Position numbers and translations under genes: made by a program | Source of the DNA: Ornithinimicrobium cerasi | Lineage (GTDB): Bacteria > Actinomycetota > Actinomycetes > Actinomycetales > Dermatophilaceae | Length of the DNA stretch: 64,000 nt | Direction of reading: 5' to 3' | Assembly (NCBI RefSeq): GCF_003702705.1 | Contig: NZ_QZMN01000001.1 | Coordinates: 186,001 to 250,000, forward strand | Notes under the pieces: generated by a model | The model's database searches: none | Told to the model about the DNA's origin: nothing | Seen by the model: only the letters and a program-made list of their open reading frames with translations | In this document: positions 1 to 64,000 of the stretch, piece by piece | Position numbering within the stretch: the stretch's first letter is position 1 | How the letters are laid out: every line of letters begins with the position of its first letter

Positions 1-46
1 CGACGACTACTACCGCGACGGCATCAAGGCTGGACGTCATAGCTGA
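1..46 (+). CDS. 3' end of an unidentified gene (partial)
   Basis: The window opens inside a reading frame whose last 14 codons give DDYYRDGIKAGRHS followed by TGA at 44-46. Codon third positions are mostly G/C, as in the neighbouring genes, so I read it as a real C-terminus. In mycobacteria and streptomycetes the exonuclease and Lrp-like genes found next door lie beside trpD and the qcr/cta respiratory genes, but this short tail does not let me assign it to any of them. Confidence 0.5.
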   Translation, partial: DDYYRDGIKAGRHS

Positions 47-461
47 GTCGTCGTCCCCCGACGAGCGCCCCGTCCCTCCCCCGGAGGGCGGGGCGCCGTC
101 GTCGGGCGACGCCCTGCACCTCACCCACGAGGAGTTCGAGGAGGCGGTCGGCGACGCCCTCGACCTCGTCCCGGTCGAGCTCATGGACCAGCTCGACAAC
201 GTCGCGTTCTTCGTCGAGCAGGAACCGCCGCCGGAGGACCCCGAGCTGCTCGGGGTCTACGACGGCGTCCCGCTGACGGAGCGGGACCACGGCTGGGGAG
301 GGCACCTGCCCGACCGGATCATCATCTTCTCCGGCCCCCTGCAGCGGATGTGCGAGGACCGCGAGGAGCTGCTGGAGGAGATCGCCGTCACCGTCGTGCA
401 CGAGATCGCCCACCACTTCGGGATCGACGACGACACCCTGCACAAGCTCGGCTGGGGCTGA
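39..461 (+). CDS. metallopeptidase family protein (zincin-like, HExxH)
   Basis: Small predicted zinc metallopeptidase of the actinobacterial metallopeptidase family. The zinc motif HEIAHHFG lies near the C-terminus (about residue 122), preceded by the family features FEEAV and PPPEDPELLGVYDGVPL. The biological substrate is unknown. The start is unclear. The ATG at 183 would cut off the conserved segment beginning HLTHEEFEEAV, so translation must begin upstream, where no ATG, GTG or TTG exists in frame. The best-placed codon is ATA at 39, nine bases after AAGG and reading (I/M)AESSSPDERP; CTG at 30 or 114 are alternatives. The ATA option overlaps the previous gene by 8 bases, suggesting translational coupling. 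Family call is good, start is not. Confidence 0.75.
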   Translation: MAESSSPDERPVPPPEGGAPSSGDALHLTHEEFEEAVGDALDLVPVELMDQLDNVAFFVEQEPPPEDPELLGVYDGVPLTERDHGWGGHLPDRIIIFSGPLQRMCEDREELLEEIAVTVVHEIAHHFGIDDDTLHKLGWG

Positions 462-479
462 CGTCGCTAGAGTGGCCGC

Positions 480-761
480 GTGATATCCGCCATCGTCCTC
501 ATCAAGGCAGAAGTGAGCCGGATCCCCGAAGCGGCCCGCGAGATCGCCCAGATCAAGGGCATCAGCGAGGTCTACTCGGTCACCGGTGACACCGACCTCA
601 TCGCCGTCGCCCGGGTGGCGCGGCACGAGGACTTCCACGACCTCATCGCGGACCGCCTGAACAAGGTGCCCGGCGTGCTGGAGACCAGCACGCACATCGC
701 CTTCCGCACCTACAGCGACGAGGATCTCGACGCCGGCTTCGCGCTCGGTCTGGACGACTGA
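480..761 (+). CDS. Lrp/AsnC-type ligand-binding (RAM) domain protein without DNA-binding domain
   Basis: A 93-residue stand-alone RAM domain: it starts ISAIVLIKAEVSRIPEAARE and contains the EVYSVTGDTDLIAVARV strand-turn-strand of Lrp/AsnC effector domains, with no N-terminal helix-turn-helix. Such one-domain proteins form ring oligomers and bind small ligands such as amino acids; a regulatory or ligand-sensing role is inferred. The GTG start at 480 is supported by TAGAGT at 468-473, which leaves exactly six bases before the GTG and so looks like a leaderless promoter. In actinobacteria this gene is commonly found beside trpD and the DEDDh/GIY-YIG nuclease gene, which here lies just downstream in convergent orientation. 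Confidence 0.85.
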   Translation: MISAIVLIKAEVSRIPEAAREIAQIKGISEVYSVTGDTDLIAVARVARHEDFHDLIADRLNKVPGVLETSTHIAFRTYSDEDLDAGFALGLDD

Positions 762-764
762 CCC

Positions 765-2537
765 TCAGGCGGCACCGAGGGGCAGGGCGCCCACCGGCCG
801 CTCCAGGGGCGTCGCGGGGGAGGGGTCCCGCACGTCGACCTCGCTCCAGTGGCTCGCCTGCGGCTCCAGGACGGCCCGCGCCGCTCCCGCCCCGTCGACC
901 GGGCAGGTCCACGTGCCGGTCAGGTGGACCAGGCGCACGCCCGGGCTCTCCAGCCACCGCAGCACCAGCTCGGTCTCCTCGGTCAGCACCACGGCCTCCG
1001 GGCCCGCGCCGGGTGGCTGGACGACCTCGGCGGTCTCCTGCAGCGCGGCGACGTAGGGGAGAGGGTCCGCTCCCGGGGGCGAGAGCGTCGTCCCCGCCAG
1101 CCGGCCGTGGCGCACGACGACGAGCTCCCAGCCGCCGCCGTCCCGGCGACGGGCGGCGACCAGCTCGGGGGTCTCGCGCAGGGGGCGCAGCCGTTGGGCT
1201 CGCGCTGCCGCCCGCACGAGGGCGAGCATCCGGTCGCGCAGAGTGGCTGCCTCCTCGAACCGCTCCTGGCCCGCCAGGGTGTCCAGACGGGCGCGCAGGG
1301 CCGCGACCACCGTCCGGCAGCTGCCGCTGAGCACCTCGGCCGCCTGCTCCGCGACGTGGGAGTAGTCCTCCACGGTCTGGGCGCCCACGCAGGGTCCCCC
1401 GCAACGCTGCATCTCCAGGAGGACGCAGGCCGAGCCCCGGGTGCCGCGCAGCGACAGCCGCGGTGTGCACTGCCGCAGGGGGACCACCTCGTGGAGGGCG
1501 GTCACCGCGGCCTCCGCGGTCCGGCGCGCGGTGAACGGGCCGGCATAGGCGGCCCCGTCGTCCTTGACCACACGCACGATCGAGAGCCGCGGGAAGGGCT
1601 CGTCGGTGAGCTTCACCCAGACCGCCTTCTCGGGCGAGCGCGAACGGCGGTTGTAGCGGGGCTTGTGGGCCGCGATCAGACGCAGCTCGCGCACCGATGC
1701 CTCCAGGGGGGTGGCGCACACGATGGGGGTGATCGACTCCGCGATCCCGACCATCTCGGTCATCCGCCGCCGGGTCTCGGAGGCGGTGAAGTAGGTCCGG
1801 GTGCGGCGCCGCAGGTCGGTCGCGGTGCCGACGTAGAGCGGCTCGCCGGCCCGGTCGCGGAAGACGTAGACCCCGGGGGCGGAGGGCATCGCGTCGGCGA
1901 GGAACCGCTTGCGACGCTGCGCGGTGCTGACCCGGGAGCTGTAGGACTGGAGCTCCTCGAGGGTGTGGACCCCGAGGTTGCCGACGCGCTCGATCAGCCC
2001 GTGCAGGACGTCGACGGTCGCGCGTGCGTCGTGCAGCGCCCGGTGGTCGGGTGTCGTGGTCGCGCCGAAGAGCTGGGCCAGGCTGGACAGCTTGTGGTTG
2101 GGCGCCTCGTCCCGGTGCACCAGCTGACGGGCCAGGCGCACGGTGTCGATCACCGCGAACCCGGGCCAGGGCTGCCCGGTCTCGGCGGCAGCGGCCCTGA
2201 GGAAGGACACGTCGAAGCCGGCGTTGTGGGCGACCAGCACGGAGCCGGCGGCGAACTCCAGGAACTGGGGCATCACGGTGCGGATGCCGGGTGCCTGCGC
2301 CACCATCGCGTTGGTGATGCCGGTGAGGACGGTGATGAAGGGCGGGATGGGGGTGCTGGGTCGGACCAGGGTCTGGAACTCGCCCAGCACCGCGCCACCG
2401 CGCACCTTGACCGCGCCGAACTCGGTGATCTGGGACCCGGCGGGTGAGCCGCCCGTGGTCTCCAGGTCGACGACGACGAAGGTGACGTCGGCCAGGGCCA
2501 CGCCGAGGTCCTCGAACGTCTCCTGCACCATCTGCAT
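765..2537 (-). CDS. DEDDh exonuclease / GIY-YIG (UvrC N-terminal-like) fusion nuclease
   Basis: About 590 residues, related to mycobacterial Rv2191. The N-terminal half is a DnaQ-like 3'-5' exonuclease: motif I VVVDLETTGG (D24, E26), motif II HNAGFDVSFL, motif III HRALHDARATVD. The second half begins with a GIY-YIG nuclease (APGVYVFRDRAGEPLYVGTA) followed by the UvrC-like segment HKPRYNRRS, a Cys-rich stretch (SACVLLEMQRCGGPC) and a UVR-like helix (RFEEAATLRDRM). It resembles UvrC/Cho incision nucleases joined to an exonuclease, so a role in processing damaged DNA is likely; the exact reaction is unproven. I chose ATG at 2537 rather than GTG at 2561, because the longer start would lie inside the promoter: TACGTT at 2550-2545 leaves exactly seven bases before this ATG. 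A damage-type promoter drives it. Confidence 0.88.
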   Translation of the reverse strand: MQMVQETFEDLGVALADVTFVVVDLETTGGSPAGSQITEFGAVKVRGGAVLGEFQTLVRPSTPIPPFITVLTGITNAMVAQAPGIRTVMPQFLEFAAGSVLVAHNAGFDVSFLRAAAAETGQPWPGFAVIDTVRLARQLVHRDEAPNHKLSSLAQLFGATTTPDHRALHDARATVDVLHGLIERVGNLGVHTLEELQSYSSRVSTAQRRKRFLADAMPSAPGVYVFRDRAGEPLYVGTATDLRRRTRTYFTASETRRRMTEMVGIAESITPIVCATPLEASVRELRLIAAHKPRYNRRSRSPEKAVWVKLTDEPFPRLSIVRVVKDDGAAYAGPFTARRTAEAAVTALHEVVPLRQCTPRLSLRGTRGSACVLLEMQRCGGPCVGAQTVEDYSHVAEQAAEVLSGSCRTVVAALRARLDTLAGQERFEEAATLRDRMLALVRAAARAQRLRPLRETPELVAARRRDGGGWELVVVRHGRLAGTTLSPPGADPLPYVAALQETAEVVQPPGAGPEAVVLTEETELVLRWLESPGVRLVHLTGTWTCPVDGAGAARAVLEPQASHWSEVDVRDPSPATPLERPVGALPLGAA

Positions 2538-2544
2538 GTCCTCG

Positions 2545-2566
2545 AACGTAGGCGGGGGCACCGACA
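2545..2566 (-). promoter_or_regulatory. RecA/LexA-independent damage promoter (PafBC-type) for the exonuclease fusion
   Basis: On the minus strand TGTCGGTG (2566-2559), eight bases, then TACGTT (2550-2545). This matches the mycobacterial consensus TGTCRGTG-N8-TANNNT in every specified position. Predicted transcription starts at or one base from ATG 2537, giving a leaderless mRNA. Confidence 0.75.
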
Positions 2567-2606
2567 GACCTGTCCCGACAGGCCGACGACGCCGCAGGTC
2601 CGGGTC

Positions 2607-2628
2607 TGTCGGTGGGTCCCTCTAGCGT
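2607..2628 (+). promoter_or_regulatory. RecA/LexA-independent damage promoter (PafBC-type) for the Cys-rich protein
   Basis: TGTCGGTG (2607-2614), eight bases, then TAGCGT (2623-2628): a full match to TGTCRGTG-N8-TANNNT. It mirrors the minus-strand copy at 2545-2566; the two form an 11-base inverted repeat (2560-2570 against 2603-2613). A small palindrome CCTGTC-CC-GACAGG (2569-2582) sits between them. Confidence 0.75.
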
Positions 2629-2651
2629 CGTGGTCAAGGAGGTGGCGACCA

Positions 2652-2960
2652 ATGACCACGACCACGACCACCATCGACTGCGAGAGCTGCCCGGTCCGGG
2701 GGCGCCACTGCGGGGACTGCTTCGTCCCGGTGCTCGGCCGCCTGTGGCTGGGCACCCCCGGGCAGCTCGGGAACCGCCCGGACGACCTCGACCCGACGTC
2801 GGACCAGCACGACCACGGTCCGCACGGGAGCACGGCGGCGCTGGACTCGGACGAGCTGGTCGCCGTCAGCGCCTTCGTCCGGGCCGGGCTCGTCGACCCC
2901 GAGGAGGCGGCCCGGGCGCGGGCGGAGCTGACCCCGTCGAGCGGCTACGCCGCCGGCTGA
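2652..2960 (+). CDS. small Cys-rich conserved actinobacterial protein (CESCPVRGRHCGDC)
   Basis: 102 residues. After a short Thr run it has a Cys cluster CESCPVRGRHCGDC (C10, C13, C19, C22), suggestive of a zinc or iron-sulfur site, then FVPVLGRLWLG and an Asp-rich middle. The C-terminal part LVAVSAFVRAGLVDPEEA resembles the conserved tail of a small uncharacterised family seen next to the exonuclease fusion in other actinobacteria. No function is known to me. A strong ribosome site, AAGGAGGTG at 2636-2644, supports the ATG at 2652. Its promoter is a perfect damage-type element, so co-induction with the divergent nuclease is predicted; it could be a partner or regulator of that enzyme, which is inference only. 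Confidence 0.8.
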   Translation: MTTTTTTIDCESCPVRGRHCGDCFVPVLGRLWLGTPGQLGNRPDDLDPTSDQHDHGPHGSTAALDSDELVAVSAFVRAGLVDPEEAARARAELTPSSGYAAG

Positions 2961-3020
2961 CCCCGCGAGGGTGAGCCCGGAGGCGGACCGGCGGGTTCGG
3001 CCGGCCGTCGCGGTGGACCG

Positions 3021-4859
3021 TCAGCGACGGTCGTACACGGCCTCGATCCGGTCGTGCAGGACCTCGGTGATCCGGCTGCGCTTGAGCTTCATCGACGGGG
3101 TCAGCAGACCGTTCTCCGTGGTGAAGTCCTCCTCGAGGATGTCGAAGGAACGGATCGACTCCGCGCGGCTCACCGAGGAGTTGGCCTCGTCGACAGCGGC
3201 CTGGATCTCCTCACGGACAGCGTCGTGGGTGCTGGCGGCAGCCGGGGTGAGGTCCGACAGCCCCCTGCTGGCGGCCCAGGTCGTGAGCATGTCGGTGTCC
3301 AGGGTGACGAGCGCGGCCACGAACGGTCGTCCCTCACCCACCACCATGCACTGGGAGATCAGGGGGTGGGCCCGCAGACGGTCCTCCAGCGGCCCGGGGG
3401 AGACGTTCTTGCCGCCGGCGGTGACGAGGACCTCCTTGGTCCGTCCGGTGATGCGCAGGAACCCGTCGTCGTCGAGCTGGCCGAGGTCCCCGGTGCGGAA
3501 CCACCCGTCCTTGAGCGCGGCGTCGGTGGCCTCGGGGTTGCCGAAGTAGCCCGCGAAGACGTTCACCCCCCGGACGAGCACCTCCCCGTCGTCCTCGACC
3601 CGCACCCCGACCCCCGGGAGCGGGCGGCCGACTGTGCCGATCCGGATCATGTCCGGCGTGTTGACGGTGGCGGGGGCGGTCGTCTCGGTCAGGCCGTACC
3701 CCTCGAGCACGACAAGTCCTACCCCGCGGTAGAAGTGCCCGAGCCGCTCTCCGAGAGCGGCGCCGCCGGAGATGGCGTAGCGGACCCGCCCTCCCATGGC
3801 GGCCCGAAGCCGCGAGTAGACGAGGCGGTCCGCCACGGCGTGCCGGGCCCGCAGGGCCAGGCCGGGTCCACCCCTGTCCAGGGCGCGGCTGTAGTCACCG
3901 GCGACCCGGGCGGCCCAGCGGAAGGCCCTGCCCCGCCCGGCGGCCTCCGCCTTCTGCTCGGAGGCGTTGTAGATCTTCTCGAAGACCCGCGGCACCGACA
4001 GCAGGAAGGTCGGCCGGAAGGTCGCCAGGTCTGCCAGCACAGTGCTCGGGTCGGAGGTGTGGCCCACCCGCACGCCCGCCTGCACGGCGAGCACCTGCAC
4101 CAGCCGGGCGAAGACGTGGGCCAGGGGCAGGAACATCAGCGTGGAGCTGCCGGGCTGTCGGACGACCTCGGCCAGCCGTTCCGCCGCGTTCTCGGAAAGG
4201 GCCATGAAGTTGCCGTGCGTGAGCTCGCAGCCCTTCGGCTCGCCCGTCGTGCCCGAGGTGTAGATGAGCGTCGCCAGGTCGGTCCGGCTCACCCCCCGTC
4301 GACGCCGGTCGACCTCCTCGGCGTCCACCTCGGCACCAGCTGCCACCAGCTCATCGAGGGCCCCCGCCTCGATCTGCCAGACGTCTCGCAGCCCGCTCAG
4401 ACCTTCCCGGAGGGAGGAGACGAGGGCGGTGAGCGCCTGGTCCTCGACGATGGCCGCGACCGCCCCCGAGTCGCGCAGGATCATCTCCACCTGGGAGCGG
4501 GAGCTCGTCTCGTACACCGGGACCGGGACCGCGCCCACCGTCCACAGCGCGAAGTCCGCGAGGACCCACTCGAGCCGGGTGCGGCTGATGATGGCCACCC
4601 GGTCGCCGACCTCGATGCCGGCTGCGAGGAACCCCCTGGCCAGGGACCGGACCTGCGCGTCGAGGTCGGCCGCGCTCAGGTCTCGCCACTGCCCGTCCTC
4701 CTGCACGCTCATCATCACGCGGCCGGGCTCGCGCTCGGCCCACCCCACGACGTAGTCGGCGATGTTGCCGTCGGGGGAGGGCGGGACGAGGGGCGGGACG
4801 GAGATCTCGGGCACGGCGGGCTCCAGGGGACGGTCGGGGAGGGTCGCGAGCGACCTCAC
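3021..4859 (-). CDS. long-chain fatty acid-CoA ligase (AMP-forming, FadD15-like)
   Basis: 612-residue ANL-superfamily enzyme that activates fatty acids through an acyl-adenylate to acyl-CoA. The P-loop motif LIYTSGTTGEPKG lies near residue 200, GYGLTETTAP near 390, and the hinge/A8 region DGWFRTGDLG...RTKEVLVTAGGKNVSPGPLE near 455-495, where the last GGKN supplies the catalytic loop. Length and motifs fit the FadD15/FACL6-like bacterial group. The neighbourhood (ROK kinases, PlsC, class II DAHP synthase) matches the fadD15 region of Mycobacterium, supporting a housekeeping lipid role; together with PlsC it could feed phospholipid synthesis. GTG at 4859 opens the frame; a TATCGT hexamer overlaps it, so a start further in, such as the GTG 16 codons downstream, cannot be excluded. 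Confidence 0.9.
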   Translation of the reverse strand: MRSLATLPDRPLEPAVPEISVPPLVPPSPDGNIADYVVGWAEREPGRVMMSVQEDGQWRDLSAADLDAQVRSLARGFLAAGIEVGDRVAIISRTRLEWVLADFALWTVGAVPVPVYETSSRSQVEMILRDSGAVAAIVEDQALTALVSSLREGLSGLRDVWQIEAGALDELVAAGAEVDAEEVDRRRRGVSRTDLATLIYTSGTTGEPKGCELTHGNFMALSENAAERLAEVVRQPGSSTLMFLPLAHVFARLVQVLAVQAGVRVGHTSDPSTVLADLATFRPTFLLSVPRVFEKIYNASEQKAEAAGRGRAFRWAARVAGDYSRALDRGGPGLALRARHAVADRLVYSRLRAAMGGRVRYAISGGAALGERLGHFYRGVGLVVLEGYGLTETTAPATVNTPDMIRIGTVGRPLPGVGVRVEDDGEVLVRGVNVFAGYFGNPEATDAALKDGWFRTGDLGQLDDDGFLRITGRTKEVLVTAGGKNVSPGPLEDRLRAHPLISQCMVVGEGRPFVAALVTLDTDMLTTWAASRGLSDLTPAAASTHDAVREEIQAAVDEANSSVSRAESIRSFDILEEDFTTENGLLTPSMKLKRSRITEVLHDRIEAVYDRR

Positions 4860-5011
4860 GATACCGTCGGGCAGTCCGGTGCCCCGTGGCCGGGCGCGCC
4901 GGGGCGGGAGCGCCGCCGGCGCGTGGACGGCATACTGCAGGGGACGGGTGACGTCCGGTCACCGCCGACCGCGGTGCCGGTCATCGGCACCCACCAGGGA
5001 GGAGCTGCCCC

Positions 5012-5995
5012 ATGAGCCTGTGCCTCGGCGTCGACATCGGCGGGACGAAGATCGCGGCGAGCGCCGTCGCGCCCGACGGGACCATCCTGGCCAGGGCGCG
5101 ACGGGAGAGCCCGGCCCAGGACGCGGACCGGATCGAGCGCACGGTCGCGGACCTGGTGGAGGAGCTGACGGCCCAGGTCTCCGGGTCGGGGGAGCAGGTC
5201 GTGGCCGTCGGGGTGGCGTGCGCGGGGTTCATCGACCGGCACGGCGAGAGCGTCGTCTTCGCCCCCAACCTGGCCTGGCGGGACGAGCCGGTCAAGGCGC
5301 ACCTGGAGGCGCTCACCGGGTTGCCGGTCACCGTGGAGAACGACGCCAACGCCGCGGCGTGGGGCGAGTACCGGTTCGGCGCCGGGCGAGGGGTCCACGA
5401 CCTGCTCCTCGTCACGCTCGGCACCGGCGTCGGCGGGGGCATCGTCACGGACGGCCACCTGGTGCGAGGGGCGCACGGCTTCGGCGCCGAGGTCGGGCAC
5501 CTGCGGGTCGTCCCGGACGGGCTGAGGTGCGGCTGCGGGAACACCGGGTGCTGGGAGATGTATGCCTCCGGCAGCGCCCTGGTGCGCGAGGCCAGGGCGG
5601 TGGTCGCCGGTGGTGGCGCGCACGCCGCATACCTGGCGGGGCTGTGCGGTGAGGACCCCGAGGAGCTGGACGGCGTCATGGTGACCGAGGCGGCACGGGC
5701 GGGGGACCCCGCCGCGGTCGAGGTCCTCGAGACGGTGGGCCGCTGGACCGGCGAGGGGCTCGCGAGCCTGGCGGCCGTCCTCGACCCCGGGTGCGTCGTC
5801 GTCGGGGGAGGGGTGAGCCAGGCCGGGGACCTCGTGCTCCGACCTGCCCGCGAGGCGTTCGCGCGGCACCTCACCGGCCGTGGTCACCGGCCGACCCCGC
5901 CGGTGGTCGTGGCCGAGCTCGGCAACGACGCCGGCATGGTCGGCGCCGCCGACCTCGCCGCCCGCGCCGTCGGCGCGGGACCGTCGGGGCGGTGA
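5012..5995 (+). CDS. ROK family sugar kinase (glucokinase-like), copy 1
   Basis: 327 residues. Phosphate-1 motif DIGGTKIAA at residues 9-17; sugar-binding ENDANAAAWGEY; phosphate-2 LGTGVGGG; the ROK zinc signature GHLRVVPDG then CGCGNTGCWE near residue 175; adenosine motif VVGGGV close to the end. ROK enzymes phosphorylate glucose or related hexoses with ATP; the substrate here is presumed glucose but not shown by the sequence. ATG at 5012 follows GGAGGAG at 4998-5004. Its stop overlaps the GTG of the next kinase gene by four bases (GTGA), so the two are translated as a coupled pair. A CATACT hexamer near 4931 may be part of the promoter. Confidence 0.9.
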   Translation: MSLCLGVDIGGTKIAASAVAPDGTILARARRESPAQDADRIERTVADLVEELTAQVSGSGEQVVAVGVACAGFIDRHGESVVFAPNLAWRDEPVKAHLEALTGLPVTVENDANAAAWGEYRFGAGRGVHDLLLVTLGTGVGGGIVTDGHLVRGAHGFGAEVGHLRVVPDGLRCGCGNTGCWEMYASGSALVREARAVVAGGGAHAAYLAGLCGEDPEELDGVMVTEAARAGDPAAVEVLETVGRWTGEGLASLAAVLDPGCVVVGGGVSQAGDLVLRPAREAFARHLTGRGHRPTPPVVVAELGNDAGMVGAADLAARAVGAGPSGR

Positions 5996-6993
5996 GCCCG
6001 GCTCCGACCGCGCCCAGGGCGGAGAAGGGGGACGACCCCTCGCTCGTGGTGGGGGTGGACGTCGGCGGCACCCACGTCAAGGCGGGCCTGGTCACCGCGA
6101 CGGGGGACGTCCTCGGGCTGACCCGCACCGACACGTCCCGCTCCTCCGAGGGGCTCGTCGACGTCGTCGTGGGGGTCGTGGACGGGCTGCTCACGGCGGC
6201 GCGGGGCCGCCAGGTCGTCGCAGTCGGCGTCGGTGCGGCGGGGCTGGTCGACCACGCGCGGGGTGTCGTCGTCCTGGCTCCGCACCTGCCGTGGCGCGAC
6301 GAGCCCCTGCGCGACCGGCTCGAGGGACGTCTGCGACTTCCGGTCGTCGTCGACAACGACGCCAACGCCGCGGCGCGGGCGGAGCACCGCTTCGGTGCCG
6401 GGCGGGGCGAGCCGGACCTGCTGCTGGTCACCCTGGGCACCGGCATCGGGGGCGCCCACCTCGTCGACGGTCGGGTGCAGCGGGGCCGGCACGGGCTGGC
6501 GGGGGAGTACGGCCACATGACGGTCGTCCCCGACGGCCGGGCGTGCCCGTGCGGCCGGCGCGGGTGCTGGGAGCAGTACGCGTCCGGCTCGGTGCTGGGT
6601 CGAGCCGCGGAGGACCTGGTGCGGCAGGGCCGGCCGGGGACGACGATGTTGCGCGAGCTGTGCGGGGGTGACGCGGCGCGGCTGCGGGGGGAGCACGTGA
6701 CCCGCGCCGGGCTGGCCGGCGACCCGCTGGCGGCGGACCTGCTCGCGGAGGTCGGCCGGTGGCTCGGTCACGGGCTGGCCAACCTCACCTCGGCCCTCGA
6801 CCCCGGCGTCGTCGTGGTGGGCGGTGGCGTCGTCGCGGCGGGCGACCTCCTGCTCGGACCGGCCCGGCGCGCGCTCGCCGAGCGGCTGCCCGGCACCGGT
6901 CACCGTCCTGTCCCCCCGGTGCGGCCCGCTCTCCTCGGCAACACCGCAGGGCTGGTCGGGGCCGCCGACCTCGCGCGGGAGGCGGGTGGGTAA
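5992..6993 (+). CDS. ROK family sugar kinase, copy 2
   Basis: 333 residues, a close paralogue of the preceding kinase: DVGGTHVKAG, DNDANAAARAEHRFGAGRG, LGTGIGG, GHMTVVPDG followed by CPCGRRGCWEQYASGSVLG, and a C-terminal VVVGGGVVAAGD. All key positions (nucleotide loops, catalytic DNDA aspartate, zinc Cys trio) are kept, so it should be active. A 16-residue N-terminal extension precedes the first strand. GTG at 5992 overlaps the previous stop (GTGA), which decides the start over upstream in-frame options. Divergence in the sugar-binding segment relative to copy 1 suggests a different hexose or amino sugar, but the substrate cannot be read from the sequence. Confidence 0.88.
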   Translation: MSPAPTAPRAEKGDDPSLVVGVDVGGTHVKAGLVTATGDVLGLTRTDTSRSSEGLVDVVVGVVDGLLTAARGRQVVAVGVGAAGLVDHARGVVVLAPHLPWRDEPLRDRLEGRLRLPVVVDNDANAAARAEHRFGAGRGEPDLLLVTLGTGIGGAHLVDGRVQRGRHGLAGEYGHMTVVPDGRACPCGRRGCWEQYASGSVLGRAAEDLVRQGRPGTTMLRELCGGDAARLRGEHVTRAGLAGDPLAADLLAEVGRWLGHGLANLTSALDPGVVVVGGGVVAAGDLLLGPARRALAERLPGTGHRPVPPVRPALLGNTAGLVGAADLAREAGG

Positions 6994-7004
6994 GGATGGG
7001 CGCC

Positions 7005-7712
7005 ATGTCCCCCAGCCCCACCCCGTCGTCACCCCTGCGCGTCGCCAGCTACAACCTTCGAGGGCTCAAGGACGACCCGCGCAGCGCCGCCGCCGTGGTG
7101 CGGGCGGTCGATCCCGACGTCCTCCTGCTCCAGGAGGTCCCGCGCTACCCGGGGTCCAGCTACGCCATCGCGGCCCTCGCCCGCGACTGCGGGCTGCTCT
7201 GGTCGGGTCGCACGCGGCTGGTGAGCGGGACCAGCCTGATGACGAACCTGCGGGTCGAGTCCTCCGACTCCCAGGACCGCCGGCTGCGGGTCGGTCTGCG
7301 GGAGAACCCACGGAGCTACACCCTGGCCTCGGTGCGCCGGACCGGCGGACCCTGGGTCACGGTCGTGTCGGTGCACCTCTCGCTCGACGGTGACCAACGG
7401 GTCGAGCACGTTCGCACGGTGCTCGGCGAGGTCCAGGAGGACCCTCAGGTCCCGCGGAGCGGACCGCTCGTCCTGGGCGGCGACCTCAACGAGAGCGCGG
7501 ACGGCCCGGCCTGGCGCCTGGTCGCCGACCAGCTGGTCGAGGTCAGTGACGACCGGCCCACGTTCCCTGCCGCCCGCCCGCACCGGCGGATCGACGCCCT
7601 GTTCAGCCGCGGTCACGCCGGCGTCGTGCCCGGTGACCCCACCCTTCTCGAGGGCCTCGACCTCGCGGCCGCGAGCGACCACGTCCCGGTCTGGGTGGAC
7701 CTCAGCTTCTGA
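7005..7712 (+). CDS. endonuclease/exonuclease/phosphatase family protein
   Basis: 235 residues with the EEP fold signatures: SYNLRGLKDD at the N-terminus (metal Asn), LLLQEVPR (metal Glu), SVHLSLD (catalytic His), GGDLNESADGPAW (Asp/Asn pair) and SDHVPVWVDL at the end. The family cleaves phosphodiesters or phosphate esters in DNA, phosphoinositides or other substrates; nothing here shows which. There is no signal peptide. ATG at 7005 is preferred over ATG 6996 because AAGGA at 6992-6996 stands eight bases before it. It follows the ROK kinases by 11 bases and may be co-transcribed with them. Confidence 0.85.
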   Translation: MSPSPTPSSPLRVASYNLRGLKDDPRSAAAVVRAVDPDVLLLQEVPRYPGSSYAIAALARDCGLLWSGRTRLVSGTSLMTNLRVESSDSQDRRLRVGLRENPRSYTLASVRRTGGPWVTVVSVHLSLDGDQRVEHVRTVLGEVQEDPQVPRSGPLVLGGDLNESADGPAWRLVADQLVEVSDDRPTFPAARPHRRIDALFSRGHAGVVPGDPTLLEGLDLAAASDHVPVWVDLSF

Positions 7713-7756
7713 CGGGCCGCCCGGGGGGCCGGACCGGTTCGGCCCGTGCGGGGGTC

Positions 7757-8248
7757 TCAGACCCTCGCGCCCCAGTCGCCCTCGCCGCGGTGCCGGGGCA
7801 GGCGGAGCACGAGCAGCAGGAAGCCGACGAGGGTCAGGACCGCGCCGACCGTCGTCCAGCCGTCGTCGAGCACCGGGAGCACGGCGGAGAGCACGACGAG
7901 CAGGGGGCCGAGGACCAGCCCGGCGACGATCGCCCAGAAGTGGAGGTCCCCGGCCGGCAGCGGTGGCGGGGGAGGCGGGACGAAGTGGTCGTCGTCCTCG
8001 CTCTCCGGCGGCGAGTAGGAACGGTGGTCGGTCGCCATCCCCTCCGGCGTGCGGAGGCCCTCGGCACGGGCGACGGGGCGGCCCGGTGCGGCCGACGTGG
8101 GCTCGGCCGGTGCCGCCTCGCCCGGGTCGGCCTGGCGCCCGCCCTCGCCCGGCACGGGGCGCTCGGGCCCCCGCAGCCCCTCGACGATCTCGCGGAAGCG
8201 CCGGTCGATCTCCTCGGGGTCGTGCCGGTCCTGAGGCGGCTGGCTCAC
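7757..8248 (-). CDS. two-helix membrane protein with acidic/proline-rich N-terminus
   Basis: About 163 residues. The N-terminal two thirds are hydrophilic (HDPEEIDRRFREIVEGLRG, then Pro/Glu/Ala-rich and an acidic ESEDDDHF before a run of prolines), followed by two membrane helices (FWAIVAGLVLGPLLVVLSAV and GAVLTLVGFLLLVLRL) and a short charged tail. It resembles small conserved actinobacterial membrane proteins without assigned function. I prefer GTG at 8248, because GAGGA lies eight bases before it; ATG at 8257 has no space for a ribosome site. It is divergent from plsC and could act at the membrane with it, but nothing shows that. Confidence 0.7.
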   Translation of the reverse strand: MSQPPQDRHDPEEIDRRFREIVEGLRGPERPVPGEGGRQADPGEAAPAEPTSAAPGRPVARAEGLRTPEGMATDHRSYSPPESEDDDHFVPPPPPPLPAGDLHFWAIVAGLVLGPLLVVLSAVLPVLDDGWTTVGAVLTLVGFLLLVLRLPRHRGEGDWGARV

Positions 8249-8345
8249 GAGAGTCATCCTCGCACGTCGCGGGAGTAGAGTTCGGGGCGACCGTTCCGAC
8301 CGTGGACGCGCTCCGCCTCCGGCGGACGCAGGAGGACTGAGGCCC

Positions 8346-9143
8346 GTGCTCTACTGGATCCTCAAGCATCTCGTCGTCGGTCCGCCGGTGCGGCTCGTCT
8401 TCCGGCCCAGGGTCGAGGGTCTGCACCACATCCCTGCCGAGGGCCCGGCGATCCTGGCGAGCAACCACCTCAGCTTCTCCGACTCGATCTTCCTGCCCCT
8501 CGTGGTGAGCCGTCGGATCACCTTCCCGGCGAAGGCCGAGTACTTCACCGGACCCGGGGTCAAGGGCTGGATGACCAAGCAGTTCTTCTCCCTCACCGGG
8601 CAGATCCCCATCGACCGGGCCGGGGGGTCCGCGTCGATGGCGGCGCTGGAGAAGGGGCTGGAGGTGCTCCGGGAGGGGGAGCTGTTCGGGATCTACCCGG
8701 AGGGGACCCGTTCCCCGGACGGGCGCCTCTACCGCGGCAAGACGGGTATGGCGCGGCTCGCCCTCGAGGCGGACGTCCCGATCATCCCCTGCGCGATGAT
8801 CGACACCGACAAGGCCCAGCCGACCGGGCAGAAGATCCCGAACATCGTCCGGGTGGGGGTCCGGATCGGCCCGCCGCTGGCCTACCCCGAGCACGCCGGC
8901 CAGACCGACCGCCACGAGGTGCTGCGCCAGATCACCGACGACGTCATGCGCGAGCTGCAGCGGCTCTCGGGCCAGGAGTACGTCGACGAGTACGCCGCAA
9001 CGGTCAAGGAGCGGCTGGCATCCCGGGCACGCTCCGGGCTGGAGCACGCCAAGGAGGGACTGCACCACGCGCGGGAGGGGATCGACAACGCGCGCGACCG
9101 GCTGACGCCGCGTCAGAAGGGCTCTGACCGGGAACTACGATAG
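8346..9143 (+). CDS. plsC: 1-acyl-sn-glycerol-3-phosphate acyltransferase (PlsC family)
   Basis: 265 residues. Catalytic NHLSFSD (H-x4-D) near residue 41, acceptor-binding GQIPIDRAGG and IYPEGTRSPDG near 118, then IIPCAMI, in the standard PlsC order. The enzyme transfers a fatty acyl group to lysophosphatidate or a related acceptor at the inner membrane face. After about residue 215 there is a charged amphipathic tail (ERLASRARSGLEHAKEGLHH) likely to bind the membrane. GTG at 8346 starts the domain directly. The order plsC then class II DAHP synthase parallels Rv2182c-aroG in Mycobacterium. Its stop codon contains the last base of the TACGAT box used by the next gene. A TAGAGT box at 8276-8281 may be its own promoter. 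Confidence 0.9.
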   Translation: MLYWILKHLVVGPPVRLVFRPRVEGLHHIPAEGPAILASNHLSFSDSIFLPLVVSRRITFPAKAEYFTGPGVKGWMTKQFFSLTGQIPIDRAGGSASMAALEKGLEVLREGELFGIYPEGTRSPDGRLYRGKTGMARLALEADVPIIPCAMIDTDKAQPTGQKIPNIVRVGVRIGPPLAYPEHAGQTDRHEVLRQITDDVMRELQRLSGQEYVDEYAATVKERLASRARSGLEHAKEGLHHAREGIDNARDRLTPRQKGSDRELR

Positions 9144-9148
9144 GACGG

Positions 9149-10519
9149 GTGAGCACCGACACCACCGGCCTGTCCGCAGCCGCCGGGCCCGACATCGACT
9201 GGCCAGACCTGCCCGCCCGTCAGCAGCCCACCTGGCTCGACCCCGCCGAGCTCGCCCAGGTCCTGTCGGTGCTCTCGACCTATCCGCCCCTCGTCTTCGC
9301 CGGCGAGTGCGACCTGCTGCGCAGCCGGATGGCGGCCGTCAGCGAGGGCCGGGCGTTCACGCTGCAGGGCGGTGACTGCGCCGAGACCCTCGCGGACGTC
9401 ACCGGCCCCAACATCCGCGACCGGATCAAGACCATCCTGCAGATGGCCGTCGTCCTCACCTACGGCGCCGGGATGCCGATCGTCAAGGTCGGCCGGATGG
9501 CCGGCCAGTTCGCCAAGCCGCGAAGCGCCGACGCCGAGACCCGCGGCGGGGTGACGCTCCCGGCCTACCGGGGGGACATGGTCAACGGCTTCGAGTTCAC
9601 CCCCGAGGCGCGCCGGCACGACCCGGGTCGGCTCCTGCAGGCCTACCACGCCAGCTCGGCGACCCTCAACCTCGTCCGCGGCTTCACGAGCGGCGGCTTC
9701 GCCGACCTGCGCAGCGTGCACGCCTGGAACAAGGGGTTCATCCAGGGCCCCGCGCAGGCACGCTACGAGCAGATGGCCTACCAGATCGACCGCGCCGTGC
9801 GCTTCCTCGAGGCCTCCGGCGTCGCGGACGCCGAGGAGATGCGTCGGGTGGAGTTCTTCTCCGCCCACGAGGCGCTCGTCCTCGACTACGAGCGCCCGAT
9901 GGTGCGGCGCGACCACCGCACCGGACTGCTCTACGACACCTCCAGCCACTTCGTCTGGGTCGGTGAGCGCACCCGGGAGCTGGACGGCGCGCACATCGAC
10001 TTCGTCTCCCGCGTCCGCAACCCGGTCGGGGTCAAGCTGGGCCCGGGCGCCGACCGCGACACGGTCCTGCGGCTGATGGACAAGGTGGACCCCGAGCGCG
10101 AGCCGGGCCGGCTGACGTTCATCACCCGGATGGGTGCCTCGACGATCCGCGAGGTGCTGCCGGCGCTCCTGTCCTCCCTCGGCGACGAGGCGCACCGCGT
10201 CAGCTGGGTCTGCGACCCCATGCACGGCAACACCTTCACCTCGCCCAGCGGGCACAAGACGCGGCGCTTCGAGGACGTGGTCGAGGAGGTGCGCGGCTTC
10301 TTCACCGCGCACGAGGAGGTCGGCACCCACCCCGGCGGCATCCACGTCGAGCTCACCGGCAACGACGTGACCGAGTGCGTCGGCGGCACCTCCTCGACCA
10401 TCGACCTCGACGACCTGGGGCTGCGCTACGAGACGCTGTGCGACCCGCGGCTCAACCACCAGCAGAGCCTGGAGCTCGCCTTCGTCGTGGCCGAGATGCT
10501 CGAGCGGAACGGGCGCTAG
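9149..10519 (+). CDS. aroG: class II 3-deoxy-7-phosphoheptulonate (DAHP) synthase
   Basis: 456 residues, near the usual length of the actinobacterial/plant-type class II enzyme. It condenses phosphoenolpyruvate and erythrose-4-phosphate, the first step of the shikimate pathway. Diagnostic segments are QGGDCAETLADVTGPNI (metal Cys), VKVGRMAGQFAKPRSADAE, PAYRGDMVNGFEFTPEAR, SAHEALVLDYERPM, GDEAHRVSWVCDPMHGNT (metal His) and the C-terminal GGIHVELTGNDVTEC. GTG at 9149 is fixed by TACGAT at 9136-9141, seven bases before it, indicating a leaderless transcript starting inside the end of plsC. The next gene begins on the base after its stop. Confidence 0.95.
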   Translation: MSTDTTGLSAAAGPDIDWPDLPARQQPTWLDPAELAQVLSVLSTYPPLVFAGECDLLRSRMAAVSEGRAFTLQGGDCAETLADVTGPNIRDRIKTILQMAVVLTYGAGMPIVKVGRMAGQFAKPRSADAETRGGVTLPAYRGDMVNGFEFTPEARRHDPGRLLQAYHASSATLNLVRGFTSGGFADLRSVHAWNKGFIQGPAQARYEQMAYQIDRAVRFLEASGVADAEEMRRVEFFSAHEALVLDYERPMVRRDHRTGLLYDTSSHFVWVGERTRELDGAHIDFVSRVRNPVGVKLGPGADRDTVLRLMDKVDPEREPGRLTFITRMGASTIREVLPALLSSLGDEAHRVSWVCDPMHGNTFTSPSGHKTRRFEDVVEEVRGFFTAHEEVGTHPGGIHVELTGNDVTECVGGTSSTIDLDDLGLRYETLCDPRLNHQQSLELAFVVAEMLERNGR

Positions 10520-11566
10520 ATGGCGGTCGTCGCCGACCTGCGCTCCGACACCCTCACCCGTCCCACGGCGGCCATGCGCGCCGCGATGGTGGACGCCGAG
10601 GTCGGGGACGACGTCTACGGCGAGGACCCCACGGTCGTCGCCCTGGAGCGGCGGGTCGCGGACCTGCTCGGCCACGAGGCCGCCCTGTTCATGCCCACCG
10701 GGTCGATGGCCAACCAGGTCGGCCTGCGCCTGCACGCCGGTCCCGGTCAGGAGGTCATCACCGACTCGCTGGCCCACGTCCTGCGCGCGGAGCTCGGCGC
10801 CGCGGCGGCATACTCCGGTATCACCACGCGCAGCTGGGTGGCCGGGCGTGGCCGGCTGGACGTGGACGCGGCCCTGGCGATGATGGTGCCCGACGGCGGT
10901 CTCTACCAGGTGAGCACCGCCTGCGTCGTCGTCGAGAACACCCACAACTTCGGCGGCGGCACCGTGCAGCCGCTGGCCGACCTGCGCAGGCTGCGGGAGG
11001 CCACGGCCGAGGTGGGCGTGCGCGTCCACCTCGACGGCGCGCGGCTGTGGAACGCCTCCGTCGCCACCGGTGTCGCCCTCTCGGACTACGGGTCCTGCGC
11101 GGACACCGTCTCGGTGTGCCTGAGCAAGGGGCTGGGTGCGCCCGTCGGCTCGGTCCTGGCCGCGGACGCCGCGCGGATCCAGCAGGCCCGGGTATGGCGC
11201 AAGCGTCTCGGGGGCGGCATGCGGCAGGTCGGCCTCCTGGCGGCGGCCGGGCTGCACGCGCTCGACCACCACGTGGACCGGCTGGCGCACGACCACGCCC
11301 GGGCCCGTCGGGCGGCGGAGTCGCTGGCGGCCGTGGCCCCGGGGGTCGTCGACCCGACGGACGTGCACACCAACATCCTCGTCCTCGACGTGTCCGCCGC
11401 CGGCTGGTCCGCCGGCGAGCTGGTGGCGCGGGCCGGTGAGGCGGGGGTTATGGGCTACCCCACCGACCCACGGCACGCTCGCTACGTGTGGCACCTCGAC
11501 GTCGACGACCCGATGACCGACCACGCCGTCGCGGTCCTGGGGGAGCTCCTCGGGTCGCGGGCCTGA
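10520..11566 (+). CDS. low-specificity L-threonine aldolase
   Basis: 348-residue PLP enzyme of the beta-eliminating lyase/threonine aldolase family, cleaving L-threonine or allo-threonine to glycine and acetaldehyde. It opens with DLRSDTLTRPTAAMRAAM and GDDVYGEDPTV, has the PLP-stacking region LFMPTGSMANQ, the HLDGARLWNA aspartate and arginine, and the Schiff-base lysine in CLSKGLGAPVGS. ATG directly follows the aroG stop codon with no gap, so it is almost certainly translated from the same mRNA by coupling. Length and motifs are normal for the family. Confidence 0.92.
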   Translation: MAVVADLRSDTLTRPTAAMRAAMVDAEVGDDVYGEDPTVVALERRVADLLGHEAALFMPTGSMANQVGLRLHAGPGQEVITDSLAHVLRAELGAAAAYSGITTRSWVAGRGRLDVDAALAMMVPDGGLYQVSTACVVVENTHNFGGGTVQPLADLRRLREATAEVGVRVHLDGARLWNASVATGVALSDYGSCADTVSVCLSKGLGAPVGSVLAADAARIQQARVWRKRLGGGMRQVGLLAAAGLHALDHHVDRLAHDHARARRAAESLAAVAPGVVDPTDVHTNILVLDVSAAGWSAGELVARAGEAGVMGYPTDPRHARYVWHLDVDDPMTDHAVAVLGELLGSRA

Positions 11567-11580
11567 GGAAGCCGGACACC

Positions 11581-12171
11581 GTGACGGAGGGGGAGACGGA
11601 GGGGCCGCCGCTGCCGCCCGGGCAGCGTCGCGCGCCCCGGTGGCGACCGTCCACCTACGGACGGGTGCCGCGGCTCGACCCCGAGGCGTGGACCCTCACC
11701 GTGACCGGGGCGACGCGGGGCGGGGGCGTCCACGTGCTGGACCGCGACGACCTGGACCCGCTCGGCACCGTCGAGGTCGGTGCCGGGCTGCACTGCGTGG
11801 ACCGGCACTCGGTGACCGGGCTGCGCTGGTCCGGCTGGCGCCTCCGCGACGTCGTTGCGATCGCGCCGCCCCAGGAGGGCGTCGAGCACGTCCTCCTCGT
11901 GGCGGCGCGGGGTTATGCCGCGGCCGTGCTCGTCGAGGACCTGCTCCACCCCGACGCGCTCCTCGCGACGCACGTCGACGGCGAGCCGCTGACCCCTGAG
12001 CACGGGTGGCCGGTCCGGGTGGTGCTGCCGCACCTCTACGGCTTCAAGGGGCCGAAGTGGGTCGTCGAGGTCGTCTACTCCCACGAGCGCCCGCAGGGCT
12101 ACTGGGAGTCGCACGGCTACCACCCGCGGGGTCGGGTCGCGCTCGAGGAGCGCTGGGCCTACCAGGCCTGA
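11581..12171 (+). CDS. molybdopterin-binding (sulfite-oxidase-fold) protein
   Basis: 196 residues, the short cytoplasmic form of the oxidoreductase molybdopterin-binding domain. The segment AGLHCVDRHSVTGLRWSG contains the Cys expected to ligate molybdenum; later LPHLYGFKGPKWV and YSHERPQGYWESHGYH match the C-terminal SUOX-fold signatures. No Tat or Sec signal and no heme or dimerisation domain are present, so the redox partner and substrate are unknown. GTG at 11581 follows GAGGA at 11567-11571. It is probably the last gene of the aroG operon; the kinase gene converges on it, their stop codons lying side by side. Confidence 0.8.
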   Translation: MTEGETEGPPLPPGQRRAPRWRPSTYGRVPRLDPEAWTLTVTGATRGGGVHVLDRDDLDPLGTVEVGAGLHCVDRHSVTGLRWSGWRLRDVVAIAPPQEGVEHVLLVAARGYAAAVLVEDLLHPDALLATHVDGEPLTPEHGWPVRVVLPHLYGFKGPKWVVEVVYSHERPQGYWESHGYHPRGRVALEERWAYQA

Positions 12172-14193
12172 CTACACGACCGCCAGCACGATCTCGGTGC
12201 CGCGCGGGACCTGCTCGCCGGGCTCGATCGACTGCTCGCGCACCGTCCCGAAGAACCCTCCGCGCACGTCCTCACGCACCACGACCAGGCCGAGGTCGGT
12301 GAGCTCCTCCTCCGCCCGGGTGTACTGGCGGCCGACCACGTCCGGGACCTCGACCAGCTCCGGCCCGTCGGAGACGACCAGGCGCACCGTGGACCCGCGC
12401 TCGACCTGCCCCGGGCCCGGTGCCTGGCTCACCACCGACCCCTCCGGCACCGCGTCGTCGTTCACGCGGGTCGGGTCGACCTCGACGTCGAGCCCCGCCC
12501 CGGTGAGGAGTGCGGTCGCCTCGGCCTCGGACCGGCCGGTGACGTCGGGGACGTCCACCGGTGCCGGGCCGTCACTGACGACCAGGGTCACAGGCGTCCC
12601 GGGCGGCAGGGGGGTGCCGGCGGCCGGGTCCGTGCGCACCACCACGCCGCGCGGCACGGTGTCGCTGAACTCCGGGATCTCCTCCCCGGCCAACAGCCGC
12701 TCGGCCTCCAGCTGGGCCCGCGCGTCCCCGGCGGGCAACCCGTCCAGGCGCGGGACGGCATACCTCTCGGGGCCCTGGGAGACGACGAGCGTGACGTCGG
12801 TGCCGTGCCGCAGCACCGTGCCGGGTGCCTGGTCGGCCTCGAGCACCGTGCCGGCGGGCACGTCCTCGGAGTACGCCGGCTCGACGACCGGGTCCAGCTG
12901 CTGCGCGTCCAGCGCCGCCCGCGCCTGCTCCTCGGAGAGGGCCACGACGACCGGCATGGGCGAGTGGACCGCCGGCCCGGCGGTGAGGTACCAGTAGCCG
13001 AAGCCGCCCGCGGCGAGAAGGAGCAGGAGCAGCAGCCCCAGGACCCAGCCGGCGGCACCGCCACCAGCCCGGCGCTCCCGTGGCGGACGGGCCGGCCCGG
13101 CGCCCCGGGATCTCGGGGCCTGGTTGCCGGTGGTGCGCGCGTAGCGGCCGTCGGTGGACCCGACCGGCCGCGCGGGAGTCGCCGGCCCCCGGTCCGGGTC
13201 GGGTATGCCGCGCTGGCTCACCGGGAGCGCGCGGGTGGGGGCCGGCCCGGAACCGGTGGGCACCAGCAGCGTGCGGTCGGCGTCGAGGACCGCGACCGGG
13301 ACGGTGTCCTCGCGCACCGGCGCGGCGTCGAGCTCCGCCGCGGACAGCGACGCGGCCAGCGCCCCGAGGTCGCGCAGGAGGGCCGACCCGTCCTGGGGCC
13401 GGTCACCGGGCTCGGAGGCACTGGCGCGCAGGATCAGCCGTTCGACCGCGGCCGGGACCCCGGGCACGAGGTCGCGCACGTGCGGGACGCCCCCGTGGAC
13501 GTGCTCGTAGGCCACCCGGACCGGGTCCTCACCCGGGAACGCCTTGCGGCCGGTGACCAGCTCGAAGAGGAGCAGGCCGACGGCATACACGTCGGTGCGC
13601 GCGTCGGAGGTGTCGTGCTCGACCTGCTCCGGGGCGAGGTAGGCGACGGTGGCCCACAGCATCTCGGTGGTCACCGTGCTGACGCCCTCGATCCGGGCCA
13701 GGCCGAAGTCGGCGACCTTGATCGTGCTCCGGCTCCCGTCCCCCCGACCGATGAGGACGTTCTCCGGCTTGACGTCGCGGTGGACCATCCCGACCGCGTG
13801 CGCCGCGGCCAGCGCCTCCACGACGGGGGTCAGCAGGCGGAGCGCGGCCCTCGTCGACAGGGGCGCCTCGTCGCGGATGACGTCGCGCAGGGTGCGTCCC
13901 TCGACCAGCTCCATCGCGAGGTAGACGGTGCCTGCGTCGTCACCCTGGTCGTAGACGCTGACGATGTGGGGGTGCTGGAGCCGGGCGGCCGCGCGGGCCT
14001 CGTGGACGAAGCGCCGGACGAAGGTGTCGTCGCGGGCGAGGTCGCCGCGCATGACCTTGAGGGCGACCGGGCGGTCCAGCCGCAGGTCGCGCGCCCGGTA
14101 GACGGTGGCCATCCCACCCCGGGCGAGCTCCCCGTCGACCTGGTACCGGCCGTCCACGACGCGCCCGAGGAGGGGGTCGTCGACGCGGGTCAC
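12172..14193 (-). CDS. PASTA-domain Ser/Thr protein kinase (PknB/PknL-like)
   Basis: 673 residues. Kinase domain 1-270: glycine loop GELARGGMATVY, VALKVM lysine, HRDVKPENVLIG catalytic loop, VADFGLARIEG and APEQVEHD. A basic linker leads to one membrane helix near residue 388 (VLGLLLLLLLAAGGFGYWYL), then four extracellular PASTA repeats, the last ending at the C-terminus. Such kinases sense peptidoglycan fragments or lipid II and phosphorylate cell-wall and regulatory proteins. Position beside the LysM transglycosylase and the Rv2175c-like protein matches the mycobacterial pknL locus, although PknL itself lacks PASTA repeats. GTG at 14193 is supported by TACAGT at 14205-14200, six bases upstream, a leaderless arrangement. 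Confidence 0.93.
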   Translation of the reverse strand: MTRVDDPLLGRVVDGRYQVDGELARGGMATVYRARDLRLDRPVALKVMRGDLARDDTFVRRFVHEARAAARLQHPHIVSVYDQGDDAGTVYLAMELVEGRTLRDVIRDEAPLSTRAALRLLTPVVEALAAAHAVGMVHRDVKPENVLIGRGDGSRSTIKVADFGLARIEGVSTVTTEMLWATVAYLAPEQVEHDTSDARTDVYAVGLLLFELVTGRKAFPGEDPVRVAYEHVHGGVPHVRDLVPGVPAAVERLILRASASEPGDRPQDGSALLRDLGALAASLSAAELDAAPVREDTVPVAVLDADRTLLVPTGSGPAPTRALPVSQRGIPDPDRGPATPARPVGSTDGRYARTTGNQAPRSRGAGPARPPRERRAGGGAAGWVLGLLLLLLLAAGGFGYWYLTAGPAVHSPMPVVVALSEEQARAALDAQQLDPVVEPAYSEDVPAGTVLEADQAPGTVLRHGTDVTLVVSQGPERYAVPRLDGLPAGDARAQLEAERLLAGEEIPEFSDTVPRGVVVRTDPAAGTPLPPGTPVTLVVSDGPAPVDVPDVTGRSEAEATALLTGAGLDVEVDPTRVNDDAVPEGSVVSQAPGPGQVERGSTVRLVVSDGPELVEVPDVVGRQYTRAEEELTDLGLVVVREDVRGGFFGTVREQSIEPGEQVPRGTEIVLAVV

Positions 14194-14264
14194 CCGTCCA
14201 CTGTACGGAGCGCGGCCGGCGGTTCGCGGGAGGTCGCGGCCGGGTCGGGGTCAGGCGCGCTGCC

Positions 14265-15536
14265 TCACATCGAGCGCATGTGGTGCTTGATGTTCGCCAC
14301 GTAGCTGCGGGTGTCGGTGAACAGACCGTGCTGACGGACGCTGGCCAGGCCCTGGTAGTAGCCGCCGACCGCGTGGTCGAACTTGTCCGTCGAGCGCAGC
14401 AGCGCCTTCATGATGGCCACGCCCGCCTCGACGTTGTCCTCCGGGTGGAGCAGGTTGAGCTCCCGGCCGACGAGACCGCTGGCCCAGCGTCCCGAGTCCG
14501 GGATCACCTGCATGGCGCCGATCGCGTTGGCGGGGGAGACCGCGCGCTGGTTCCAGCCGGACTCCTGGTAGGACAGGGCCAGCATGAGCGTCGGGTCGAC
14601 CCCGTGCCGCTTGCTGGTGGAGACGATGAGCTTCTTGATCTCGTCCCGCCCGGGCACGGTGGCGGCGGCGAGGTACTCGCGGTTGGCCGCGGCCGAGCGG
14701 GCGACGCCGTCGCTGTAGCGGTAGTGCAGGAAGGTGTCGGGGACCTTCTCGCCCGCCTTGTGGTCGCCGATGTTGTGCTCGTCGTAGGGCGTCGTGCGCG
14801 GCGCGGGAGCGGACGGGGCGGCGGGGGCGGTGCCGCCGGGGAGCCGCAGCTTCTGGCCCGGGTAGATGTAGGACCCGCTCGAGATGCCGCTGGCCCGCGC
14901 GATGGCGGCGACGGTCGTGCCGTGCCGCACGGCGATCCCGGACAGGGTGTCGCCCGCCCGGACGGTGTACGTCCCGCCGGCCGTGGGCGTGGGCGTGGGC
15001 GTGGTGGCGCGGGGTGCGGCGGACGGGGCCGACGGTGCGGGCGAGCCCGACGAGGAGCCGGCCCCGGGGATCACGAGCCGCTGGCCCGGGTAGATCAGCC
15101 GGGCGTCCTTGATGCCGTTGGCGGAGGCGATGGCCCGGACGGTCGTCCCGTGGCGCAGCGCGATGCCCGAGAGCGTGTCGCCGGCGCGCACCGTGACCGC
15201 ACCGGCGGCCGGGGCCGGGGGCGCCGGCCGGGAGGTGGTCGCGCTCGGGGGACGCACGGCGGTGGGCGTCGTGGGCTGCGCGGAGGTGGCCTGGGGGATG
15301 CGCAGCACCTGACCGGGGATGATCCAGCGGCCGGAGTCCTTGAGGTTGTTCGCCGTGACGAGCGACCGGGTGCTCACGCCGTGCTGGGCCGCGATGTCGT
15401 AGACGGTGTCGCCGGAGCGCACGGTGTGCGTGCTGTCGCCGCGGGCCCCCAGGAGCTGGGCGGCGTGCAGCGCCGCCGGGTGGTAGGCCATGGTGGGCAG
15501 GTCGGCCGGCGGAAGGGCGGCGAAGATGGGGCTCAC
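14265..15536 (-). CDS. LysM-repeat lytic transglycosylase (SLT domain)
   Basis: About 423 residues. Three LysM repeats (each VRSGDTVYDIA- or VRAGDTLSGIA-like, ending YPGQ(R/K)L) bind peptidoglycan, separated by Pro/Ala/Thr linkers; the last third is a lysozyme-like transglycosylase domain with the catalytic Glu in MLALSYQESGWNQRAVSPA and the AIGAMQVIPDSGRWA motif. It should cut glycan strands outside the membrane, yet no signal peptide or Tat motif is visible from either candidate start (GTG 15536 after GGAGG, or ATG 15491), so export is unexplained. It lies between the PASTA kinase and the Rv2175c-like gene and may be a target of wall-sensing control. Confidence 0.88.
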   Translation of the reverse strand: MSPIFAALPPADLPTMAYHPAALHAAQLLGARGDSTHTVRSGDTVYDIAAQHGVSTRSLVTANNLKDSGRWIIPGQVLRIPQATSAQPTTPTAVRPPSATTSRPAPPAPAAGAVTVRAGDTLSGIALRHGTTVRAIASANGIKDARLIYPGQRLVIPGAGSSSGSPAPSAPSAAPRATTPTPTPTAGGTYTVRAGDTLSGIAVRHGTTVAAIARASGISSGSYIYPGQKLRLPGGTAPAAPSAPAPRTTPYDEHNIGDHKAGEKVPDTFLHYRYSDGVARSAAANREYLAAATVPGRDEIKKLIVSTSKRHGVDPTLMLALSYQESGWNQRAVSPANAIGAMQVIPDSGRWASGLVGRELNLLHPEDNVEAGVAIMKALLRSTDKFDHAVGGYYQGLASVRQHGLFTDTRSYVANIKHHMRSM

Positions 15537-15660
15537 AGGACCTCCGGGACATGTGGCTCGAACGGCCGGGCGGCGGGGACTGGTCCGCCCGGTACCTCCG
15601 TCGGCCGGTGTGGCTGGAGCAACCGTTGTGTCCCAGGCGACCTGTGAGGCAGGAGGGACA
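15537..15660 (-). promoter_or_regulatory. structured 5' leader, possible c-di-AMP (ydaO-type) riboswitch or remnant
   Basis: The leader of the LysM-transglycosylase gene contains GGTTGC (15624-15619) and GACGGAGGTACCG (15602-15590), which match conserved parts of the 5' half of ydaO/yuaA c-di-AMP riboswitches (GGUUGCC and GGUACGGAGGAACCG in a solved example), and a closing stem TGTCCC/GGGACA. Riboswitches of this class often control cell-wall hydrolases in actinobacteria. The usual 3' half (CCCGACAGCUAAC) is not recognisable here, so this is a candidate only. Confidence 0.4.
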
Positions 15661-15724
15661 CTACCGGCTGGGGGACACTCGCGCCACTGTGACGGCGTGT
15701 CGGATATGTGATTGACTAGAGAAT

Positions 15725-16087
15725 GTGGTAAGTGACACCGATGTAATTCCCGACGACCAGTGGTTGGCCGTCCCCGACATCGTCGAGCGCACCGGCGCCC
15801 GCCTGACCGAGGTCCGCAGGTGGCTCGCCGACCGCGAGCTGCTCGGCCGGCGTCGTGGCCCCCATCGCGCGGTGATGGTCCCGGCGACGTTCCTGGACGA
15901 CCACGGGCCCCTGACCTCCCTGCGCGGGACGATCACGGTGCTCAGCGACAACGGCCTGACCGACGACGAGATCATCGAGTGGCTTCATGCCGCCGACGAG
16001 ACCCTGCAGGGAGGCAGCGCCATCTCCTCGCTGCGCCTGGGCAACAAGTCCGAGGTGCGCCGGCGGGCGCAGGAGCAGGCCTTCTAG
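15725..16087 (+). CDS. Rv2175c-like winged-helix DNA-binding protein
   Basis: 120 residues. The N-terminal part WLAVPDIVERTGARLTEVRRWLADRELL looks like a MerR/excisionase-type helix-turn-helix, followed by a basic wing GRRRGPHRAVMVPA and a helical C-terminal domain (LTDDEIIEWLHAADETL) ending in a basic tail. This layout matches mycobacterial Rv2175c, a DNA-binding substrate of kinase PknL, and the gene has the same neighbours (Ser/Thr kinase, polyprenyl synthase). A Thr-rich N-terminal phosphorylation region is short here (VSDTDV). GTG at 15725 is the first in-frame start; no clear ribosome site is present, so leaderless translation is possible. Confidence 0.8.
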   Translation: MVSDTDVIPDDQWLAVPDIVERTGARLTEVRRWLADRELLGRRRGPHRAVMVPATFLDDHGPLTSLRGTITVLSDNGLTDDEIIEWLHAADETLQGGSAISSLRLGNKSEVRRRAQEQAF

Positions 16088-16121
16088 CGCGACGGTCCGC
16101 GGGGCGCCGAGGGCCTAGGTC

Positions 16122-17213
16122 CTAGGTCCGGCGCTCGGTGCAGATCGTGACCAGCGCGTCGAGCGCCTCCCGGCCCGCCCCGGTCAGCGCGGTGGTCCCC
16201 GCCAGCGCCTCCCGGGCGGCCGTCGCACCCGCCTGGATCATCTGCTCCGTCGCGGCCAGCGCGCCGGAGCCGACGAGCACCTGGCGGCAGGTCTCCACCG
16301 TCGTGGCGTCGAGGTCGGGGTCGCCGAGGCTGGCCGAGACCAGCTCCGAGCCCTCCGGGTCGGCCAGCTCCAGGGCGTGGGCGATCAGTGCCGTGAGCTT
16401 GCCCTCGCGGAGGTCGTCGCCCGCCGGCTTACCGGTGTGCTCGGGGTCCCCGAAGACCCCCAGCACGTCGTCACGCAGCTGGAAGGCCTCGCCCAGCGCG
16501 AGGCCGTAGGCGGTGAGGGCGGCGACCGTCCCCTCGTCCGCGCCGGCGGCCCGGGCGCCGATGAGCAGCGGGTGGCCGACGGAGTACTGCGCGCTCTTGT
16601 AGCGGATCACGACCCGGGACCGCTCGACGCGCTCGGCATACCCCAGGTCCGCCCAGCCCTGCGCGCCCTCGAGCACGTCGAGGTACTGGCCACCCATGAG
16701 CTGCGTGCGCATCCGGTCGAACTGGGGCCGGGCCCTGCGCAGCGCCTCGACGGGCAGCCCGCTGGTGCTGAAGACCTCGTCGGTCCAGCTCAGGCACAGG
16801 TCGCCGGCGAGGATGGCCGCGGCGTGGCCGAAGCGTTCCGGGTCGCCGTTCCAGCTCCGTCGTTCGTGCTCAGCGGCGAAGGCGCGGTGCGCGGTCGGCC
16901 GACCACGGCGCAGGTCGCTGTTGTCCATGACGTCGTCGTGGAGCAGCGCGGAGGCCTGGAAGATCTCCATCGCGCTCCCGGCCCGGACGGCTGCCTCGTC
17001 GTCCTCCCCGCCGCACGCGCGCCAGCCCCAGTAGAGGAAAGCGGCGCGCAGCCGCTTGCCCCCCGAGAGCAGCTCGGCGACCGCCTGGACGAGGGGTCCC
17101 ATGGGCGGCCCCAGGTCGGAGAGCACCTCTCGCTGGTGGTCCAGGTGCAGGTCCAGGGCCCGCTGGACCCGGGCGCGCAGGTCGACGCCGTCCAGCGGGT
17201 CGGGGTGGGGCAC
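16122..17213 (-). CDS. polyprenyl (geranylgeranyl) diphosphate synthase, IdsA-like
   Basis: 363 residues. First Asp-rich motif HDDVMDNSDLRRGRP near residue 92 and second LRDDVLGVFGDPEHTGKP near 248, with GKRLRAAFLYWG upstream and DDLREGKLTALI downstream, all standard for trans-isoprenyl diphosphate synthases. It elongates allylic diphosphates with isopentenyl diphosphate, probably to C15-C20 products for menaquinone, carotenoid or dolichol-type lipids; the exact chain length is not determined. GTG at 17213 follows GAGGAG at 17227-17222, and TAGGCT at 17277-17272 is a likely -10 box, giving a leader of about 50 bases. Divergent from the translesion operon. Confidence 0.9.
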   Translation of the reverse strand: MPHPDPLDGVDLRARVQRALDLHLDHQREVLSDLGPPMGPLVQAVAELLSGGKRLRAAFLYWGWRACGGEDDEAAVRAGSAMEIFQASALLHDDVMDNSDLRRGRPTAHRAFAAEHERRSWNGDPERFGHAAAILAGDLCLSWTDEVFSTSGLPVEALRRARPQFDRMRTQLMGGQYLDVLEGAQGWADLGYAERVERSRVVIRYKSAQYSVGHPLLIGARAAGADEGTVAALTAYGLALGEAFQLRDDVLGVFGDPEHTGKPAGDDLREGKLTALIAHALELADPEGSELVSASLGDPDLDATTVETCRQVLVGSGALAATEQMIQAGATAAREALAGTTALTGAGREALDALVTICTERRT

Positions 17214-17420
17214 GGGTGCTCCTCGGGCAGGGGTTGGGGCCGGCCGCAGATGGGCCTGCTGCCTGCGTCGAGCCTATCCCGGTGGAGTGAGCGGCGGGAC
17301 GGGCGCACGAGGTGCGCCGGCCCGGGCCATCCCCTCCCTGGCCCGGGCCGCTCCCATCATGGCGCGACGGGTGCATCGGGTCGGGCGTCCGTCCACAGGG
17401 GCAGGGCGGGGGTTGAACCC

Positions 17421-17442
17421 TGTCGGTGCTGGATCGTACAGT
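17421..17442 (+). promoter_or_regulatory. RecA/LexA-independent damage promoter (PafBC-type) of the translesion operon
   Basis: TGTCGGTG (17421-17428), eight bases, TACAGT (17437-17442): a full match to TGTCRGTG-N8-TANNNT. Expected transcription start is near 17449, giving a leader of about 65 bases before the first gene at 17515. It lies in the 301-base gap between the divergent idsA-like gene and the operon. Confidence 0.8.
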
Positions 17443-17450
17443 TGTTCTAG

Positions 17451-17466
17451 TCGAACATATTTTCGA
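17451..17466 (+). promoter_or_regulatory. LexA-type SOS box
   Basis: TCGAAC-ATAT-TTTCGA, differing by one base from the actinobacterial SOS consensus TCGAAC-N4-GTTCGA. It begins just downstream of the predicted transcription start, where LexA would block the polymerase. Confidence 0.75.
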
Positions 17467-17514
17467 TTCCGCCGGGCGGGGACGCGTGTGCGGTGCTGAG
17501 CGAGGAGGCCGGGC

Positions 17515-17853
17515 ATGAGCAGGCGGTACCAGGAACAGGTGGAGGTCAGGCTCGGGGACCCGGTCGAGCACCGGGTGCGTCTGGAGCCTGGGTGGCGGCG
17601 GGGGACCCGGACCATGGCCGAGGTGCCCACCCTCTTCCTCTGGCAGGGGCGGGTGCACGTCGTGCGAGGCGTGCTGGCCCAGTGGACGCAGAGGCTGCCC
17701 TGGTGGCGGGACCTGGGCGCCGGCAGCACCGACGCGGACTCCCTGGAGCAGGAGGTGTGGCGCGTCGAGGCCAGCGCCGGCCGGACCCACGAGATGGGGG
17801 TCTACGACCTGGTCCACGGAGGGCGGTGGCTCCTGGAACGGGTCAGCGACTGA
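17515..17853 (+). CDS. DUF6504 family protein, first gene of translesion operon
   Basis: 112 residues, soluble. The core TLFLWQGRVHVVRGVLAQW then LPWWRD is the conserved part of DUF6504, whose members sit next to DnaE2 and Y-family polymerase genes in many actinobacteria; no biochemical function is known to me. The fold is probably a small beta barrel (alternating charged and hydrophobic strands, aromatic WW pair), which would suit a nucleic-acid- or polymerase-binding adaptor, but that is inference. ATG at 17515 follows GAGGAGG at 17502-17508. It is the gene closest to the dual damage/SOS promoter, with a 76-base gap to the HEPN gene. Confidence 0.8.
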   Translation: MSRRYQEQVEVRLGDPVEHRVRLEPGWRRGTRTMAEVPTLFLWQGRVHVVRGVLAQWTQRLPWWRDLGAGSTDADSLEQEVWRVEASAGRTHEMGVYDLVHGGRWLLERVSD

Positions 17854-17929
17854 GCCCACCCCGAGGAGCACCGGGCCGGGCGAGCACCCAGCAGGACGAG
17901 CGCAGCATCACCGACGACGGAGGACACCC

Positions 17930-18382
17930 ATGAGCACCACCACCACCCAGGCACCCGCCGCGGGTCCGGGCGGGCCGGTCGGCACCGTCCTGGACCTGCT
18001 CGAACGTTCGCGGGGCGGGTTGCTCGTGGCCTGCCACAGCAGCACCGCGTCCGAGCGCTACACCCAGGCGCACCTCGCCGCCCTGCGCGCCGGGGCGGCG
18101 CTCCTCGCGGCCCGCAGCGCGCCCAGCCGGCGGGCCCGCCCGCGGAGCGTCTGGGAGGTCCTGCCCACGGTCGCCCCGGAGCTGACCGAGTGGGCGGTCT
18201 TCTTCGCCGAGTCGGGCCGTCGTCGGCTCGCGCTGGAGCGCGGGTCGACAGCCGTGACCGCACGCGATGCTGACGACCTCGTCCGTGCCGGCGAACGCTT
18301 CCTGGAGCTGGTCCGGGGGACGTTGCACCTGCCCTGCGGCTCACCGCTGCCGGCGGAGCTGACCCCGGTGGGTCGGGGTTGA
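17930..18382 (+). CDS. SAV_6107 family HEPN-domain protein
   Basis: 150 residues, all helical. The N-terminal half LLVACHSSTASERYTQAHLA matches the SAV_6107 HEPN family; RYTQAH is an R-x4-H arrangement, the pattern of HEPN ribonucleases, though here it lies in an early helix and catalysis is unproven. The middle VWEVLPTVAPELTEWAVFFAES is the family's second conserved block. HEPN proteins act as RNases in toxin or defence systems or as non-catalytic partners; in actinobacteria this subfamily is linked to the dnaE2/dinB locus. ATG at 17930 follows GGAGGA. Its stop is one base before the dnaE2 GTG. Confidence 0.82.
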   Translation: MSTTTTQAPAAGPGGPVGTVLDLLERSRGGLLVACHSSTASERYTQAHLAALRAGAALLAARSAPSRRARPRSVWEVLPTVAPELTEWAVFFAESGRRRLALERGSTAVTARDADDLVRAGERFLELVRGTLHLPCGSPLPAELTPVGRG

Positions 18383-18383
18383 C

Positions 18384-21300
18384 GTGGCGGTCGACGACTT
18401 CGTGCACCTCCACGTCGCCTCGAGCGCGTCCATGCGCTTCGGCGCCTCACGCCCCGACGAGCTGGTGGCGCTCGCGGCCGACCACGGGCAGTCGGCTCTC
18501 GCTCTCACCGACCGTGACGGGCTCTACGGCGCGGTCCGGTTCGTGCGTGCCTGTGCCGAGGCGGGGGTGGCGCCGGTGCTGGGCGTGGACCTCGCGCTGG
18601 CCGGCCCGCGTGACGGGGACGGGTCCGCGCGTGTGGCGCTGACCGGTGCCGCCGCGCTCGGGAGGCCTGAGGGGCCCTGGCCGGACGCACCGGGTCCACC
18701 GGGCGGGTCCGAACGGTTCATCGGAGCTCGGCCCGCCCGGGCGCAACCGGTCAAGGGCGGCACCCTGGTCGACGACCAGCAGCCGCGGGTCGTCGTGCTC
18801 GCCCGTGGCCAGGAGGCCGGGCTGGCGCCCGGCACCGGGTGGGCCCGGTTGTGCCGGCTGGTGACCCAGACCCACCTGGCGGGGGAGCGGGGCACTCCTC
18901 GGACCCGCCCGGACCTGCTCGCCCGGGCCGCGACCCCGGTGGACGGCACCGCACCCGTCGTCGTGCTGCTCGGGCCTGACTCCGACGTCGGCCGGGCGGT
19001 CCTGGCGCGACGGCGCGACCAGGCGCGCGCCCTGCTGCGTGCCTGGCAGGAGGTGCTGCCCCCCGACGCCCTGCGGGTCGAGCTCGTCTGCCACGGTGGG
19101 CCCGGGGACAGCCCGGCGAGCCTGGGCCAGGCGTCGCGGCTGTGGGCCCTGGCCCGTGAGTGCGAGGTCCCCGCTGTGCTCACCGCCGCGGTCCGGCACG
19201 CCGTCCCGGAGCAGGCGCGGGTGGTCGACGTCCTCGACGCCGCCCGGCGGATGGTCGCGCTCGACGAGCGGCACCTGGACCGGGTGAGCACCGCCGGCCA
19301 TCTCGCCGGCACCGCCACCATGCACGCCACCGCCGCCTGGCTGGAGGAGGCCGGGGGTGCGGACGCACGGGCCGAGGAGCTGCTGCGCGACACCCTCTCG
19401 CTGGCAGCCGAGTGCCACCAGGACCCGCGCTCCGACCTCGGCATCGGCTCCGTCCACCTGCCCGAGCCCGAGATCCTCGGCGTCAGCGGTGTGGGTCAGG
19501 CGCACCACGTCCTCACCGAGCGCTGCGGGCAGGCGGTGGCCACCCGCTACCCCGGCGCGGGCACGGCATACCTGGAGCGGATCCGGACCCGCCTCGACGA
19601 CGAGCTGGGCGTGATCGCCGGGCTCGGCTACCCCACCTACTTCCTCACCGTGGCGCAGGTCTGCGACCTCATCCGTGACAACGGGGTGCGGGTCGCCGCC
19701 CGCGGCTCGGGCGCGGGGAGCCTGGTGACCTACCTGCTGGGGATCAGCGGCGTCGACCCGATGGAGCACGGTCTGCTCATGGAGCGGTTCTGCTCACCGC
19801 TGCGCGCCCAGCTGCCCGACATCGACATCGACGTGGAGTCGGCGCGCCGCACCGAGATGTACGAACGGATCCTCGAACGTTTCGGCTCGGAGCGGGTGAC
19901 GTGCGTGTCGATGGTCGAGACCTACCGGGTCCGGCACGCGATCCGGGACGTCGCGGCCACGCTGGGGATGCCGCCGGGGGAGATCGACGCCATCGCCAAG
20001 GCGTTCCCGCACATTCGGGCCAGGGACGCGCGGGCCGCGATCCGCGACCTCCCCGAGCTGCGGCGCCAGGGGCTCGACGCGCCCCGCATGCAGCTGCTGA
20101 TGGAGCTGGTCGAGTCGCTGGACGGCCTGCCGCGGCACATCGCCATGCACCCCTGCGGGGTCATCCTGTCCAACACCGGGCTGCTGGACCGGACCCCGGT
20201 CGAGGCGAGCTGGCTGGGCTTCCCCATGAGCCAGTTCGACAAGGACGACGTCGAGGAGCTCGGGCTGCTCAAGCTCGACGTGCTCGGCATCCGGATGCAG
20301 TCCGCGATGGCGCACGCCGTCGAGGAGGTGGCGCGCGTCGACGGGACGCGCATCGACCTGGACGACCGGGCGGACGTCCCCCTGGACGACCCCGACACCT
20401 TCGCGCTCGTCCAGTCCACCCGGACCCTCGGCTGCTTCCAGATCGAGTCTCCCGGGCAGCGCGAGCTCGTCGGCAAGTTCGCCCCGGAGACGTTCACCGA
20501 CATCATCATCGACATCTCCCTGTTCCGACCCGGGCCGGTGAAGTCGGACATGATCCGTCCCTTCCTGCACGCGCGGCAGGGCTGGGGGGAGCCCGACCAC
20601 ATCCACCCCAGCCTCAGCCCCTACCTCGCCGAGACCTGCGGGGTCGTCGTCTTCCACGAGCAGGTGCTCCAGATCGTGGCCGAGACCACCGGCGTCAGCC
20701 TGGCCCAGGCGGACGAGGTCCGCCGGGCCATGGGCTCTCCGCAGGGCCAGCAGGAGGTCGAGGTGTGGTGGCGCCGGTCCGCGGCCGACCGGGGCTACCG
20801 GCCCCCCGAGCTCGAGCGGATCTGGGAGGTGCTGGCGGCCTTCGCCTCCTTCGGGTTCTGCAAGGCGCACGCCGCGGCGTTCGCGCTGCCGACCTACCAG
20901 TCGGCGTGGCTCAAGACCCACCACACCGCGGCCTTCCTCTCGGGCGTGCTCACCCACGACCCGGGGATGTACCCCAAGCGCCTCATCCTCGACGAGGCGC
21001 GGACCATGGGGGTCCACGTGCTCGGTCTCGACGTCAACGCGTCCGCGGAGGTCTACCGGGTGGAGCGGGTCGGGCCCGGGTATGCCGAGGGCGGGCTCGA
21101 CCCGCTCGCCCCGGCCCCCCGGGGCGCGCTCCCCGCCGAGCGGCCGGGGCTGCCGCCGGTCGACCGGGTCGACGAGGTGATGGCGGCGGTGGAGCACCGG
21201 GCGGGGGAGTACGGCATCCGGCTCTCCCTCGCCGACGTCCGGGGGATCAGCGACGACGAGGTGACCCGGATCGTCGCGGGGCAGCCCTACGCCTCGCTGG

Positions 21301-22340
21301 CCGACCTGTGGCAGCGGGCCCGGCCCAGCCGCCCCACGGCCGAGCGGCTGGTCCTCGCCGGCGGGCTCGACGCCCTTCACCAGGTCGGGCGGTGCAGCCG
21401 CGGCCGCGGGGGGCTGACCCGTCGGGACCTGCTGCTGCACGTGCGGGAGCTGGACCGGTGGACCCGGCACGCCACCAGCGGGGCGGGTCGTCGTCGCGCC
21501 GGACGGCGGCTGGCCGCACCGACGCTCGCTCCGGCCGTGGAGGGGGAGGTGGCGTCCCGCACGCGTGAGCAGGCGGTGGGGCGACGGGCCTGGCACCCGC
21601 AGGACGCCACGGCGACCCAGCTCACCCTGCAGCTGGGGGACGAGCCGAGCCCGGTGACCGGCAGCGGGCTGCCCGAGATGACCGAGCACGAGCAGCTGCA
21701 GGCCGAGCTGGAGGTGCTCGGCATGGACGTCAGCCGGCACGTCGTCGAGGGGTTCGGCCCGATGCTCGCCGACCTGGGTGTCACCCGGTCCCGCGAGCTG
21801 CTGTCCCGGCGCAACGGCTCGGAGGTGCTCATCGCCGGTGCCAAGGTCGCGACGCAGACGCCCCCGGTCCGGTCCGGGAGGCGGGTGGTCTTCCTGACCC
21901 TCGACGACGGCACCGGCCCGGCCGACGCCACCTTCTTCGAGGATGTGCAGGGCCCCTTCGCCGCCACCGTGTTCCACTCCTGGCTGCTGCTCGTGCGTGG
22001 CGTGATGCGTCGCACCGGCCCGCGGGGGCTGTCGGTGCGCGCCACCGGTGCGTGGGAGCTGGGCGCCCTTCTCCCGGTGTGGGAGCGCGGCGGGGTGCCG
22101 GAGGTGCGTGCGGCGATGGCGGAGAGCGAGGAACGCGCGCGGTTCCTGCTGGCGGAGGCCGAGGAGCTGGCGCGCCAGCAGGCGGCGGGCGAGGAGCCCC
22201 GCGCACGGCGCGTGCTCGTGCACGCCTCGGGGTTCCGCCAGTCCCCCTACGCCGACATCCGCCCCGCCGGCGGGGACACCCGCCAGGGCGTCCCCGGCTC
22301 CAAGCTGTGGCACTCCAGCCCCGGGAGCTCCGGGTGGTGA
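18384..22340 (+). CDS. dnaE2: error-prone DNA polymerase DnaE2 (ImuC)
   Basis: 1318 residues. N-terminal PHP domain (VHLHVASSASMRFGASRP, ALTDRDGLYGAV), then the polymerase III alpha core: AARGSGAGSLVTYLLGISGVDP, catalytic LPDIDIDVES near residue 478, RHIAMHPCGVILS, DVLGIRMQSA, FHEQVLQI and the finger motif FASFGFCKAHAAAFA. A tandem HhH region and an OB fold (EVLIAGAKVATQ, VVFLTLDDGTGPADATFF) close it. Length and architecture fit DnaE2, the translesion enzyme of damage-induced mutagenesis, rather than replicative DnaE1. It is directly coupled to the HEPN gene upstream and overlaps dinB downstream (GTGA), so all four genes form one transcription unit under damage promoters. Confidence 0.92.
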   Translation: MAVDDFVHLHVASSASMRFGASRPDELVALAADHGQSALALTDRDGLYGAVRFVRACAEAGVAPVLGVDLALAGPRDGDGSARVALTGAAALGRPEGPWPDAPGPPGGSERFIGARPARAQPVKGGTLVDDQQPRVVVLARGQEAGLAPGTGWARLCRLVTQTHLAGERGTPRTRPDLLARAATPVDGTAPVVVLLGPDSDVGRAVLARRRDQARALLRAWQEVLPPDALRVELVCHGGPGDSPASLGQASRLWALARECEVPAVLTAAVRHAVPEQARVVDVLDAARRMVALDERHLDRVSTAGHLAGTATMHATAAWLEEAGGADARAEELLRDTLSLAAECHQDPRSDLGIGSVHLPEPEILGVSGVGQAHHVLTERCGQAVATRYPGAGTAYLERIRTRLDDELGVIAGLGYPTYFLTVAQVCDLIRDNGVRVAARGSGAGSLVTYLLGISGVDPMEHGLLMERFCSPLRAQLPDIDIDVESARRTEMYERILERFGSERVTCVSMVETYRVRHAIRDVAATLGMPPGEIDAIAKAFPHIRARDARAAIRDLPELRRQGLDAPRMQLLMELVESLDGLPRHIAMHPCGVILSNTGLLDRTPVEASWLGFPMSQFDKDDVEELGLLKLDVLGIRMQSAMAHAVEEVARVDGTRIDLDDRADVPLDDPDTFALVQSTRTLGCFQIESPGQRELVGKFAPETFTDIIIDISLFRPGPVKSDMIRPFLHARQGWGEPDHIHPSLSPYLAETCGVVVFHEQVLQIVAETTGVSLAQADEVRRAMGSPQGQQEVEVWWRRSAADRGYRPPELERIWEVLAAFASFGFCKAHAAAFALPTYQSAWLKTHHTAAFLSGVLTHDPGMYPKRLILDEARTMGVHVLGLDVNASAEVYRVERVGPGYAEGGLDPLAPAPRGALPAERPGLPPVDRVDEVMAAVEHRAGEYGIRLSLADVRGISDDEVTRIVAGQPYASLADLWQRARPSRPTAERLVLAGGLDALHQVGRCSRGRGGLTRRDLLLHVRELDRWTRHATSGAGRRRAGRRLAAPTLAPAVEGEVASRTREQAVGRRAWHPQDATATQLTLQLGDEPSPVTGSGLPEMTEHEQLQAELEVLGMDVSRHVVEGFGPMLADLGVTRSRELLSRRNGSEVLIAGAKVATQTPPVRSGRRVVFLTLDDGTGPADATFFEDVQGPFAATVFHSWLLLVRGVMRRTGPRGLSVRATGAWELGALLPVWERGGVPEVRAAMAESEERARFLLAEAEELARQQAAGEEPRARRVLVHASGFRQSPYADIRPAGGDTRQGVPGSKLWHSSPGSSGW

Positions 22341-23596
22341 GCCTCCTCGACCCCCGTCCTGTCGACGACGCCCCGTTCGGCGGCGGGCAGGTCGAGGGGA
22401 GGCCGGCCGCCGCAGGGCAGGACGACGTCACCGTGCTCCACGTGGACATGGACGCCTTCTACGCCGCGGTGTCGCTCATCGACCGTCCCGAGCTCCGGGG
22501 GCTCCCGGTGGTCGTGGGCGGCGGGTGGCGCAGCGTCGTCCTCTGCGCCACCTACGAGGCGAGAGCCTTCGGGGTCCGGTCGGGGATGCCGATGGCGACC
22601 GCCCGGAGGCTGTGCCCGCCGGCGGTGGTGGTGCGCCCTGACATGGACCGCTACGCCAGGGTGTCCGAGGCCGTCATGGCGGTCTTCGCCGAGGTGACCC
22701 CGGTGGTCGAGCCCGTGTCCATGGAGGAGGCGTTCCTCGACGTGTCGTCAGTCCGGAGGCAGTGGGGCGACGCCGCCAGGGTCGGCCAGTGGATCCGGGA
22801 CACGGTCGCCGACGAGCAGCAGATCACCTGCTCGGTGGGAGGAGCACCGAGCAAGGCCGTGGCCAAGATGGCCTCCCGGGTAGCCAAGCCCGACGGGATG
22901 CGGCTGGTCACCCGGGGCGAGGTCGTCCCGTTCCTGCACCCCATGCCGGTCGGTGCGCTGTGGGGGGTGGGTGAGGCGACCGAGGCCGAGCTGAGCCGGC
23001 TCGGGCTGCACACGGTGGCCCAGCTGGCGCACGTGCCGCTGGAGACCCTGCGCAGGGCGATGGGCGACCACGCCGCCGCCCACCTGCACGCCCTGGCGTG
23101 GGGGCAGGACACCGACCCGGTCACCCCGGCCAGGGTGGAGCGCAGCGTGGGCTCCTCGCAGACCTTCTCCCACGACGTCGACGACCCGGACGCGATCCGC
23201 CGCCAGCTCCTCCACCTCGCCGAGCGCACCTGCAGCCGGATGCGCCACGGAGAGGTTCTCGGTCGCACGGTCGTCCTCACCGTCCGGTTCTCCGACTTCA
23301 CCACGATCACCCGGTCCCGCACCGTCCCGGTGCCGACCGACGTCACTCGCGAGGTCCACGCCGTCGCCAGCGCGCTGTACGACGCGCTGGGACTGCAACG
23401 GGCCCGGATCCGCATGCTGGGGGTGCGGGTGCAGGGGATCACCGAGGCTGACCAGACGCTCGTCCAGGGCCGGCTCGACGAGCCGGAGCACGGCTGGCGC
23501 GAGGCCGAGCGGGCGATGGACCGCGCGGCCGCCCGGTTCGGCTCCCAGGCCGTGCTTCCAGCGAGCCTCCTCAGACCCGTCCGCACGTCAGCATGA
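22337..23596 (+). CDS. dinB: Y-family DNA polymerase IV (DinB)
   Basis: 419 residues. Catalytic motifs HVDMDAFYAAVSLIDRPEL (Asp) and VSMEEAFLDVSS (Asp-Glu), steric region ATYEARAFGVRSGMP, thumb helix-hairpin PMPVGALWGVGEATEAELSRLG, and a little-finger domain with VGSSQTFSHDV. All catalytic acids are present, so it should be an active polymerase, unlike the inactive ImuB subunit that partners DnaE2 in mycobacteria. I see no clear QxxLF-type clamp motif at the C-terminus. GTG at 22337 overlaps the dnaE2 stop by four bases, which decides the start. It probably acts with DnaE2 in bypass of lesions, with DinB inserting and DnaE2 extending or the reverse. Confidence 0.93.
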   Translation: MSLLDPRPVDDAPFGGGQVEGRPAAAGQDDVTVLHVDMDAFYAAVSLIDRPELRGLPVVVGGGWRSVVLCATYEARAFGVRSGMPMATARRLCPPAVVVRPDMDRYARVSEAVMAVFAEVTPVVEPVSMEEAFLDVSSVRRQWGDAARVGQWIRDTVADEQQITCSVGGAPSKAVAKMASRVAKPDGMRLVTRGEVVPFLHPMPVGALWGVGEATEAELSRLGLHTVAQLAHVPLETLRRAMGDHAAAHLHALAWGQDTDPVTPARVERSVGSSQTFSHDVDDPDAIRRQLLHLAERTCSRMRHGEVLGRTVVLTVRFSDFTTITRSRTVPVPTDVTREVHAVASALYDALGLQRARIRMLGVRVQGITEADQTLVQGRLDEPEHGWREAERAMDRAAARFGSQAVLPASLLRPVRTSA

Positions 23597-23650
23597 CCCC
23601 GTCCGGACCCCCCTCCCACCCCGCCCAGGTTGGTCTGAGACCCTGCGGGA

Positions 23651-23700
23651 ACTTCCGCTAGTGCTTCAGGCGTTAGCGGCATATCCTGAAGTCCCACAGA
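23651..23700 (+). promoter_or_regulatory. nested inverted repeats upstream of the DUF3040 gene
   Basis: CTTCAGG (23664-23670) pairs with CCTGAAG (23685-23691), and CGCTA (23656-23660) pairs with TAGCG (23674-23678), in a locally AT-richer stretch; TATCCT at 23682-23687 could serve as a -10 box. The segment may carry the DUF3040 promoter or a weak terminator for dinB. The DUF3040 ribosome site is GGAGG at 23741-23745. Confidence 0.4.
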
Positions 23701-23750
23701 ACGGCGTCTGGCTTGCCGACGCACAACGAGTGATAACCCCGGAGGTCACC

Positions 23751-24212
23751 GTGCCGCTCTCCGAACACGAGCAACGTGTCCTCGAGCAGATGGAGCAGGC
23801 GCTCTACGCCGAGGATCCTCGTCTGGCCAGCACGCTCAAGAGCACGGCGTCCGGCGGTGCCGGGGTCGAGCGTCGGCGACTGGTCATCGGCGTGCTCGTC
23901 GCCCTCGGAGGGCTCGCACTCGTCCTGGTCGGTGTCATGACCCAGATGATCTGGATCGGGGCCGTCGGCTTCCTCGCCATGGTGCTCGGCGGCGCCTGGG
24001 CGGCCACTCCCGGTCGGCACGGCAGGCCCCGGCTCGGGGTCGTCGGCGCGGACGGTCAGCCCCGGCGGAGCGGCCCCTCGGGCGGCGCCGGCGGTGGAGG
24101 CGGAACCGGCCCCCGACGTCCACGCCGCCCCTCCTCCGGCGGCGGCGCGGGCGGCTTCATGCAGCGCATGGAGCAGCAGTGGGACCGACGCAAGGAACAG
24201 GGCCCTTCCTGA
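23751..24212 (+). CDS. DUF3040 domain-containing membrane protein
   Basis: 153 residues. It begins with the DUF3040 signature PLSEHEQRVLEQMEQALYAEDPRLAST-like N-terminus, then two membrane helices (LVIGVLVALGGLALVLVGV and IWIGAVGFLAMVLGGAWA) and a Gly/Arg/Pro-rich cytoplasmic tail ending FMQRMEQQWDRRKEQ. DUF3040 proteins commonly lie between dinB and mraZ at the edge of the division and cell-wall cluster; here the sigK gene follows instead. Function is unknown. GTG at 23751 is chosen because of GGAGG six bases upstream and because the family starts at PLSEHE. Its 3' end overlaps the sigK start by 34 bases. Confidence 0.85.
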   Translation: MPLSEHEQRVLEQMEQALYAEDPRLASTLKSTASGGAGVERRRLVIGVLVALGGLALVLVGVMTQMIWIGAVGFLAMVLGGAWAATPGRHGRPRLGVVGADGQPRRSGPSGGAGGGGGTGPRRPRRPSSGGGAGGFMQRMEQQWDRRKEQGPS

Positions 24213-24778
24213 GCCCTCAGATCGGCACCGCCGACCTCTCGATCCTTCTCCAACGCGTTGCCCAGCGAGACCAGGCCGCCTTCGCAGAGTTGTACGACGC
24301 GACCGCGCCCAGGGTCTACGGCCTCGCCCTGAGGGTGCTGCGCAACCCCACGATGGCCGAGGAGGTCGCCCAGGAGGTCCTCCTCCAGGTCTGGCGTGAG
24401 GCTGACAAATTCGACCCGGCCCGCGGCTCGGCCCTCGCCTGGCTGCTGACGATCACCCACCGGCGAGCCGTCGACCGCGTGCGTTCCGAGGAGGCCCAAT
24501 CCGCACGGCTACGCCGCTACGAAGCACTCCATGAGAACGTCCCGTTCGACTCCACGGCCGAGGCGGGTGAGCTCCGGTCGGAAGCCTCCCGGGTGCGCAG
24601 CGCCATCGACCTGGTCGGGGAACCGCACCGGACGACCTTGATCCTCGCGTACTTCGAGGGGCTGACCCACCGAGAGGTGGCCGAGCGCACCCAGGTCCCC
24701 CTGGGGACCGCGAAGACGAGGATCCGTGACGGACTGCGCAAGATGCGCCAGGTGATGGCAGGAGGTGAGCAGGGATGA
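24179..24778 (+). CDS. sigK: ECF RNA polymerase sigma factor SigK
   Basis: 199 residues. Region 2: AFAELYDATAPRVYGLALRVL, EEVAQEVLLQVWREADKFDPARGSALAWL and ITHRRAVDRVRSEE, the last two forming -10 recognition; region 4: EPHRTTLILAYFEGLTHREVAERTQVPLGTAKTRIRDGLRKMR for the -35. It is of the SigK/ECF19 type and is followed by its anti-sigma factor with a four-base overlap (ATGA). SigK directs a small oxidative or envelope-stress regulon in actinobacteria. GTG at 24179 has GGAG five bases ahead; CTG at 24209 would be a non-overlapping alternative. Confidence 0.92.
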   Translation: MGPTQGTGPFLSPQIGTADLSILLQRVAQRDQAAFAELYDATAPRVYGLALRVLRNPTMAEEVAQEVLLQVWREADKFDPARGSALAWLLTITHRRAVDRVRSEEAQSARLRRYEALHENVPFDSTAEAGELRSEASRVRSAIDLVGEPHRTTLILAYFEGLTHREVAERTQVPLGTAKTRIRDGLRKMRQVMAGGEQG

Positions 24779-25524
24779 CCGAGCAGGACGGCACCGAGGA
24801 TATGCACGATCTCGCGCCGGCGTACGCCGTCGACGCCCTGGACCCCGCCGAGCGGGCGCGCTTCGAGACCCACCTCACCTCCTGCCCCGGGTGCGCAGCA
24901 CTCGTGCAGGAGCTGCAGGAAGCGGCTGTCGAGCTGTCCGCAGGTCTGGAGGCGGAGCCCCCGGCGGCCCTGCGGGCTCGCGTGCTGGAGGCGGTCCGGA
25001 TCGAGGCAGCTCACGTCGACGGCGGGCACGTCGACGACGTCGTCGTGCCCCTGCGTCCGGCCCACCGCGCGCAGGGCCCCTCGCGCCGCCGTGGTGGCCG
25101 ATGGCTGACTGCCGCCGCCGCCGCGGCCGCCGTCGTCGTCGCCGGGGTGTGGGGGGTCTCGGAGCTCCGGCCGGACGACCCGGCGCAGCAGGTCGTCTCG
25201 GCCTCGGACGCTCGTGAGTACTCCGCGACGACGTCCGTGGGAACCGTCACGGTGATCAGCTCCTCCACCCGTGACGCCGCCGTCCTGCGGCTCCCCGACG
25301 ACGTCGAGCCGCCGCCCGCGGGTTCGGTCTACCAGGCCTGGTTCGTCGGCACCGACGGGTCCGCCCGGTCGGCGGGCCTGCTGCCGGCGGAGGTGCTCGA
25401 GTCCGGCGAGGTCGTCCTCGAGGGCACCCCCGCGGGCGCGGCCGCCGTCGGTCTGAGCGTGGAGCCGGACGGTGGTTCCCCGCAGCCGACCACCGAGCCG
25501 TTCGCCGTCGTACCGCTCTCCTGA
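24775..25524 (+). CDS. rskA: anti-sigma-K factor RskA
   Basis: 249 residues. The cytoplasmic N-terminal anti-sigma domain has HDLAPAYAVDALDPAERARFETHL and the CPGC motif of the zinc-associated fold (the family His residue is replaced in the usual H-x3-C-x2-C pattern by HLTSCPGC, which keeps it). One membrane helix (LTAAAAAAAVVVAGVWGV) near residue 110 leads to an extracytoplasmic RskA domain (VYQAWFVGTDGSARSAGLLP). It should hold SigK at the membrane and release it under redox stress or proteolysis. ATG overlaps the sigK stop. Confidence 0.92.
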   Translation: MTEQDGTEDMHDLAPAYAVDALDPAERARFETHLTSCPGCAALVQELQEAAVELSAGLEAEPPAALRARVLEAVRIEAAHVDGGHVDDVVVPLRPAHRAQGPSRRRGGRWLTAAAAAAAVVVAGVWGVSELRPDDPAQQVVSASDAREYSATTSVGTVTVISSSTRDAAVLRLPDDVEPPPAGSVYQAWFVGTDGSARSAGLLPAEVLESGEVVLEGTPAGAAAVGLSVEPDGGSPQPTTEPFAVVPLS

Positions 25525-25920
25525 GCTGAGGCGGGGCGGCCATCCGGGGCCTCCATACATCAGCGGGGCACCTTCGAGGAGCAGCAACGGCCGGCCATAC
25601 CTGGCTTCCGGCTGCCGGCGAGCAGTCTCGGTCCCCTCGGCCACCAGCCGTCCGACGACCGTGTTGTCGAGGTGGTGCCCGCTCCCGGCGTCCACCTCGC
25701 CGCCGCAGGTGACGGACCCGCACCTCCGGACCGACGTCGGGCCATAGACGTCTACCGTCGGGAAGTCGGACAGCGGTCGACCCGGTGGACCTCGTCGATC
25801 ACGGTCCGGCCGTCCTCGCGGTCCACCTCGACGGCGTCGCTGACGGCGACGACGCCGAGCTCGAGAAGACCGACGGCCGGCCGCCCGGGACGATCGGATG
25901 ACCGGATGGCAGGACGTGAC
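25525..25920. other. 396-base stretch without an intact gene; possible decayed coding remnant
   Basis: No complete gene fits here. On the minus strand, roughly 25880-25760 reads with strongly gene-like codons (VGLLELGVVAVSDAVEVD then REDGRTVIDEVHRVDR) until a TAG, and another frame stays open toward 25560 (GHHLDNTVVGRLVAEGTET). No start codon or ribosome site is attached. This looks like a frameshifted or truncated gene, but no family is recognised. Confidence 0.35.
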
Positions 25921-26409
25921 CTACGTCACGTCGAGGAACAGGATCGTCACCGCCCACGCGGCGATGATGGTGAAGGCCGTCACGAGCTCGATGAGGATGT
26001 TGGTGCCGACGGCGCGCAGCGCGTGCTTGGTCGCCGACCAGGCCTCGCCGCGGTCCCGGGTGTGCGCCAGCGAGACGAGATAGATGCCGACCGGGAAGCC
26101 GACGAAGAGGCCGACCACGGGGATGACGAACGCCAGCGCGATCGCCGCGACGACCCCTGCCAGCAACGTGCTGGTCCGCACCCCCGCGGCGCGCATCCGC
26201 TTCCCCGGGACGAACCACTGCAGGAGGGAGCCGACCAGGTAGAGCACGACGGTCACCGACAGCAGGACCCACCCCAGGGTCGACTGCTCCACGAGGGCCC
26301 ACAGCAGCACCGCTCCGACGATCAGCAGCAGCCCCGGGAGGATCGGTACGACGATGCCCAGCACCCCGACGACCATCAGCAGGGCCGCGACAACCTCGAT
26401 CGAGCTCAT
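25921..26409 (-). CDS. DUF456 family membrane protein
   Basis: 162 residues with four to five hydrophobic helices. The N-terminal helix pair VVAALLMVVGVLGIVVPILPGLLLIVGAVLLW and the central LLAGVVAAIALAFVIPVVGLFVGFPVGIYL with Gly-Pro kinks are typical of DUF456; the charged loop HTRDRGEAWSATKHALRAVG separates it from the last helix. Function is unknown. ATG at 26409 begins directly with the first helix (MSSIEVV). Downstream of it a conserved-looking but broken sequence follows; upstream lies the DUF7455 gene on the same strand behind a strong hairpin. Confidence 0.85.
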   Translation of the reverse strand: MSSIEVVAALLMVVGVLGIVVPILPGLLLIVGAVLLWALVEQSTLGWVLLSVTVVLYLVGSLLQWFVPGKRMRAAGVRTSTLLAGVVAAIALAFVIPVVGLFVGFPVGIYLVSLAHTRDRGEAWSATKHALRAVGTNILIELVTAFTIIAAWAVTILFLDVT

Positions 26410-26427
26410 GGTGGGTCAGTCTGCCAG

Positions 26428-26443
26428 CCGGTCGGCCGACCGG
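26428..26443. repeat. perfect 16-base palindrome
   Basis: CCGGTCGGCCGACCGG, 18 bases upstream of the DUF456 start codon. It is a plausible operator for a dimeric regulator or part of a leader hairpin; GC-richness makes chance occurrence possible. Confidence 0.5.
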
Positions 26444-26456
26444 CCCGAACCAACGA

Positions 26457-26485
26457 CGCCCGCCCCGACACGGTCGGGGCGGGCG
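26457..26485 (-). terminator. 13-bp perfect hairpin after the DUF7455 gene
   Basis: CGCCCGCCCCGAC (26457-26469) and GTCGGGGCGGGCG (26473-26485) pair perfectly around a three-base loop. It begins 18 bases after the DUF7455 stop. There is no T-run, which is common for actinobacterial terminators. Confidence 0.65.
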
Positions 26486-26503
26486 GTGGCGGAGGGAGCA
26501 GGC

Positions 26504-26719
26504 TCAGATGGCCGGCGTCTCCTCGGCGTGGAGCCGGTGGGTCTCGTCGAGGATCTCGATGTCGTCCAGGCCGCGCAGCTTGTCGAGGTGCTCACGCCCG
26601 TGGTGGGCGCAGAAGTGCAACGCCAGTCCGTCGGCGAGACGGGCGCGGATGTAGGCCTGGGCGCCGCAGCGGTCGCAGCGGTCGGCAATCGTCAGCTCGG
26701 GGGTGAGAGTGGCGTTCAC
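26504..26719 (-). CDS. DUF7455 small zinc-ribbon protein
   Basis: 71 residues. Two Cys pairs in the pattern ADRCDRCGAQAYIRA and LHFCAHHGREH form a likely treble-clef or zinc-ribbon, followed by an acidic C-terminus (LDDIEILDETHRLHAEETPAI). DUF7455 proteins are small conserved actinobacterial proteins usually placed between sigma-factor genes and the ParE-type topoisomerase gene, as here. No activity is known. GTG at 26719 follows GAGAGGAG. It is divergent from parE across a 276-base gap. Confidence 0.85.
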   Translation of the reverse strand: MNATLTPELTIADRCDRCGAQAYIRARLADGLALHFCAHHGREHLDKLRGLDDIEILDETHRLHAEETPAI

Positions 26720-26995
26720 GGGCGGGTCTCCTCTCGGGCTCCGGTCGACGGTCGCGGATGAGCGCCTCCGGGTGCATCACAGTCAAGCATGTCAATGCTC
26801 TACCACCCTGTCTTTGTGCCCGGAACGTCGAAGGTTTCGCTCAGCGCGTAGACGGGAACTTTTCGGCTGGCCAGGACACCCGTCCCCGGGACGGCAGGTC
26901 GCCCGCCCACCACCCGTGCGCGGAGGGCGCGCCTGGCGGGCCGTGTCGGTGGCCGCGGTTAGGCTGCCGAGGTCCACCCAGACGAAGGAGACCCC
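26720..26995. promoter_or_regulatory. divergent promoter region between DUF7455 and parE
   Basis: This gap is less GC-rich in its first half. It contains AGCAT/ATGCT arms (26786-26790 and 26795-26799), a minus-strand TTGACA in the same place, and GGAAC-type words near 26822 and 26855. The parE promoter elements are listed separately. No small ORF convinced me. Confidence 0.5.
26944..26965 (+). promoter_or_regulatory. RecA/LexA-independent damage promoter (PafBC-type) of parE
   Basis: TGTCGGTG (26944-26951), eight bases, TAGGCT (26960-26965): full match to TGTCRGTG-N8-TANNNT. Start of transcription is expected near 26972, leaving about 24 bases of leader that contain AAGGAG (26985-26990). Confidence 0.75.
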
Positions 26996-29095
26996 GTGGC
27001 GCAGGACTACTCGGCCCGGCACCTCCAGGTCCTCGAGGGCCTGGAGGCGGTGCGCAAGCGCCCGGGGATGTACATCGGGTCGACCGACTCCCGAGGTCTC
27101 ATGCACTGCCTCTGGGAGATCATCGACAACTCGGTGGACGAGGCCCTCGGCGGGCACGGCGACCGGATCGAGGTGATCCTGCACGAGGACCGCTCGGTGG
27201 AGGTGCGCGACACAGCTCGCGGCATCCCGGTCGACATCGAACCGCGTACCGGGCTCAGCGGCGTCGAAGTCGTCTTCACCAAGCTGCACGCGGGCGGGAA
27301 GTTCGGTGGGGGCAGCTATGCGGCCTCCGGCGGTCTCCACGGGGTCGGCGCCTCCGTCGTCAACGCCCTGTCGGCACGCCTCGACGTCGAGGTGGACCGG
27401 GGCGGCAGGACCTACGGCATGAGCTTCCGGCGTGGTGAGCCGGGCACCTTCGCGGACGGGACGCGCCCGCCCACCCCTGACGCAGCGTTCACGCCCTTCG
27501 AGCGCAGCAGCGAGCTGGCGGTCGTGGGCAAGACCCGGCGCGGGGTGAGCGGCACCCGGGTCCGCTACTGGGCCGACCCGCAGATCTTCATCCGGAACGC
27601 CCGCTTCGAGTACGACGAGCTGGTCGCCCGCGCCCGCCAGACCGCCTTCCTCGTGCCCGGACTGACCGTGGTGGTGCGGGACCAACGGCGCCTCCCCGAG
27701 ACCCCGGGCGCCGACGGCCCCCACGAGGAGGTGTTCGCCTACTCCGGCGGCATCACCGAGTATGCCGAGTACCTCGCCTCCGACACCGCCCTCACCGACG
27801 TCTGGCGCCTGCGGGGCGCCGGCAGCTTCACGGAGACCGTGCCGGTCCTCGACGAACGGGGCCACATGGTCAGCCGGGAGGTCGAGCGCGAGTGCGAGGT
27901 CGACGTCGCGGTGCGCTGGGGGACCGGGTACGACACCGTCCAGCGCAGCTTCGTCAACATCATCTCCACCCCTAAGGGCGGCACCCACGTGGCCGGCTTC
28001 GAGCAGGCGCTGATGAAGGTCTTCCGTCGTCAGCTCGAGGTGAACGCCCGCAAGCTCAAGGTCGGCAACGACAAGGTGGACAAGGACGACATCACCGCCG
28101 GCCTCACGGCGGTGGTCACGGTCCGTCTGGCGGAGCCGCAGTTCGAGGGCCAGACGAAGGAGGTGCTCGGCACCAACGCGGTCCGGGCCATCGTCTCCAG
28201 GGTGGTGGAGAAGGAGCTCACCGACCGGTTGACCTCCACCCACCGCGGTGACAAGGCCCAGGCCGCGCTGCTGCTCGAGAAGGTCGTCGCCGAGATGAAG
28301 TCGCGCATCTCGGCGCGGCTGCACAAGGAGACCCAGCGCCGCAAGAACGCGCTGGAGTCCTCCTCCCTGCCGGCCAAGCTCGCCGACTGCCGGACCAGCG
28401 ACACGCTGCGCAGCGAGCTGTTCATCGTCGAGGGGGACAGCGCCCTCGGCACCGCCAAGCTCGCGCGCTCCAGCGACTACCAGGCGCTCCTGCCGATCCG
28501 GGGCAAGATCCTCAACGTCCAGAAGGCGTCGGTCTCCGACATGCTCTCCAACGCCGAGTGCGCCGCGATCATCCAGGTCATCGGGGCGGGCTCGGGCCGC
28601 AGCTTCGACCTGGACGTGGCCCGCTACGGCAAGGTCATCATCATGACCGACGCGGACGTCGACGGCGCACACATCCGCACCCTCCTGCTCACCCTGTTCT
28701 TCCGCTACATGCGACCTCTGGTCGACGCGGGCCGCGTCTACGCAGCGATGCCACCGCTGCACCGCATCGAGGTCGCCGGTGGGCGGGGCGGGAAGGAATA
28801 CGTCTACACCTACACCGAGGCCGAGATGCGCCGGACGGTGGCCGCCCTGCAGAAGAAGGGCAGGGGGATCAAGCAGCCCCTGCAGCGATACAAGGGCCTG
28901 GGGGAGATGGATGCCGACCAGCTCGCCGAGACCACGATGGACCCACGCCACCGCACGCTGCGTCGCATCACGCTGGCCGACGCCGCCCGGGCCGACGGTG
29001 TGTTCGAGCTGCTGATGGGCACCAACGTCGCGCCGCGCAAGGACTTCATCGTCGACTCGGCGCACGAGCTGGACCGCGACCGCATCGACGCCTGA
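26996..29095 (+). CDS. parE: DNA topoisomerase (ATP-hydrolysing) subunit B, ParE/GyrB2 type
   Basis: 699 residues. GHKL ATPase: RPGMYIGSTDSRGLMH, IIDNSVDEALGG, KLHAGGKFGGGSYAASGGLHGVGA; transducer with switch-lysine region; TOPRIM: FIVEGDSALGTAKLARSSDY, LPIRGKILNV and MTDADVDGAHIRTLLL; C-terminal YKGLGEMDADQL. The EGDSALGTAK version (instead of EGDSAGGSAK) is typical of the second actinobacterial type IIA topoisomerase (Streptomyces ParE), distinct from the gyrB at the replication origin. It needs a ParC/GyrA-type partner, which is not in this window. GTG at 26996 has AAGGAG five bases before it. The promoter predicts induction by DNA damage. Confidence 0.9.
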   Translation: MAQDYSARHLQVLEGLEAVRKRPGMYIGSTDSRGLMHCLWEIIDNSVDEALGGHGDRIEVILHEDRSVEVRDTARGIPVDIEPRTGLSGVEVVFTKLHAGGKFGGGSYAASGGLHGVGASVVNALSARLDVEVDRGGRTYGMSFRRGEPGTFADGTRPPTPDAAFTPFERSSELAVVGKTRRGVSGTRVRYWADPQIFIRNARFEYDELVARARQTAFLVPGLTVVVRDQRRLPETPGADGPHEEVFAYSGGITEYAEYLASDTALTDVWRLRGAGSFTETVPVLDERGHMVSREVERECEVDVAVRWGTGYDTVQRSFVNIISTPKGGTHVAGFEQALMKVFRRQLEVNARKLKVGNDKVDKDDITAGLTAVVTVRLAEPQFEGQTKEVLGTNAVRAIVSRVVEKELTDRLTSTHRGDKAQAALLLEKVVAEMKSRISARLHKETQRRKNALESSSLPAKLADCRTSDTLRSELFIVEGDSALGTAKLARSSDYQALLPIRGKILNVQKASVSDMLSNAECAAIIQVIGAGSGRSFDLDVARYGKVIIMTDADVDGAHIRTLLLTLFFRYMRPLVDAGRVYAAMPPLHRIEVAGGRGGKEYVYTYTEAEMRRTVAALQKKGRGIKQPLQRYKGLGEMDADQLAETTMDPRHRTLRRITLADAARADGVFELLMGTNVAPRKDFIVDSAHELDRDRIDA

Positions 29096-29308
29096 GGGGC
29101 GGTCGACAACGCTCCCGGTCGGGCCGGAGCCGCCCGATGCGGTAACCTTGAAAGACACCTGCGCCGTGCGGCGGGGTGAACCACACCTCAGGACGATCCG
29201 ATCCTGGGGTCCACGGGCGCCCACGATGCGCGCCTGGAGGTCGGTCCGGTCACGCGAGCAGCGTCGAGGCGAGAACCACCTCGACAACGTGAAGCGAGTT
29301 GAGCCGTC
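29096..29308 (+). promoter_or_regulatory. long structured 5' leader of the DEAD-box helicase gene
   Basis: A -10-like TAACCT at 29143-29148 suggests a leader of about 155 bases. It contains a perfect stem GTCGAGG/CCTCGAC around 29265-29284 and a second stem CCTCAGGA/TCCTGGGG around 29188-29213. No good ribosome site precedes the ATG at 29309, so structure-dependent translation (as for cold-inducible helicase genes) is plausible. Confidence 0.5.
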
Positions 29309-33170
<3,862 letters not shown>

Positions 33171-33193
33171 GCGACCTCGATACGCTCCGGGGC

Positions 33194-34747
33194 ATGACGA
33201 CGACCTCCTCAGACGTGGTGGTGGTCGGTGGTGGCCACAACGGCCTCACCGCCGCCGCCTACCTCGCCCGCGCCGGCCGCTCGGTCCTCCTGCTCGAACG
33301 CTCGCCCGAGCTCGGCGGCGCCACCGTGAGCGCCGACGCCTTCGACGGCATGGGCGCCCGTCTCTCGCGCTACAGCTACCTCGTCAGCCTGATGCCCCGC
33401 CAGATCATGGCCGACCTCGGGCTGAGCCTGCGTCTCGCGCGGCGCCGCTACTCCTCATACACCCCCGTGCCCGGGGGCGAGGGCGGGCTGCTGGTCGACA
33501 ACGAGGACGCGGCCGCGACGGCGCGGTCCTTCGCGGCGGTCGGCGCCGCGGCGGACCTCGAGCGGTGGCAGGAGTTCTACGGGCGCACGGGCGAGCTGGC
33601 CTCCCGGATGTGGCCCACCGTGACCGAGCCGCTGCTGCGGCGGGCCGAGATGGTCGACCGGGTCGGTGACCCCACGCTGGTCCGGGACTTCCTCGAGCGG
33701 CCCCTGGGCGAGGTCCTGGAGCGGACGTTCAGCTCCGACCTGGTGCGTGGCGTGGCCCTCACGGACGGCCTGATCTCCACCTACGCCAGCGCCCACGGCG
33801 CCGACCTACGACAGAACATCTGCTTCCTCTACCACGTCATCGGCGGCGGTACCGGCGACTGGGACGTGCCGGTCGGGGGGATGGGTCAGGTGTCCGGGCA
33901 GCTCGCCGAGGTCGCCCGCCGCGCGGGGGCGCAGCTGCGTACCGGGGCGACGGTGGTGGGCGTGGAGGAGGGCGCGGTCACCTGGGTGGACGAGCGGGGT
34001 ATGACGCACCGCGCCACCGCGCGCGACGTGCTGTGGGCGGCGGCACCGGCGGTGCTGGACGACCTGACGGGGACCGAGGGAGAGCGGGTGGAGGGCGCTC
34101 AGGTGAAGGTCAACCTCCTGCTCTCGCGGCTGCCGCGGCTGCGGGAGGAGGGGGTCGCGCCGGAGGCGGCGTTCGGGGGGACCTTCCACATCAACGAGAC
34201 CTACACCCAGCTCCAGTCCGCGTTCGCGGCGGCGTCGCAGGGGCGGGTCCCGGAGCCGATGCCGGCCGAGATCTACTGCCACTCGATCACGGACCCGAGC
34301 ATCCTGTCGCCGCAGCTGCGGGAGTCGGGCGCCCAGACGCTCACCGTCTTCACCCTGCAGACGCCCGACCGGCTCCTCGACGACGTCGAGTCCCTGGACG
34401 GGGCACGGGCCGGGCTGGAGCGGGCGGTGCTCGACTCGCTCGGCTCGGTGCTCGCCGAGCCGGTCGACGACGTCGTGATGAGCCGCCCGGACGGCACGCC
34501 CTGCGTCGAGACCAGGACGACCCGCGACCTGCAGGAGTCGTTGGCGATGCCCGGAGGCAACATCTTCCACGCGCCCCTCACCTGGCCGTGGGCCGACGAC
34601 GACGCCCCGCTCGACACGCCCGCGCAGAGGTGGGGCGTGGACACGGCATACCCGGGCGTGCTGCTGGCCGGCGCCGGCTCGCGCCGGGGCGGGGGCGTGA
34701 GCGCCCTCGGCGGCTACCACGCCGCCCGCGCCGTCCTGGAGTCCTAG
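33194..34747 (+). CDS. FAD-dependent oxidoreductase, phytoene desaturase/PYROXD2-like
   Basis: 517 residues. N-terminal dinucleotide fold VVVVGGGHNGLTAAAYLARAG with the ERSPELGGATVS segment typical of carotenoid-desaturase-like amine oxidases, DVPVGGMGQVSGQLAEVARRAGA in the middle, and a C-terminal FAD loop YPGVLLAGAGSRRGGGVSALGGYHAARAV. Members of the PYROXD2-like branch are annotated as oxidoreductases without firm substrates; there is no carotenoid gene nearby. ATG at 33194 starts the fold within eight residues. A 23-base gap follows gdhA and no strong ribosome site is visible. Confidence 0.85.
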   Translation: MTTTSSDVVVVGGGHNGLTAAAYLARAGRSVLLLERSPELGGATVSADAFDGMGARLSRYSYLVSLMPRQIMADLGLSLRLARRRYSSYTPVPGGEGGLLVDNEDAAATARSFAAVGAAADLERWQEFYGRTGELASRMWPTVTEPLLRRAEMVDRVGDPTLVRDFLERPLGEVLERTFSSDLVRGVALTDGLISTYASAHGADLRQNICFLYHVIGGGTGDWDVPVGGMGQVSGQLAEVARRAGAQLRTGATVVGVEEGAVTWVDERGMTHRATARDVLWAAAPAVLDDLTGTEGERVEGAQVKVNLLLSRLPRLREEGVAPEAAFGGTFHINETYTQLQSAFAAASQGRVPEPMPAEIYCHSITDPSILSPQLRESGAQTLTVFTLQTPDRLLDDVESLDGARAGLERAVLDSLGSVLAEPVDDVVMSRPDGTPCVETRTTRDLQESLAMPGGNIFHAPLTWPWADDDAPLDTPAQRWGVDTAYPGVLLAGAGSRRGGGVSALGGYHAARAVLES

Positions 34748-34783
34748 CAAACGGGCTCGCCCGGCCGCCCAGGACGGGCACGT

Positions 34784-34827
34784 CCGTGGTGGGTCGGCGC
34801 TGCCATGGCGACACCGACCCACCACGG
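34784..34827. terminator. 14-bp perfect hairpin between convergent genes
   Basis: CCGTGGTGGGTCGG (34784-34797) pairs with CCGACCCACCACGG (34814-34827) around a 16-base loop that itself contains GCCATGGC. It lies between the stops of the FAD oxidoreductase and the MetS-like gene and should end both transcripts. Confidence 0.8.
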
Positions 34828-34858
34828 TCCGTCGGGGCACCCGGTGGGGGAGGGAGGG

Positions 34859-35041
34859 TCAGGTGTCGCGGAAGGGATGCGGCTCGTGGAGCCGCTCCGT
34901 GTCCTGCCGGACCATGTCCGGGTCCTCGATCTCACCCTCGGTTAGCTCAGGCTTGTTCCGCAGGTAGAGGATGCTCGCGGCCAGGCCTCCCCACACGACG
35001 ACGATCGCGACGATCATCATGATGACGGCCGGAGTGGTCAT
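34859..35041 (-). CDS. metS: MetS-like small subunit of an NSS methionine/alanine importer
   Basis: 60 residues. A single N-terminal membrane helix, VIMMIVAIVVVWGGLAASILYL, followed by an acidic tail (KPELTEGEIEDPD), as in the MetS subunits that pair with MetP-type sodium-dependent transporters. ATG at 35041 overlaps the transporter stop by four bases (ATGA), so the two products are made together. In Corynebacterium MetS is needed for transport by MetP. Confidence 0.88.
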   Translation of the reverse strand: MTTPAVIMMIVAIVVVWGGLAASILYLRNKPELTEGEIEDPDMVRQDTERLHEPHPFRDT

Positions 35042-36591
35042 CGGGTCACCTCCTTGTCGACGTCGGGCCACGGCACGAACTTCTCGTCGTCGCGACCCTT
35101 CCAGGGTATGGCGGAGAGCACCACCGCCGCGACCACCACGAACACGATCGTGCCCCAGCCGAAGAGGTTCAGGTACCACTGCGGCAGGCCCTCGTAACCG
35201 TCGTTGACCAGCGACACGAGCTTCTGCCCGAGCATGATCACCAGGAACGCGGGCGCGACGACGCCGATCAGGGCGATCCAGATCCGGCCGACCTGGAAGG
35301 TCGAGACCGCGTTCAGGTGTCGGCGCAGGGTCTCCGACTTGCGGAAGACCCAGACCACCAGGACCGTCATGACGATCGCGGACAGCACGATGCCGACGTT
35401 GTTGGCCCACTGGTCGACGGTGTCGAGGGCGAGCAGCCCGGACGTGGTCGAGAACAGCAGCACCGAGAGCACGGCGCAGACCCCGGACACGAGGATGGCG
35501 CTTCCGCGCCGCGACAGGCCGAACTTCTCCTGCACGGACGCCGCGACCCCGAGCAGGATCGAGATGATCGAGGTGAAGCCCGCCAGGATCAGCGAGCCGA
35601 AGAAGACGACCCCGAAGATGGCGCCACCGGGCATCTCGTTGATGACGGCCGGGAAGGTGACGAAGGACAGGATCGGCCCGGTCAGCCCCTCGAGCTCGGA
35701 GACCTGCACCGACTGCTGGTTGGCCATGAAGCCCAGCGTCGCGAAGACCCCGATGCCGGCGAGGATCTCGAAGGAGGAGTTGGCGAACGCGACGACCAGG
35801 CCGGAGCTGGTCATGTTGGCCTTGCGCCGCTGGTAGGACGCGTAGGTCACCATGATGCCGAAGGCGATCGACAACGAGAAGAAGATCTGGCTGTAGGCCG
35901 CGATCCAGACGTTCAGGTCGGCGAGGGCGCCCCAGTCGGGCGTGAAGAAGGCGTTCAGCCCGTCCATCGCCCCGGGCAGGGTCAGGGCGCGGATCACCAG
36001 GCCGAGGAAGGCGACCCCCAGCAGCGGGATGAAGATGACGTTGACCTTCTGCACCCCGGCGGTCACGCCCAGCGCGATGACGACGAGGACGGCGACCCAG
36101 ACGAGCACCAGCGGCACGGCGACGGCCGGGACGACGGTGGTCGAGATCTCCGGGTCACCCACCTTGAGGTACTCGCCGACGAAGAAGCCCAGGGTGTCCT
36201 GGCCCCAGCGCAGGTTGAAGGCGAAGATGAAGTAGCTGGCGGCCCAGGCGATGACCGCGGCGTAGTAGACCGCGATGACGAAGGACAGCATGATCTGGAA
36301 CCAGCCGAGGGTCTCCGTCGGCTTCGCCATCCGCCGGTAGGCCAGCGGGGCCGCGGCGCGGTAGCGGTGCCCGATGGAGTAGTCGAGGAACAGGATCGGG
36401 ATTCCGGCGGTGAGGAGCGCCACGAGGTAGGGGATGAGGAAGGCTCCTCCACCGCTCTCGTAGGCGACGCCCGGGAACCGCCAGATGTTGCCCAGCCCGA
36501 CGGCGGATCCGATGGCAGCGAGGATGAAGCCCGTGGAGGACGTCCACGTCTCGCGCTGCTCGGCCGCGACCGGGGCGTTCGATGTCGTCAC
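35038..36591 (-). CDS. metP: sodium-dependent NSS-family transporter (MetP-like)
   Basis: 517 residues, twelve membrane helices of the LeuT/NSS fold. TM1 signature AIGSAVGLGNIWRFPGVAYE supplies the sodium and substrate carbonyls; TM6-8 segments SLSIAFGIMVTYASY and FGSLILAGFTSIISI are also typical. Expected to import neutral amino acids such as methionine or alanine with sodium. The coupled MetS-like gene downstream supports that. GTG at 36591 has AAGGAGGT about seven bases before it; TAGGCT near 36639-36634 is a likely -10. Confidence 0.9.
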   Translation of the reverse strand: MTTSNAPVAAEQRETWTSSTGFILAAIGSAVGLGNIWRFPGVAYESGGGAFLIPYLVALLTAGIPILFLDYSIGHRYRAAAPLAYRRMAKPTETLGWFQIMLSFVIAVYYAAVIAWAASYFIFAFNLRWGQDTLGFFVGEYLKVGDPEISTTVVPAVAVPLVLVWVAVLVVIALGVTAGVQKVNVIFIPLLGVAFLGLVIRALTLPGAMDGLNAFFTPDWGALADLNVWIAAYSQIFFSLSIAFGIMVTYASYQRRKANMTSSGLVVAFANSSFEILAGIGVFATLGFMANQQSVQVSELEGLTGPILSFVTFPAVINEMPGGAIFGVVFFGSLILAGFTSIISILLGVAASVQEKFGLSRRGSAILVSGVCAVLSVLLFSTTSGLLALDTVDQWANNVGIVLSAIVMTVLVVWVFRKSETLRRHLNAVSTFQVGRIWIALIGVVAPAFLVIMLGQKLVSLVNDGYEGLPQWYLNLFGWGTIVFVVVAAVVLSAIPWKGRDDEKFVPWPDVDKEVTR

Positions 36592-36664
36592 GGCAGGACC
36601 TCCTTGACACTGGTAGGACGGAACGGTCGGCTGAGCCTAGCGCCAGATCGCCGCGCCCGGGAGG

Positions 36665-37108
36665 CTACGCGCGGCGCGTCGCGAGCAGGTCGATCGCGTA
36701 CCGGTAGCCGTGCACGCCCGCCCCCGCGATCACCGCCACCGCGACGGGCGAGAGGTATGACGTGTGCCGGAAGCTCTCGCGCGCGTGCGGGTTGGACAGG
36801 TGGACCTCGACGACCGCGAGGTCGGTGGCTCGGACAGCGTCCAGCAGGGCCACCGAGGTGTGCGTGTAGGCGCCTGCGTTGAGCACCACGCCGACCACCT
36901 CCTCGTCGGCGGCGGCCTCGTGCAGGGCGTCGACGAGGACCCCCTCGTGGTTGCTCTGCCGGCAGGTCACCTGCAGGCCGTGCTCGCCGGCCGTGCGGGC
37001 GCACAGAGCCTCCACGTCCGCGAGGGTGGAGGAGCCGTAGATGTGCGGCTCCCGCGTGCCGAGCAGGTTGAGGTTGGGCCCGTTGAGGACCACGATCCGG
37101 CGCGTCAT
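36665..37108 (-). CDS. aroQ: type II 3-dehydroquinate dehydratase
   Basis: 147 residues, normal for the dodecameric type II enzyme of the shikimate pathway. LNGPNLNLLGTREPHIYG carries the catalytic Tyr and Arg, NAGAYTHTSVALLDAV the substrate Asn, VEVHLSNPHARE the catalytic His, and SYLSPVAVAVIAGAGVHGY the active-site end. ATG at 37108 starts MTRRIVVLNGPN directly; an upstream in-frame extension lacks conservation. It is separate from the aroG gene at 9149. CACCCT seven bases ahead of the ATG may be a weak leaderless -10. Confidence 0.95.
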   Translation of the reverse strand: MTRRIVVLNGPNLNLLGTREPHIYGSSTLADVEALCARTAGEHGLQVTCRQSNHEGVLVDALHEAAADEEVVGVVLNAGAYTHTSVALLDAVRATDLAVVEVHLSNPHARESFRHTSYLSPVAVAVIAGAGVHGYRYAIDLLATRRA

Positions 37109-37194
37109 GGGGCCCAGGGTGGCACATCCCGTGCACCGCCCGGGGGCGGACGCCACCCCGCCGCCGACGGTCGCCGCCCCGTTAGGGTGGGCGC

Positions 37195-38064
37195 ATGAAC
37201 GGCACACCGTGGTGGCGACGTCTGCTCAGTGTCTTCGAGCCCGGGGAGGGGCGCGGGGGCACCTCCTCCCGCGCCAGCTCGGCCGGGTCCCCCGGCAAGG
37301 GGGCCAGGGCGGCGCGCCCCGCCGGGGCTCCCCGGCCCGGCCAGCCGAAGGGACGCCCGGGCCGGCTGGCGAGCATCGACCCCGCGCTGCCCGTCCTGGG
37401 GCTCGCCGTGACCCGCAGCGGATGGGTGGGCGCCGTGCTCGACCCGTCGGGCCACGGGACCCCGCACCTCGTCGACGGCGTCACGCTCGAGGAGGTGGTC
37501 GCGGCCGCCGGGACGGTCACCGTGGTCGCGCTGGACGTCCCCGTCGGGCTGCCGGACGAGGGGCGCCGGGCGGCCGACGTCGCGGCCCGCAAGGAGCTCG
37601 GGGGACAGGCCTCCGCCGTCCTGACCACCCCGGTCCGCGAGGCCGTCTACGCCGCCACCTTCGGCGAGGCCAACGCGATCAGCCGCGAGAAGGTCGGCTC
37701 CGGCCTGAGCCAGCAGGCCTACGGGCTGCGCCGCCGGATCATGGAGGTGGACGCGTACGTGCGCCAGGACCTGCCGTTCCGCCTGGTCGAGGTGGTGCCG
37801 GAGCTCGTCTACACCGACCTGTCGGGCACCCCGCTGACGTCGCGCCGGGGGTCGGCGGAAGGATCGCGCCAGCGGCGCGAGGCGCTGGCCACGGCCGGCC
37901 TGTACGCCCCGACCCAGGCACCGGTGGGGGTCGCCACCGACTCGATGCTCGACGCCTGCGCTGCGGCGCTGACGGCCCACCGGGTCAAGAACGGCCAGGC
38001 CAGGAGCATCCCCGACGAGCCGGAGACCTACTCGGACGGGATCACCGCGGCGATCCGCGTCTGA
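37195..38064 (+). CDS. DUF429 domain-containing protein
   Basis: 289 residues. A variable basic N-terminus of about 65 residues (Arg/Gly/Pro-rich, ending GRPGRLASIDPALP) precedes an RNase H-like DUF429 domain: VLGLAVTRSGWVGAVLD, VVALDVPVGLPDEGRRAADVAARK, LTTPVREAVY, the SGLSQQAYGLRRRIMEVD helix and ETYSDGITAAIRV at the end. The acidic residues on the first and third strands fit a nuclease-like fold, but no activity is known to me. ATG at 37195 has TAGGGT (37183-37188) six bases before it, so the mRNA is probably leaderless. A relative occurs at 62937. Confidence 0.82.
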   Translation: MNGTPWWRRLLSVFEPGEGRGGTSSRASSAGSPGKGARAARPAGAPRPGQPKGRPGRLASIDPALPVLGLAVTRSGWVGAVLDPSGHGTPHLVDGVTLEEVVAAAGTVTVVALDVPVGLPDEGRRAADVAARKELGGQASAVLTTPVREAVYAATFGEANAISREKVGSGLSQQAYGLRRRIMEVDAYVRQDLPFRLVEVVPELVYTDLSGTPLTSRRGSAEGSRQRREALATAGLYAPTQAPVGVATDSMLDACAAALTAHRVKNGQARSIPDEPETYSDGITAAIRV

Positions 38065-38066
38065 TC

Positions 38067-38142
38067 CCGGTCAGCCGCGCAGCGCCCGGTCAGCCGGGCA
38101 GCGACCGGTCACGCGGGCAGCGCCGCGTCAGCCCCGCAGCCG
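38067..38142. repeat. four tandem 19-base repeats carrying stop codons
   Basis: Copies at 38067-38085, 38086-38104, 38105-38123 and 38124-38142, the first three of form CCGGTCAGCCGGGCAGCGC with few changes. Each contains TCA, a TGA on the minus strand; because 19 is not a multiple of three the four stops cover all minus frames. The outermost copy supplies the real stop of the membrane protein gene. Confidence 0.8.
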
Positions 38143-38529
38143 CGCGGGGTCGACCCGCTGCTCGTCCAGGGCGACGCCCGGCTTGCGGATCGCCAGCGTG
38201 GCCAGGGCGACCGCGCCGACGAGGAAGAGCACGCCCACCGCCATGTGCACACCGGCCAGCGACATCTCGCCCAGGCCGATCTGGACCAGCGCCAGCACCG
38301 CCATGCCCGCCGCGTGCATGAGCAGTCCCTTGTTGCCGCTGGCGCGGGACCACAGGAACGCGGCGACGGCCGCGACGAGGGCGACGACGAAGGTGACGTT
38401 GCCGACGTTGCCGTGCTGGCCCCCGCCGTCGACCCAGCCGAAACCCACCACCGTCTGCCAGATCGCCAGCAGGGCGGTGAGGACGGCAGTGAGGCGCAGG
38501 ACGGTCAGCGTCAGGGAGGTGTTCTTCAT
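38128..38529 (-). CDS. four-helix membrane protein, unknown function
   Basis: 133 residues with four predicted helices (LTVLRLTAVLTALLAIWQTVVGF, VTFVVALVAAVAAFLWS, LMHAAGMAVLALVQIGLG, VHMAVGVLFLVGAVALATLAI) and short polar loops, GGGQHGNVGN being a Gly/Asn-rich one. It resembles small actinobacterial membrane proteins annotated as hypothetical; COX15-like or DUF4383-like resemblance is too weak to claim. ATG at 38529 begins MKNTSLTLTVLRL; CAGACT six bases upstream may be its -10. Confidence 0.7.
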   Translation of the reverse strand: MKNTSLTLTVLRLTAVLTALLAIWQTVVGFGWVDGGGQHGNVGNVTFVVALVAAVAAFLWSRASGNKGLLMHAAGMAVLALVQIGLGEMSLAGVHMAVGVLFLVGAVALATLAIRKPGVALDEQRVDPARLRG

Positions 38530-38549
38530 GGTCCCAGTCTGGCAGACCG

Positions 38550-39332
38550 TCAGGCGGCGCCGGGCGACGGACCGAGGTCCCGGAGGACCGGCCACGCCTC
38601 GAGCATCGCGGGCCCGTACCAGGTCAGCAGGCGCCCGCTCACCAGCCGCGTGGGGGTCCGCACGAACGCCTCCGGACCGTCGTCCGCCGTGAACACGTAG
38701 GGCTCGTCCGGCAGCAGCACCACGTCCGCCCCTGCCCCGTCCAGCTCCTCCAGCGCCAGGCCCGGGTAGCGCTCGGCATGGTCGCCGAACACGTTCTCCA
38801 GCCCGGCGTGCGCGAGCAGGTCGGTCGTGAAGGTGCGGGAACCGACGACCATCCACGGGTCCCGCCAGATCGGCACCACCACCCGCGACCGGGCGGCGGG
38901 GGGCCGACCCGCGCCCCACAGCCGCCCGATCTCCTCGAGCCAGCCCGGACACCCCCACCGGAGGACGTCGACCAGGAGCGTCCGCAGCACCCGCAGGGCG
39001 TCGGCGACCGACTCCACGTCCCCGACCCAGACCTGCTGACCCCGCTCACGCAGGCGCCGCACGTCGAGCTCGCGGTTCTCCTCCCGCACGCAGACCACGA
39101 GCTCGGGGGCGAGGTCGGCGACCGCGGCCCGGTCCGGGTTCTTCGTCCCGCGGACGCGGGGTATGTCGAGCCCGCTCGGCCGGGTGCACCAGTCGGTCGC
39201 GCCGACGAGAGCCTCCGGCCGGGTGGCCGCCATGGCCTCGGTCAGCGAGGGGACGAGCGAGACCACCCGGCGCACCGGGCCGTCGGGCAGCCGGACCTCT
39301 CCGCCCACGTCGTCCCGGACGGTCCGGCTCAC
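38550..39332 (-). CDS. helical-backbone metal receptor (BtuF-like, cytoplasmic)
   Basis: 260 residues. The fold of periplasmic B12/siderophore-binding proteins is seen in RRVVSLVPSLTEAMAAT, the ADLAPELVVCVREENRELDVRRLRE strand-helix unit, a long backbone helix ADALRVLRTLLVDVL and the C-terminal half PIWRDPWMVVGSRTFTTDLL with DVVLLPDEPYVF. There is no signal peptide or lipobox, so it is probably cytoplasmic, and no ABC permease is adjacent. Possible roles are cobalamin or corrinoid handling; the B12-dependent mutase gene lies 2.4 kb away on the other strand. GTG at 39332 overlaps the stop of the upstream pyrophosphorylase (GTGA). Confidence 0.8.
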   Translation of the reverse strand: MSRTVRDDVGGEVRLPDGPVRRVVSLVPSLTEAMAATRPEALVGATDWCTRPSGLDIPRVRGTKNPDRAAVADLAPELVVCVREENRELDVRRLRERGQQVWVGDVESVADALRVLRTLLVDVLRWGCPGWLEEIGRLWGAGRPPAARSRVVVPIWRDPWMVVGSRTFTTDLLAHAGLENVFGDHAERYPGLALEELDGAGADVVLLPDEPYVFTADDGPEAFVRTPTRLVSGRLLTWYGPAMLEAWPVLRDLGPSPGAA

Positions 39333-40744
39333 GCCGGCGGGTCGGGGTGACCGGCCTCGGTCCCGCCAGGGGCGAGCGTCGTGCCGTCCACGATTCGGCC
39401 CCCCTCCTCGCCCAGCGTGACCGCGCCGACGACGCGCACGTCGGCCCCGAAGGTCCAGTCCCCCTCGACCTGGAGGCGGCTGGCCTCCACGAGGGAGGGC
39501 GGGCCGGCGGGGAAGCGTGCGTCGAAGGCACCGATCATCCCGTAGTGGTCCTTGACCAGGTCGACGACCGGTGCGGGCTCGACGGTGCTCGTGAGCCGCC
39601 ACGTCCGCGGGTCCAGCCGGTAGACGTCCGAGCGCAGGAGGAGGAGCTCGTTGGTCGTCTTCACCGGGGCGAAGCGCTCCCGGGTCACCCCCACGGAGAC
39701 CGCGTCCTCGAACAGCTCGACGGCGCCCCCCATCGCGCTCTCGATCTGGATCACCGGGGTGGAGGTCTTGTCGGTGGGGTCGACCGTCTTGGCGTTGCGG
39801 ATCAGCGGCAGTTCGAGGACCCCGCCCCGCTCGTCGAGCATCCCCCGCAGGCGCTCGAGGTCGAACCACAGGTTGTTGGTGTTGACGTAAGGATGGGTGT
39901 CCGCATCCATGAAGTGGACCATCTCCTCCGGCGCCGTCTGCGCCGTGTCGCGCAGCACCAGCCTCCCGTCGCCACGACGCCGGACGAGGTGGCCGCCCTT
40001 CTTGTCCATCTCGGTCCGGGGGCACACCTCCGCGGCGTAGCCGGCCCCGCTGCCCGCGAACCAGGCGGCGAGCGCGGCGTCGGGGACGGCTCCGAGGTTG
40101 TCGACGTTGGAGACGAAGGCGAAGCGGTAGCCGGCGTCGAGCAACCGGTCGAGCAGCCCGCTGGCGAGCAGGGAGGGGTAGAGGTCCCCGTGGCCGGGCG
40201 GGCACCACTCCAGGCGCGGATCGGCGGGCCACTCCACGGGTGTCAGGTCGTCCTCGCGCAGCTTGGGCTCCTGGCTCTGCAGGAAGTCCAGGGGCAGGTC
40301 GCCGACGGCGAGCTCGGGGTAGCGGTCCAGCACCTCTACCGTGGCGTCGCGGGTGGAGAAGCTGTCCATCAGCACGAGGGGCAGGCGCACGCCATACCTC
40401 TCGCGCAGCGCGAGGACCTGGCGCACCGTGATGTCGAGGAAGGTGAGCCCCTCGTGCACGGGGAGGAGGGACTTGGGGCCGGCCAGACCCATGGAGGTGC
40501 CGAGCCCGCCGTTGAGGGTGATCACCACCGTCGCGTCGAGGGCGGACCGGGCAGCGTCCTCGTCGACGGTGAGGTCGGCGTGCTGGACGTCCGGCAGTGC
40601 GGGCTCCACGTCGGACTCCGCGATCAGGCCGGTCGCCCCGGCGGCGAGCTTGTCGTAGTGGGCCGCGAAGGTGTCCATGGCCGGCTGGCTGACACCGGCC
40701 TCCCGCATCCGATCCAGGGCCAGCGTGCGTCCGTCTGCGCTCAT
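39329..40744 (-). CDS. UTP-glucose-1-phosphate uridylyltransferase (UDPGP family)
   Basis: 471 residues of the eukaryote-like UGP2/UDPGP type, not the short bacterial GalU type. Nucleotide-binding VVITLNGGLGTSMGLAGPKSLLPV, then LMDSFSTRD, EWCPPGHGDLYPSL, VSNVDNLGAVPD, MDKKGGHL, and a C-terminal hexapeptide-like beta domain (GDWTFGADVRVVGAVTLG). It makes UDP-glucose (or UDP-galactose/GlcNAc) for glycans and trehalose. ATG at 40744 is seven bases after TAGGTT (40757-40752), hence likely leaderless; upstream lies a near-match to the damage promoter motif. The metal-receptor gene follows by four-base overlap. Confidence 0.9.
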   Translation of the reverse strand: MSADGRTLALDRMREAGVSQPAMDTFAAHYDKLAAGATGLIAESDVEPALPDVQHADLTVDEDAARSALDATVVITLNGGLGTSMGLAGPKSLLPVHEGLTFLDITVRQVLALRERYGVRLPLVLMDSFSTRDATVEVLDRYPELAVGDLPLDFLQSQEPKLREDDLTPVEWPADPRLEWCPPGHGDLYPSLLASGLLDRLLDAGYRFAFVSNVDNLGAVPDAALAAWFAGSGAGYAAEVCPRTEMDKKGGHLVRRRGDGRLVLRDTAQTAPEEMVHFMDADTHPYVNTNNLWFDLERLRGMLDERGGVLELPLIRNAKTVDPTDKTSTPVIQIESAMGGAVELFEDAVSVGVTRERFAPVKTTNELLLLRSDVYRLDPRTWRLTSTVEPAPVVDLVKDHYGMIGAFDARFPAGPPSLVEASRLQVEGDWTFGADVRVVGAVTLGEEGGRIVDGTTLAPGGTEAGHPDPPA

Positions 40745-40751
40745 GGTCTCC

Positions 40752-40773
40752 AACCTACCCAGCAGGACCGACA
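40752..40773 (-). promoter_or_regulatory. near-match to the damage promoter ahead of the uridylyltransferase gene
   Basis: TGTCGGTC (40773-40766), eight bases, TAGGTT (40757-40752): seven of eight bases of TGTCRGTG with exact spacing. The -10 box is well placed for leaderless start at ATG 40744. Function as a damage promoter is uncertain because the last G is C. Confidence 0.5.
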
Positions 40774-40860
40774 GCGACCCCGCCACCGTGCGCCAGCAGC
40801 CCCTCCGGACAACTACCGTGGCTAGTAGAGTCGGGTCACCCAACGAGGAGGAGAAGGATC

Positions 40861-41616
40861 ATGGACGGACGGCTCGAGGGACGGGTGGCACTGGTGACGG
40901 GAGCCGCCAGCGGGATCGGGAGGGCCACGGCGCAACGGCTGCTCGAGGAAGGTGCGGCGGTCCTGGTGACCGACATCCAGGACGAGCTCGGTGCCCGTAC
41001 GGTCGAGGAGCTGGGCGCCGACGGCGGCCGCGTGATGTTCCTGCGGCACGACGTCACGAGCGAGGGGGACTGGCAGGCCGCCGTGGACACCGCCGTCGCC
41101 GAGCTCGGCGGCCTCGACATCCTCGTGAACAACGCCGGGATGGGTGACCTGAAGACCATCGAGGACACCACCCTGGAGGAGTGGCACCGCACCGTCGAGA
41201 TCGACCAGACGGGTGTCTTCCTGGGGATGAAGATCGCCGCCCCGGCGCTGCGCCGGTCCGAGGGCGCCTCGATCGTCAACATCAGCTCGATCTTCGGCAC
41301 CAGCGGCGGCTTCGGCACCTCGCCGGCCTACCATGCGGCCAAGGGCGCGGTGCGGACGCTGACCAAGAACGCCGCCGTGCACTGGGCGACCGAGGGGATC
41401 CGGGTCAACTCGATCCACCCCGGCTTCATCCTCACCCCGATCCTGGAGCCCACCAGGGGCACCGAGTACTGGGACACGATGATCCAGCTGACGCCGATGG
41501 CGCGGCTGGGCGACCCGGCCGACATCGCGGCCGGCGTCGCCTACCTGGCCAGCGACGACGCGAGGTTCGTCACCGGGAGCGAGCTCTACATCGACGGCGG
41601 CTTCACGGCGCGCTGA
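40861..41616 (+). CDS. short-chain dehydrogenase/reductase (hydroxysteroid/glucose dehydrogenase-like)
   Basis: 251 residues, classical SDR. Cofactor loop VTGAASGIGRATAQRLLEEG, ILVNNAGMGD, catalytic Ser in VNISSIFG and the Y-x3-K motif PAYHAAKGA, then IRVNSIHPGFI and C-terminal ASDDARFVTGSELYIDGGF. The Asp after the second strand (VLVTDIQDE) favours NAD(H). Top resemblance is to 3-alpha/20-beta-hydroxysteroid or glucose dehydrogenases, but SDR substrates cannot be set from sequence. ATG at 40861 has GAGGAGGAGAAGG ahead; TAGAGT at 40826-40831 is a likely -10. Divergent from the uridylyltransferase gene. Confidence 0.88.
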   Translation: MDGRLEGRVALVTGAASGIGRATAQRLLEEGAAVLVTDIQDELGARTVEELGADGGRVMFLRHDVTSEGDWQAAVDTAVAELGGLDILVNNAGMGDLKTIEDTTLEEWHRTVEIDQTGVFLGMKIAAPALRRSEGASIVNISSIFGTSGGFGTSPAYHAAKGAVRTLTKNAAVHWATEGIRVNSIHPGFILTPILEPTRGTEYWDTMIQLTPMARLGDPADIAAGVAYLASDDARFVTGSELYIDGGFTAR

Positions 41617-41705
41617 CCGCGCGGCCGGTGGGTTGACCTTCACGTCAACCCGCCGGTGCGCCTCGTCTACCATCGGAGTGACCCGACTCGACGAGGAGAC
41701 CTCAG

Positions 41706-44700
41706 GTGAAGAACGACCAGTCGGCAGCCACCGCCACCAGCGCCGAGCGCCCGCCCCTGCACACACCGGAGCACCCGGTCCGGATCGTCACCGCGGCCAG
41801 CCTCTTCGACGGGCACGACGCTTCCATCAACATCATGCGCCGCATCCTGCAGGGCCAGGGCGCCGAGGTGGTCCACCTGGGGCACAACCGATCGGTGGAG
41901 GAGGTCGTCGACGCGGTCCTCGACGAGGACGCGAACGGCGTCGCGGTCTCCTCCTACCAGGGCGGGCACGTCGAGTACTTCGAGTACCTCGTGCAGCGGC
42001 TGGCCGAGGCGGGCGCGGGACACGTGCGGGTCGTCGGGGGTGGGGGCGGCGTCATCGTGCCGGAGGAGATCTCCCGCCTGCGGGAGTCGGGCGTCACGAT
42101 CTTCAGCCCCGAGGACGGGCAGCGCCTGGGACTGCCGGGCATGATCAACACCGTCATCGAGGACTGCGACTGCGACCTCTGGCAGGTCGGCCCCGCCGAC
42201 GTGGACGCGGTGCTCGCGGGGGATCGCACCGCCGTCGCCCGGGCCATCACGGGGGCCGAGGTCGGTCACCTGCCCGAGGCGGACCGTGCCCGCTACCGGG
42301 ACGAGGCCGGGTCCGCCGGGAGGACCGTCCCCGTCCTGGGGATCACCGGGACCGGGGGGTCCGGGAAGTCCTCGCTCACCGACGAGCTCGTCCGCCGGCT
42401 GCGGATGGACCAGGGTGACCGCTTCCGGGTCGCGGTGATCGCCGTCGACCCGACGCGGCGACGGGGTGGTGGCGCCCTGCTGGGCGACCGGATCCGGATG
42501 AACTCCATCACCCGGGGGGGCTTCGCCCCCCCGGGAACCCCCCCGACCGCGTCCGGCGAGAGGCAGACGCCCGCCATCTACTTCCGGTCGATGGCGACCC
42601 GGGGGGACCGGGAGATCCCCGAGGCGCTGCCGCTGGCCGTCGACATCCTCAAGGCGGCCGGCTTCGACCTCGTGATCGTGGAGACCCCGGGCATCGGCCA
42701 GGGGGACGCGGGCATCGTCCCCTACGTCGACGCGTCGCTGTACGTCATGACGCCGGAGTTCGGCGCCGCGTCGCAGCTGGAGAAGATCGACATGCTCGAC
42801 TTCGCCGACGTGGTGGCCATCAACAAGTTCGAGCGCCGTGGCGCCCTGGACGCGCTGCGCGACGTGGGGCGCCAGCTGGTGCGCAACCGGGAGGCCTTCG
42901 GCAAGCGGCCCGAGGACATGCCGGTCTTCGGCACCTCCGCCGCCACCTTCAACGACGACGGCGTGACAGCCCTCTACCAGGAGCTGCGAGAGCTGCTGGC
43001 CGGCAAGGGTCTGCCGGTCGGTCCCGGGTCGCTGCCCCAGGTGGACGTGCGCCACTCGTCCACGATCCGTCAGGTCGTCCCGCCGCGTCGGGTGCGCTAC
43101 CTCGCCGAGATCGCCGACACCGTCCGCACCTACCACGAGGACACCGAACGCTTCGCCCGGGCGGCCCGACGGGTCGAGCGCCTGGCCGCGGTCGACGACG
43201 AGCTCGCGTCCACCGGGCGCACCGGCCACGGTGTCGACGAGCTCCTCGAGTCGGCGCGCCAGGAGGTCCCCGCCGAGATCCAGGAGATGCAGGAGCGCTG
43301 GCCCACGGTCGTCGAGTCCTACTCCGGCGAGGAGCAGGTCGTGCGGGTGCGGGAGCGCGAGCTGCGCACCCGGCTGGTCAAGGAGTCGCTGAGCGGGAAC
43401 CGCATACCCCGCGTCGCGCTGCCCCCCTACGACGAGGCGGGTGCTCTCGTCCGCTACTGGAGGCGGGAGAACCTGCCCGGCTTCTTCCCCTTCACCGCCG
43501 GGGTGTTCCCCTTCAAGCGGGAGGGTGAGGACCCCGCGCGCATGTTCGCGGGGGAGGGCGACCCGTTCCGGACCAACCGCCGCTTCAAGCTGCTCTCGGA
43601 GGGGCAGCCGGCCACGAGGCTCTCCACCGCGTTCGACTCGGTGACGCTCTACGGCCAGGACCCCGCGGAGCGTCCCGACATCTACGGCAAGGTCGGCACC
43701 TCAGGGGTGTCCGTCGCCACGCTGGACGACATGAAGGCGCTCTACGACGGGTTCGACCTGGTCAGCCCCACGACCTCGGTGTCGATGACCATCAACGGCC
43801 CGGCGCCGACGGTCCTGGCGTTCTTCCTCAACACGGCCATCGACCAGCAGCTCGACGCCTTCCGGGAGCGCGAGGGGCGCGAGCCCTCCGGGGCGGAGGC
43901 GGAGGAGCTGCGCGCCTACGCGCTGCAGAACGTCCGCGGCACCGTGCAGGCCGACATCCTCAAGGAGGACCAGGGGCAGAACACCTGCCTGTTCACCACG
44001 GAGTTCTCGCTGCGGATGATGGGTGACATCCAGCAGTGGTTCATCGACCAGGGCGTGCGCAACTTCTACTCGGTCAGCATCTCCGGCTACCACATCGCCG
44101 AGGCCGGGGCCAACCCCATCAGCCAGCTGGCGTTCACACTCGCCAACGGCTTCACCTATGTCGAGTCCTACCTCGCGCGCGGGATGGACGTCAACGACTT
44201 CGCCCCGAACCTCAGCTTCTTCTTCTCCAACGGGATGGACCCGGAGTACAGCGTCATCGGACGGGTGGCCCGCCGGATCTGGGCGGTCGCGATGCGCGAG
44301 AAGTACGTCGCGAACGAGCGCAGCCAGAAGCTGAAGTACCACGTCCAGACGTCCGGCCGGTCGCTGCACGCCCAGGAGATGGACTTCAACGACATCCGCA
44401 CCACGCTGCAGGCGCTGATCGCCATCTACGACAACGCCAACAGCCTGCACACCAACGCCTACGACGAGGCGATCACCACGCCCTCGGAGGAGTCGGTGCG
44501 TCGCGCGCTCGCCATCCAGCTCATCATCAACAAGGAGTGGGGCCTGGCGATGAACGAGAACCCGAACCAGGGCTCGTTCATCCTCGAGCAGCTGACCGAC
44601 CTCGTGGAGGAGGCGGTGCTGCTGGAGTTCGACCGCATCTCCGAGCGGGGTGGCGTCCTCGGCGCGATGGAGACTGGCTACCAGCGCGGCAAGATCCAGG

Positions 44701-45035
44701 ACGAGTCGATGCTCTACGAGCACCGCAAGCACGACGGCACGCTGCCGATCGTCGGCGTCAACACCTTCCGCCGCCCCGAGTCCGAGCGGGAGGTCGTCCA
44801 GGTCGAGCTGGCCCGGGCGACCGAGACCGAGAAGGAGTCGCAGCTGCGGCGGGTCGCCGAGTTCCAGGAGCAGCACGCCGACGAGGCGACCGAGGCGCTG
44901 GACCGGCTCCGGGAGGCGGCGCTGAGCGGCGACAACGTCTTCGCGGTGCTCATGGACGCGGCGCGGGTGTGCTCGCTCGGGCAGATCACCGCGGCGTTCT
45001 TCGAGGTCGGCGGACAGTACCGCCGCAACGTCTGA
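41706..45035 (+). CDS. icmF: fused isobutyryl-CoA mutase IcmF
   Basis: 1109 residues with three parts in one chain: B12-binding domain (LFDGHDASINIMRRIL, HLGHNRS, VSSYQGGH), a MeaB-like G-protein chaperone (P-loop GITGTGGSGKSSL near 212-224, VDPTRRRGGGALLGDR, ETPGIGQGD, NKFERRGA) and the TIM-barrel mutase (residues about 540-1109, YGKVGTSGVSVATLDDM, TISGYHIAEAGA-like region). It interconverts isobutyryl-CoA and butyryl-CoA with adenosylcobalamin, and such enzymes also use pivalyl/isovaleryl-CoA. Unusual: about 16 extra residues (ITRGGFAPPGTPPTASG) in the G domain between MNS and IYFRSMATR, encoded by a perfect DNA hairpin. GTG at 41706 has GAGGAG upstream; TACCAT at 41669 may be the -10. Confidence 0.95.
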   Translation: MKNDQSAATATSAERPPLHTPEHPVRIVTAASLFDGHDASINIMRRILQGQGAEVVHLGHNRSVEEVVDAVLDEDANGVAVSSYQGGHVEYFEYLVQRLAEAGAGHVRVVGGGGGVIVPEEISRLRESGVTIFSPEDGQRLGLPGMINTVIEDCDCDLWQVGPADVDAVLAGDRTAVARAITGAEVGHLPEADRARYRDEAGSAGRTVPVLGITGTGGSGKSSLTDELVRRLRMDQGDRFRVAVIAVDPTRRRGGGALLGDRIRMNSITRGGFAPPGTPPTASGERQTPAIYFRSMATRGDREIPEALPLAVDILKAAGFDLVIVETPGIGQGDAGIVPYVDASLYVMTPEFGAASQLEKIDMLDFADVVAINKFERRGALDALRDVGRQLVRNREAFGKRPEDMPVFGTSAATFNDDGVTALYQELRELLAGKGLPVGPGSLPQVDVRHSSTIRQVVPPRRVRYLAEIADTVRTYHEDTERFARAARRVERLAAVDDELASTGRTGHGVDELLESARQEVPAEIQEMQERWPTVVESYSGEEQVVRVRERELRTRLVKESLSGNRIPRVALPPYDEAGALVRYWRRENLPGFFPFTAGVFPFKREGEDPARMFAGEGDPFRTNRRFKLLSEGQPATRLSTAFDSVTLYGQDPAERPDIYGKVGTSGVSVATLDDMKALYDGFDLVSPTTSVSMTINGPAPTVLAFFLNTAIDQQLDAFREREGREPSGAEAEELRAYALQNVRGTVQADILKEDQGQNTCLFTTEFSLRMMGDIQQWFIDQGVRNFYSVSISGYHIAEAGANPISQLAFTLANGFTYVESYLARGMDVNDFAPNLSFFFSNGMDPEYSVIGRVARRIWAVAMREKYVANERSQKLKYHVQTSGRSLHAQEMDFNDIRTTLQALIAIYDNANSLHTNAYDEAITTPSEESVRRALAIQLIINKEWGLAMNENPNQGSFILEQLTDLVEEAVLLEFDRISERGGVLGAMETGYQRGKIQDESMLYEHRKHDGTLPIVGVNTFRRPESEREVVQVELARATETEKESQLRRVAEFQEQHADEATEALDRLREAALSGDNVFAVLMDAARVCSLGQITAAFFEVGGQYRRNV
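42511..42535 (+). repeat. 11-bp perfect hairpin inside icmF
   Basis: CCCGGGGGGGC (42511-42521), loop TTC, GCCCCCCCGGG (42525-42535). It encodes the start of the extra segment in the G-protein domain and remains in frame. Confidence 0.85.
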
Positions 45036-45105
45036 CGGCTCCTATCTGGGCGGCCGTCCTCCGGGAGGAGCGACCGCGACCGGCTCCTGACGGACCGCGG
45101 GCGCC

Positions 45106-45870
45106 TCAGACGTGCAGGCTCTCCGCCTCGATGAGACCCATCGACCGGGCGCGGTTGACCGCCGAGAGGCGGTCCCCGACGCCGAGCTTGCCGTAGATGT
45201 TGGCGAGGTGGTGGTGCACGGTCCGGGGAGAGATCTCGGCCTGGTGGGCGATGCGCGCGGCGGTGTGTCCCCGCGCCAGCAGCTCGAGGACCACCTGCTC
45301 ACGGGTGGTGAGGTGCACGATCCGTGCCTCCGGCTCCGGCATTGCGTCGGGGTCGAGGATCCGGTTGAGGGCCACCAGCACCGGCTGCACCATCGACAGG
45401 ACCGCCAGGTCGGCGTCGGTGAAGTCCTCGCCGAGACGGCCGAGCATGACGCACACGAAGGCCGGTCCCGTGCGGACCGGCACGGTGACCAGCTGGTCCA
45501 CACCCCAGACCCGGCGGATCTCCTCCCGCCGCGGCGACCCTGTCCAGGCAGACCCGACGGCGCGCGACATGGTCGTCACCGCGTCGTGACCGTCCCGGAC
45601 GGGGGCGAGCAGCGGGTCCGACCGTGGGACCACCCGCAGGAGCGGTTCCACGCGCGCGGGCGTCGCGGTCGCCGGGGCAGGCCCGATGCGCCGCACCTCC
45701 CACCCGTCGTCCCGGGCGTGCACCACGAGCCCGAGCTCCGCCCGGACCGCGTGGACGACGGCGTCCACAGCGTGGGTGAGGCGCTCCACCGCGGTCCCCT
45801 CGCTGGCCGCGACCCGCTGCAGCACCTCGACGGCCACCCGGTAGGCGTCGATGGGGACCTCGGTGCTCAT
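45106..45870 (-). CDS. LuxR-family transcriptional regulator with GAF-like sensor domain
   Basis: 254 residues. Residues about 20-180 look like a GAF-type sensor (LTHAVDAVVHAVRAELGLVV, VDQLVTVPVRTGPAFVCVMLGR, DADLAVLSMVQPVLVAL); the C-terminal LuxR helix-turn-helix is LTTREQVVLELLARGHTAARIAHQAEISPRTVHHHLANIYGKL, with the usual invariant residues. No phosphoacceptor domain is present, so it may bind a ligand directly. It converges on icmF, and its promoter faces the SNF2 gene, but no target can be inferred. ATG at 45870 is chosen over longer in-frame starts; CAGAGT six bases ahead may be a leaderless -10. Confidence 0.85.
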   Translation of the reverse strand: MSTEVPIDAYRVAVEVLQRVAASEGTAVERLTHAVDAVVHAVRAELGLVVHARDDGWEVRRIGPAPATATPARVEPLLRVVPRSDPLLAPVRDGHDAVTTMSRAVGSAWTGSPRREEIRRVWGVDQLVTVPVRTGPAFVCVMLGRLGEDFTDADLAVLSMVQPVLVALNRILDPDAMPEPEARIVHLTTREQVVLELLARGHTAARIAHQAEISPRTVHHHLANIYGKLGVGDRLSAVNRARSMGLIEAESLHV

Positions 45871-45943
45871 GGGCCCACTCTGGCCTGTCCCGGCTCTCCT
45901 GTAAATCACCCCGGGGAGAAGGGTGTGGACGACGCGCGACACC

Positions 45944-45965
45944 TGTCGGACGCCCCGCCTACCCT
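45944..45965 (+). promoter_or_regulatory. partial damage-type promoter of the SNF2 helicase gene
   Basis: TGTCGGAC (45944-45951), eight bases, TACCCT (45960-45965), then six bases to GTG 45972. Six of eight upstream bases match TGTCRGTG and spacing is exact. The -10 and leaderless start look sound; damage control is less sure. Confidence 0.5.
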
Positions 45966-45971
45966 CGTCCT

Positions 45972-48900
45972 GTGCCACCCGACCTCGCCGCCGCCTCGTG
46001 GGTGCTCCGCGTCAGCCGGTCCGACCTCGCCGACGCGGTCGGCATCGCGACCCTGACCCGCGGGGAGGGGTATGCCGCGGACGGCCGGGTGCGCACGCTC
46101 GTCACCGCGCTCGACGGGGGAACGCTGCTCGGCACGGTCCTGGGGAGCCGGCGCACGGTCTACCAGACCATCGTCCGGCGGATCGGTGCCGACGGTCCCG
46201 GCTGGGTCGGCCAGTGCAGCTGCCCCGTCGGTTACGACTGCAAGCACGCGGTCGCGGTCGTGGTCGAGACGCAGCGACGGCTCTCGGGCGCCGGTGCCCG
46301 CAGCGGGTGGGAGACCGCCCTCGCGCCCCTGGTCCGGGCCATCCCCGGGGGTGCCGCCGCGTCGGGGGGCGAGGGTGCCTCGGACGCGGCCGGGCGGGAT
46401 ACTGTCGCGCTGGCCCTGGAGGTGTCAGTAGGACCGGGTCTGGCCGTGGGCGGGGAGTCGGCGCGGGTGCTCTTACGGCCCGTGCGCGAGGGGCGGGGCG
46501 GTCGCTGGGTGCGGACGGGCGTGAGCTGGCGCCACCTGTCCAGCGCCTGGGCCTCGCCGGAGGTCCTGCCCCACCACCGCTCCGTGGTCGGCCAGCTCAT
46601 GACGGTGGCCCGGGGCAGCGGCGGCCACACGGCGTGGGGCGCGGACCAGCTGGGCCTCGACGACCTCGGACCGGTCGCGTGGCCGCTGCTGCAGCAGTGC
46701 GTGGCGGCCGGTGTCGAGCTGGTCCCCGGCACCGCCCTCACGGCCGTGGCGGTGCGGACCGACCCCGTGACCGTCACGCTGGACCTGTCCCGGCACGGGT
46801 CCGGCGCGCTGGTGCTGCGTCCGGGGCTCTCCGCCGACCCACCACCTCAGGTCGGCGGCCGGCAGTTCCTGCTCGGCAATCCGCCGCACGGGGTCGGCCA
46901 TCTCGCCGACGACGGGCTGCTGAGCCTGTGGCCGCTGCGCGAACCGCCGCCTCCCTCGGCCGTGCCGCTCCTCGAGCGGGCCGACCCGCTGGAGGTGCCG
47001 GTCGAGGAGGTGCCCAGGTTCCTCGCCCTCTACCGCCCGGTGCTGTCCCGGGTGGTCACGCTCAGCTCCGCCGACGGCAGTGTGCCGCCGCTGGAACCGA
47101 CCCGACCGACGCTGCTCCTGCGCCTCACGCCCCGGCCCTCCCACCAGCTGCTGCTCGAGTGGGCCTTCCGGTATGCCGTCCCCGGGACGCCGGACCCCTC
47201 CGTCACCACGGTGGCCCTCGACGACCACGGCCAGCCCCGCGACACCGAGGGGGAGGCAGCGGTGACGGACACGGTCCTGCCCGTGCTCGAGCAGCTGCCG
47301 GGTCTCGTGGACCGGTCCGCCCGGCCGCGACCCCGGCCCTACCCGACGGTGACGATCACGGGCGGGCGGACGGCGCGGTTCGTCGAGGAGCTGCTGCCCC
47401 GGCTCCGCGAGCTGAGCGACGTCGAGGTCCTCGTCGAGGGCGAGCTGCCCGACTACGGCGAGGCCGAGGAGGCTCCGGTCGTGCGGCTCAGCACCACCCA
47501 GGGTGAGGTCGAGGACTGGTTTGACCTCCACGTCCAGGTCACCGTCGGGGACCAGCAGGTGCCGTTCGAGGAGCTGTTCGCGGCGCTGGCCAGGGGGGAC
47601 GAGGTCATGCTGCTCGAGAGCGGGACCTGGTTCACGCTCGACCGGCCGGAGCTGCAGAGCCTGCGCACCCTCATCGACGAGGCTCGCGACCTCGAGGACG
47701 GCCCGCCGCGCCCGGGGAGGGTGAGCGTCACGGCATACCAGGCGGGGCTGTGGGAGGAGTTCCTCCGGCTGGGGATCGTCGAGGAGCAGGACGACGCCTG
47801 GCGGCGGTCGGTGGACGGGCTGCTCCAGCTCGGCGGGGCGGACCTCGGACTCGTGCAGCAGCCCGCGGGGCTGCGTGCGCAGCTCCGGCCGTACCAGCTC
47901 GAGGGTCACCGCTGGCTGAGCACGCTCTGGGACGCCCGGCTGGGAGGAGTGCTGGCCGACGACATGGGGCTGGGCAAGACGTTGCAGGCGCTGGCCATGA
48001 TCACACGGGCTGAGGACCGGGGCGACCTGGCCGAGGGACCGGTGCTCGTCGTGGCACCCACCAGCGTCGTGTCCACGTGGGCCGAGGAGACCGCGCGCTT
48101 CGCACCCCACCTGCGGGTCGCGACGGTCACGGCGACCGCTCGTCGGCGGGGGAGCGACCTCGCGACGGCCGTCGGTGCCGCCGACGTCGTCGTCACGTCC
48201 TACACGCTGCTCCGGCTGGAGAGCGAGGGGTACGAGGCGCTGCCCTGGAGCGGGGTGGTGCTCGACGAGGCGCAGTTCGTGAAGAACTACCGGTCGGCGA
48301 CCTACCAGGCGGTACGGCGGGTCTGCGGTCCTCGGACGTTCGTCATCACCGGCACCCCGCTGGAGAACAACCTCATGGACCTGTGGTCCATGACCTCGCT
48401 CGCCGCCCCCGGGCTCTTCCCCCGCCCGGAGGTGTTCACGCACCGCTACCGCCGGCCGATCGAGGCCGGCGACTCGCCGGAGGTGCTCGACCGGCTGCGT
48501 CGTCGGCTGCGACCGTTCATGCTGCGGCGCACCAAGTCTCAGGTGGCGACCGAGCTGCCCCCCAAGATCGAGCAGACCCTGCACGTCGCCCTGCACCCGG
48601 CGCACCAGAAGGTCTACGACCGGCACCTCCAGCGTGAGCGGCAGCGGGTCCTCGGCCTCCTGGAGGACCTCGACCGCAACCGGGTCGCGATCTTCCGGGC
48701 GCTCACGGTGCTGCGCCAGCTCGCCCTCGACCCGTCACTGGTGTCCGAGGAGCACACCGGGCTGGCCACCTCGGCGAAGATCAGCTCGTTGGTCGAGCAG
48801 CTGACCGAGCTCGCGGCGGAGGGGCACCGGGCGCTCGTCTTCTCCAGCTTCACCGGGTTCCTGGCCAAGGTGCGCCTGGCTCTGGGGGAGGCGGGCATCG

Positions 48901-49283
48901 GGCACAGCTATCTCGACGGCAGCACCCGCGGCGACGTGCGGGCGAGCCGCATCAGCGGCTTCAGGGAGGGCGACGACCCGGTCTTCCTGATCAGTCTCAA
49001 GGCGGGCGGTTTCGGGCTCACGCTGACGGAGGCCGACTACGTGTTCGTCCTCGACCCCTGGTGGAACCCGGCTGCCGAGGCGCAGGCGGTCGACCGGACG
49101 CACCGCATCGGGCAGACGCGGCCGGTGAACGTCTACCGGATGGTCTCGACCGGGACGATCGAGGAGAAGGTGGTCGCCCTGCAGCAGCGCAAGCGTGACC
49201 TGTTCGCGACCGTCGTCGACGCCGGGGAGTTCCGGGCCGGCGGCATCTCTGCCGAGGACATCCGGGACCTGCTGGACGGGTGA
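45972..49283 (+). CDS. SWIM zinc finger SNF2-family helicase
   Basis: 1103 residues. N-terminal SWIM finger GQCSCPVGYDCKHAVAVVVE (C-x-C, C-x-H), a long middle region, and a C-terminal Snf2 ATPase: DDMGLGKTLQALAMI, VVAPTSVVSTWAEE, LDEAQFVKN, ITGTPLENNLMDLWSM, LISLKAGGFGLTLTEADYV, DPWWNPAAEAQAVDRTHRIGQ. Bacterial SWIM-SNF2 proteins (HepA/RapA-related, as in Mtb Rv2101-type) move on double-stranded DNA and are linked to repair or transcription recycling. GTG at 45972 follows TACCCT by six bases (leaderless) and a partial damage motif; the fold begins at the first residues (LAAASWVLRVSRSDLADAVG), supporting the start. Confidence 0.92.
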   Translation: MPPDLAAASWVLRVSRSDLADAVGIATLTRGEGYAADGRVRTLVTALDGGTLLGTVLGSRRTVYQTIVRRIGADGPGWVGQCSCPVGYDCKHAVAVVVETQRRLSGAGARSGWETALAPLVRAIPGGAAASGGEGASDAAGRDTVALALEVSVGPGLAVGGESARVLLRPVREGRGGRWVRTGVSWRHLSSAWASPEVLPHHRSVVGQLMTVARGSGGHTAWGADQLGLDDLGPVAWPLLQQCVAAGVELVPGTALTAVAVRTDPVTVTLDLSRHGSGALVLRPGLSADPPPQVGGRQFLLGNPPHGVGHLADDGLLSLWPLREPPPPSAVPLLERADPLEVPVEEVPRFLALYRPVLSRVVTLSSADGSVPPLEPTRPTLLLRLTPRPSHQLLLEWAFRYAVPGTPDPSVTTVALDDHGQPRDTEGEAAVTDTVLPVLEQLPGLVDRSARPRPRPYPTVTITGGRTARFVEELLPRLRELSDVEVLVEGELPDYGEAEEAPVVRLSTTQGEVEDWFDLHVQVTVGDQQVPFEELFAALARGDEVMLLESGTWFTLDRPELQSLRTLIDEARDLEDGPPRPGRVSVTAYQAGLWEEFLRLGIVEEQDDAWRRSVDGLLQLGGADLGLVQQPAGLRAQLRPYQLEGHRWLSTLWDARLGGVLADDMGLGKTLQALAMITRAEDRGDLAEGPVLVVAPTSVVSTWAEETARFAPHLRVATVTATARRRGSDLATAVGAADVVVTSYTLLRLESEGYEALPWSGVVLDEAQFVKNYRSATYQAVRRVCGPRTFVITGTPLENNLMDLWSMTSLAAPGLFPRPEVFTHRYRRPIEAGDSPEVLDRLRRRLRPFMLRRTKSQVATELPPKIEQTLHVALHPAHQKVYDRHLQRERQRVLGLLEDLDRNRVAIFRALTVLRQLALDPSLVSEEHTGLATSAKISSLVEQLTELAAEGHRALVFSSFTGFLAKVRLALGEAGIGHSYLDGSTRGDVRASRISGFREGDDPVFLISLKAGGFGLTLTEADYVFVLDPWWNPAAEAQAVDRTHRIGQTRPVNVYRMVSTGTIEEKVVALQQRKRDLFATVVDAGEFRAGGISAEDIRDLLDG

Positions 49284-49365
49284 GGACGCGTTCCGGCCTC
49301 CAGCCGGGCCCGCCCGTCGGGGGAGGACTCGTCCGGCCTCCAGCCGGGCTGGCCCGTCGGGTGAG
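49281..49365. repeat. two imperfect 41-base tandem repeats with hairpins
   Basis: GAGGAC followed by CCGGCCTCCAGCCGGGC and GCCCGTCGGG occurs twice (from 49282 and from 49323), with a partial third GAGGAT. Each copy can fold CCGGC-ctcca-GCCGG. The block separates the SNF2 stop from the VOC gene and may serve as a tandem terminator. Confidence 0.7.
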
Positions 49366-49373
49366 GATGGGGC

Positions 49374-50033
49374 ATGGCCACCACCCTCGACCACCTCGTA
49401 CTCGTCACCAGCGACCTCGAGGCCGGGATGCTCGAGCTGGCCCGGCGCACCGGCGTCGAGCCGGTGCTGGGCGGCAGCCACCCGGGACTGGGGACCCGCA
49501 ACGCCCTGCTCGGTCTGTCCTGGGGTGGTCAGCGTCGCTGCTACCTCGAGCTGCTCGCTCCGGACCCGTCGCAGGGCGAGGTACCGGGCGACCGGACGAT
49601 GCTGGATCTCGGGGCCCGGCTGACGGAGGGCCTGGGCGAGACGGTGCGACCCCACACGTGGGTGGTTCGACCCGACGACCTCGACACCACGCTGGCGGCC
49701 GCGACAGATGCGGGCGTCGAGGTGGGCGAGGTCGTGGAGGCAGCACGGGCCAGGCCCGACGGCACGGTGCTGAGCTGGCGCCTCGCGGTGCCCCGCCCCC
49801 TCGGTCTCGGCGGTGTGCAGCCGTCGCTGATCGACTGGGGACCGGTCGGGCACCCGAGCGACACCGCCGGACCTGTCCTGGAGCTGGAGGACCTGGTGCT
49901 AAGGCACCCGGATCCCGCGCGCGCTCGTCGGGTGCTCGACATCCTCGGTGTCGACCACCACGTCGGACCGGGCGATGAGGCGCGACTGACGTTCGTCCTC
50001 AGGACGCCCAGGGGCCGGATCGTCCTGCGGTGA
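49374..50033 (+). CDS. glyoxalase-like (VOC superfamily) domain protein
   Basis: 219 residues. It begins LDHLVLVTSDLEAGMLELARRTGVEPVLGGSHPGLGTRNALLG, the pattern of the glyoxalase-like PF13468-type domain, with a likely metal His and Glu (YLELLAPDP). The second half LEDLVLRHPDPARARRVLDILGV repeats the VOC unit. Enzyme activity and substrate are unknown. ATG at 49374 follows GAGGA at 49362-49366. The tail runs to 50033 beside the HNH remnant on the other strand. Confidence 0.8.
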   Translation: MATTLDHLVLVTSDLEAGMLELARRTGVEPVLGGSHPGLGTRNALLGLSWGGQRRCYLELLAPDPSQGEVPGDRTMLDLGARLTEGLGETVRPHTWVVRPDDLDTTLAAATDAGVEVGEVVEAARARPDGTVLSWRLAVPRPLGLGGVQPSLIDWGPVGHPSDTAGPVLELEDLVLRHPDPARARRVLDILGVDHHVGPGDEARLTFVLRTPRGRIVLR

Positions 50034-50156
50034 TGACGTCGATCCTGCCGACCCGGTCTGCAGAGCCGGGACAGCGGGGTAAGCCGCTCGCCCGGCTCAT
50101 CGCATGCGCGGCATGCCGATAACCCGACCGGGTGGGCCGGGTGCGGGGCGTGATGG

Positions 50157-50720
50157 CTAGACCTTGACGGTGGCGTAGCCGCCGGCGACGGTGATCCCCA
50201 GGTTCCTGTCGTGGACGTGGGTGTGGTGGCGCGGACAGAGCAGGGCGAGCGTGTCGATGTCGGTCGGCCCACCCCTGCACCACCAGACGATGTGGTGCGC
50301 CTCGCACCACGTGGCCGGCACGGTGCACCCGGGGTAGACGCACCCCTCATCCCGGACGACGAGGGCCTTGAACTGCCCCGCGCTCGCGAGTCGCTGGGTG
50401 CGGCCCAGTCGGAGGGGTTCGTCGTGCTCGCCCAGGACCACCGGGGTCAGGTCTCCGGTGCACGCGAACCGCCCCGCCTGGGAGGCGGTGAGGACCTGCC
50501 CGGTCTGCGTGCACGCCGCGCCCTGCGGCCGCCCGGTGGCCGGGTCCGCCCTGACTGTGATGATCACCGAGGCCCGCGCGGCGGAGGGTGGCGCACCGGG
50601 GTGGCCCAGGCCACGGCCCACGACCACCATGAGCGCGTCGTAGCGACGCGCCCCTGCCGGTCGGGGGTCGGGCAGACCGTCCTCACCGGGGCACGCGTGA
50701 TCGACATACCCCCACCCCAT
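50157..50720 (-). pseudogene. DUF222/HNH endonuclease, C-terminal remnant
   Basis: The frame encodes only the last 187 or so residues of the DUF222-HNH family. Recognisable parts are GARRYDALMVVVGRGLGHPGA, ARASVIITVRADP, the RLGRTQRLASAGQFKALVVRDEGC stretch and the HNH core YPGCTVPATWCEAHHIVWW then LALLCPRHHTHVHD. Intact relatives have about 200-300 more residues of DUF222 at the N-terminus, which are missing; upstream sequence is occupied by the TPR gene. ATG at 50720 could start a short product, but it lacks a ribosome site. Such genes are multicopy in related genera; this copy looks truncated. Confidence 0.75.
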
Positions 50721-50821
50721 CACCGACGGCTGACAGACCCTCCCCGAGGCTCTGACCAGCACCGACCCCAGCGGCACCACGGACCTGGCCCGGGGGGCGC
50801 CCGGTCTGCCACCCTGGAGGC

Positions 50822-51610
50822 ATGGTCCGCGAGCCACCGACCGACCTGCGTGCGCTGTGGGACTTCGACGACCCGGGCGGCAGCGAGGAACGCTTCCGCG
50901 ACGTGGTGCGACGCACGACCGGGAAGGACCGGCAGCTCGCGCTCACCCAGGTCGCCCGGGCCCTGGGACTGCTCGGTCGCTTCGACGAGGGGCACGCCGT
51001 GCTGGACGCGCTGGACCACGACCACGCCGATGCCGAGGTCGCGGTGCGGGGCGCGCTGGAGCGCGGCCGGCTCCTGCGCTCCTCCGGTGACCCGTCTGCG
51101 GCCCGCGCGCACCTCACCTCGGCCGCCGAGCGCGCCGGCTCGGCGGGCCTGGAGGAGCTCCAGGTCGACGCGCTCCACATGCTCGCGCTCGCGGCACTTC
51201 CCGACGAGCAGGAGTCGTGCGCACTCAGGGCCCTGGACGTCGCCCGCCACGCCCGTGACCCCCGCGCCCGGGACTGGGACGCCTCGCTCCTGAACAACCT
51301 CGGCATGACCTACGCCGACGCCGGCGACTTCGCGAGGGCGCTGGAGACGTTCCAGGAGGCGCTGCGTGCCCGCGAGCGCATCGGCGACCCCGCGACCACA
51401 CGCGTGGCCCGCTGGATGGTCGCCTGGGCGCTGCGCAACCTCGGGAGGACCGAGGAGGCCCGCCGCCTCCAGCTCGCGCTCCGCGAGGAGCTGCGGGCCG
51501 TCGGAGGCTCCGACGCCTACGTCGAGGAGGAGCTCGCGCTGCTGGGGTCGCCCGAGGACGGGGACCGCTCCGCCGGCGGCTCGGAGGCCGGGGAGACCGG
51601 GTGGCGGTAG
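50822..51610 (+). CDS. tetratricopeptide repeat protein
   Basis: 262 residues, all helical. TPR-type units are visible: LALTQVARALGLLGRFDEGHAVLDAL, AALERGRLLRSSGDPSAARAHLTSA-like, and SLLNNLGMTYADAGDFARALETFQEALRARERIG followed by ARWMVAWALRNLGRTEEARRLQLAL. It probably serves as a protein-protein scaffold; partners are unknown. ATG at 50822 has GGAGG just upstream (CACCCT before that may be a weak -10). Its last 94 bases overlap the 3' end of lgt on the other strand, so both stop codons lie inside the other gene. Confidence 0.8.
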   Translation: MVREPPTDLRALWDFDDPGGSEERFRDVVRRTTGKDRQLALTQVARALGLLGRFDEGHAVLDALDHDHADAEVAVRGALERGRLLRSSGDPSAARAHLTSAAERAGSAGLEELQVDALHMLALAALPDEQESCALRALDVARHARDPRARDWDASLLNNLGMTYADAGDFARALETFQEALRARERIGDPATTRVARWMVAWALRNLGRTEEARRLQLALREELRAVGGSDAYVEEELALLGSPEDGDRSAGGSEAGETGWR

Positions 51611-52380
51611 GCGGACCACAGCAGGTAGGCGCCGGCCAGGATCATCGGCAGCGACAGGATCTGACCCATCGTCAGCCAGTCCAGCGCCAGGTAGCCGATG
51701 TGCTCGTCCGGGATGCGCAGGAACTCCACGGCGCTGCGGAACACGCCGTAGAGGAGCAGGAACGCGCCGGACACCGCCCGCAGCGGCGGCCGGCGCAGCG
51801 CGTAGAGCCACAGCACCGCGAAGAGGACCAGCCCCTCGAGCAGCGCCTCGTAGAGCATCGTCGGGTGCCTGGGCAGGTCGCCCGCACCGGGGAAGACCAT
51901 GCCCCACGGGACGTCGGTGGTCTTGCCCCAGAGCTCGCCGTTGATGAAGTTGCCGATCCGACCGAAGAAGAGCCCCAGCGGCACGAGCGGCGCCACGAAG
52001 TCGCCCACCTCGAAGAAGCGCCGCCCGGTCTTGCGCGCGTAGAGCCACATCGCCCCGAGGACGCCGAGGAGGCCCCCGTGGAACGACATACCTCCCTCGT
52101 TCAGGCGGACGAGGTAGAGCGGGTCCTCGAGGAGGTTGTCCAGCCCGTAGAAGAGGACGTAGCCCACGCGCCCGCCCAGCACCACGCCGAGCGCGCAGTA
52201 GAGGATGAGGTCGCTGACCTCGTCACCGTCCCACCCCGACCCCGCCCGGCGTGCGCGCAGGGTGCCCAGCCACCAGGCGAGCACGAAGCCGAGCGCGTAC
52301 ATGACCCCGTACCAGTGGATGGTCAGCGGCCCGACGTCGAAGGACGGCACGATGTCCGGGTAGGGGATCTCCGCTCTCAC
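51517..52380 (-). CDS. lgt: prolipoprotein diacylglyceryl transferase
   Basis: 287 residues with seven predicted helices. It transfers diacylglycerol from phosphatidylglycerol to the Cys of lipoprotein precursors. Signatures: IHWYGVMYALGFVLAWWLG, GGRVGYVLFYGLDN, MSFHGGLLGVLGAMW (catalytic His) and the Lgt motif GRIGNFINGELWG. The C-terminal 25 residues are a Ser/Pro-rich tail lying in the overlap with the TPR gene. GTG at 52380 follows TAGGGT (52393-52388) by seven bases, a leaderless start, and fits the family N-terminus IPYPDIVPSFDVGPL. Confidence 0.95.
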   Translation of the reverse strand: MRAEIPYPDIVPSFDVGPLTIHWYGVMYALGFVLAWWLGTLRARRAGSGWDGDEVSDLILYCALGVVLGGRVGYVLFYGLDNLLEDPLYLVRLNEGGMSFHGGLLGVLGAMWLYARKTGRRFFEVGDFVAPLVPLGLFFGRIGNFINGELWGKTTDVPWGMVFPGAGDLPRHPTMLYEALLEGLVLFAVLWLYALRRPPLRAVSGAFLLLYGVFRSAVEFLRIPDEHIGYLALDWLTMGQILSLPMILAGAYLLWSAYRHPVSPASEPPAERSPSSGDPSSASSSST

Positions 52381-52540
52381 GACCGGCACCCTACCGACCC
52401 GACCTGGGTGACCCCGTCCGGCGCCGGGAGCCGGACGGCCAAGGTCACGAATCAGCAACGTCGGCGTGCCGGGCACCTCGTGAGCACGGAAGGTGTGCGT
52501 CTACTGGTGGGCACTGACCCGACCCGGAGGGGACCGACGG

Positions 52541-53383
52541 ATGAGACTGCGCAGGTATGACGTTCCCGCGCCGGCGAGCAGGCTCGGACTGCACCGGCGC
52601 ACGGTGCTGCGGGGCGGGCTCGGCCTGGTGATGGGTGCCGTCGTGGGCGGCCTGGACGACGACCTCGACAGCGTCAGCGTCACCGAGCCCGACCCGCCCG
52701 TGGCAGCCCCGCGGCCCGCGCCGGAGCCCGCACCGACACCAGAGCCGGAGCCGGAGCCCGAGCCGGAGCCCGTCCCGCCACCCGCGCCCACCGAGTTCCG
52801 TCGCGGCGACCAGGGCGCGCTGGTCCTGACCCTGCAGGAGCGGCTCAACGCCGCCGGCTACTGGTGCGGGGCGCCCGACGGCGGCTTCGGCCACCTCACC
52901 GAGCAGGCCGTCTGGGCGGTGCAGAAGGCCCACGGCCTGACGCGCGACGCCGTGGCCGGGCCGATCACCCTCGCGGCCCTGGAGACCGGTCGCCGCCCGG
53001 CCCCCGCCTCCGGCGGCGACCACCTCGAGGTGCACCTCGCCTCCCAGCTCATCCTCCTGGTCCGTGGCGGCGCCACCACCATGGTGCTCAACACCTCGAC
53101 CGGCAACGGCGAGCCGTACACCTTCGGGGGCCACGACTACATCGCACGCACGCCCACGGGAGACTTCGCCGTCTGGTACACCGACGGCTCCGGCTGGCGG
53201 GACGGCGAGCTCGGCCGCCTCTACCGCCCGATGTTCTACGACGGCAACTACGCCGTCCACGGCTCGGACTCCATCCCCGCCTGGCCCGCGTCGCACGGCT
53301 GTGCACGGGTGTCGACCGCGGCGATGGACATGATCTGGGCCCAGGGGCTGCTGAGCATGGGTGGCCGCGTCCTCGTCGTCTGA
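52541..53383 (+). CDS. secreted L,D-transpeptidase with peptidoglycan-binding domain
   Basis: 280 residues. The N-terminus LHRRTVLRGGLGLVMGAVVGG resembles a Tat signal (RR at about 22-23) with a hydrophobic stretch. A Pro/Glu-rich spacer (residues 45-75) leads to a PG_binding_1 domain (GDQGALVLTLQERLNAAGYW, FGHLTEQAVWAVQKAHGL). The YkuD-type catalytic domain ends it: HLASQLILLVRGG, TPTGDFAVWYTDG, FYDGNYAVHGSDSIPAWPAS then HGCARVS with the catalytic Cys. It cross-links peptidoglycan stems (3-3 type) outside the membrane. ATG at 52541 has GGAGG (52526-52530) upstream. Confidence 0.9.
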   Translation: MRLRRYDVPAPASRLGLHRRTVLRGGLGLVMGAVVGGLDDDLDSVSVTEPDPPVAAPRPAPEPAPTPEPEPEPEPEPVPPPAPTEFRRGDQGALVLTLQERLNAAGYWCGAPDGGFGHLTEQAVWAVQKAHGLTRDAVAGPITLAALETGRRPAPASGGDHLEVHLASQLILLVRGGATTMVLNTSTGNGEPYTFGGHDYIARTPTGDFAVWYTDGSGWRDGELGRLYRPMFYDGNYAVHGSDSIPAWPASHGCARVSTAAMDMIWAQGLLSMGGRVLVV

Positions 53384-53432
53384 CCGAGGGGCACCGGTCC
53401 GCGCGAGCGGGGCGACGTCATACCCTCGGGTC

Positions 53433-54119
53433 GTGCACCCCTGCTGGCGACCGGCGCCGGAGCCCCTCGAGGTGGGCGGGCCCGACCACCGCGCCTACGT
53501 CGCCCTCTACCTCACCCTGCTGGTGCTCCTCCTCACCCGTCGCGAGCTCGTGCGTCGCCGCCAGGAACTCGTGCGCCGGCTCGTGGTCGCGGTCACCGTC
53601 GGCCAGCAGGTCGCGATGTACGGCTACCACGCGCACCACCGGGAGGGCCCGGCAGAGAGCCTGCCCCTTCACATCTGCCGGGTGGCCACGCTCGCCGGTC
53701 TCGTCTGGCTGCTCACCGACCACCCGTGGGCGATGGACGTCGTCTTCTACTTCGGTCTCTACGCCTACGTCAGCCTCGTCTACCCGTGGGGGATCGCGCG
53801 GACGGACCACGCCATGGGCTGGAGCTTCGCGGTCAACCACGTGCTGACCCTGCTGCTGCCGGTCCTCGCGGCGACGACCCACGGGTGGGTGCCGACGCTC
53901 GCAGGACTGGCCCGCGCCTACGCGGCCTTCCTCGTCTACCTCGCGGTGGCGGAGCGGGTCAACCGCGTGACCGGCGGCAACTACTTCTACCTGCGCGAGC
54001 GACCGCTGCTCGTCGGCGTGCCCGAGCGGCGCAGCGGCAGGGTGGCGGCGGCCGTCACCCTGGTCGTCTTCGGTCTCGGGTATGCCGCCTCCCGCCTGGT
54101 CGTCCGCCGTCCCGGCTGA
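53433..54119 (+). CDS. TIGR02206/YwaF-like membrane protein
   Basis: 228 residues, six to seven helices. Family marks are LPLHICRVATLAGLVWLLTDHPWAMDVVFYFGL and YPWGIARTDHAM, with GGNYFYLRERP near the C-terminus. The YwaF/TIGR02206 family is conserved in firmicutes and actinobacteria without known function. GTG at 53433 is fixed by TACCCT (53421-53426) six bases before it. N-terminal residues HPCWRPAPEPLEVGGPDH precede the first helix. Confidence 0.85.
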   Translation: MHPCWRPAPEPLEVGGPDHRAYVALYLTLLVLLLTRRELVRRRQELVRRLVVAVTVGQQVAMYGYHAHHREGPAESLPLHICRVATLAGLVWLLTDHPWAMDVVFYFGLYAYVSLVYPWGIARTDHAMGWSFAVNHVLTLLLPVLAATTHGWVPTLAGLARAYAAFLVYLAVAERVNRVTGGNYFYLRERPLLVGVPERRSGRVAAAVTLVVFGLGYAASRLVVRRPG

Positions 54120-54179
54120 CGTCTGCCGGCCGGCACCGCCCCCGCGCAGCTTCCGGCCCTGACCCGCGCGGGGTGCGGG

Positions 54180-55217
54180 TCAGCGGGCGGTGACCTCGCT
54201 CGAGGCGCGGCGGGAGCGGGTGGCGCGGGCCGGCACGGTCGGGGCCGTCTCGGTCGCCGCGGCAGGCGCCTCCGCGGCGGTCGTCCTCGCGGCGGGTGCC
54301 TTCTCCGTGGCGGGCGCCTTCTGCGTGGTGGGCGCCTTGGACGCGGACGTCTTCTCCGCCCCGGTCGTCCTCTCCGGGGCCTTCGCGGTGCCCGCCGCGG
54401 TCGTCCTCTTCGCCGTCGCCCGTGCCCGGGTGGCCGCGCGCTTCTGCCGGATCCTGACCTGCTTGCGGTTGCCCTCGGTGCGGGTCTCGAGGTAGGGCTG
54501 CTCGTCCACGAGGGACCCGAGCTTCTGGTGCCCGAACTCGCGCGGGTCGAAGTCGGCGTGCGCGCGGCTGAGGTGCTGCCCCACCTGGCTCAGGGTGCTC
54601 CACCCGTCGTCCCCGGAGGTGGCGTTGACCGCCTTGGTCAGGGCGCTCTGCAGGTTGATGGCCGGCGAGCCGGGTCCGTCGTCCGTCGGGTCGACCGAGC
54701 TCGGACCGGGGTCCGGGACGCCGGCCTCCCGACGTGCGGCCCCCGCGTCGGCCTCGTCCCGGCGGTCCTGCTCCTGGAGCACCTCGAGGAAGATGAACTG
54801 GTCCACCGCGCGGCGCAGCGACTCAGGGGTCTTGCGCCGGCCCAGCCCGAAGACCCGCTTGCCGGACTCGCGCAGCCGGGTCGCCAGCCGGGTGAAGTCG
54901 GAGTCGGAGGAGACGAGCGCGAACGCCTCGACGTTGCCCTGCCACAGCAGGTCCATCGCGTCGATGATCAGCGCCGAGTCGGTCGAGTTCTTGCCGACCG
55001 TGTTGGCGAACTGCTGGACGGGCTGGATGGCGTTGCGGAGCAGCTCCGTCTTCCAGCCGGTCAGCTGGGACGTCGTCCAGTCGCCGTAGCCGCGCTTGAT
55101 CGTCGGCACGCCGTAGCTCGCGAGCTCCTCCAGCACCGCCCCGACGTGCTTGGCGGAGACGTTGTCGCAGTCGATGAGCACGGCGATCCGGGTCGAGCTG
55201 CTGGCGTCGGTGTCCAC
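54180..55217 (-). CDS. NYN (PIN-like) RNase with OST-HTH/LOTUS domain and basic tail
   Basis: About 345 residues. N-terminal NYN domain: RIAVLIDCDNVSAKH, KNSTDSALIIDAMDLLW, AFALVSSDSDFTRLATRLRESG with the acidic metal residues, then RKTPESLRRAVDQFIF. Middle LOTUS domain: LQSALTKAVNATSGDDGWSTLSQVGQHLSRAHADFDPREFGHQKLGSLV. The last 85 residues are an Ala/Lys/Thr/Pro-rich histone H1-like tail (KAPTTQKAPATEKAPAA). A nuclease acting on RNA guided by LOTUS binding is inferred. GTG at 55217 is preferred over 55226: TAGGGT at 55230-55225 leaves seven bases before 55217, a leaderless start. Confidence 0.88.
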   Translation of the reverse strand: MDTDASSSTRIAVLIDCDNVSAKHVGAVLEELASYGVPTIKRGYGDWTTSQLTGWKTELLRNAIQPVQQFANTVGKNSTDSALIIDAMDLLWQGNVEAFALVSSDSDFTRLATRLRESGKRVFGLGRRKTPESLRRAVDQFIFLEVLQEQDRRDEADAGAARREAGVPDPGPSSVDPTDDGPGSPAINLQSALTKAVNATSGDDGWSTLSQVGQHLSRAHADFDPREFGHQKLGSLVDEQPYLETRTEGNRKQVRIRQKRAATRARATAKRTTAAGTAKAPERTTGAEKTSASKAPTTQKAPATEKAPAARTTAAEAPAAATETAPTVPARATRSRRASSEVTAR

Positions 55218-55317
55218 GCCGCTCACCCTATCCACCGGGGCCCCGTGGGTCGCCCACCCGCCGTGCCCCACACCCGGGGCGCCCATCCATGTCCTCGGCT
55301 CTCGTAGGGTGGCGACC

Positions 55318-56121
55318 ATGACGGGCTCCGGGCGTGGCGTGCTGGTGACGGGTGCCTCGCGCGGGGTGGGGGCGGCGACCGCGCGGGCGTTCGCGGAACG
55401 GGGTGACCGGGTCCTGGTGCACTACCGCGGGGCGCGCGACCGCGCCCGCCAGGTGCTCGGCACCCTGCCCGGCGAGGGTCACGCGCTCGCGCAGGCCGAC
55501 CTGGCCGACCCCGAGGAGACCCGCCGGCTCGCGGAGGACGCCGTGGCCGTGCTCGGCCGGGTCGACGTCCTCGTCAACAACGCCGCGCTCTTCCTCGACC
55601 CGGCGGCGGGCGGCAGCCGGCGCGGCGACCACCGGCTCACCGACACCGACTACGACTCCTGGGTGCGTGCCTGGAGCACGACGCTGGCCACCAACCTCAT
55701 GGGTCCGGCCAACCTCACCTTCTGCGTGGCGCGTCACATGCTCGAGGTGGCCCCCGCGGAGGGTAGGCCGACGGGCCGGGTCGTCAACGTCGGGTCCCGG
55801 GGCGCCTACCGCGGGGAGCCGGACGTCCCGGCCTACGGCGCCAGCAAGGCGGGGCTGCACGCCTTCGGCCAGTCGATGGCGGTGGCGCTCGCCCCGCACG
55901 GCATCGCGGTCACCTCGGTGGCGCCCGGGTTCATCGCCACGGACATGGCCGCCGGGCTCCTCGAGGGCCCGGCCGGCGACGGCATCCGCGCGCAGAGCCC
56001 GTTGGGGCGCGTCGCCACGCCGGAGGAGGTCGCCGCGGCGGTGCTCTGCCTCGCCGAGCCCGGGGCCGAGTGGGCCTCGGGCGCGGTCCTGGACTTCAAC
56101 GGCGCCAGCCACCTGCGCTGA
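55318..56121 (+). CDS. short-chain dehydrogenase/reductase (FabG-like)
   Basis: 267 residues. Cofactor motif VTGASRGVGAATARAFAERG with VHYRGARDR after the second strand (Arg pair, favouring NADPH), VLVNNAALF, VVNVGSRGAYRG (catalytic Ser) and PAYGASKAGLHAFGQSMA (Y-x3-K), then VTSVAPGFIATDMA. The extra loop DPAAGGSRRGDHRLTD near residue 95 is unusual for FabG. Substrate is unknown. ATG at 55318 has TAGGGT (55305-55310) seven bases before it, so the transcript is probably leaderless. It diverges from the NYN gene. Confidence 0.87.
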   Translation: MTGSGRGVLVTGASRGVGAATARAFAERGDRVLVHYRGARDRARQVLGTLPGEGHALAQADLADPEETRRLAEDAVAVLGRVDVLVNNAALFLDPAAGGSRRGDHRLTDTDYDSWVRAWSTTLATNLMGPANLTFCVARHMLEVAPAEGRPTGRVVNVGSRGAYRGEPDVPAYGASKAGLHAFGQSMAVALAPHGIAVTSVAPGFIATDMAAGLLEGPAGDGIRAQSPLGRVATPEEVAAAVLCLAEPGAEWASGAVLDFNGASHLR

Positions 56122-56513
56122 GGAGCACGTCCTCGGGCCGCGCGGCGGTCGACGGGATCGAGGTGGCCGACGGACCGGAGCTGCGCGAGCGGTCCCGGGA
56201 CCCGGGTTGCGGAACGCAGAACGGGCACATCGCCCCAGTTCCTGGGCCGACGCGACGAGATCCGGCAATGTGCCCGTCCGGCGCAACGGCCACGCTGAGG
56301 TCGGCCGGACCGTGCTCCACCTCGATGTCACGATCCACTCGGTGGCTCTCCACCCCCCAGCCCTTGCCCCGCAGCCAGCAGCTGCGGGTTTGCCTCGCCG
56401 GCGCGAGGGGTGGACTGCGCGGGGTCGGCCGACCTCCGGCCGCCGGAGGATGACATCGTGGGGGCCATCCTCGGGGACGGTGCCCGGGGCGGCGAGGTCA
56501 GGGAGGACGCGAC
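56122..56513. promoter_or_regulatory. 392-base intergenic region with several inverted repeats
   Basis: No gene seen. ACGGGCACAT (56221-56230) pairs with ATGTGCCCGT (56268-56277), enclosing a CCCAG/CTGGG stem; this could end the SDR transcript or be a structured leader. GGTCGGCCGACC (56423-56434) is a perfect 12-base palindrome and CCTCCGG/CCGGAGG (56433-56439, 56443-56449) a hairpin. Both stand 65-90 bases ahead of the FAD oxidoreductase gene and may be operator or leader elements. Confidence 0.55.
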
Positions 56514-57692
56514 GTGAGCGCTGCGGAGCTGCCCCGGTCCGCGGACGTCGTCGTGGTCGGGGGCGGCGTGATCGGCCTGGCGGCGGCCTACCACCTGGCG
56601 CGGGGAGGAGCCGGGTCCGTGCTCCTCCTCGAGCAGGACACGTTCGGGTCCGGGTCGACCGGCAGGGCGGCCGGCGGCGTGCGCGCCCAGTTCAGCGACG
56701 AGGTCAACGTGCGGCTCGCCCGGAGGTCGCTGGAGGTGTTCGAGCGCTTCGAGCAGGCCCTCGGTCAGCCCATCGACCTGCACCGGGTCGGCTACCTCTT
56801 CCTCCTCGACGACCCCGACGACGTCGCGCACTTCGAGCGGGCCACGACGCTGCAGAACTCGCTCGGGGTGCCGACGCGGATGATCGACCCCGGGGAGGCG
56901 CAGCTCCTCTCGCCCCTCATCAGCACCGAGGGTCTGCTCGCGGCGAGCTGGCACGCCGGGGACGGGCACTGCGCGCCGGACAGCGTGGTCGCCGGCTACG
57001 TGCGGGCCGCGCGCGCGGCCGGGGCGACCCTGGTGAGCAGGTGCCGGGTCACCGGAGCCGAGGTGGAGGACGGCGGCGGAGGCACCCCCAGGCGCGTCCG
57101 GGCCGTCCTCACGGACGCGGGTCGCGTCGAGACCGAGCGGGTCGTGGTCGCCGCGGGTGCGTGGTCCGGTGTGGTCGCCGGGTTCTTCGGGGTCGACCTG
57201 CCCGTGGAGCCCCTGCGCCGGCAGATCGTCTGCACCGGCCCGGTGGCGGGCCGCGGGGAGGCCACGCCGATGACCATCGACTTCAGCTCCTCCTTCTACT
57301 TCCACGACGAGGGTCCCGGCCTGCTGGTCGGGATGTCCGACCCCGCCGAGACCGTCGGCTTCAAGCACAGCCCCGACGACGGGTGGCTCACGGGGCTCGA
57401 CGCCGCCATCGGCCGCCGGGCCCCGGCGCTGGCCGGCGCCCAGGTCCGCAGGACGTGGGCCGGCCTCTACGAGATGACCCCCGACCACAACGGCCTCGTC
57501 GGGTCGGCGAGGGACCTTCCCGGTCTCGTCTACGCCACCGGCTTCTCCGGGCACGGTTTCCTCATGGGGCCCGCGGTGGGGGAGGTCGTCGCCTCGCTGG
57601 TCGCGGGGGAGCGGCCCGGCATCGACGTCTCCGCCCTCGACGTGGACCGGTTCCGCACCGGCGCTCCCGTCCCCGAGAAGCACATCGTCTGA
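56514..57692 (+). CDS. FAD-dependent amine oxidase (DAO family), probable L-pipecolate oxidase
   Basis: 392 residues. VVVVGGGVIGLAAAYHLARGG binds FAD; RAAGGVRAQFSDEVNVRLARRS and a DAO-fold middle (GYLFLLDDPDDVAHFERA) follow; LYEMTPDHNGLVG and TGFSGHGFLMGPAVGEVVASLV are the C-terminal FAD loop of sarcosine oxidase/D-amino-acid dehydrogenase relatives. The adjoining ALDH7-type dehydrogenase suggests oxidation of L-pipecolate to piperideine-6-carboxylate, as in AmaA-AmaB of lysine catabolism; other cyclic amines remain possible. GTG at 56514 follows GGGAGGA. The ALDH gene lies 24 bases downstream in the same operon. Confidence 0.82.
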   Translation: MSAAELPRSADVVVVGGGVIGLAAAYHLARGGAGSVLLLEQDTFGSGSTGRAAGGVRAQFSDEVNVRLARRSLEVFERFEQALGQPIDLHRVGYLFLLDDPDDVAHFERATTLQNSLGVPTRMIDPGEAQLLSPLISTEGLLAASWHAGDGHCAPDSVVAGYVRAARAAGATLVSRCRVTGAEVEDGGGGTPRRVRAVLTDAGRVETERVVVAAGAWSGVVAGFFGVDLPVEPLRRQIVCTGPVAGRGEATPMTIDFSSSFYFHDEGPGLLVGMSDPAETVGFKHSPDDGWLTGLDAAIGRRAPALAGAQVRRTWAGLYEMTPDHNGLVGSARDLPGLVYATGFSGHGFLMGPAVGEVVASLVAGERPGIDVSALDVDRFRTGAPVPEKHIV

Positions 57693-57716
57693 CCCACCGT
57701 CCTGAGGAGGACCCAC

Positions 57717-59267
57717 GTGACCACGACCGCACCCACGTCCCGCGCGCTGCCCGGCCCCGAGGAGGTCGCCGACCTCGCGCGCTCCGCCGCCCAGGCCTGC
57801 GGGGCGGACCTGACGGCCCGCCAGGGGGACCGGGAGGGACGCTCCCCGGTGAACGGGGCGGTGATCTCGCGGCTCGCCTGGACCAGCCCTGAGGAGGTCG
57901 ACGCCGCGGTGGAGTCCGCCCGCGCGGCATACCTCGGGTGGCGCACCGTGCCCGCGCCGGCGCGGGGCGCAGTGGTCAAGCGGTGGGCCCAGCTGCTCGT
58001 CGAGCACCATGCGGACCTCGCCACCCTGGTCACCCTCGAGGCGGGCAAGGTCACCTCCGAGGCGCGGGGGGAGGTCCAGGAGATGATCGACATCTGCGAC
58101 CTGGCCGTCGGGCTGTCCCGGCAGCTCTTCGGCCGCACCATCGCCTCGGAGCGCCCCGGCCACCGGCTCATGGAGACGTGGCACCCGCTCGGCGTGGTCG
58201 GCGTCATCTCGGCCTTCAACTTCCCCGTCGCGGTGTGGTCCTGGAACACCGCGCTCGCCCTGGTGTGCGGCGACCCCGTGGTGTGGAAGCCCTCCGAGCG
58301 CACGCCGCTGTGCGCGCTCGCCGCGCACGCCCTGCTGCAGCGCGCCCTGGAGGAGGGCGGGTATGACGCGTCCGTCGCGCAGGTCCTCCTCGGGGGTCCC
58401 GAGGTGGGGGAGGCGCTCGTCGCCCACCCGGGGGTCGCGCTGGTCAGCGCCACCGGGTCGACCCGGATGGGCCGGGCCGTCGGCCCCGTCGTCGCGGCGC
58501 GCTTCGGCCGCAGCCTGCTGGAGCTGGGCGGCAACAACGCGGCTGTCGTCGCACCCTCGGCCGACCTGGGCCTCGCGACCCGGGGCATCGTGTTCTCCGC
58601 CGCCGGGACCGCCGGGCAGCGGTGCACGACGATGCGGCGCGCGATCGTCCACTCCTCGGTGGTGGACGAGATGGTCGAGAGGGTCGCGGCGGCCTACCGG
58701 AACCTGCCGGTGGGCGACCCGTCCGCAGACGGGACGCTGGTGGGCCCGTTGCTGGACCGGCGCTCCTTCGACGCGTTCACCGCCGCGCTCGGGGCTGCGG
58801 TCGAGGCGGGTGGCGAGGTCGTCGTCGGCGGGGGACGGGAGCTTCCCGAGGCGGCGCCGGACGCCTACTACGTGCGGCCCGCGGTGGTGCGGATGCCCGC
58901 ACAGGCCGAGGTGGTGCACACCGAGACCTTCGCCCCGATCCTCTACGTGCTCTCCTACGAGACCCTCGAGGAGGCGGTCGCCCTCAACAACGCGGTGCCC
59001 CAGGGCCTCTCGTCGAGCATCTTCACGCGGGACCAGGCCGAGGCCGAGCTGTTCTGCTCGGTGGTCGGCTCGGACTGCGGCATCGTCAACGTCAACATCG
59101 GCACCTCCGGTGCGGAGATCGGCGGGGCGTTCGGCGGCGAGAAGGAGACCGGCGGGGGGCGCGAGTCCGGGTCGGACGCCTGGCGCGCCTACATGCGTCG
59201 CGCCACGACCACGGTGAACTACTCCGGGGAGCTGCCGCTGGCGCAGGGCGTGACCTTCGAGGTCTGA
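57717..59267 (+). CDS. aldehyde dehydrogenase, ALDH7/antiquitin type (aminoadipate-semialdehyde dehydrogenase)
   Basis: 516 residues. Active site ALLELGGNNAAV-type Glu (RSLLELGGNNA) and nucleophile Cys in AAGTAGQRCTTMRR; NAD-binding FNFPVAVWSWNTALALVCGD and VSATGSTRMGRAVGP; the C-terminal GTSGAEIGGAFGGEKETGGGRESGSDAW is the hallmark of ALDH7A1 antiquitin and bacterial AmaB/Pcd. It should oxidise alpha-aminoadipate semialdehyde (from piperideine-6-carboxylate) to 2-aminoadipate with NAD(P). GTG at 57717 follows GAGGAGG at 57704-57710. Operon partner of the FAD oxidase, together forming a pipecolate or lysine branch. Confidence 0.9.
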   Translation: MTTTAPTSRALPGPEEVADLARSAAQACGADLTARQGDREGRSPVNGAVISRLAWTSPEEVDAAVESARAAYLGWRTVPAPARGAVVKRWAQLLVEHHADLATLVTLEAGKVTSEARGEVQEMIDICDLAVGLSRQLFGRTIASERPGHRLMETWHPLGVVGVISAFNFPVAVWSWNTALALVCGDPVVWKPSERTPLCALAAHALLQRALEEGGYDASVAQVLLGGPEVGEALVAHPGVALVSATGSTRMGRAVGPVVAARFGRSLLELGGNNAAVVAPSADLGLATRGIVFSAAGTAGQRCTTMRRAIVHSSVVDEMVERVAAAYRNLPVGDPSADGTLVGPLLDRRSFDAFTAALGAAVEAGGEVVVGGGRELPEAAPDAYYVRPAVVRMPAQAEVVHTETFAPILYVLSYETLEEAVALNNAVPQGLSSSIFTRDQAEAELFCSVVGSDCGIVNVNIGTSGAEIGGAFGGEKETGGGRESGSDAWRAYMRRATTTVNYSGELPLAQGVTFEV

Positions 59268-59385
59268 CCCCCCGCACACCGGCCGTGCCGCCGCAGGCCG
59301 CACGCCGCACGCGGCAGCCGACCCCTGGACCGCGGCGGTCACAGGTGCCAGCATGGGCGCAGGGTCTGTCGGGGCGGAGGTCGGG

Positions 59386-60762
59386 ATGGCTGGAAGGGAC
59401 CGGGGGCGACGCACGGAACGCGTCGTGGTCGTCGGGTCGAGCCTCGCGGGGATGTTCGCCGCCGCCGCCTGCGCCCGGGCCGGGCTCACCGTCACCGTGC
59501 TGGAGCGGGACGCCCTGCCGCCGGCCCCACGGGCACGACCCGGCGTGCCGCAGGGACGGCAGCCGCATGTGCTGCTGCAGCGGGGTCTGCTCGCGCTCGA
59601 GGAGCTGCTGCCGGGCCTCGGGGACGAGCTGCGCCGGGCCGGGGCCGTGGAGCTGGACACCGGCGACCTGGCGTGGCTCGGCGAGGCCGGCTGGAGCCCC
59701 TACGGCTCGCCGCAGTTCCGCATCCTGTCGCTGACCCGGCCCCTGCTGGAGCACCTCGTCCGGGAGCGGGTGCGGCTCCTGCCGGGGGTCGACGTCCGTG
59801 ACGGCTGCCGGGTGACGTCGCTGCGGCGGGGGCGGGGCAGCGGGTGGGAGGTCCTCACGGCGGACGGTGCGTCCCACGGGGCCGACCTGGTCGTCGACGC
59901 CTCCGGGAGGGGGTCCCGCCTGCCGGTGTGGCTGGCCGCCCTGGGGGTCGGGCCGGCACCGGTCTCGGAGGTCGATGCGCGGACCGGTTACGCCACCCGG
60001 GAGTATGCCGCCCCGACCAGAGGTCCCACCCCCGCCGGCGTGGTCGTGCTGCAGACACCCGGGCTGCCGGCCGGCGGGGTGGCCCTGCCGGTGGAGGGGG
60101 ACCGCTGGCTCGTCCTCGCGGTCGGCTCGGGCGAGCACCGGCCACCTCGTGACGAGCAGGGTTTCGAGTCCTTCCTGCGCGGGCTCCGCGATCAGGCGGT
60201 GGCCGACGTGGTGAGCCGTGCCCGCCCGCTGACCGACGTCGCGGTCCACCGGCAGACCGCCAGCCGGCGTCACCACTACGAACGGGTCCGCCGGTGGCCA
60301 CCAGGACTCCTGCCGGTGGGGGACGCGTTCTGCGCCTTCAACCCGGTCTACGGCCAGGGCATCACCGTGGCCGCCCGCGAGGCGCTGCTGCTGCACCGCG
60401 CGCTCGCCCGCGGGCTGCACCCCGGCACCGAGCGGCGGCTGCTGCGCAGCTTCGCGCGCCTGACGTCACTGCCGTGGGGGATCGCGACCAGCGAGGACCT
60501 GCGCCTCCCGACCAGCGACGGCTCGCCGAGCCCCGCCCAGGCGCTGGCCGGGTGGTGGAGCCAGGAGCTCGCCCGGCTCTCGGCGCACGGCGACGTGCGC
60601 GCACAGTGGGCGATGACCAGGGTCTACCACCTCATGGCGTCACCGCGGGTCCTCCTGGACCCGGTCCTGGCGCTCGCGGTCGTGCGCGCCCGCGTCCTGG
60701 GCGCCGGGCCGCCGAACCCCCGTCCACCGGTCCTCGGCCCCGCGGCCGTAGCCGGCAGCTGA
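59386..60762 (+). CDS. FAD-dependent oxidoreductase (geranylgeranyl reductase/monooxygenase-like)
   Basis: 458 residues. N-terminal VVVVGSSLAGMFAAAACARAGLTVTVLERD with GVPQGRQPHVLLQRG as in FAD monooxygenases of the tryptophan-halogenase/GGR-like group; ADLVVDASGRGSRLPVWL in the middle and VGDAFCAFNPVYGQGITVAAREALLLH, the second FAD motif. Substrate unknown. ATG at 59386 is chosen over ATG 59353 because GGAGG (59376-59380) stands five bases upstream. The C-terminus lies 37 bases before the VOC gene. Confidence 0.85.
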   Translation: MAGRDRGRRTERVVVVGSSLAGMFAAAACARAGLTVTVLERDALPPAPRARPGVPQGRQPHVLLQRGLLALEELLPGLGDELRRAGAVELDTGDLAWLGEAGWSPYGSPQFRILSLTRPLLEHLVRERVRLLPGVDVRDGCRVTSLRRGRGSGWEVLTADGASHGADLVVDASGRGSRLPVWLAALGVGPAPVSEVDARTGYATREYAAPTRGPTPAGVVVLQTPGLPAGGVALPVEGDRWLVLAVGSGEHRPPRDEQGFESFLRGLRDQAVADVVSRARPLTDVAVHRQTASRRHHYERVRRWPPGLLPVGDAFCAFNPVYGQGITVAAREALLLHRALARGLHPGTERRLLRSFARLTSLPWGIATSEDLRLPTSDGSPSPAQALAGWWSQELARLSAHGDVRAQWAMTRVYHLMASPRVLLDPVLALAVVRARVLGAGPPNPRPPVLGPAAVAGS

Positions 60763-60799
60763 CCCCTTCCCCGGACGTAGCTGGACCTAGTCTGGGGCC

Positions 60800-61188
60800 A
60801 TGACCGCCACCATCTCGTGGACCCTGGGCTGCGACGCCGCCGACCCGCACCTCCTCGCCCGGTTCTGGGCGGCTGCCCTCGGTTACGTCCTCGAACCGGG
60901 CTACGACGACCCGGACGGCGCCTCCATCGTGGACCCCGAGGGATCCGGCCCGGCCGTCGGCTGGCTGAGGGTGCCCGAGGGCAAGGTGGCCAAGAACAGG
61001 GTGCACATCGACATCCGGGTGGCGGGCGAGGGACCGTGGGACCTCGCCGCCCGGGAGCGCCTGATCCGCCAGAAGGTGCCCGAGCTCGTCGGCCTGGGTG
61101 CCTCGGTGGTCCGCGAGGAGCGGTACGGCGAGTCCCTCGGCCACGTCGTCATGCAGGACCCGAGGGCAACGAGTTCTGCGTGGCGTGA
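60800..61188 (+). pseudogene. VOC/glyoxalase-like gene with a frameshift near its 3' end
   Basis: Translation from ATG 60800 gives a good small VOC protein (ISWTLGCDAADPHLLARFWAAALG, GSGPAVGWLRVPEGKVAKNRVHIDI, ESLGHVVMQDP) but loses its end: after GACCCG at 61158-61163 the expected EGNEFCVA-stop continues only in another frame, ending with TGA at 61186-61188. One missing G in CCGAGGG would explain it. The unshifted frame runs on to 61495, antisense to the exporter gene, which is not plausible. It may be a real mutation or a sequencing error. The leaderless promoter is TAGTCT (60788-60793), six bases before the ATG. Confidence 0.8.
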
Positions 61189-61212
61189 GGCGGCGCTCGG
61201 TGAGCCCGGGCG

Positions 61213-62721
61213 TCACCGCACCAGGTGCTCGGGCCGCTCGAAGAACATCGCGGCCAGGAAGCCGACCAGGATCACGGCGGCGGGCAGCAGCATCGACTCG
61301 GCCAGCGCGCGCGAGAAGGCGGCCGCGACCTCCGGAGAGACCGGGGTGACGCCGGCCGCCATCCCTTCTGCCGCCATCCCCGCTGCCGGCGGTCCACCTC
61401 CGGCGGTGCCGAGGTGGACCCCCAGCCGCGCCTCCATGAGGACGGCGATCGCGGCGCTGCCCAGCACCGCGCCGACCTGCCGGGTCGTGTTGTAGACGCC
61501 CGCCCCCGCCCCCGCCCGGTGCATGGGCAGGTTGCGGGTGGCCGTCGTCGACAGCGGTCCCCAGATCAGCGGGTTGGCCAGACCGAGCACGACGACCCCG
61601 GCGACGGCGCGCCACAGCGGGGCGTCCGGGGTCATGGCCAGGCTCAGGAGCAGCAGGCCGGCCGCGAGCAGGAGAGTCCCGGCCCCCACCAGCAGCCGGG
61701 GGTGCACGCGGTCGGTCAGCCGGCCCGCCACCGGGGCGAGGACGAGGGCGAGCACCGACGAGGGCGCCAGGATCAGCGCAGCCATGGTGGGGGACAGGCC
61801 GCGGGCGCCCTGCAGCCAGAGCATGAGCGGGAAGATGTGAGACGTGGCCGTGAAGCCCATGGTGGTGATCGCCGTGGTGGCCAGGGAGAAGTTGCGGTCG
61901 CGGAACAGACCCAGCGGCACGAGAGGCTCGCCGGGGTTGCGGGCCTGCCAGAGGGTGAAGATCACGAGCAGGACCAGACCCGTGCCGATCAGGAGCGGTA
62001 CCGAGACGAACCCGGTGATCCGGCCCCACCCGTAGGTCTGCCCCTCCTGGATCCCGAAGACCGCGCAGAAGAGTCCCACGGCGCTCAGCACCACCCCCAG
62101 GAGGTCGAACCGGTGCGGGTGCGTCTCCAGCCGGGGGACGAGCCGCGCCGCCAGCACCAGCCCCACGATCCCGACGGGCACGTTGACGAAGAAGATCCAC
62201 TCCCAGCCCAGGGAGTCCACGAGCAGGCCGCCGAGCAGGGGTCCGGCGAGGGTGGCGACCCCGGCGGTCGCCCCCCACAGCGCCATCGCGCTGCCGCGCC
62301 GCTCGGCCGGGAAGGTCCGGGTGATGACGGCCATCGTCTGCGGGGTCATCATCGAGGCACCCAGGCCCTGCACGACCCGGGCCGCCACGAGCGCCCCGAT
62401 CCCCATCCCCAGCTCCCCGGTCAGGCCGCACCACAGCGAGGCCAGCGTGAACACCGTCAGGCCGGTGAGGTAGACCCTCCGGGGCCCGACCCGGTCACCG
62501 AGCCGCCCGGTGATCAGGAGGGGGACGGCGTAGGCGAGCAGGTAGGCAGAGGTCACCCACATCACCTCGTTGACCGAGGCGTCGAACGCACCCAGCAGGG
62601 CCGGGGTCGCCACCGAGACGATCGTCGAGTCCACGAGGATCATGAAGAACCCGATGACGAGCGCCCACAGGGCGGGCCAGGGGTTGGTCGGGCGCGGGTG
62701 CCCGGCGGCGGGGGCGGTCAC
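61213..62721 (-). CDS. DHA2-family (EmrB/QacA-type) multidrug exporter, 14 TM
   Basis: 502 residues. Proton-driven drug efflux permease of the major facilitator superfamily. Signatures: VDSTIVSVATPALLGAFDAS in TM1, RLGDRVGPRRVYLTGL (motif A), VVQGLGASMMTPQTMAVITR and the TM5 antiporter motif ALWGATAGVATLAGPLLGGLL (motif C). Fourteen hydrophobic segments fit DHA2. The drug range cannot be read. GTG at 62721 follows TACAGT on the minus strand (62733-62728) by six to eight bases. It converges on the VOC gene and diverges from the DUF429 fusion. Confidence 0.92.
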   Translation of the reverse strand: MTAPAAGHPRPTNPWPALWALVIGFFMILVDSTIVSVATPALLGAFDASVNEVMWVTSAYLLAYAVPLLITGRLGDRVGPRRVYLTGLTVFTLASLWCGLTGELGMGIGALVAARVVQGLGASMMTPQTMAVITRTFPAERRGSAMALWGATAGVATLAGPLLGGLLVDSLGWEWIFFVNVPVGIVGLVLAARLVPRLETHPHRFDLLGVVLSAVGLFCAVFGIQEGQTYGWGRITGFVSVPLLIGTGLVLLVIFTLWQARNPGEPLVPLGLFRDRNFSLATTAITTMGFTATSHIFPLMLWLQGARGLSPTMAALILAPSSVLALVLAPVAGRLTDRVHPRLLVGAGTLLLAAGLLLLSLAMTPDAPLWRAVAGVVVLGLANPLIWGPLSTTATRNLPMHRAGAGAGVYNTTRQVGAVLGSAAIAVLMEARLGVHLGTAGGGPPAAGMAAEGMAAGVTPVSPEVAAAFSRALAESMLLPAAVILVGFLAAMFFERPEHLVR

Positions 62722-62773
62722 GACCGGACACTGTATGCCGCACGGCGCCCGGACCGGGGCCTACCCTGGTCGC

Positions 62774-62833
62774 GTGGACGCCTCCCCCTCGACGCACGCG
62801 CGGCGGCCGGCTCCCCGAGCGCCGGTGCCGTGA
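62774..62833 (+). CDS. possible 19-residue leaderless leader peptide
   Basis: GTG at 62774 is six bases after TACCCT (62762-62767), and the frame ends at TGA 62831-62833, overlapping the GTG of the next frame (GTGA). The peptide is VDASPSTHARRPAPRAPVP. It may be a translated leader coupled to the downstream gene or the remains of a frameshifted N-terminus. Confidence 0.35.
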   Translation: MDASPSTHARRPAPRAPVP

Positions 62834-62961
62834 CCCCGCGCCGGTACGTCGGGGTGGTCGGCCCGGCCGAGGCGACAGCCCGGCAGGTGGCCCAGGCCGT
62901 CGAGGTGGGCCGGCTGCGTGCGAGGTCGTCGTCGCCGTGGGCACGAGCTGGGGGACGGTGA
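62830..62961 (+). pseudogene. N-terminal remnant of a TIGR00725/LOG-like Rossmann domain
   Basis: From GTG 62830: PRRYVGVVGPAEATARQVAQAVEVGRLRAR, the start of TIGR00725-type (SLOG superfamily) domains, but the frame then fails. The continuing good frame EVVVAVGTSWGTVSEVVLAARTGVPVV is the family's later segment (normally some 80 residues away). So the central part, including most of the nucleotide-binding core, is missing and the frame is shifted at about 62925. I read it as an internal deletion in a domain once fused to DUF429. Confidence 0.7.
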
Positions 62962-63863
62962 GCGAGGTCGTGCTCGCGGCCCGCACCGGGGTGCCGGTGG
63001 TCCTCGTGGGCGGCCCCCGTCTGGACGACGTGCCGGGCGGTGCGGGGGTCGTGGCCCCGGTGCGGGCCGACGGCCCGGTGTATGCCGTGTCACTGGCCAT
63101 GCGGCTCCTCGACCAGCAGGAGAGCATGCGGGCGGGCCGCCCGGTGCCCGGGCCCGCGCCGGACTCGGCTCCGCACGTCCTCGGCGTCGACGGCGCGGCC
63201 GGAGGGTGGGTCGGGGCGCTGCTCACGGTGCGCGGCACCGGTCCGGTGCGGCTGCTGAGGGCCCCGGTCATCCGCACCCTCGTGGGGGAGGCACTCGCCC
63301 TCGCGCCGCTCGCGGTGGTCGCGGTCGACATACCGATCGGGTTGCCGGACACCGGGACCCGCCAGGCGGACGTGCTGGCGCGGCGCCGGCTCGGGAAGCG
63401 GGGGAGCTCGGTGTTCCCGACGCCGGTGCGGGACGCCCTCGCGGCACCGACCTACGCGCAGGCACGGCAGGTCAGCGTCGTCAGGACCGGGGGACGCAGT
63501 CTCGCCGCCCAGGGCTACGCCCTGCGGCGCGCGATCCTCGACGTGGACGGGTTCGTCCGTCCCGACCCCGGCGTCCGGGTGGTGGAGGTGCACCCGGAGC
63601 TGTCCTTCGCGGTCATGGCCGGCGGTCCGCTGGACAGCCGCAAGAAGGACCGGTCCGGGGCGCTCGAGCGCATCGGGGTGCTCACCTCGCACGGCCTCGT
63701 CCTGCCGGACGGGGTGGACGCCGACGCACGGGGGGTGGACGACGTGCTGGACGCGGCCGCGGCGGCCTGGACCGGGGCCCGGGTGGCGCGGGGTGAGGCT
63801 TACCGGCTGCCCGAGGAGCCCGAGCGCTTCAGCGACGGGATCGACGCGGCGATCTGGTCCTGA
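62937..63863 (+). CDS. DUF429 protein with truncated LOG-like N-terminal part
   Basis: 308 residues if GTG 62937 is used. Residues 1-60 are the tail of a LOG/TIGR00725-like domain (GTSWGTVSEVVLAARTGVPVVLVGG); the rest is DUF429 as in the gene at 37195: VLGVDGAAGGWVGALLT, VVAVDIPIGLPDTGTRQADVLARR, FPTPVRDALAAPTYAQA, GYALRRAILDVDGFVR, EVHPELSFAVMAGG and ERFSDGIDAAIWS, with acidic residues at strand ends. No ribosome site is close to 62937, so the present start is doubtful, but the DUF429 frame is intact and may still be made from the damaged upstream frame. Function unknown. Confidence 0.75.
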   Translation: MGTSWGTVSEVVLAARTGVPVVLVGGPRLDDVPGGAGVVAPVRADGPVYAVSLAMRLLDQQESMRAGRPVPGPAPDSAPHVLGVDGAAGGWVGALLTVRGTGPVRLLRAPVIRTLVGEALALAPLAVVAVDIPIGLPDTGTRQADVLARRRLGKRGSSVFPTPVRDALAAPTYAQARQVSVVRTGGRSLAAQGYALRRAILDVDGFVRPDPGVRVVEVHPELSFAVMAGGPLDSRKKDRSGALERIGVLTSHGLVLPDGVDADARGVDDVLDAAAAAWTGARVARGEAYRLPEEPERFSDGIDAAIWS

Positions 63864-63875
63864 CCCGGCCGAAGG

Positions 63876-64000
63876 TCAGCCGCCGGTCGGCAGGGCCGGC
63901 TCCCGCGCCTCGCCGAGCCCGTCCCAGTCGCCGAACTCGGGTCGCTGGACCCAGTGCCCGCTCACGTCGACGCCGGTGAACTCCTCCACCCGGGCCTGGT
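63876..64000 (-). CDS. C-terminus of an unidentified gene (partial)
   Basis: The minus strand at the window edge reads ARVEEFTGVDVSGHWVQRPE then FGDWDGLGEAREPALPTGG before TGA (63878-63876). Codon choice is gene-like. The sequence is too short for me to assign a family. It converges on the DUF429 gene with only 12 bases between stops. Confidence 0.55.
   Translation of the reverse strand, partial: QARVEEFTGVDVSGHWVQRPEFGDWDGLGEAREPALPTGG

Follow-up and report, generated by a model that had tools for sequence, protein, structure and literature searches.

A PafBC-type promoter element and a predicted LexA operator stacked before a DUF6504-HEPN-dnaE2-dinB operon in Ornithinimicrobium cerasi

In the mycobacterial ImuA'-ImuB-DnaE2 mutasome, ImuB is an inactive Y-polymerase fused to a C-terminal domain. 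The DinB2 protein of Streptomyces, often found alongside DnaE2, is also described as inactive (PMC12926913). Dual control of a damage gene by PafBC and LexA is already known, namely for recA, where it takes the form of tandem promoters (PMC11804915, PMC8223512). PafBC is reported to bind a -26 motif, and to do so solely together with promoter-bound polymerase; the same paper raises the question why there should be two damage pathways in actinobacteria when each of them senses ssDNA (PMC11804915). As to the HEPN family SAV_6107, its row in a survey of the HEPN superfamily reads 'No' and '-', apparently in the columns for the RNase motif and for context (PMC3710099).

Here we describe an operon, DUF6504-HEPN-dnaE2-dinB, whose promoter apparently needs both pathways and so makes the two-pathway question testable. 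In our opinion, and with a probability of about 0.72, PafBC boosts a single sigma-A promoter that LexA gates, an arrangement that would amount to a two-sensor lock on mutagenesis. This reading is drawn from sequence. The window analysed is a stretch of 64,000 nucleotides of the Ornithinimicrobium cerasi genome, and the features of the locus are collected in Table 1.

Table 1. Promoter elements and genes of the operon (positions within the window)
Feature	Position	Strand	Remarks
-35-like hexamer TTGAAC	17413..17418	+	18 bases upstream of -10
PafBC-type -26 element TGTCGGTG	17421..17428	+	-28 to -21 of inferred start; motif match
-10 hexamer TACAGT	17437..17442	+	motif match
Inferred transcription start	17449	+	from -10 position: 7 past its last base
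Predicted LexA operator (SOS box) TCGAACATATTTTCGA	17451..17466	+	about +3 to +18; consensus match
DUF6504 protein, 112 aa	17515..17853	+	PF20114, E 1.3e-14
HEPN_SAV_6107 protein, 150 aa, HEPN fold	17930..18382	+	PF18726, E 1.5e-32
dnaE2, error-prone C-family polymerase, 1318 aa	18384..22340	+	
dinB, Y-family polymerase	22337..23596	+	acids D37, E130, E131

The operon promoter carries TGTCGGTG-N8-TACAGT at 17421-17442 (+), which matches TGTCRGTG-N8-TAnnnT, a pattern that we take from the mycobacterial literature to be the consensus of PafBC-dependent promoters (RecA-NDp). It is the sole match in the window, and 100 shuffles gave none. Past 8 intervening bases (17443-17450), and thus beginning 9 bases beyond the end of the motif, lies TCGAACATATTTTCGA, a palindrome near the inferred start point with 1 mismatch to TCGAACNNNNGTTCGA, which is presumably the consensus of LexA/SOS operators; it is the sole match in the window even at 3 mismatches, again with none in the shuffles. 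A first-pass annotation had claimed both a perfect PafBC-type motif and, nine bases further on, an SOS box one base off consensus. Both stand at exactly the places given, the box at 17451-17466, and both are beyond chance. Chance co-occurrence of the two is ruled out by the shuffles, by backward-read patterns and by a gene-blind scan.

The same annotation had overlooked the -35-like element, because of which the promoter may also fire without PafBC. TTGA at a spacer of 17-19 from the -10 is found in 10/10 stacks of the genus (background at random positions 0.6%), and in 1/19 of the other PafBC-type sites of the host genome with spacers of 16-21 allowed. The genus count also fits a simpler view, which we consider unlikely though worth serious discussion: that this is a plain SOS promoter, where LexA alone acts on a sigma-A TTGAAC-N18-TACAGT and TGTCGGTG is a functionless leftover. 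Streptomyces venezuelae offers a parallel for it, since its dnaE2-dinP is reported to be LexA-controlled with the PafBC motif not conserved (PMC9380542), and so do the other families of the order, where 23 of 26 operons have a perfect SOS box and 2 of 26 a PafBC element at up to 1 mismatch.

What speaks against a mere leftover is, in the first place, conservation. All ten genomes examined in the genus keep both boxes, with the -26 element at most 1 mismatch off in each; hence the loss in close relatives that the first-pass annotation had named as a refutation is not seen. The spacing is less constant, the offset between the boxes ranging from 21 to 38 within the genus. A fixed protein contact is therefore not implied, and a rigid spacing with LexA touching PafBC is ruled out. 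In the family, 64/133 operons, from 27/47 genera, have the stack (at most 1 mismatch per box, offset 18-40), 54 of the 64 at an offset of 28-33, and 20 rounds of shuffles gave 0 operons; these counts refer to species, not to independent lineages. They come from 133 of 136 upstream stretches (without G147, G167 and G197), some of which end at a contig edge (e.g. G145). A wide window (-60 to +90) gave 67/133 at 1 mismatch, of which 3 have their boxes 77-89 apart and are not stacks, leaving the 64.

An SOS box with at most 1 mismatch is present in 125/133 family operons and is perfect in 101. The strict stack is missing in 69/133, 61 of which have such an SOS box, so that most operons without a stack retain the SOS box and have a weak PafBC part. 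The absence of PafBC as a cause of this motif loss is ruled out, since PafC occurs in 147/149 family genomes (136/136 good ones). When family promoters are anchored on the SOS box and the -10 only, TGTCGG-G reappears at -28 to -21, and when the anchoring makes no use of the -26 block, its conservation in the family equals or exceeds that of the -35. This speaks against LexA acting alone. The same motif, moreover, precedes recA and other repair genes of the host genome.

Indeed the host genome encodes PafB, PafC and LexA. Its pafB and pafC are adjacent on contig C7, near pafA, and their products align with PafBC of solved structure at E values no higher than 2.2e-48. TGTCRGTG-N8-TANNNT has 20 sites genome-wide (reversed control 0), and the 19 besides the operon's own include sites upstream of recA, uvrD and gyrB/parE-type genes. 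Pfam was run on the genes of 10 of these 19 and assigned a family to 9 of them, including RecA, DNA polymerase III alpha subunit, UvrD, a RadA-like ATPase and a GyrB/ParE-type subunit. None of the 19 sites has an SOS box, and a perfect SOS box was found nowhere in the host genome. One might argue that another WYL-type activator, not PafBC, reads the -26 motif: the genome encodes two further WYL proteins besides PafB and PafC, and SiwR of M. smegmatis likewise uses the -26 region (PMC10693628). We regard this as very improbable. The conserved triplet reported for SiwR is GGA, and its regulation is directed primarily at a single operon (PMC10693628), while a set of 20 sites with repair genes suits PafBC better.

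Stacks of this kind extend across actinobacteria. In a class scan that demanded a perfect SOS box, 52/393 genomes were stacked, with 14/393 for the boxes in the opposite order and 0 for the backward pattern among the matches listed; 50 of the 55 stacked places were read. The host genome is outside the 52 because its SOS box has 1 mismatch. Gene-blind searches gave at least 170 stacks (30 + 120 + 20), including the same species from two collections, or 153 distinct contexts. Among the 170 listed, 131 precede DUF6504/HEPN/dnaE2 genes, 24 are upstream of a LysM gene and 3 upstream of dnaB; 11 have no assigned gene, and for 6 of these the sequence stops no more than 520 bases from the motif. DnaE2 accompanies at least 42 of the 170, a lower bound given that many loci stop before dnaE2 could be reached. 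A TTGA resembling a -35 is common among the stacks as well. HEPN_SAV_6107 has a stacked promoter even where the gene itself lies upstream of the mraZ cell-division cluster, in Rhodococcus, or alongside dinB with no dnaE2, in Nocardioides.

Might either signal suffice, PafBC-bound polymerase overriding LexA as at tandem recA promoters? In favor of such an OR-type control, recA has both kinds of site in the host genome and at 5 of 10 fetched loci with the boxes in opposite order, and several PafBC genes also carry SOS boxes according to a review (PMC8223512). However, the recA boxes form a tandem in which the SOS box comes first (in the host an SOS-like box with 2 mismatches, 84 bases upstream), which points to two promoters, while in the dnaE2 operon the predicted operator overlaps the sole start region seen, where PafBC, as far as it is described, needs polymerase first. 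We find an OR-type control improbable here.

As to the products, the start of dinB overlaps the end of dnaE2 by 4 bases. DinB usually has D at one of its acid positions where this protein has E. The earlier statement that DinB keeps its catalytic acids thus stands in that all three are present, with the qualification that one is a D to E change. Its tail resembles the RecA N-terminus, as judged by eye. The same annotation placed two small uncharacterised proteins first; DUF6504 and HEPN do lead the operon, but DUF6504 has recognisable relatives. It is probably a stand-alone relative of the ImuB C-terminal domain (ImuB-C): two proteins annotated as ImuB-type were scanned, and its profile matches the C-terminus of each (E 2.5e-4 and 6.9e-5, neither of which reaches the curated cut-off), and a profile comparison gives E 9.3e-5, yet a probability of 59. 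The operon's Y-polymerase has no DUF6504 match, DUF6504 being a separate gene, and ImuA is absent among the four operon genes.

In HEPN RNase toxins of the HepT type the last long helix carries a conserved RX4-6H. This canonical motif is absent from that helix (residues 111-131) of the window's HEPN protein; helix 2 carries R[YFH]xx[AS]H in 139/232 homologues. We considered toxin-antitoxin and phage-defence roles and rejected them, as neither HEPN nor DUF6504 has a PADLOC match at E 0.1, the RNase motif is lacking from the last helix and the matches to toxins concern the fold only.

How then would the promoter work? We propose that in the undamaged cell LexA, sitting on about +3 to +18, excludes polymerase, and with it PafBC, because PafBC needs promoter-bound polymerase. 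Upon damage, RecA-ssDNA filaments would remove LexA, and ssDNA-activated PafBC would engage RNA polymerase through the -26 element (sigma adaptation) and boost initiation at the one sigma-A promoter that transcribes all four genes. The output would be the product of LexA release and PafBC boost, and what is gated would be a putative mutasome of DnaE2, the three-acid DinB with its apparent RecA-binding-type tail, an ImuB-C-like subunit and the HEPN protein. The original suggestion that PafBC raises and LexA gates seems supported, and it fits the layout of -26 element, -10 and predicted LexA operator at the inferred start. Since the double design recurs before error-prone polymerase genes in many actinobacteria, mutagenesis may be switched on only once two damage sensors agree. 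There are, however, reports that dnaE2 is mainly RecA-dependent in mycobacteria. This has been described for biofilms of M. smegmatis (PMC12702967) and for M. tuberculosis, in which lowering both pathways did not even abolish its induction (PMC8151990).

It is tempting to speculate further, although we would put slightly less than even odds on it, that promoters of this build (-35, PafBC -26, -10, LexA operator at the start) form a class of their own in actinobacteria, serving as a coincidence detector of two independent ssDNA sensors. Only the riskiest responses to damage would be placed under it: mutagenic polymerases, a LysM division-type protein and most of all HEPN_SAV_6107, which might be a core damage-response effector because it keeps the promoter even upstream of mraZ (Rhodococcus) or without dnaE2 (Nocardioides). 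The stacked design recurs at genes that raise the mutation rate. Neither the stacked layout nor the HEPN_SAV_6107 link was found in the literature searched, and as far as that literature shows this is the first functional setting for the family.

In comparison with known systems, the mycobacterial recA region, with its PafBC-dependent P1 and LexA-dependent P2, likewise puts both regulators on one damage gene (PMC11804915, PMC8223512), but through two separate promoters instead of one with an SOS box at the inferred start; the actinobacterial recA loci examined have their SOS box upstream, unlike the dnaE2 operon. S. venezuelae dnaE2-dinP shares a dnaE2 with a Y-family gene and SOS boxes just upstream, and is damage-induced there; it differs in its two bound SOS boxes and in a PafBC motif reported as not conserved (PMC9380542). 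The ImuA'-ImuB-DnaE2 mutasome is also a damage-controlled DnaE2 cassette with accessory proteins, such control being predicted here, but in our operon all three acids are retained in DinB, and a gene of its own encodes the ImuB-C-like domain. A putative complex of DnaE2B, active PolY, stand-alone ImuB-C and RecA has been described for the Tessaracoccus lapidicaptus type, where DnaE2 is encoded together with such partners (PMC12926913), as it is here with a Y-polymerase that may be active and a protein that is probably ImuB-C-like; the main text of that paper makes no mention of HEPN, LexA or a promoter. Finally, HEPN-M (SAV_6107) of the superfamily survey is of the same family and fold as the operon's HEPN protein (PMC3710099), and where its row in the survey apparently has no context entry, HEPN_SAV_6107 is here tied to damage-type promoters.

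The composite promoter in front of the translesion operon, in which a PafBC-type -26 element with its -10 is followed by an SOS box at the putative start, is real and conserved. The first-pass annotation had suggested that PafBC raises, and LexA gates, this one promoter, and a pattern search of the window finds both motifs exactly where it had placed them. Their consensus letters are those that we take to be established in the mycobacterial literature. If TACAGT occupies -12 to -7, transcription would start at about 17449; in the same register TGTCGGTG would run from -28 to -21, with the SOS box at about +3 to +18. The register agrees with the accessible parts of two papers that put the PafBC element at -26 (PMC11804915, PMC10693628). 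The genes that follow are DUF6504, HEPN_SAV_6107 (PF18726, here HEPN), dnaE2 and dinB, with 76 bases between the first two, a single base between HEPN and dnaE2 and a 4-base overlap of dnaE2 with dinB. In the nearest named relative seen, Ornithinimicrobium pekingense (locus L345), DUF6504 is 76% and HEPN 80% identical.

Features of the dnaE2 promoter and of the other PafBC-type sites in the window
Feature	Position	Strand	Remark
PafBC-type motif TGTCGGTG-N8-TACAGT	17421-17442	+	only match in the window; 0 in 100 dinucleotide shuffles
SOS box TCGAACATATTTTCGA	17451-17466		1 mismatch to TCGAACNNNNGTTCGA; only match in the window at up to 3 mismatches
-35-like TTGAAC	18 bases 5' of the -10		from sequence
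PafBC-type site	2545-2566	-	
PafBC-type site	2607-2628	+	
PafBC-type site	26944-26965	+	
Exonuclease/GIY-YIG protein	768-2537	-	behind PafBC-type site
102-aa cysteine-containing protein	2652-2960	+	behind PafBC-type site; no Pfam match

Both regulators are encoded in the source genome, LexA on contig C66, and PafB and PafC by two adjoining WYL genes on contig C7, close to pafA. Among solved PafBC chains, PafC matches 6sj9 (E 8.9e-58) and 7p5x (5.7e-57), and PafB matches 9fnd (6.9e-52), 7p5x (8.6e-52) and 6sj9 (2.2e-48). Between the pafA/FKBP-like genes and pafBC lies a gene that by eye is glutaminase-like (L381, 1950-2888). The pattern TGTCRGTG-N8-TANNNT has 20 sites in this genome, versus 0 for the reversed pattern. 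Each site was assigned the longest reading frame behind it, and a Pfam check covered 10 of the 19 sites other than that of dnaE2: one had no family, and the other nine gave RecA, DNA polymerase III alpha, UvrD, RadA-like, GyrB/ParE-type, exonuclease with GIY-YIG, metallophosphatase, helix-turn-helix and ADP-ribosylglycohydrolase. An SOS-like box (fewer than 4 mismatches, -60 to +120) accompanies the dnaE2 site only, among all 20. At recA, an SOS-like box with 2 mismatches lies 84 bases upstream of the PafBC motif, which is the tandem layout known from mycobacteria. Four of the 20 sites fall inside the 64 kb window, where about 0.3 would be expected if they were evenly spread; two of them, within 768-2960, are divergent and face the exonuclease/GIY-YIG gene and the gene of the 102-aa protein.

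The LexA regulon of this genome looks small: a whole-genome pattern search found no perfect CGAACNNNNGTTCG, and one-mismatch SOS boxes number nine versus four in the reversed control. So few boxes are a weakness of single-genome evidence, and it is for this reason that comparison across genomes matters.

PF18726 is present in 136 of 149 genomes of the family Dermatophilaceae, and upstream DNA was examined for 133 operons. With at most one mismatch per box and an offset of 18 to 40 (start of TGTC to start of the SOS box), the stack is found in 64 of the 133, in 27 of 47 genera, with offsets of 28 to 33 in 54 of the 64; a wider window raises the count to 67, and dinucleotide shuffling, repeated 20 times, yields 0. 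Both boxes are perfect in 21 operons. Within the genus the stack occurs in 10/10 genomes examined (offsets 21, 29, 30, 30, 33, 34, 37, 38 and 38, and 30 in the window). When 124 family promoters were anchored on the SOS box and on TAnnnT 0-16 bases before it, a procedure independent of the -26 element in which related species were counted separately, the block from -28 to -21 read T.74 G.86 T.80 C.91 G.68 G.81 n G.74, and TTGAC appeared at -37 to -33 (0.71 to 0.74 each). Across the family, position -22 is unconstrained (T.33), though our own-genome pattern demanded T there.

The SOS box is perfect in 101 of the 133 family operons and within one mismatch in 125. The strict stack is missing in 69, and because 61 of these retain an SOS box with no more than one mismatch, it is the PafBC part that is weak or absent there, which counts against the stacked-promoter reading. 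Outside the family but within the order, the SOS box is perfect in 23 of 26 operons, and the PafBC element is within one mismatch in 2, within two in 4 and worse in 20; in family f9 the SOS box immediately follows TTGACA in four of five operons. The LexA part is therefore kept more widely than the PafBC part, and in some lineages the PafBC element lies within the spacer of what is otherwise a sigma-A promoter of the LexA type. In genus g72 the PafBC block is missing in 3 of 4 promoters (L152, L160, L181); these three have in common TTGACG-N19-TA with GCATGG in the spacer and perhaps answer another activator.

A scan blind to genes, for TGTCRGTG-N8-TANNNT, then 3-25 bases, then CGAACNNNNGTTC (offset allowed 24 to 46), found the stack in 52 of the 393 class genomes scanned, and the backwards pattern in 0 among the matches listed. 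A one-base deviation in its SOS box keeps the source genome out of the 52; of the 8 genomes sampled from its family, 3 are among them. Of the 55 stacked places 50 were read, and their offsets are 28 to 34, save three at 37. The opposite order of boxes occurs in 14 of the 393, and recA accounts for 5 of 10 such loci fetched. Named genomes gave at least 120 loci, from Rhodococcus, Nocardioides, Jiangella, Pseudonocardiaceae, Brevibacterium, Rhodoluna, Planktophila and others. A few labels look odd: the stacks L271, L242 and L319, in bins labelled Spirochaetaceae, Coriobacteriia and Bifidobacterium, may reflect mislabelling or transfer.

A third element, TTGA with a 16-21 base spacer to the -10 (mostly 19), is present in 10/10 genus, 41/64 family and 100/170 class stacks; it is found at 1 of the 19 other PafBC-type sites of the source genome, and random positions have it in 0.6% of cases. 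After removal of LexA, sigma-A may therefore be able to work weakly from this promoter even in the absence of PafBC.

Downstream genes were sought within 3.5 kb of 170 stacks, which represent 153 distinct contexts. HEPN, DUF6504 or DnaE2 follows 131 of them, HEPN being behind 119 and DnaE2 behind at least 42. The other 39 comprise 24 with a LysM-type small protein (L104-L109, L238 and L353 included), 3 with dnaB (L102, L240, L265; two named Mycobacterium), 1 with dinB only and 11 without an assigned gene. The LysM stacks recall the SOS-induced LysM protein that adjoins mycobacterial lexA. In the stretch examined, nine HEPN stacks have dinB without dnaE2, and 26 have mraZ 3' of HEPN, at a distance of up to about 2.1 kb in 24 of them, and no dnaE2; these last loci (L283 and 25 others) are mostly Rhodococcus.

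As to mechanism, LexA sitting on the start point would bar polymerase. The accessible part of PMC11804915 states that PafBC binds such promoters only when polymerase is present, and because of this need LexA would block PafBC too. Damage would yield single-stranded DNA, leading to RecA loading, with LexA cleavage, and to PafBC activation, and the promoter would thereafter fire, boosted by PafBC. The chemistry of both regulators is published in other species, and we infer its action at the dnaE2 promoter.

Our literature search, for which subscription papers were mostly beyond reach, found neither a description of the stacked layout nor a link between the SAV_6107 HEPN family and DNA damage. 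Dual control as such is known: going by the accessible parts of the papers, SOS boxes also occur at several PafBC genes and recA is under both regulators (PMC8223512, PMC6789036), served by two promoters (PMC11804915). From similarly partial sources, dnaE2 in M. smegmatis biofilms is controlled mainly via recA (PMC12702967), and in M. tuberculosis it is RecA-dependent, yet it still rises when both pathways are reduced in the strain (PMC8151990). The stacked promoter is a variation on a dual control already known, and the newest part of the finding is its broad tie with the HEPN family.
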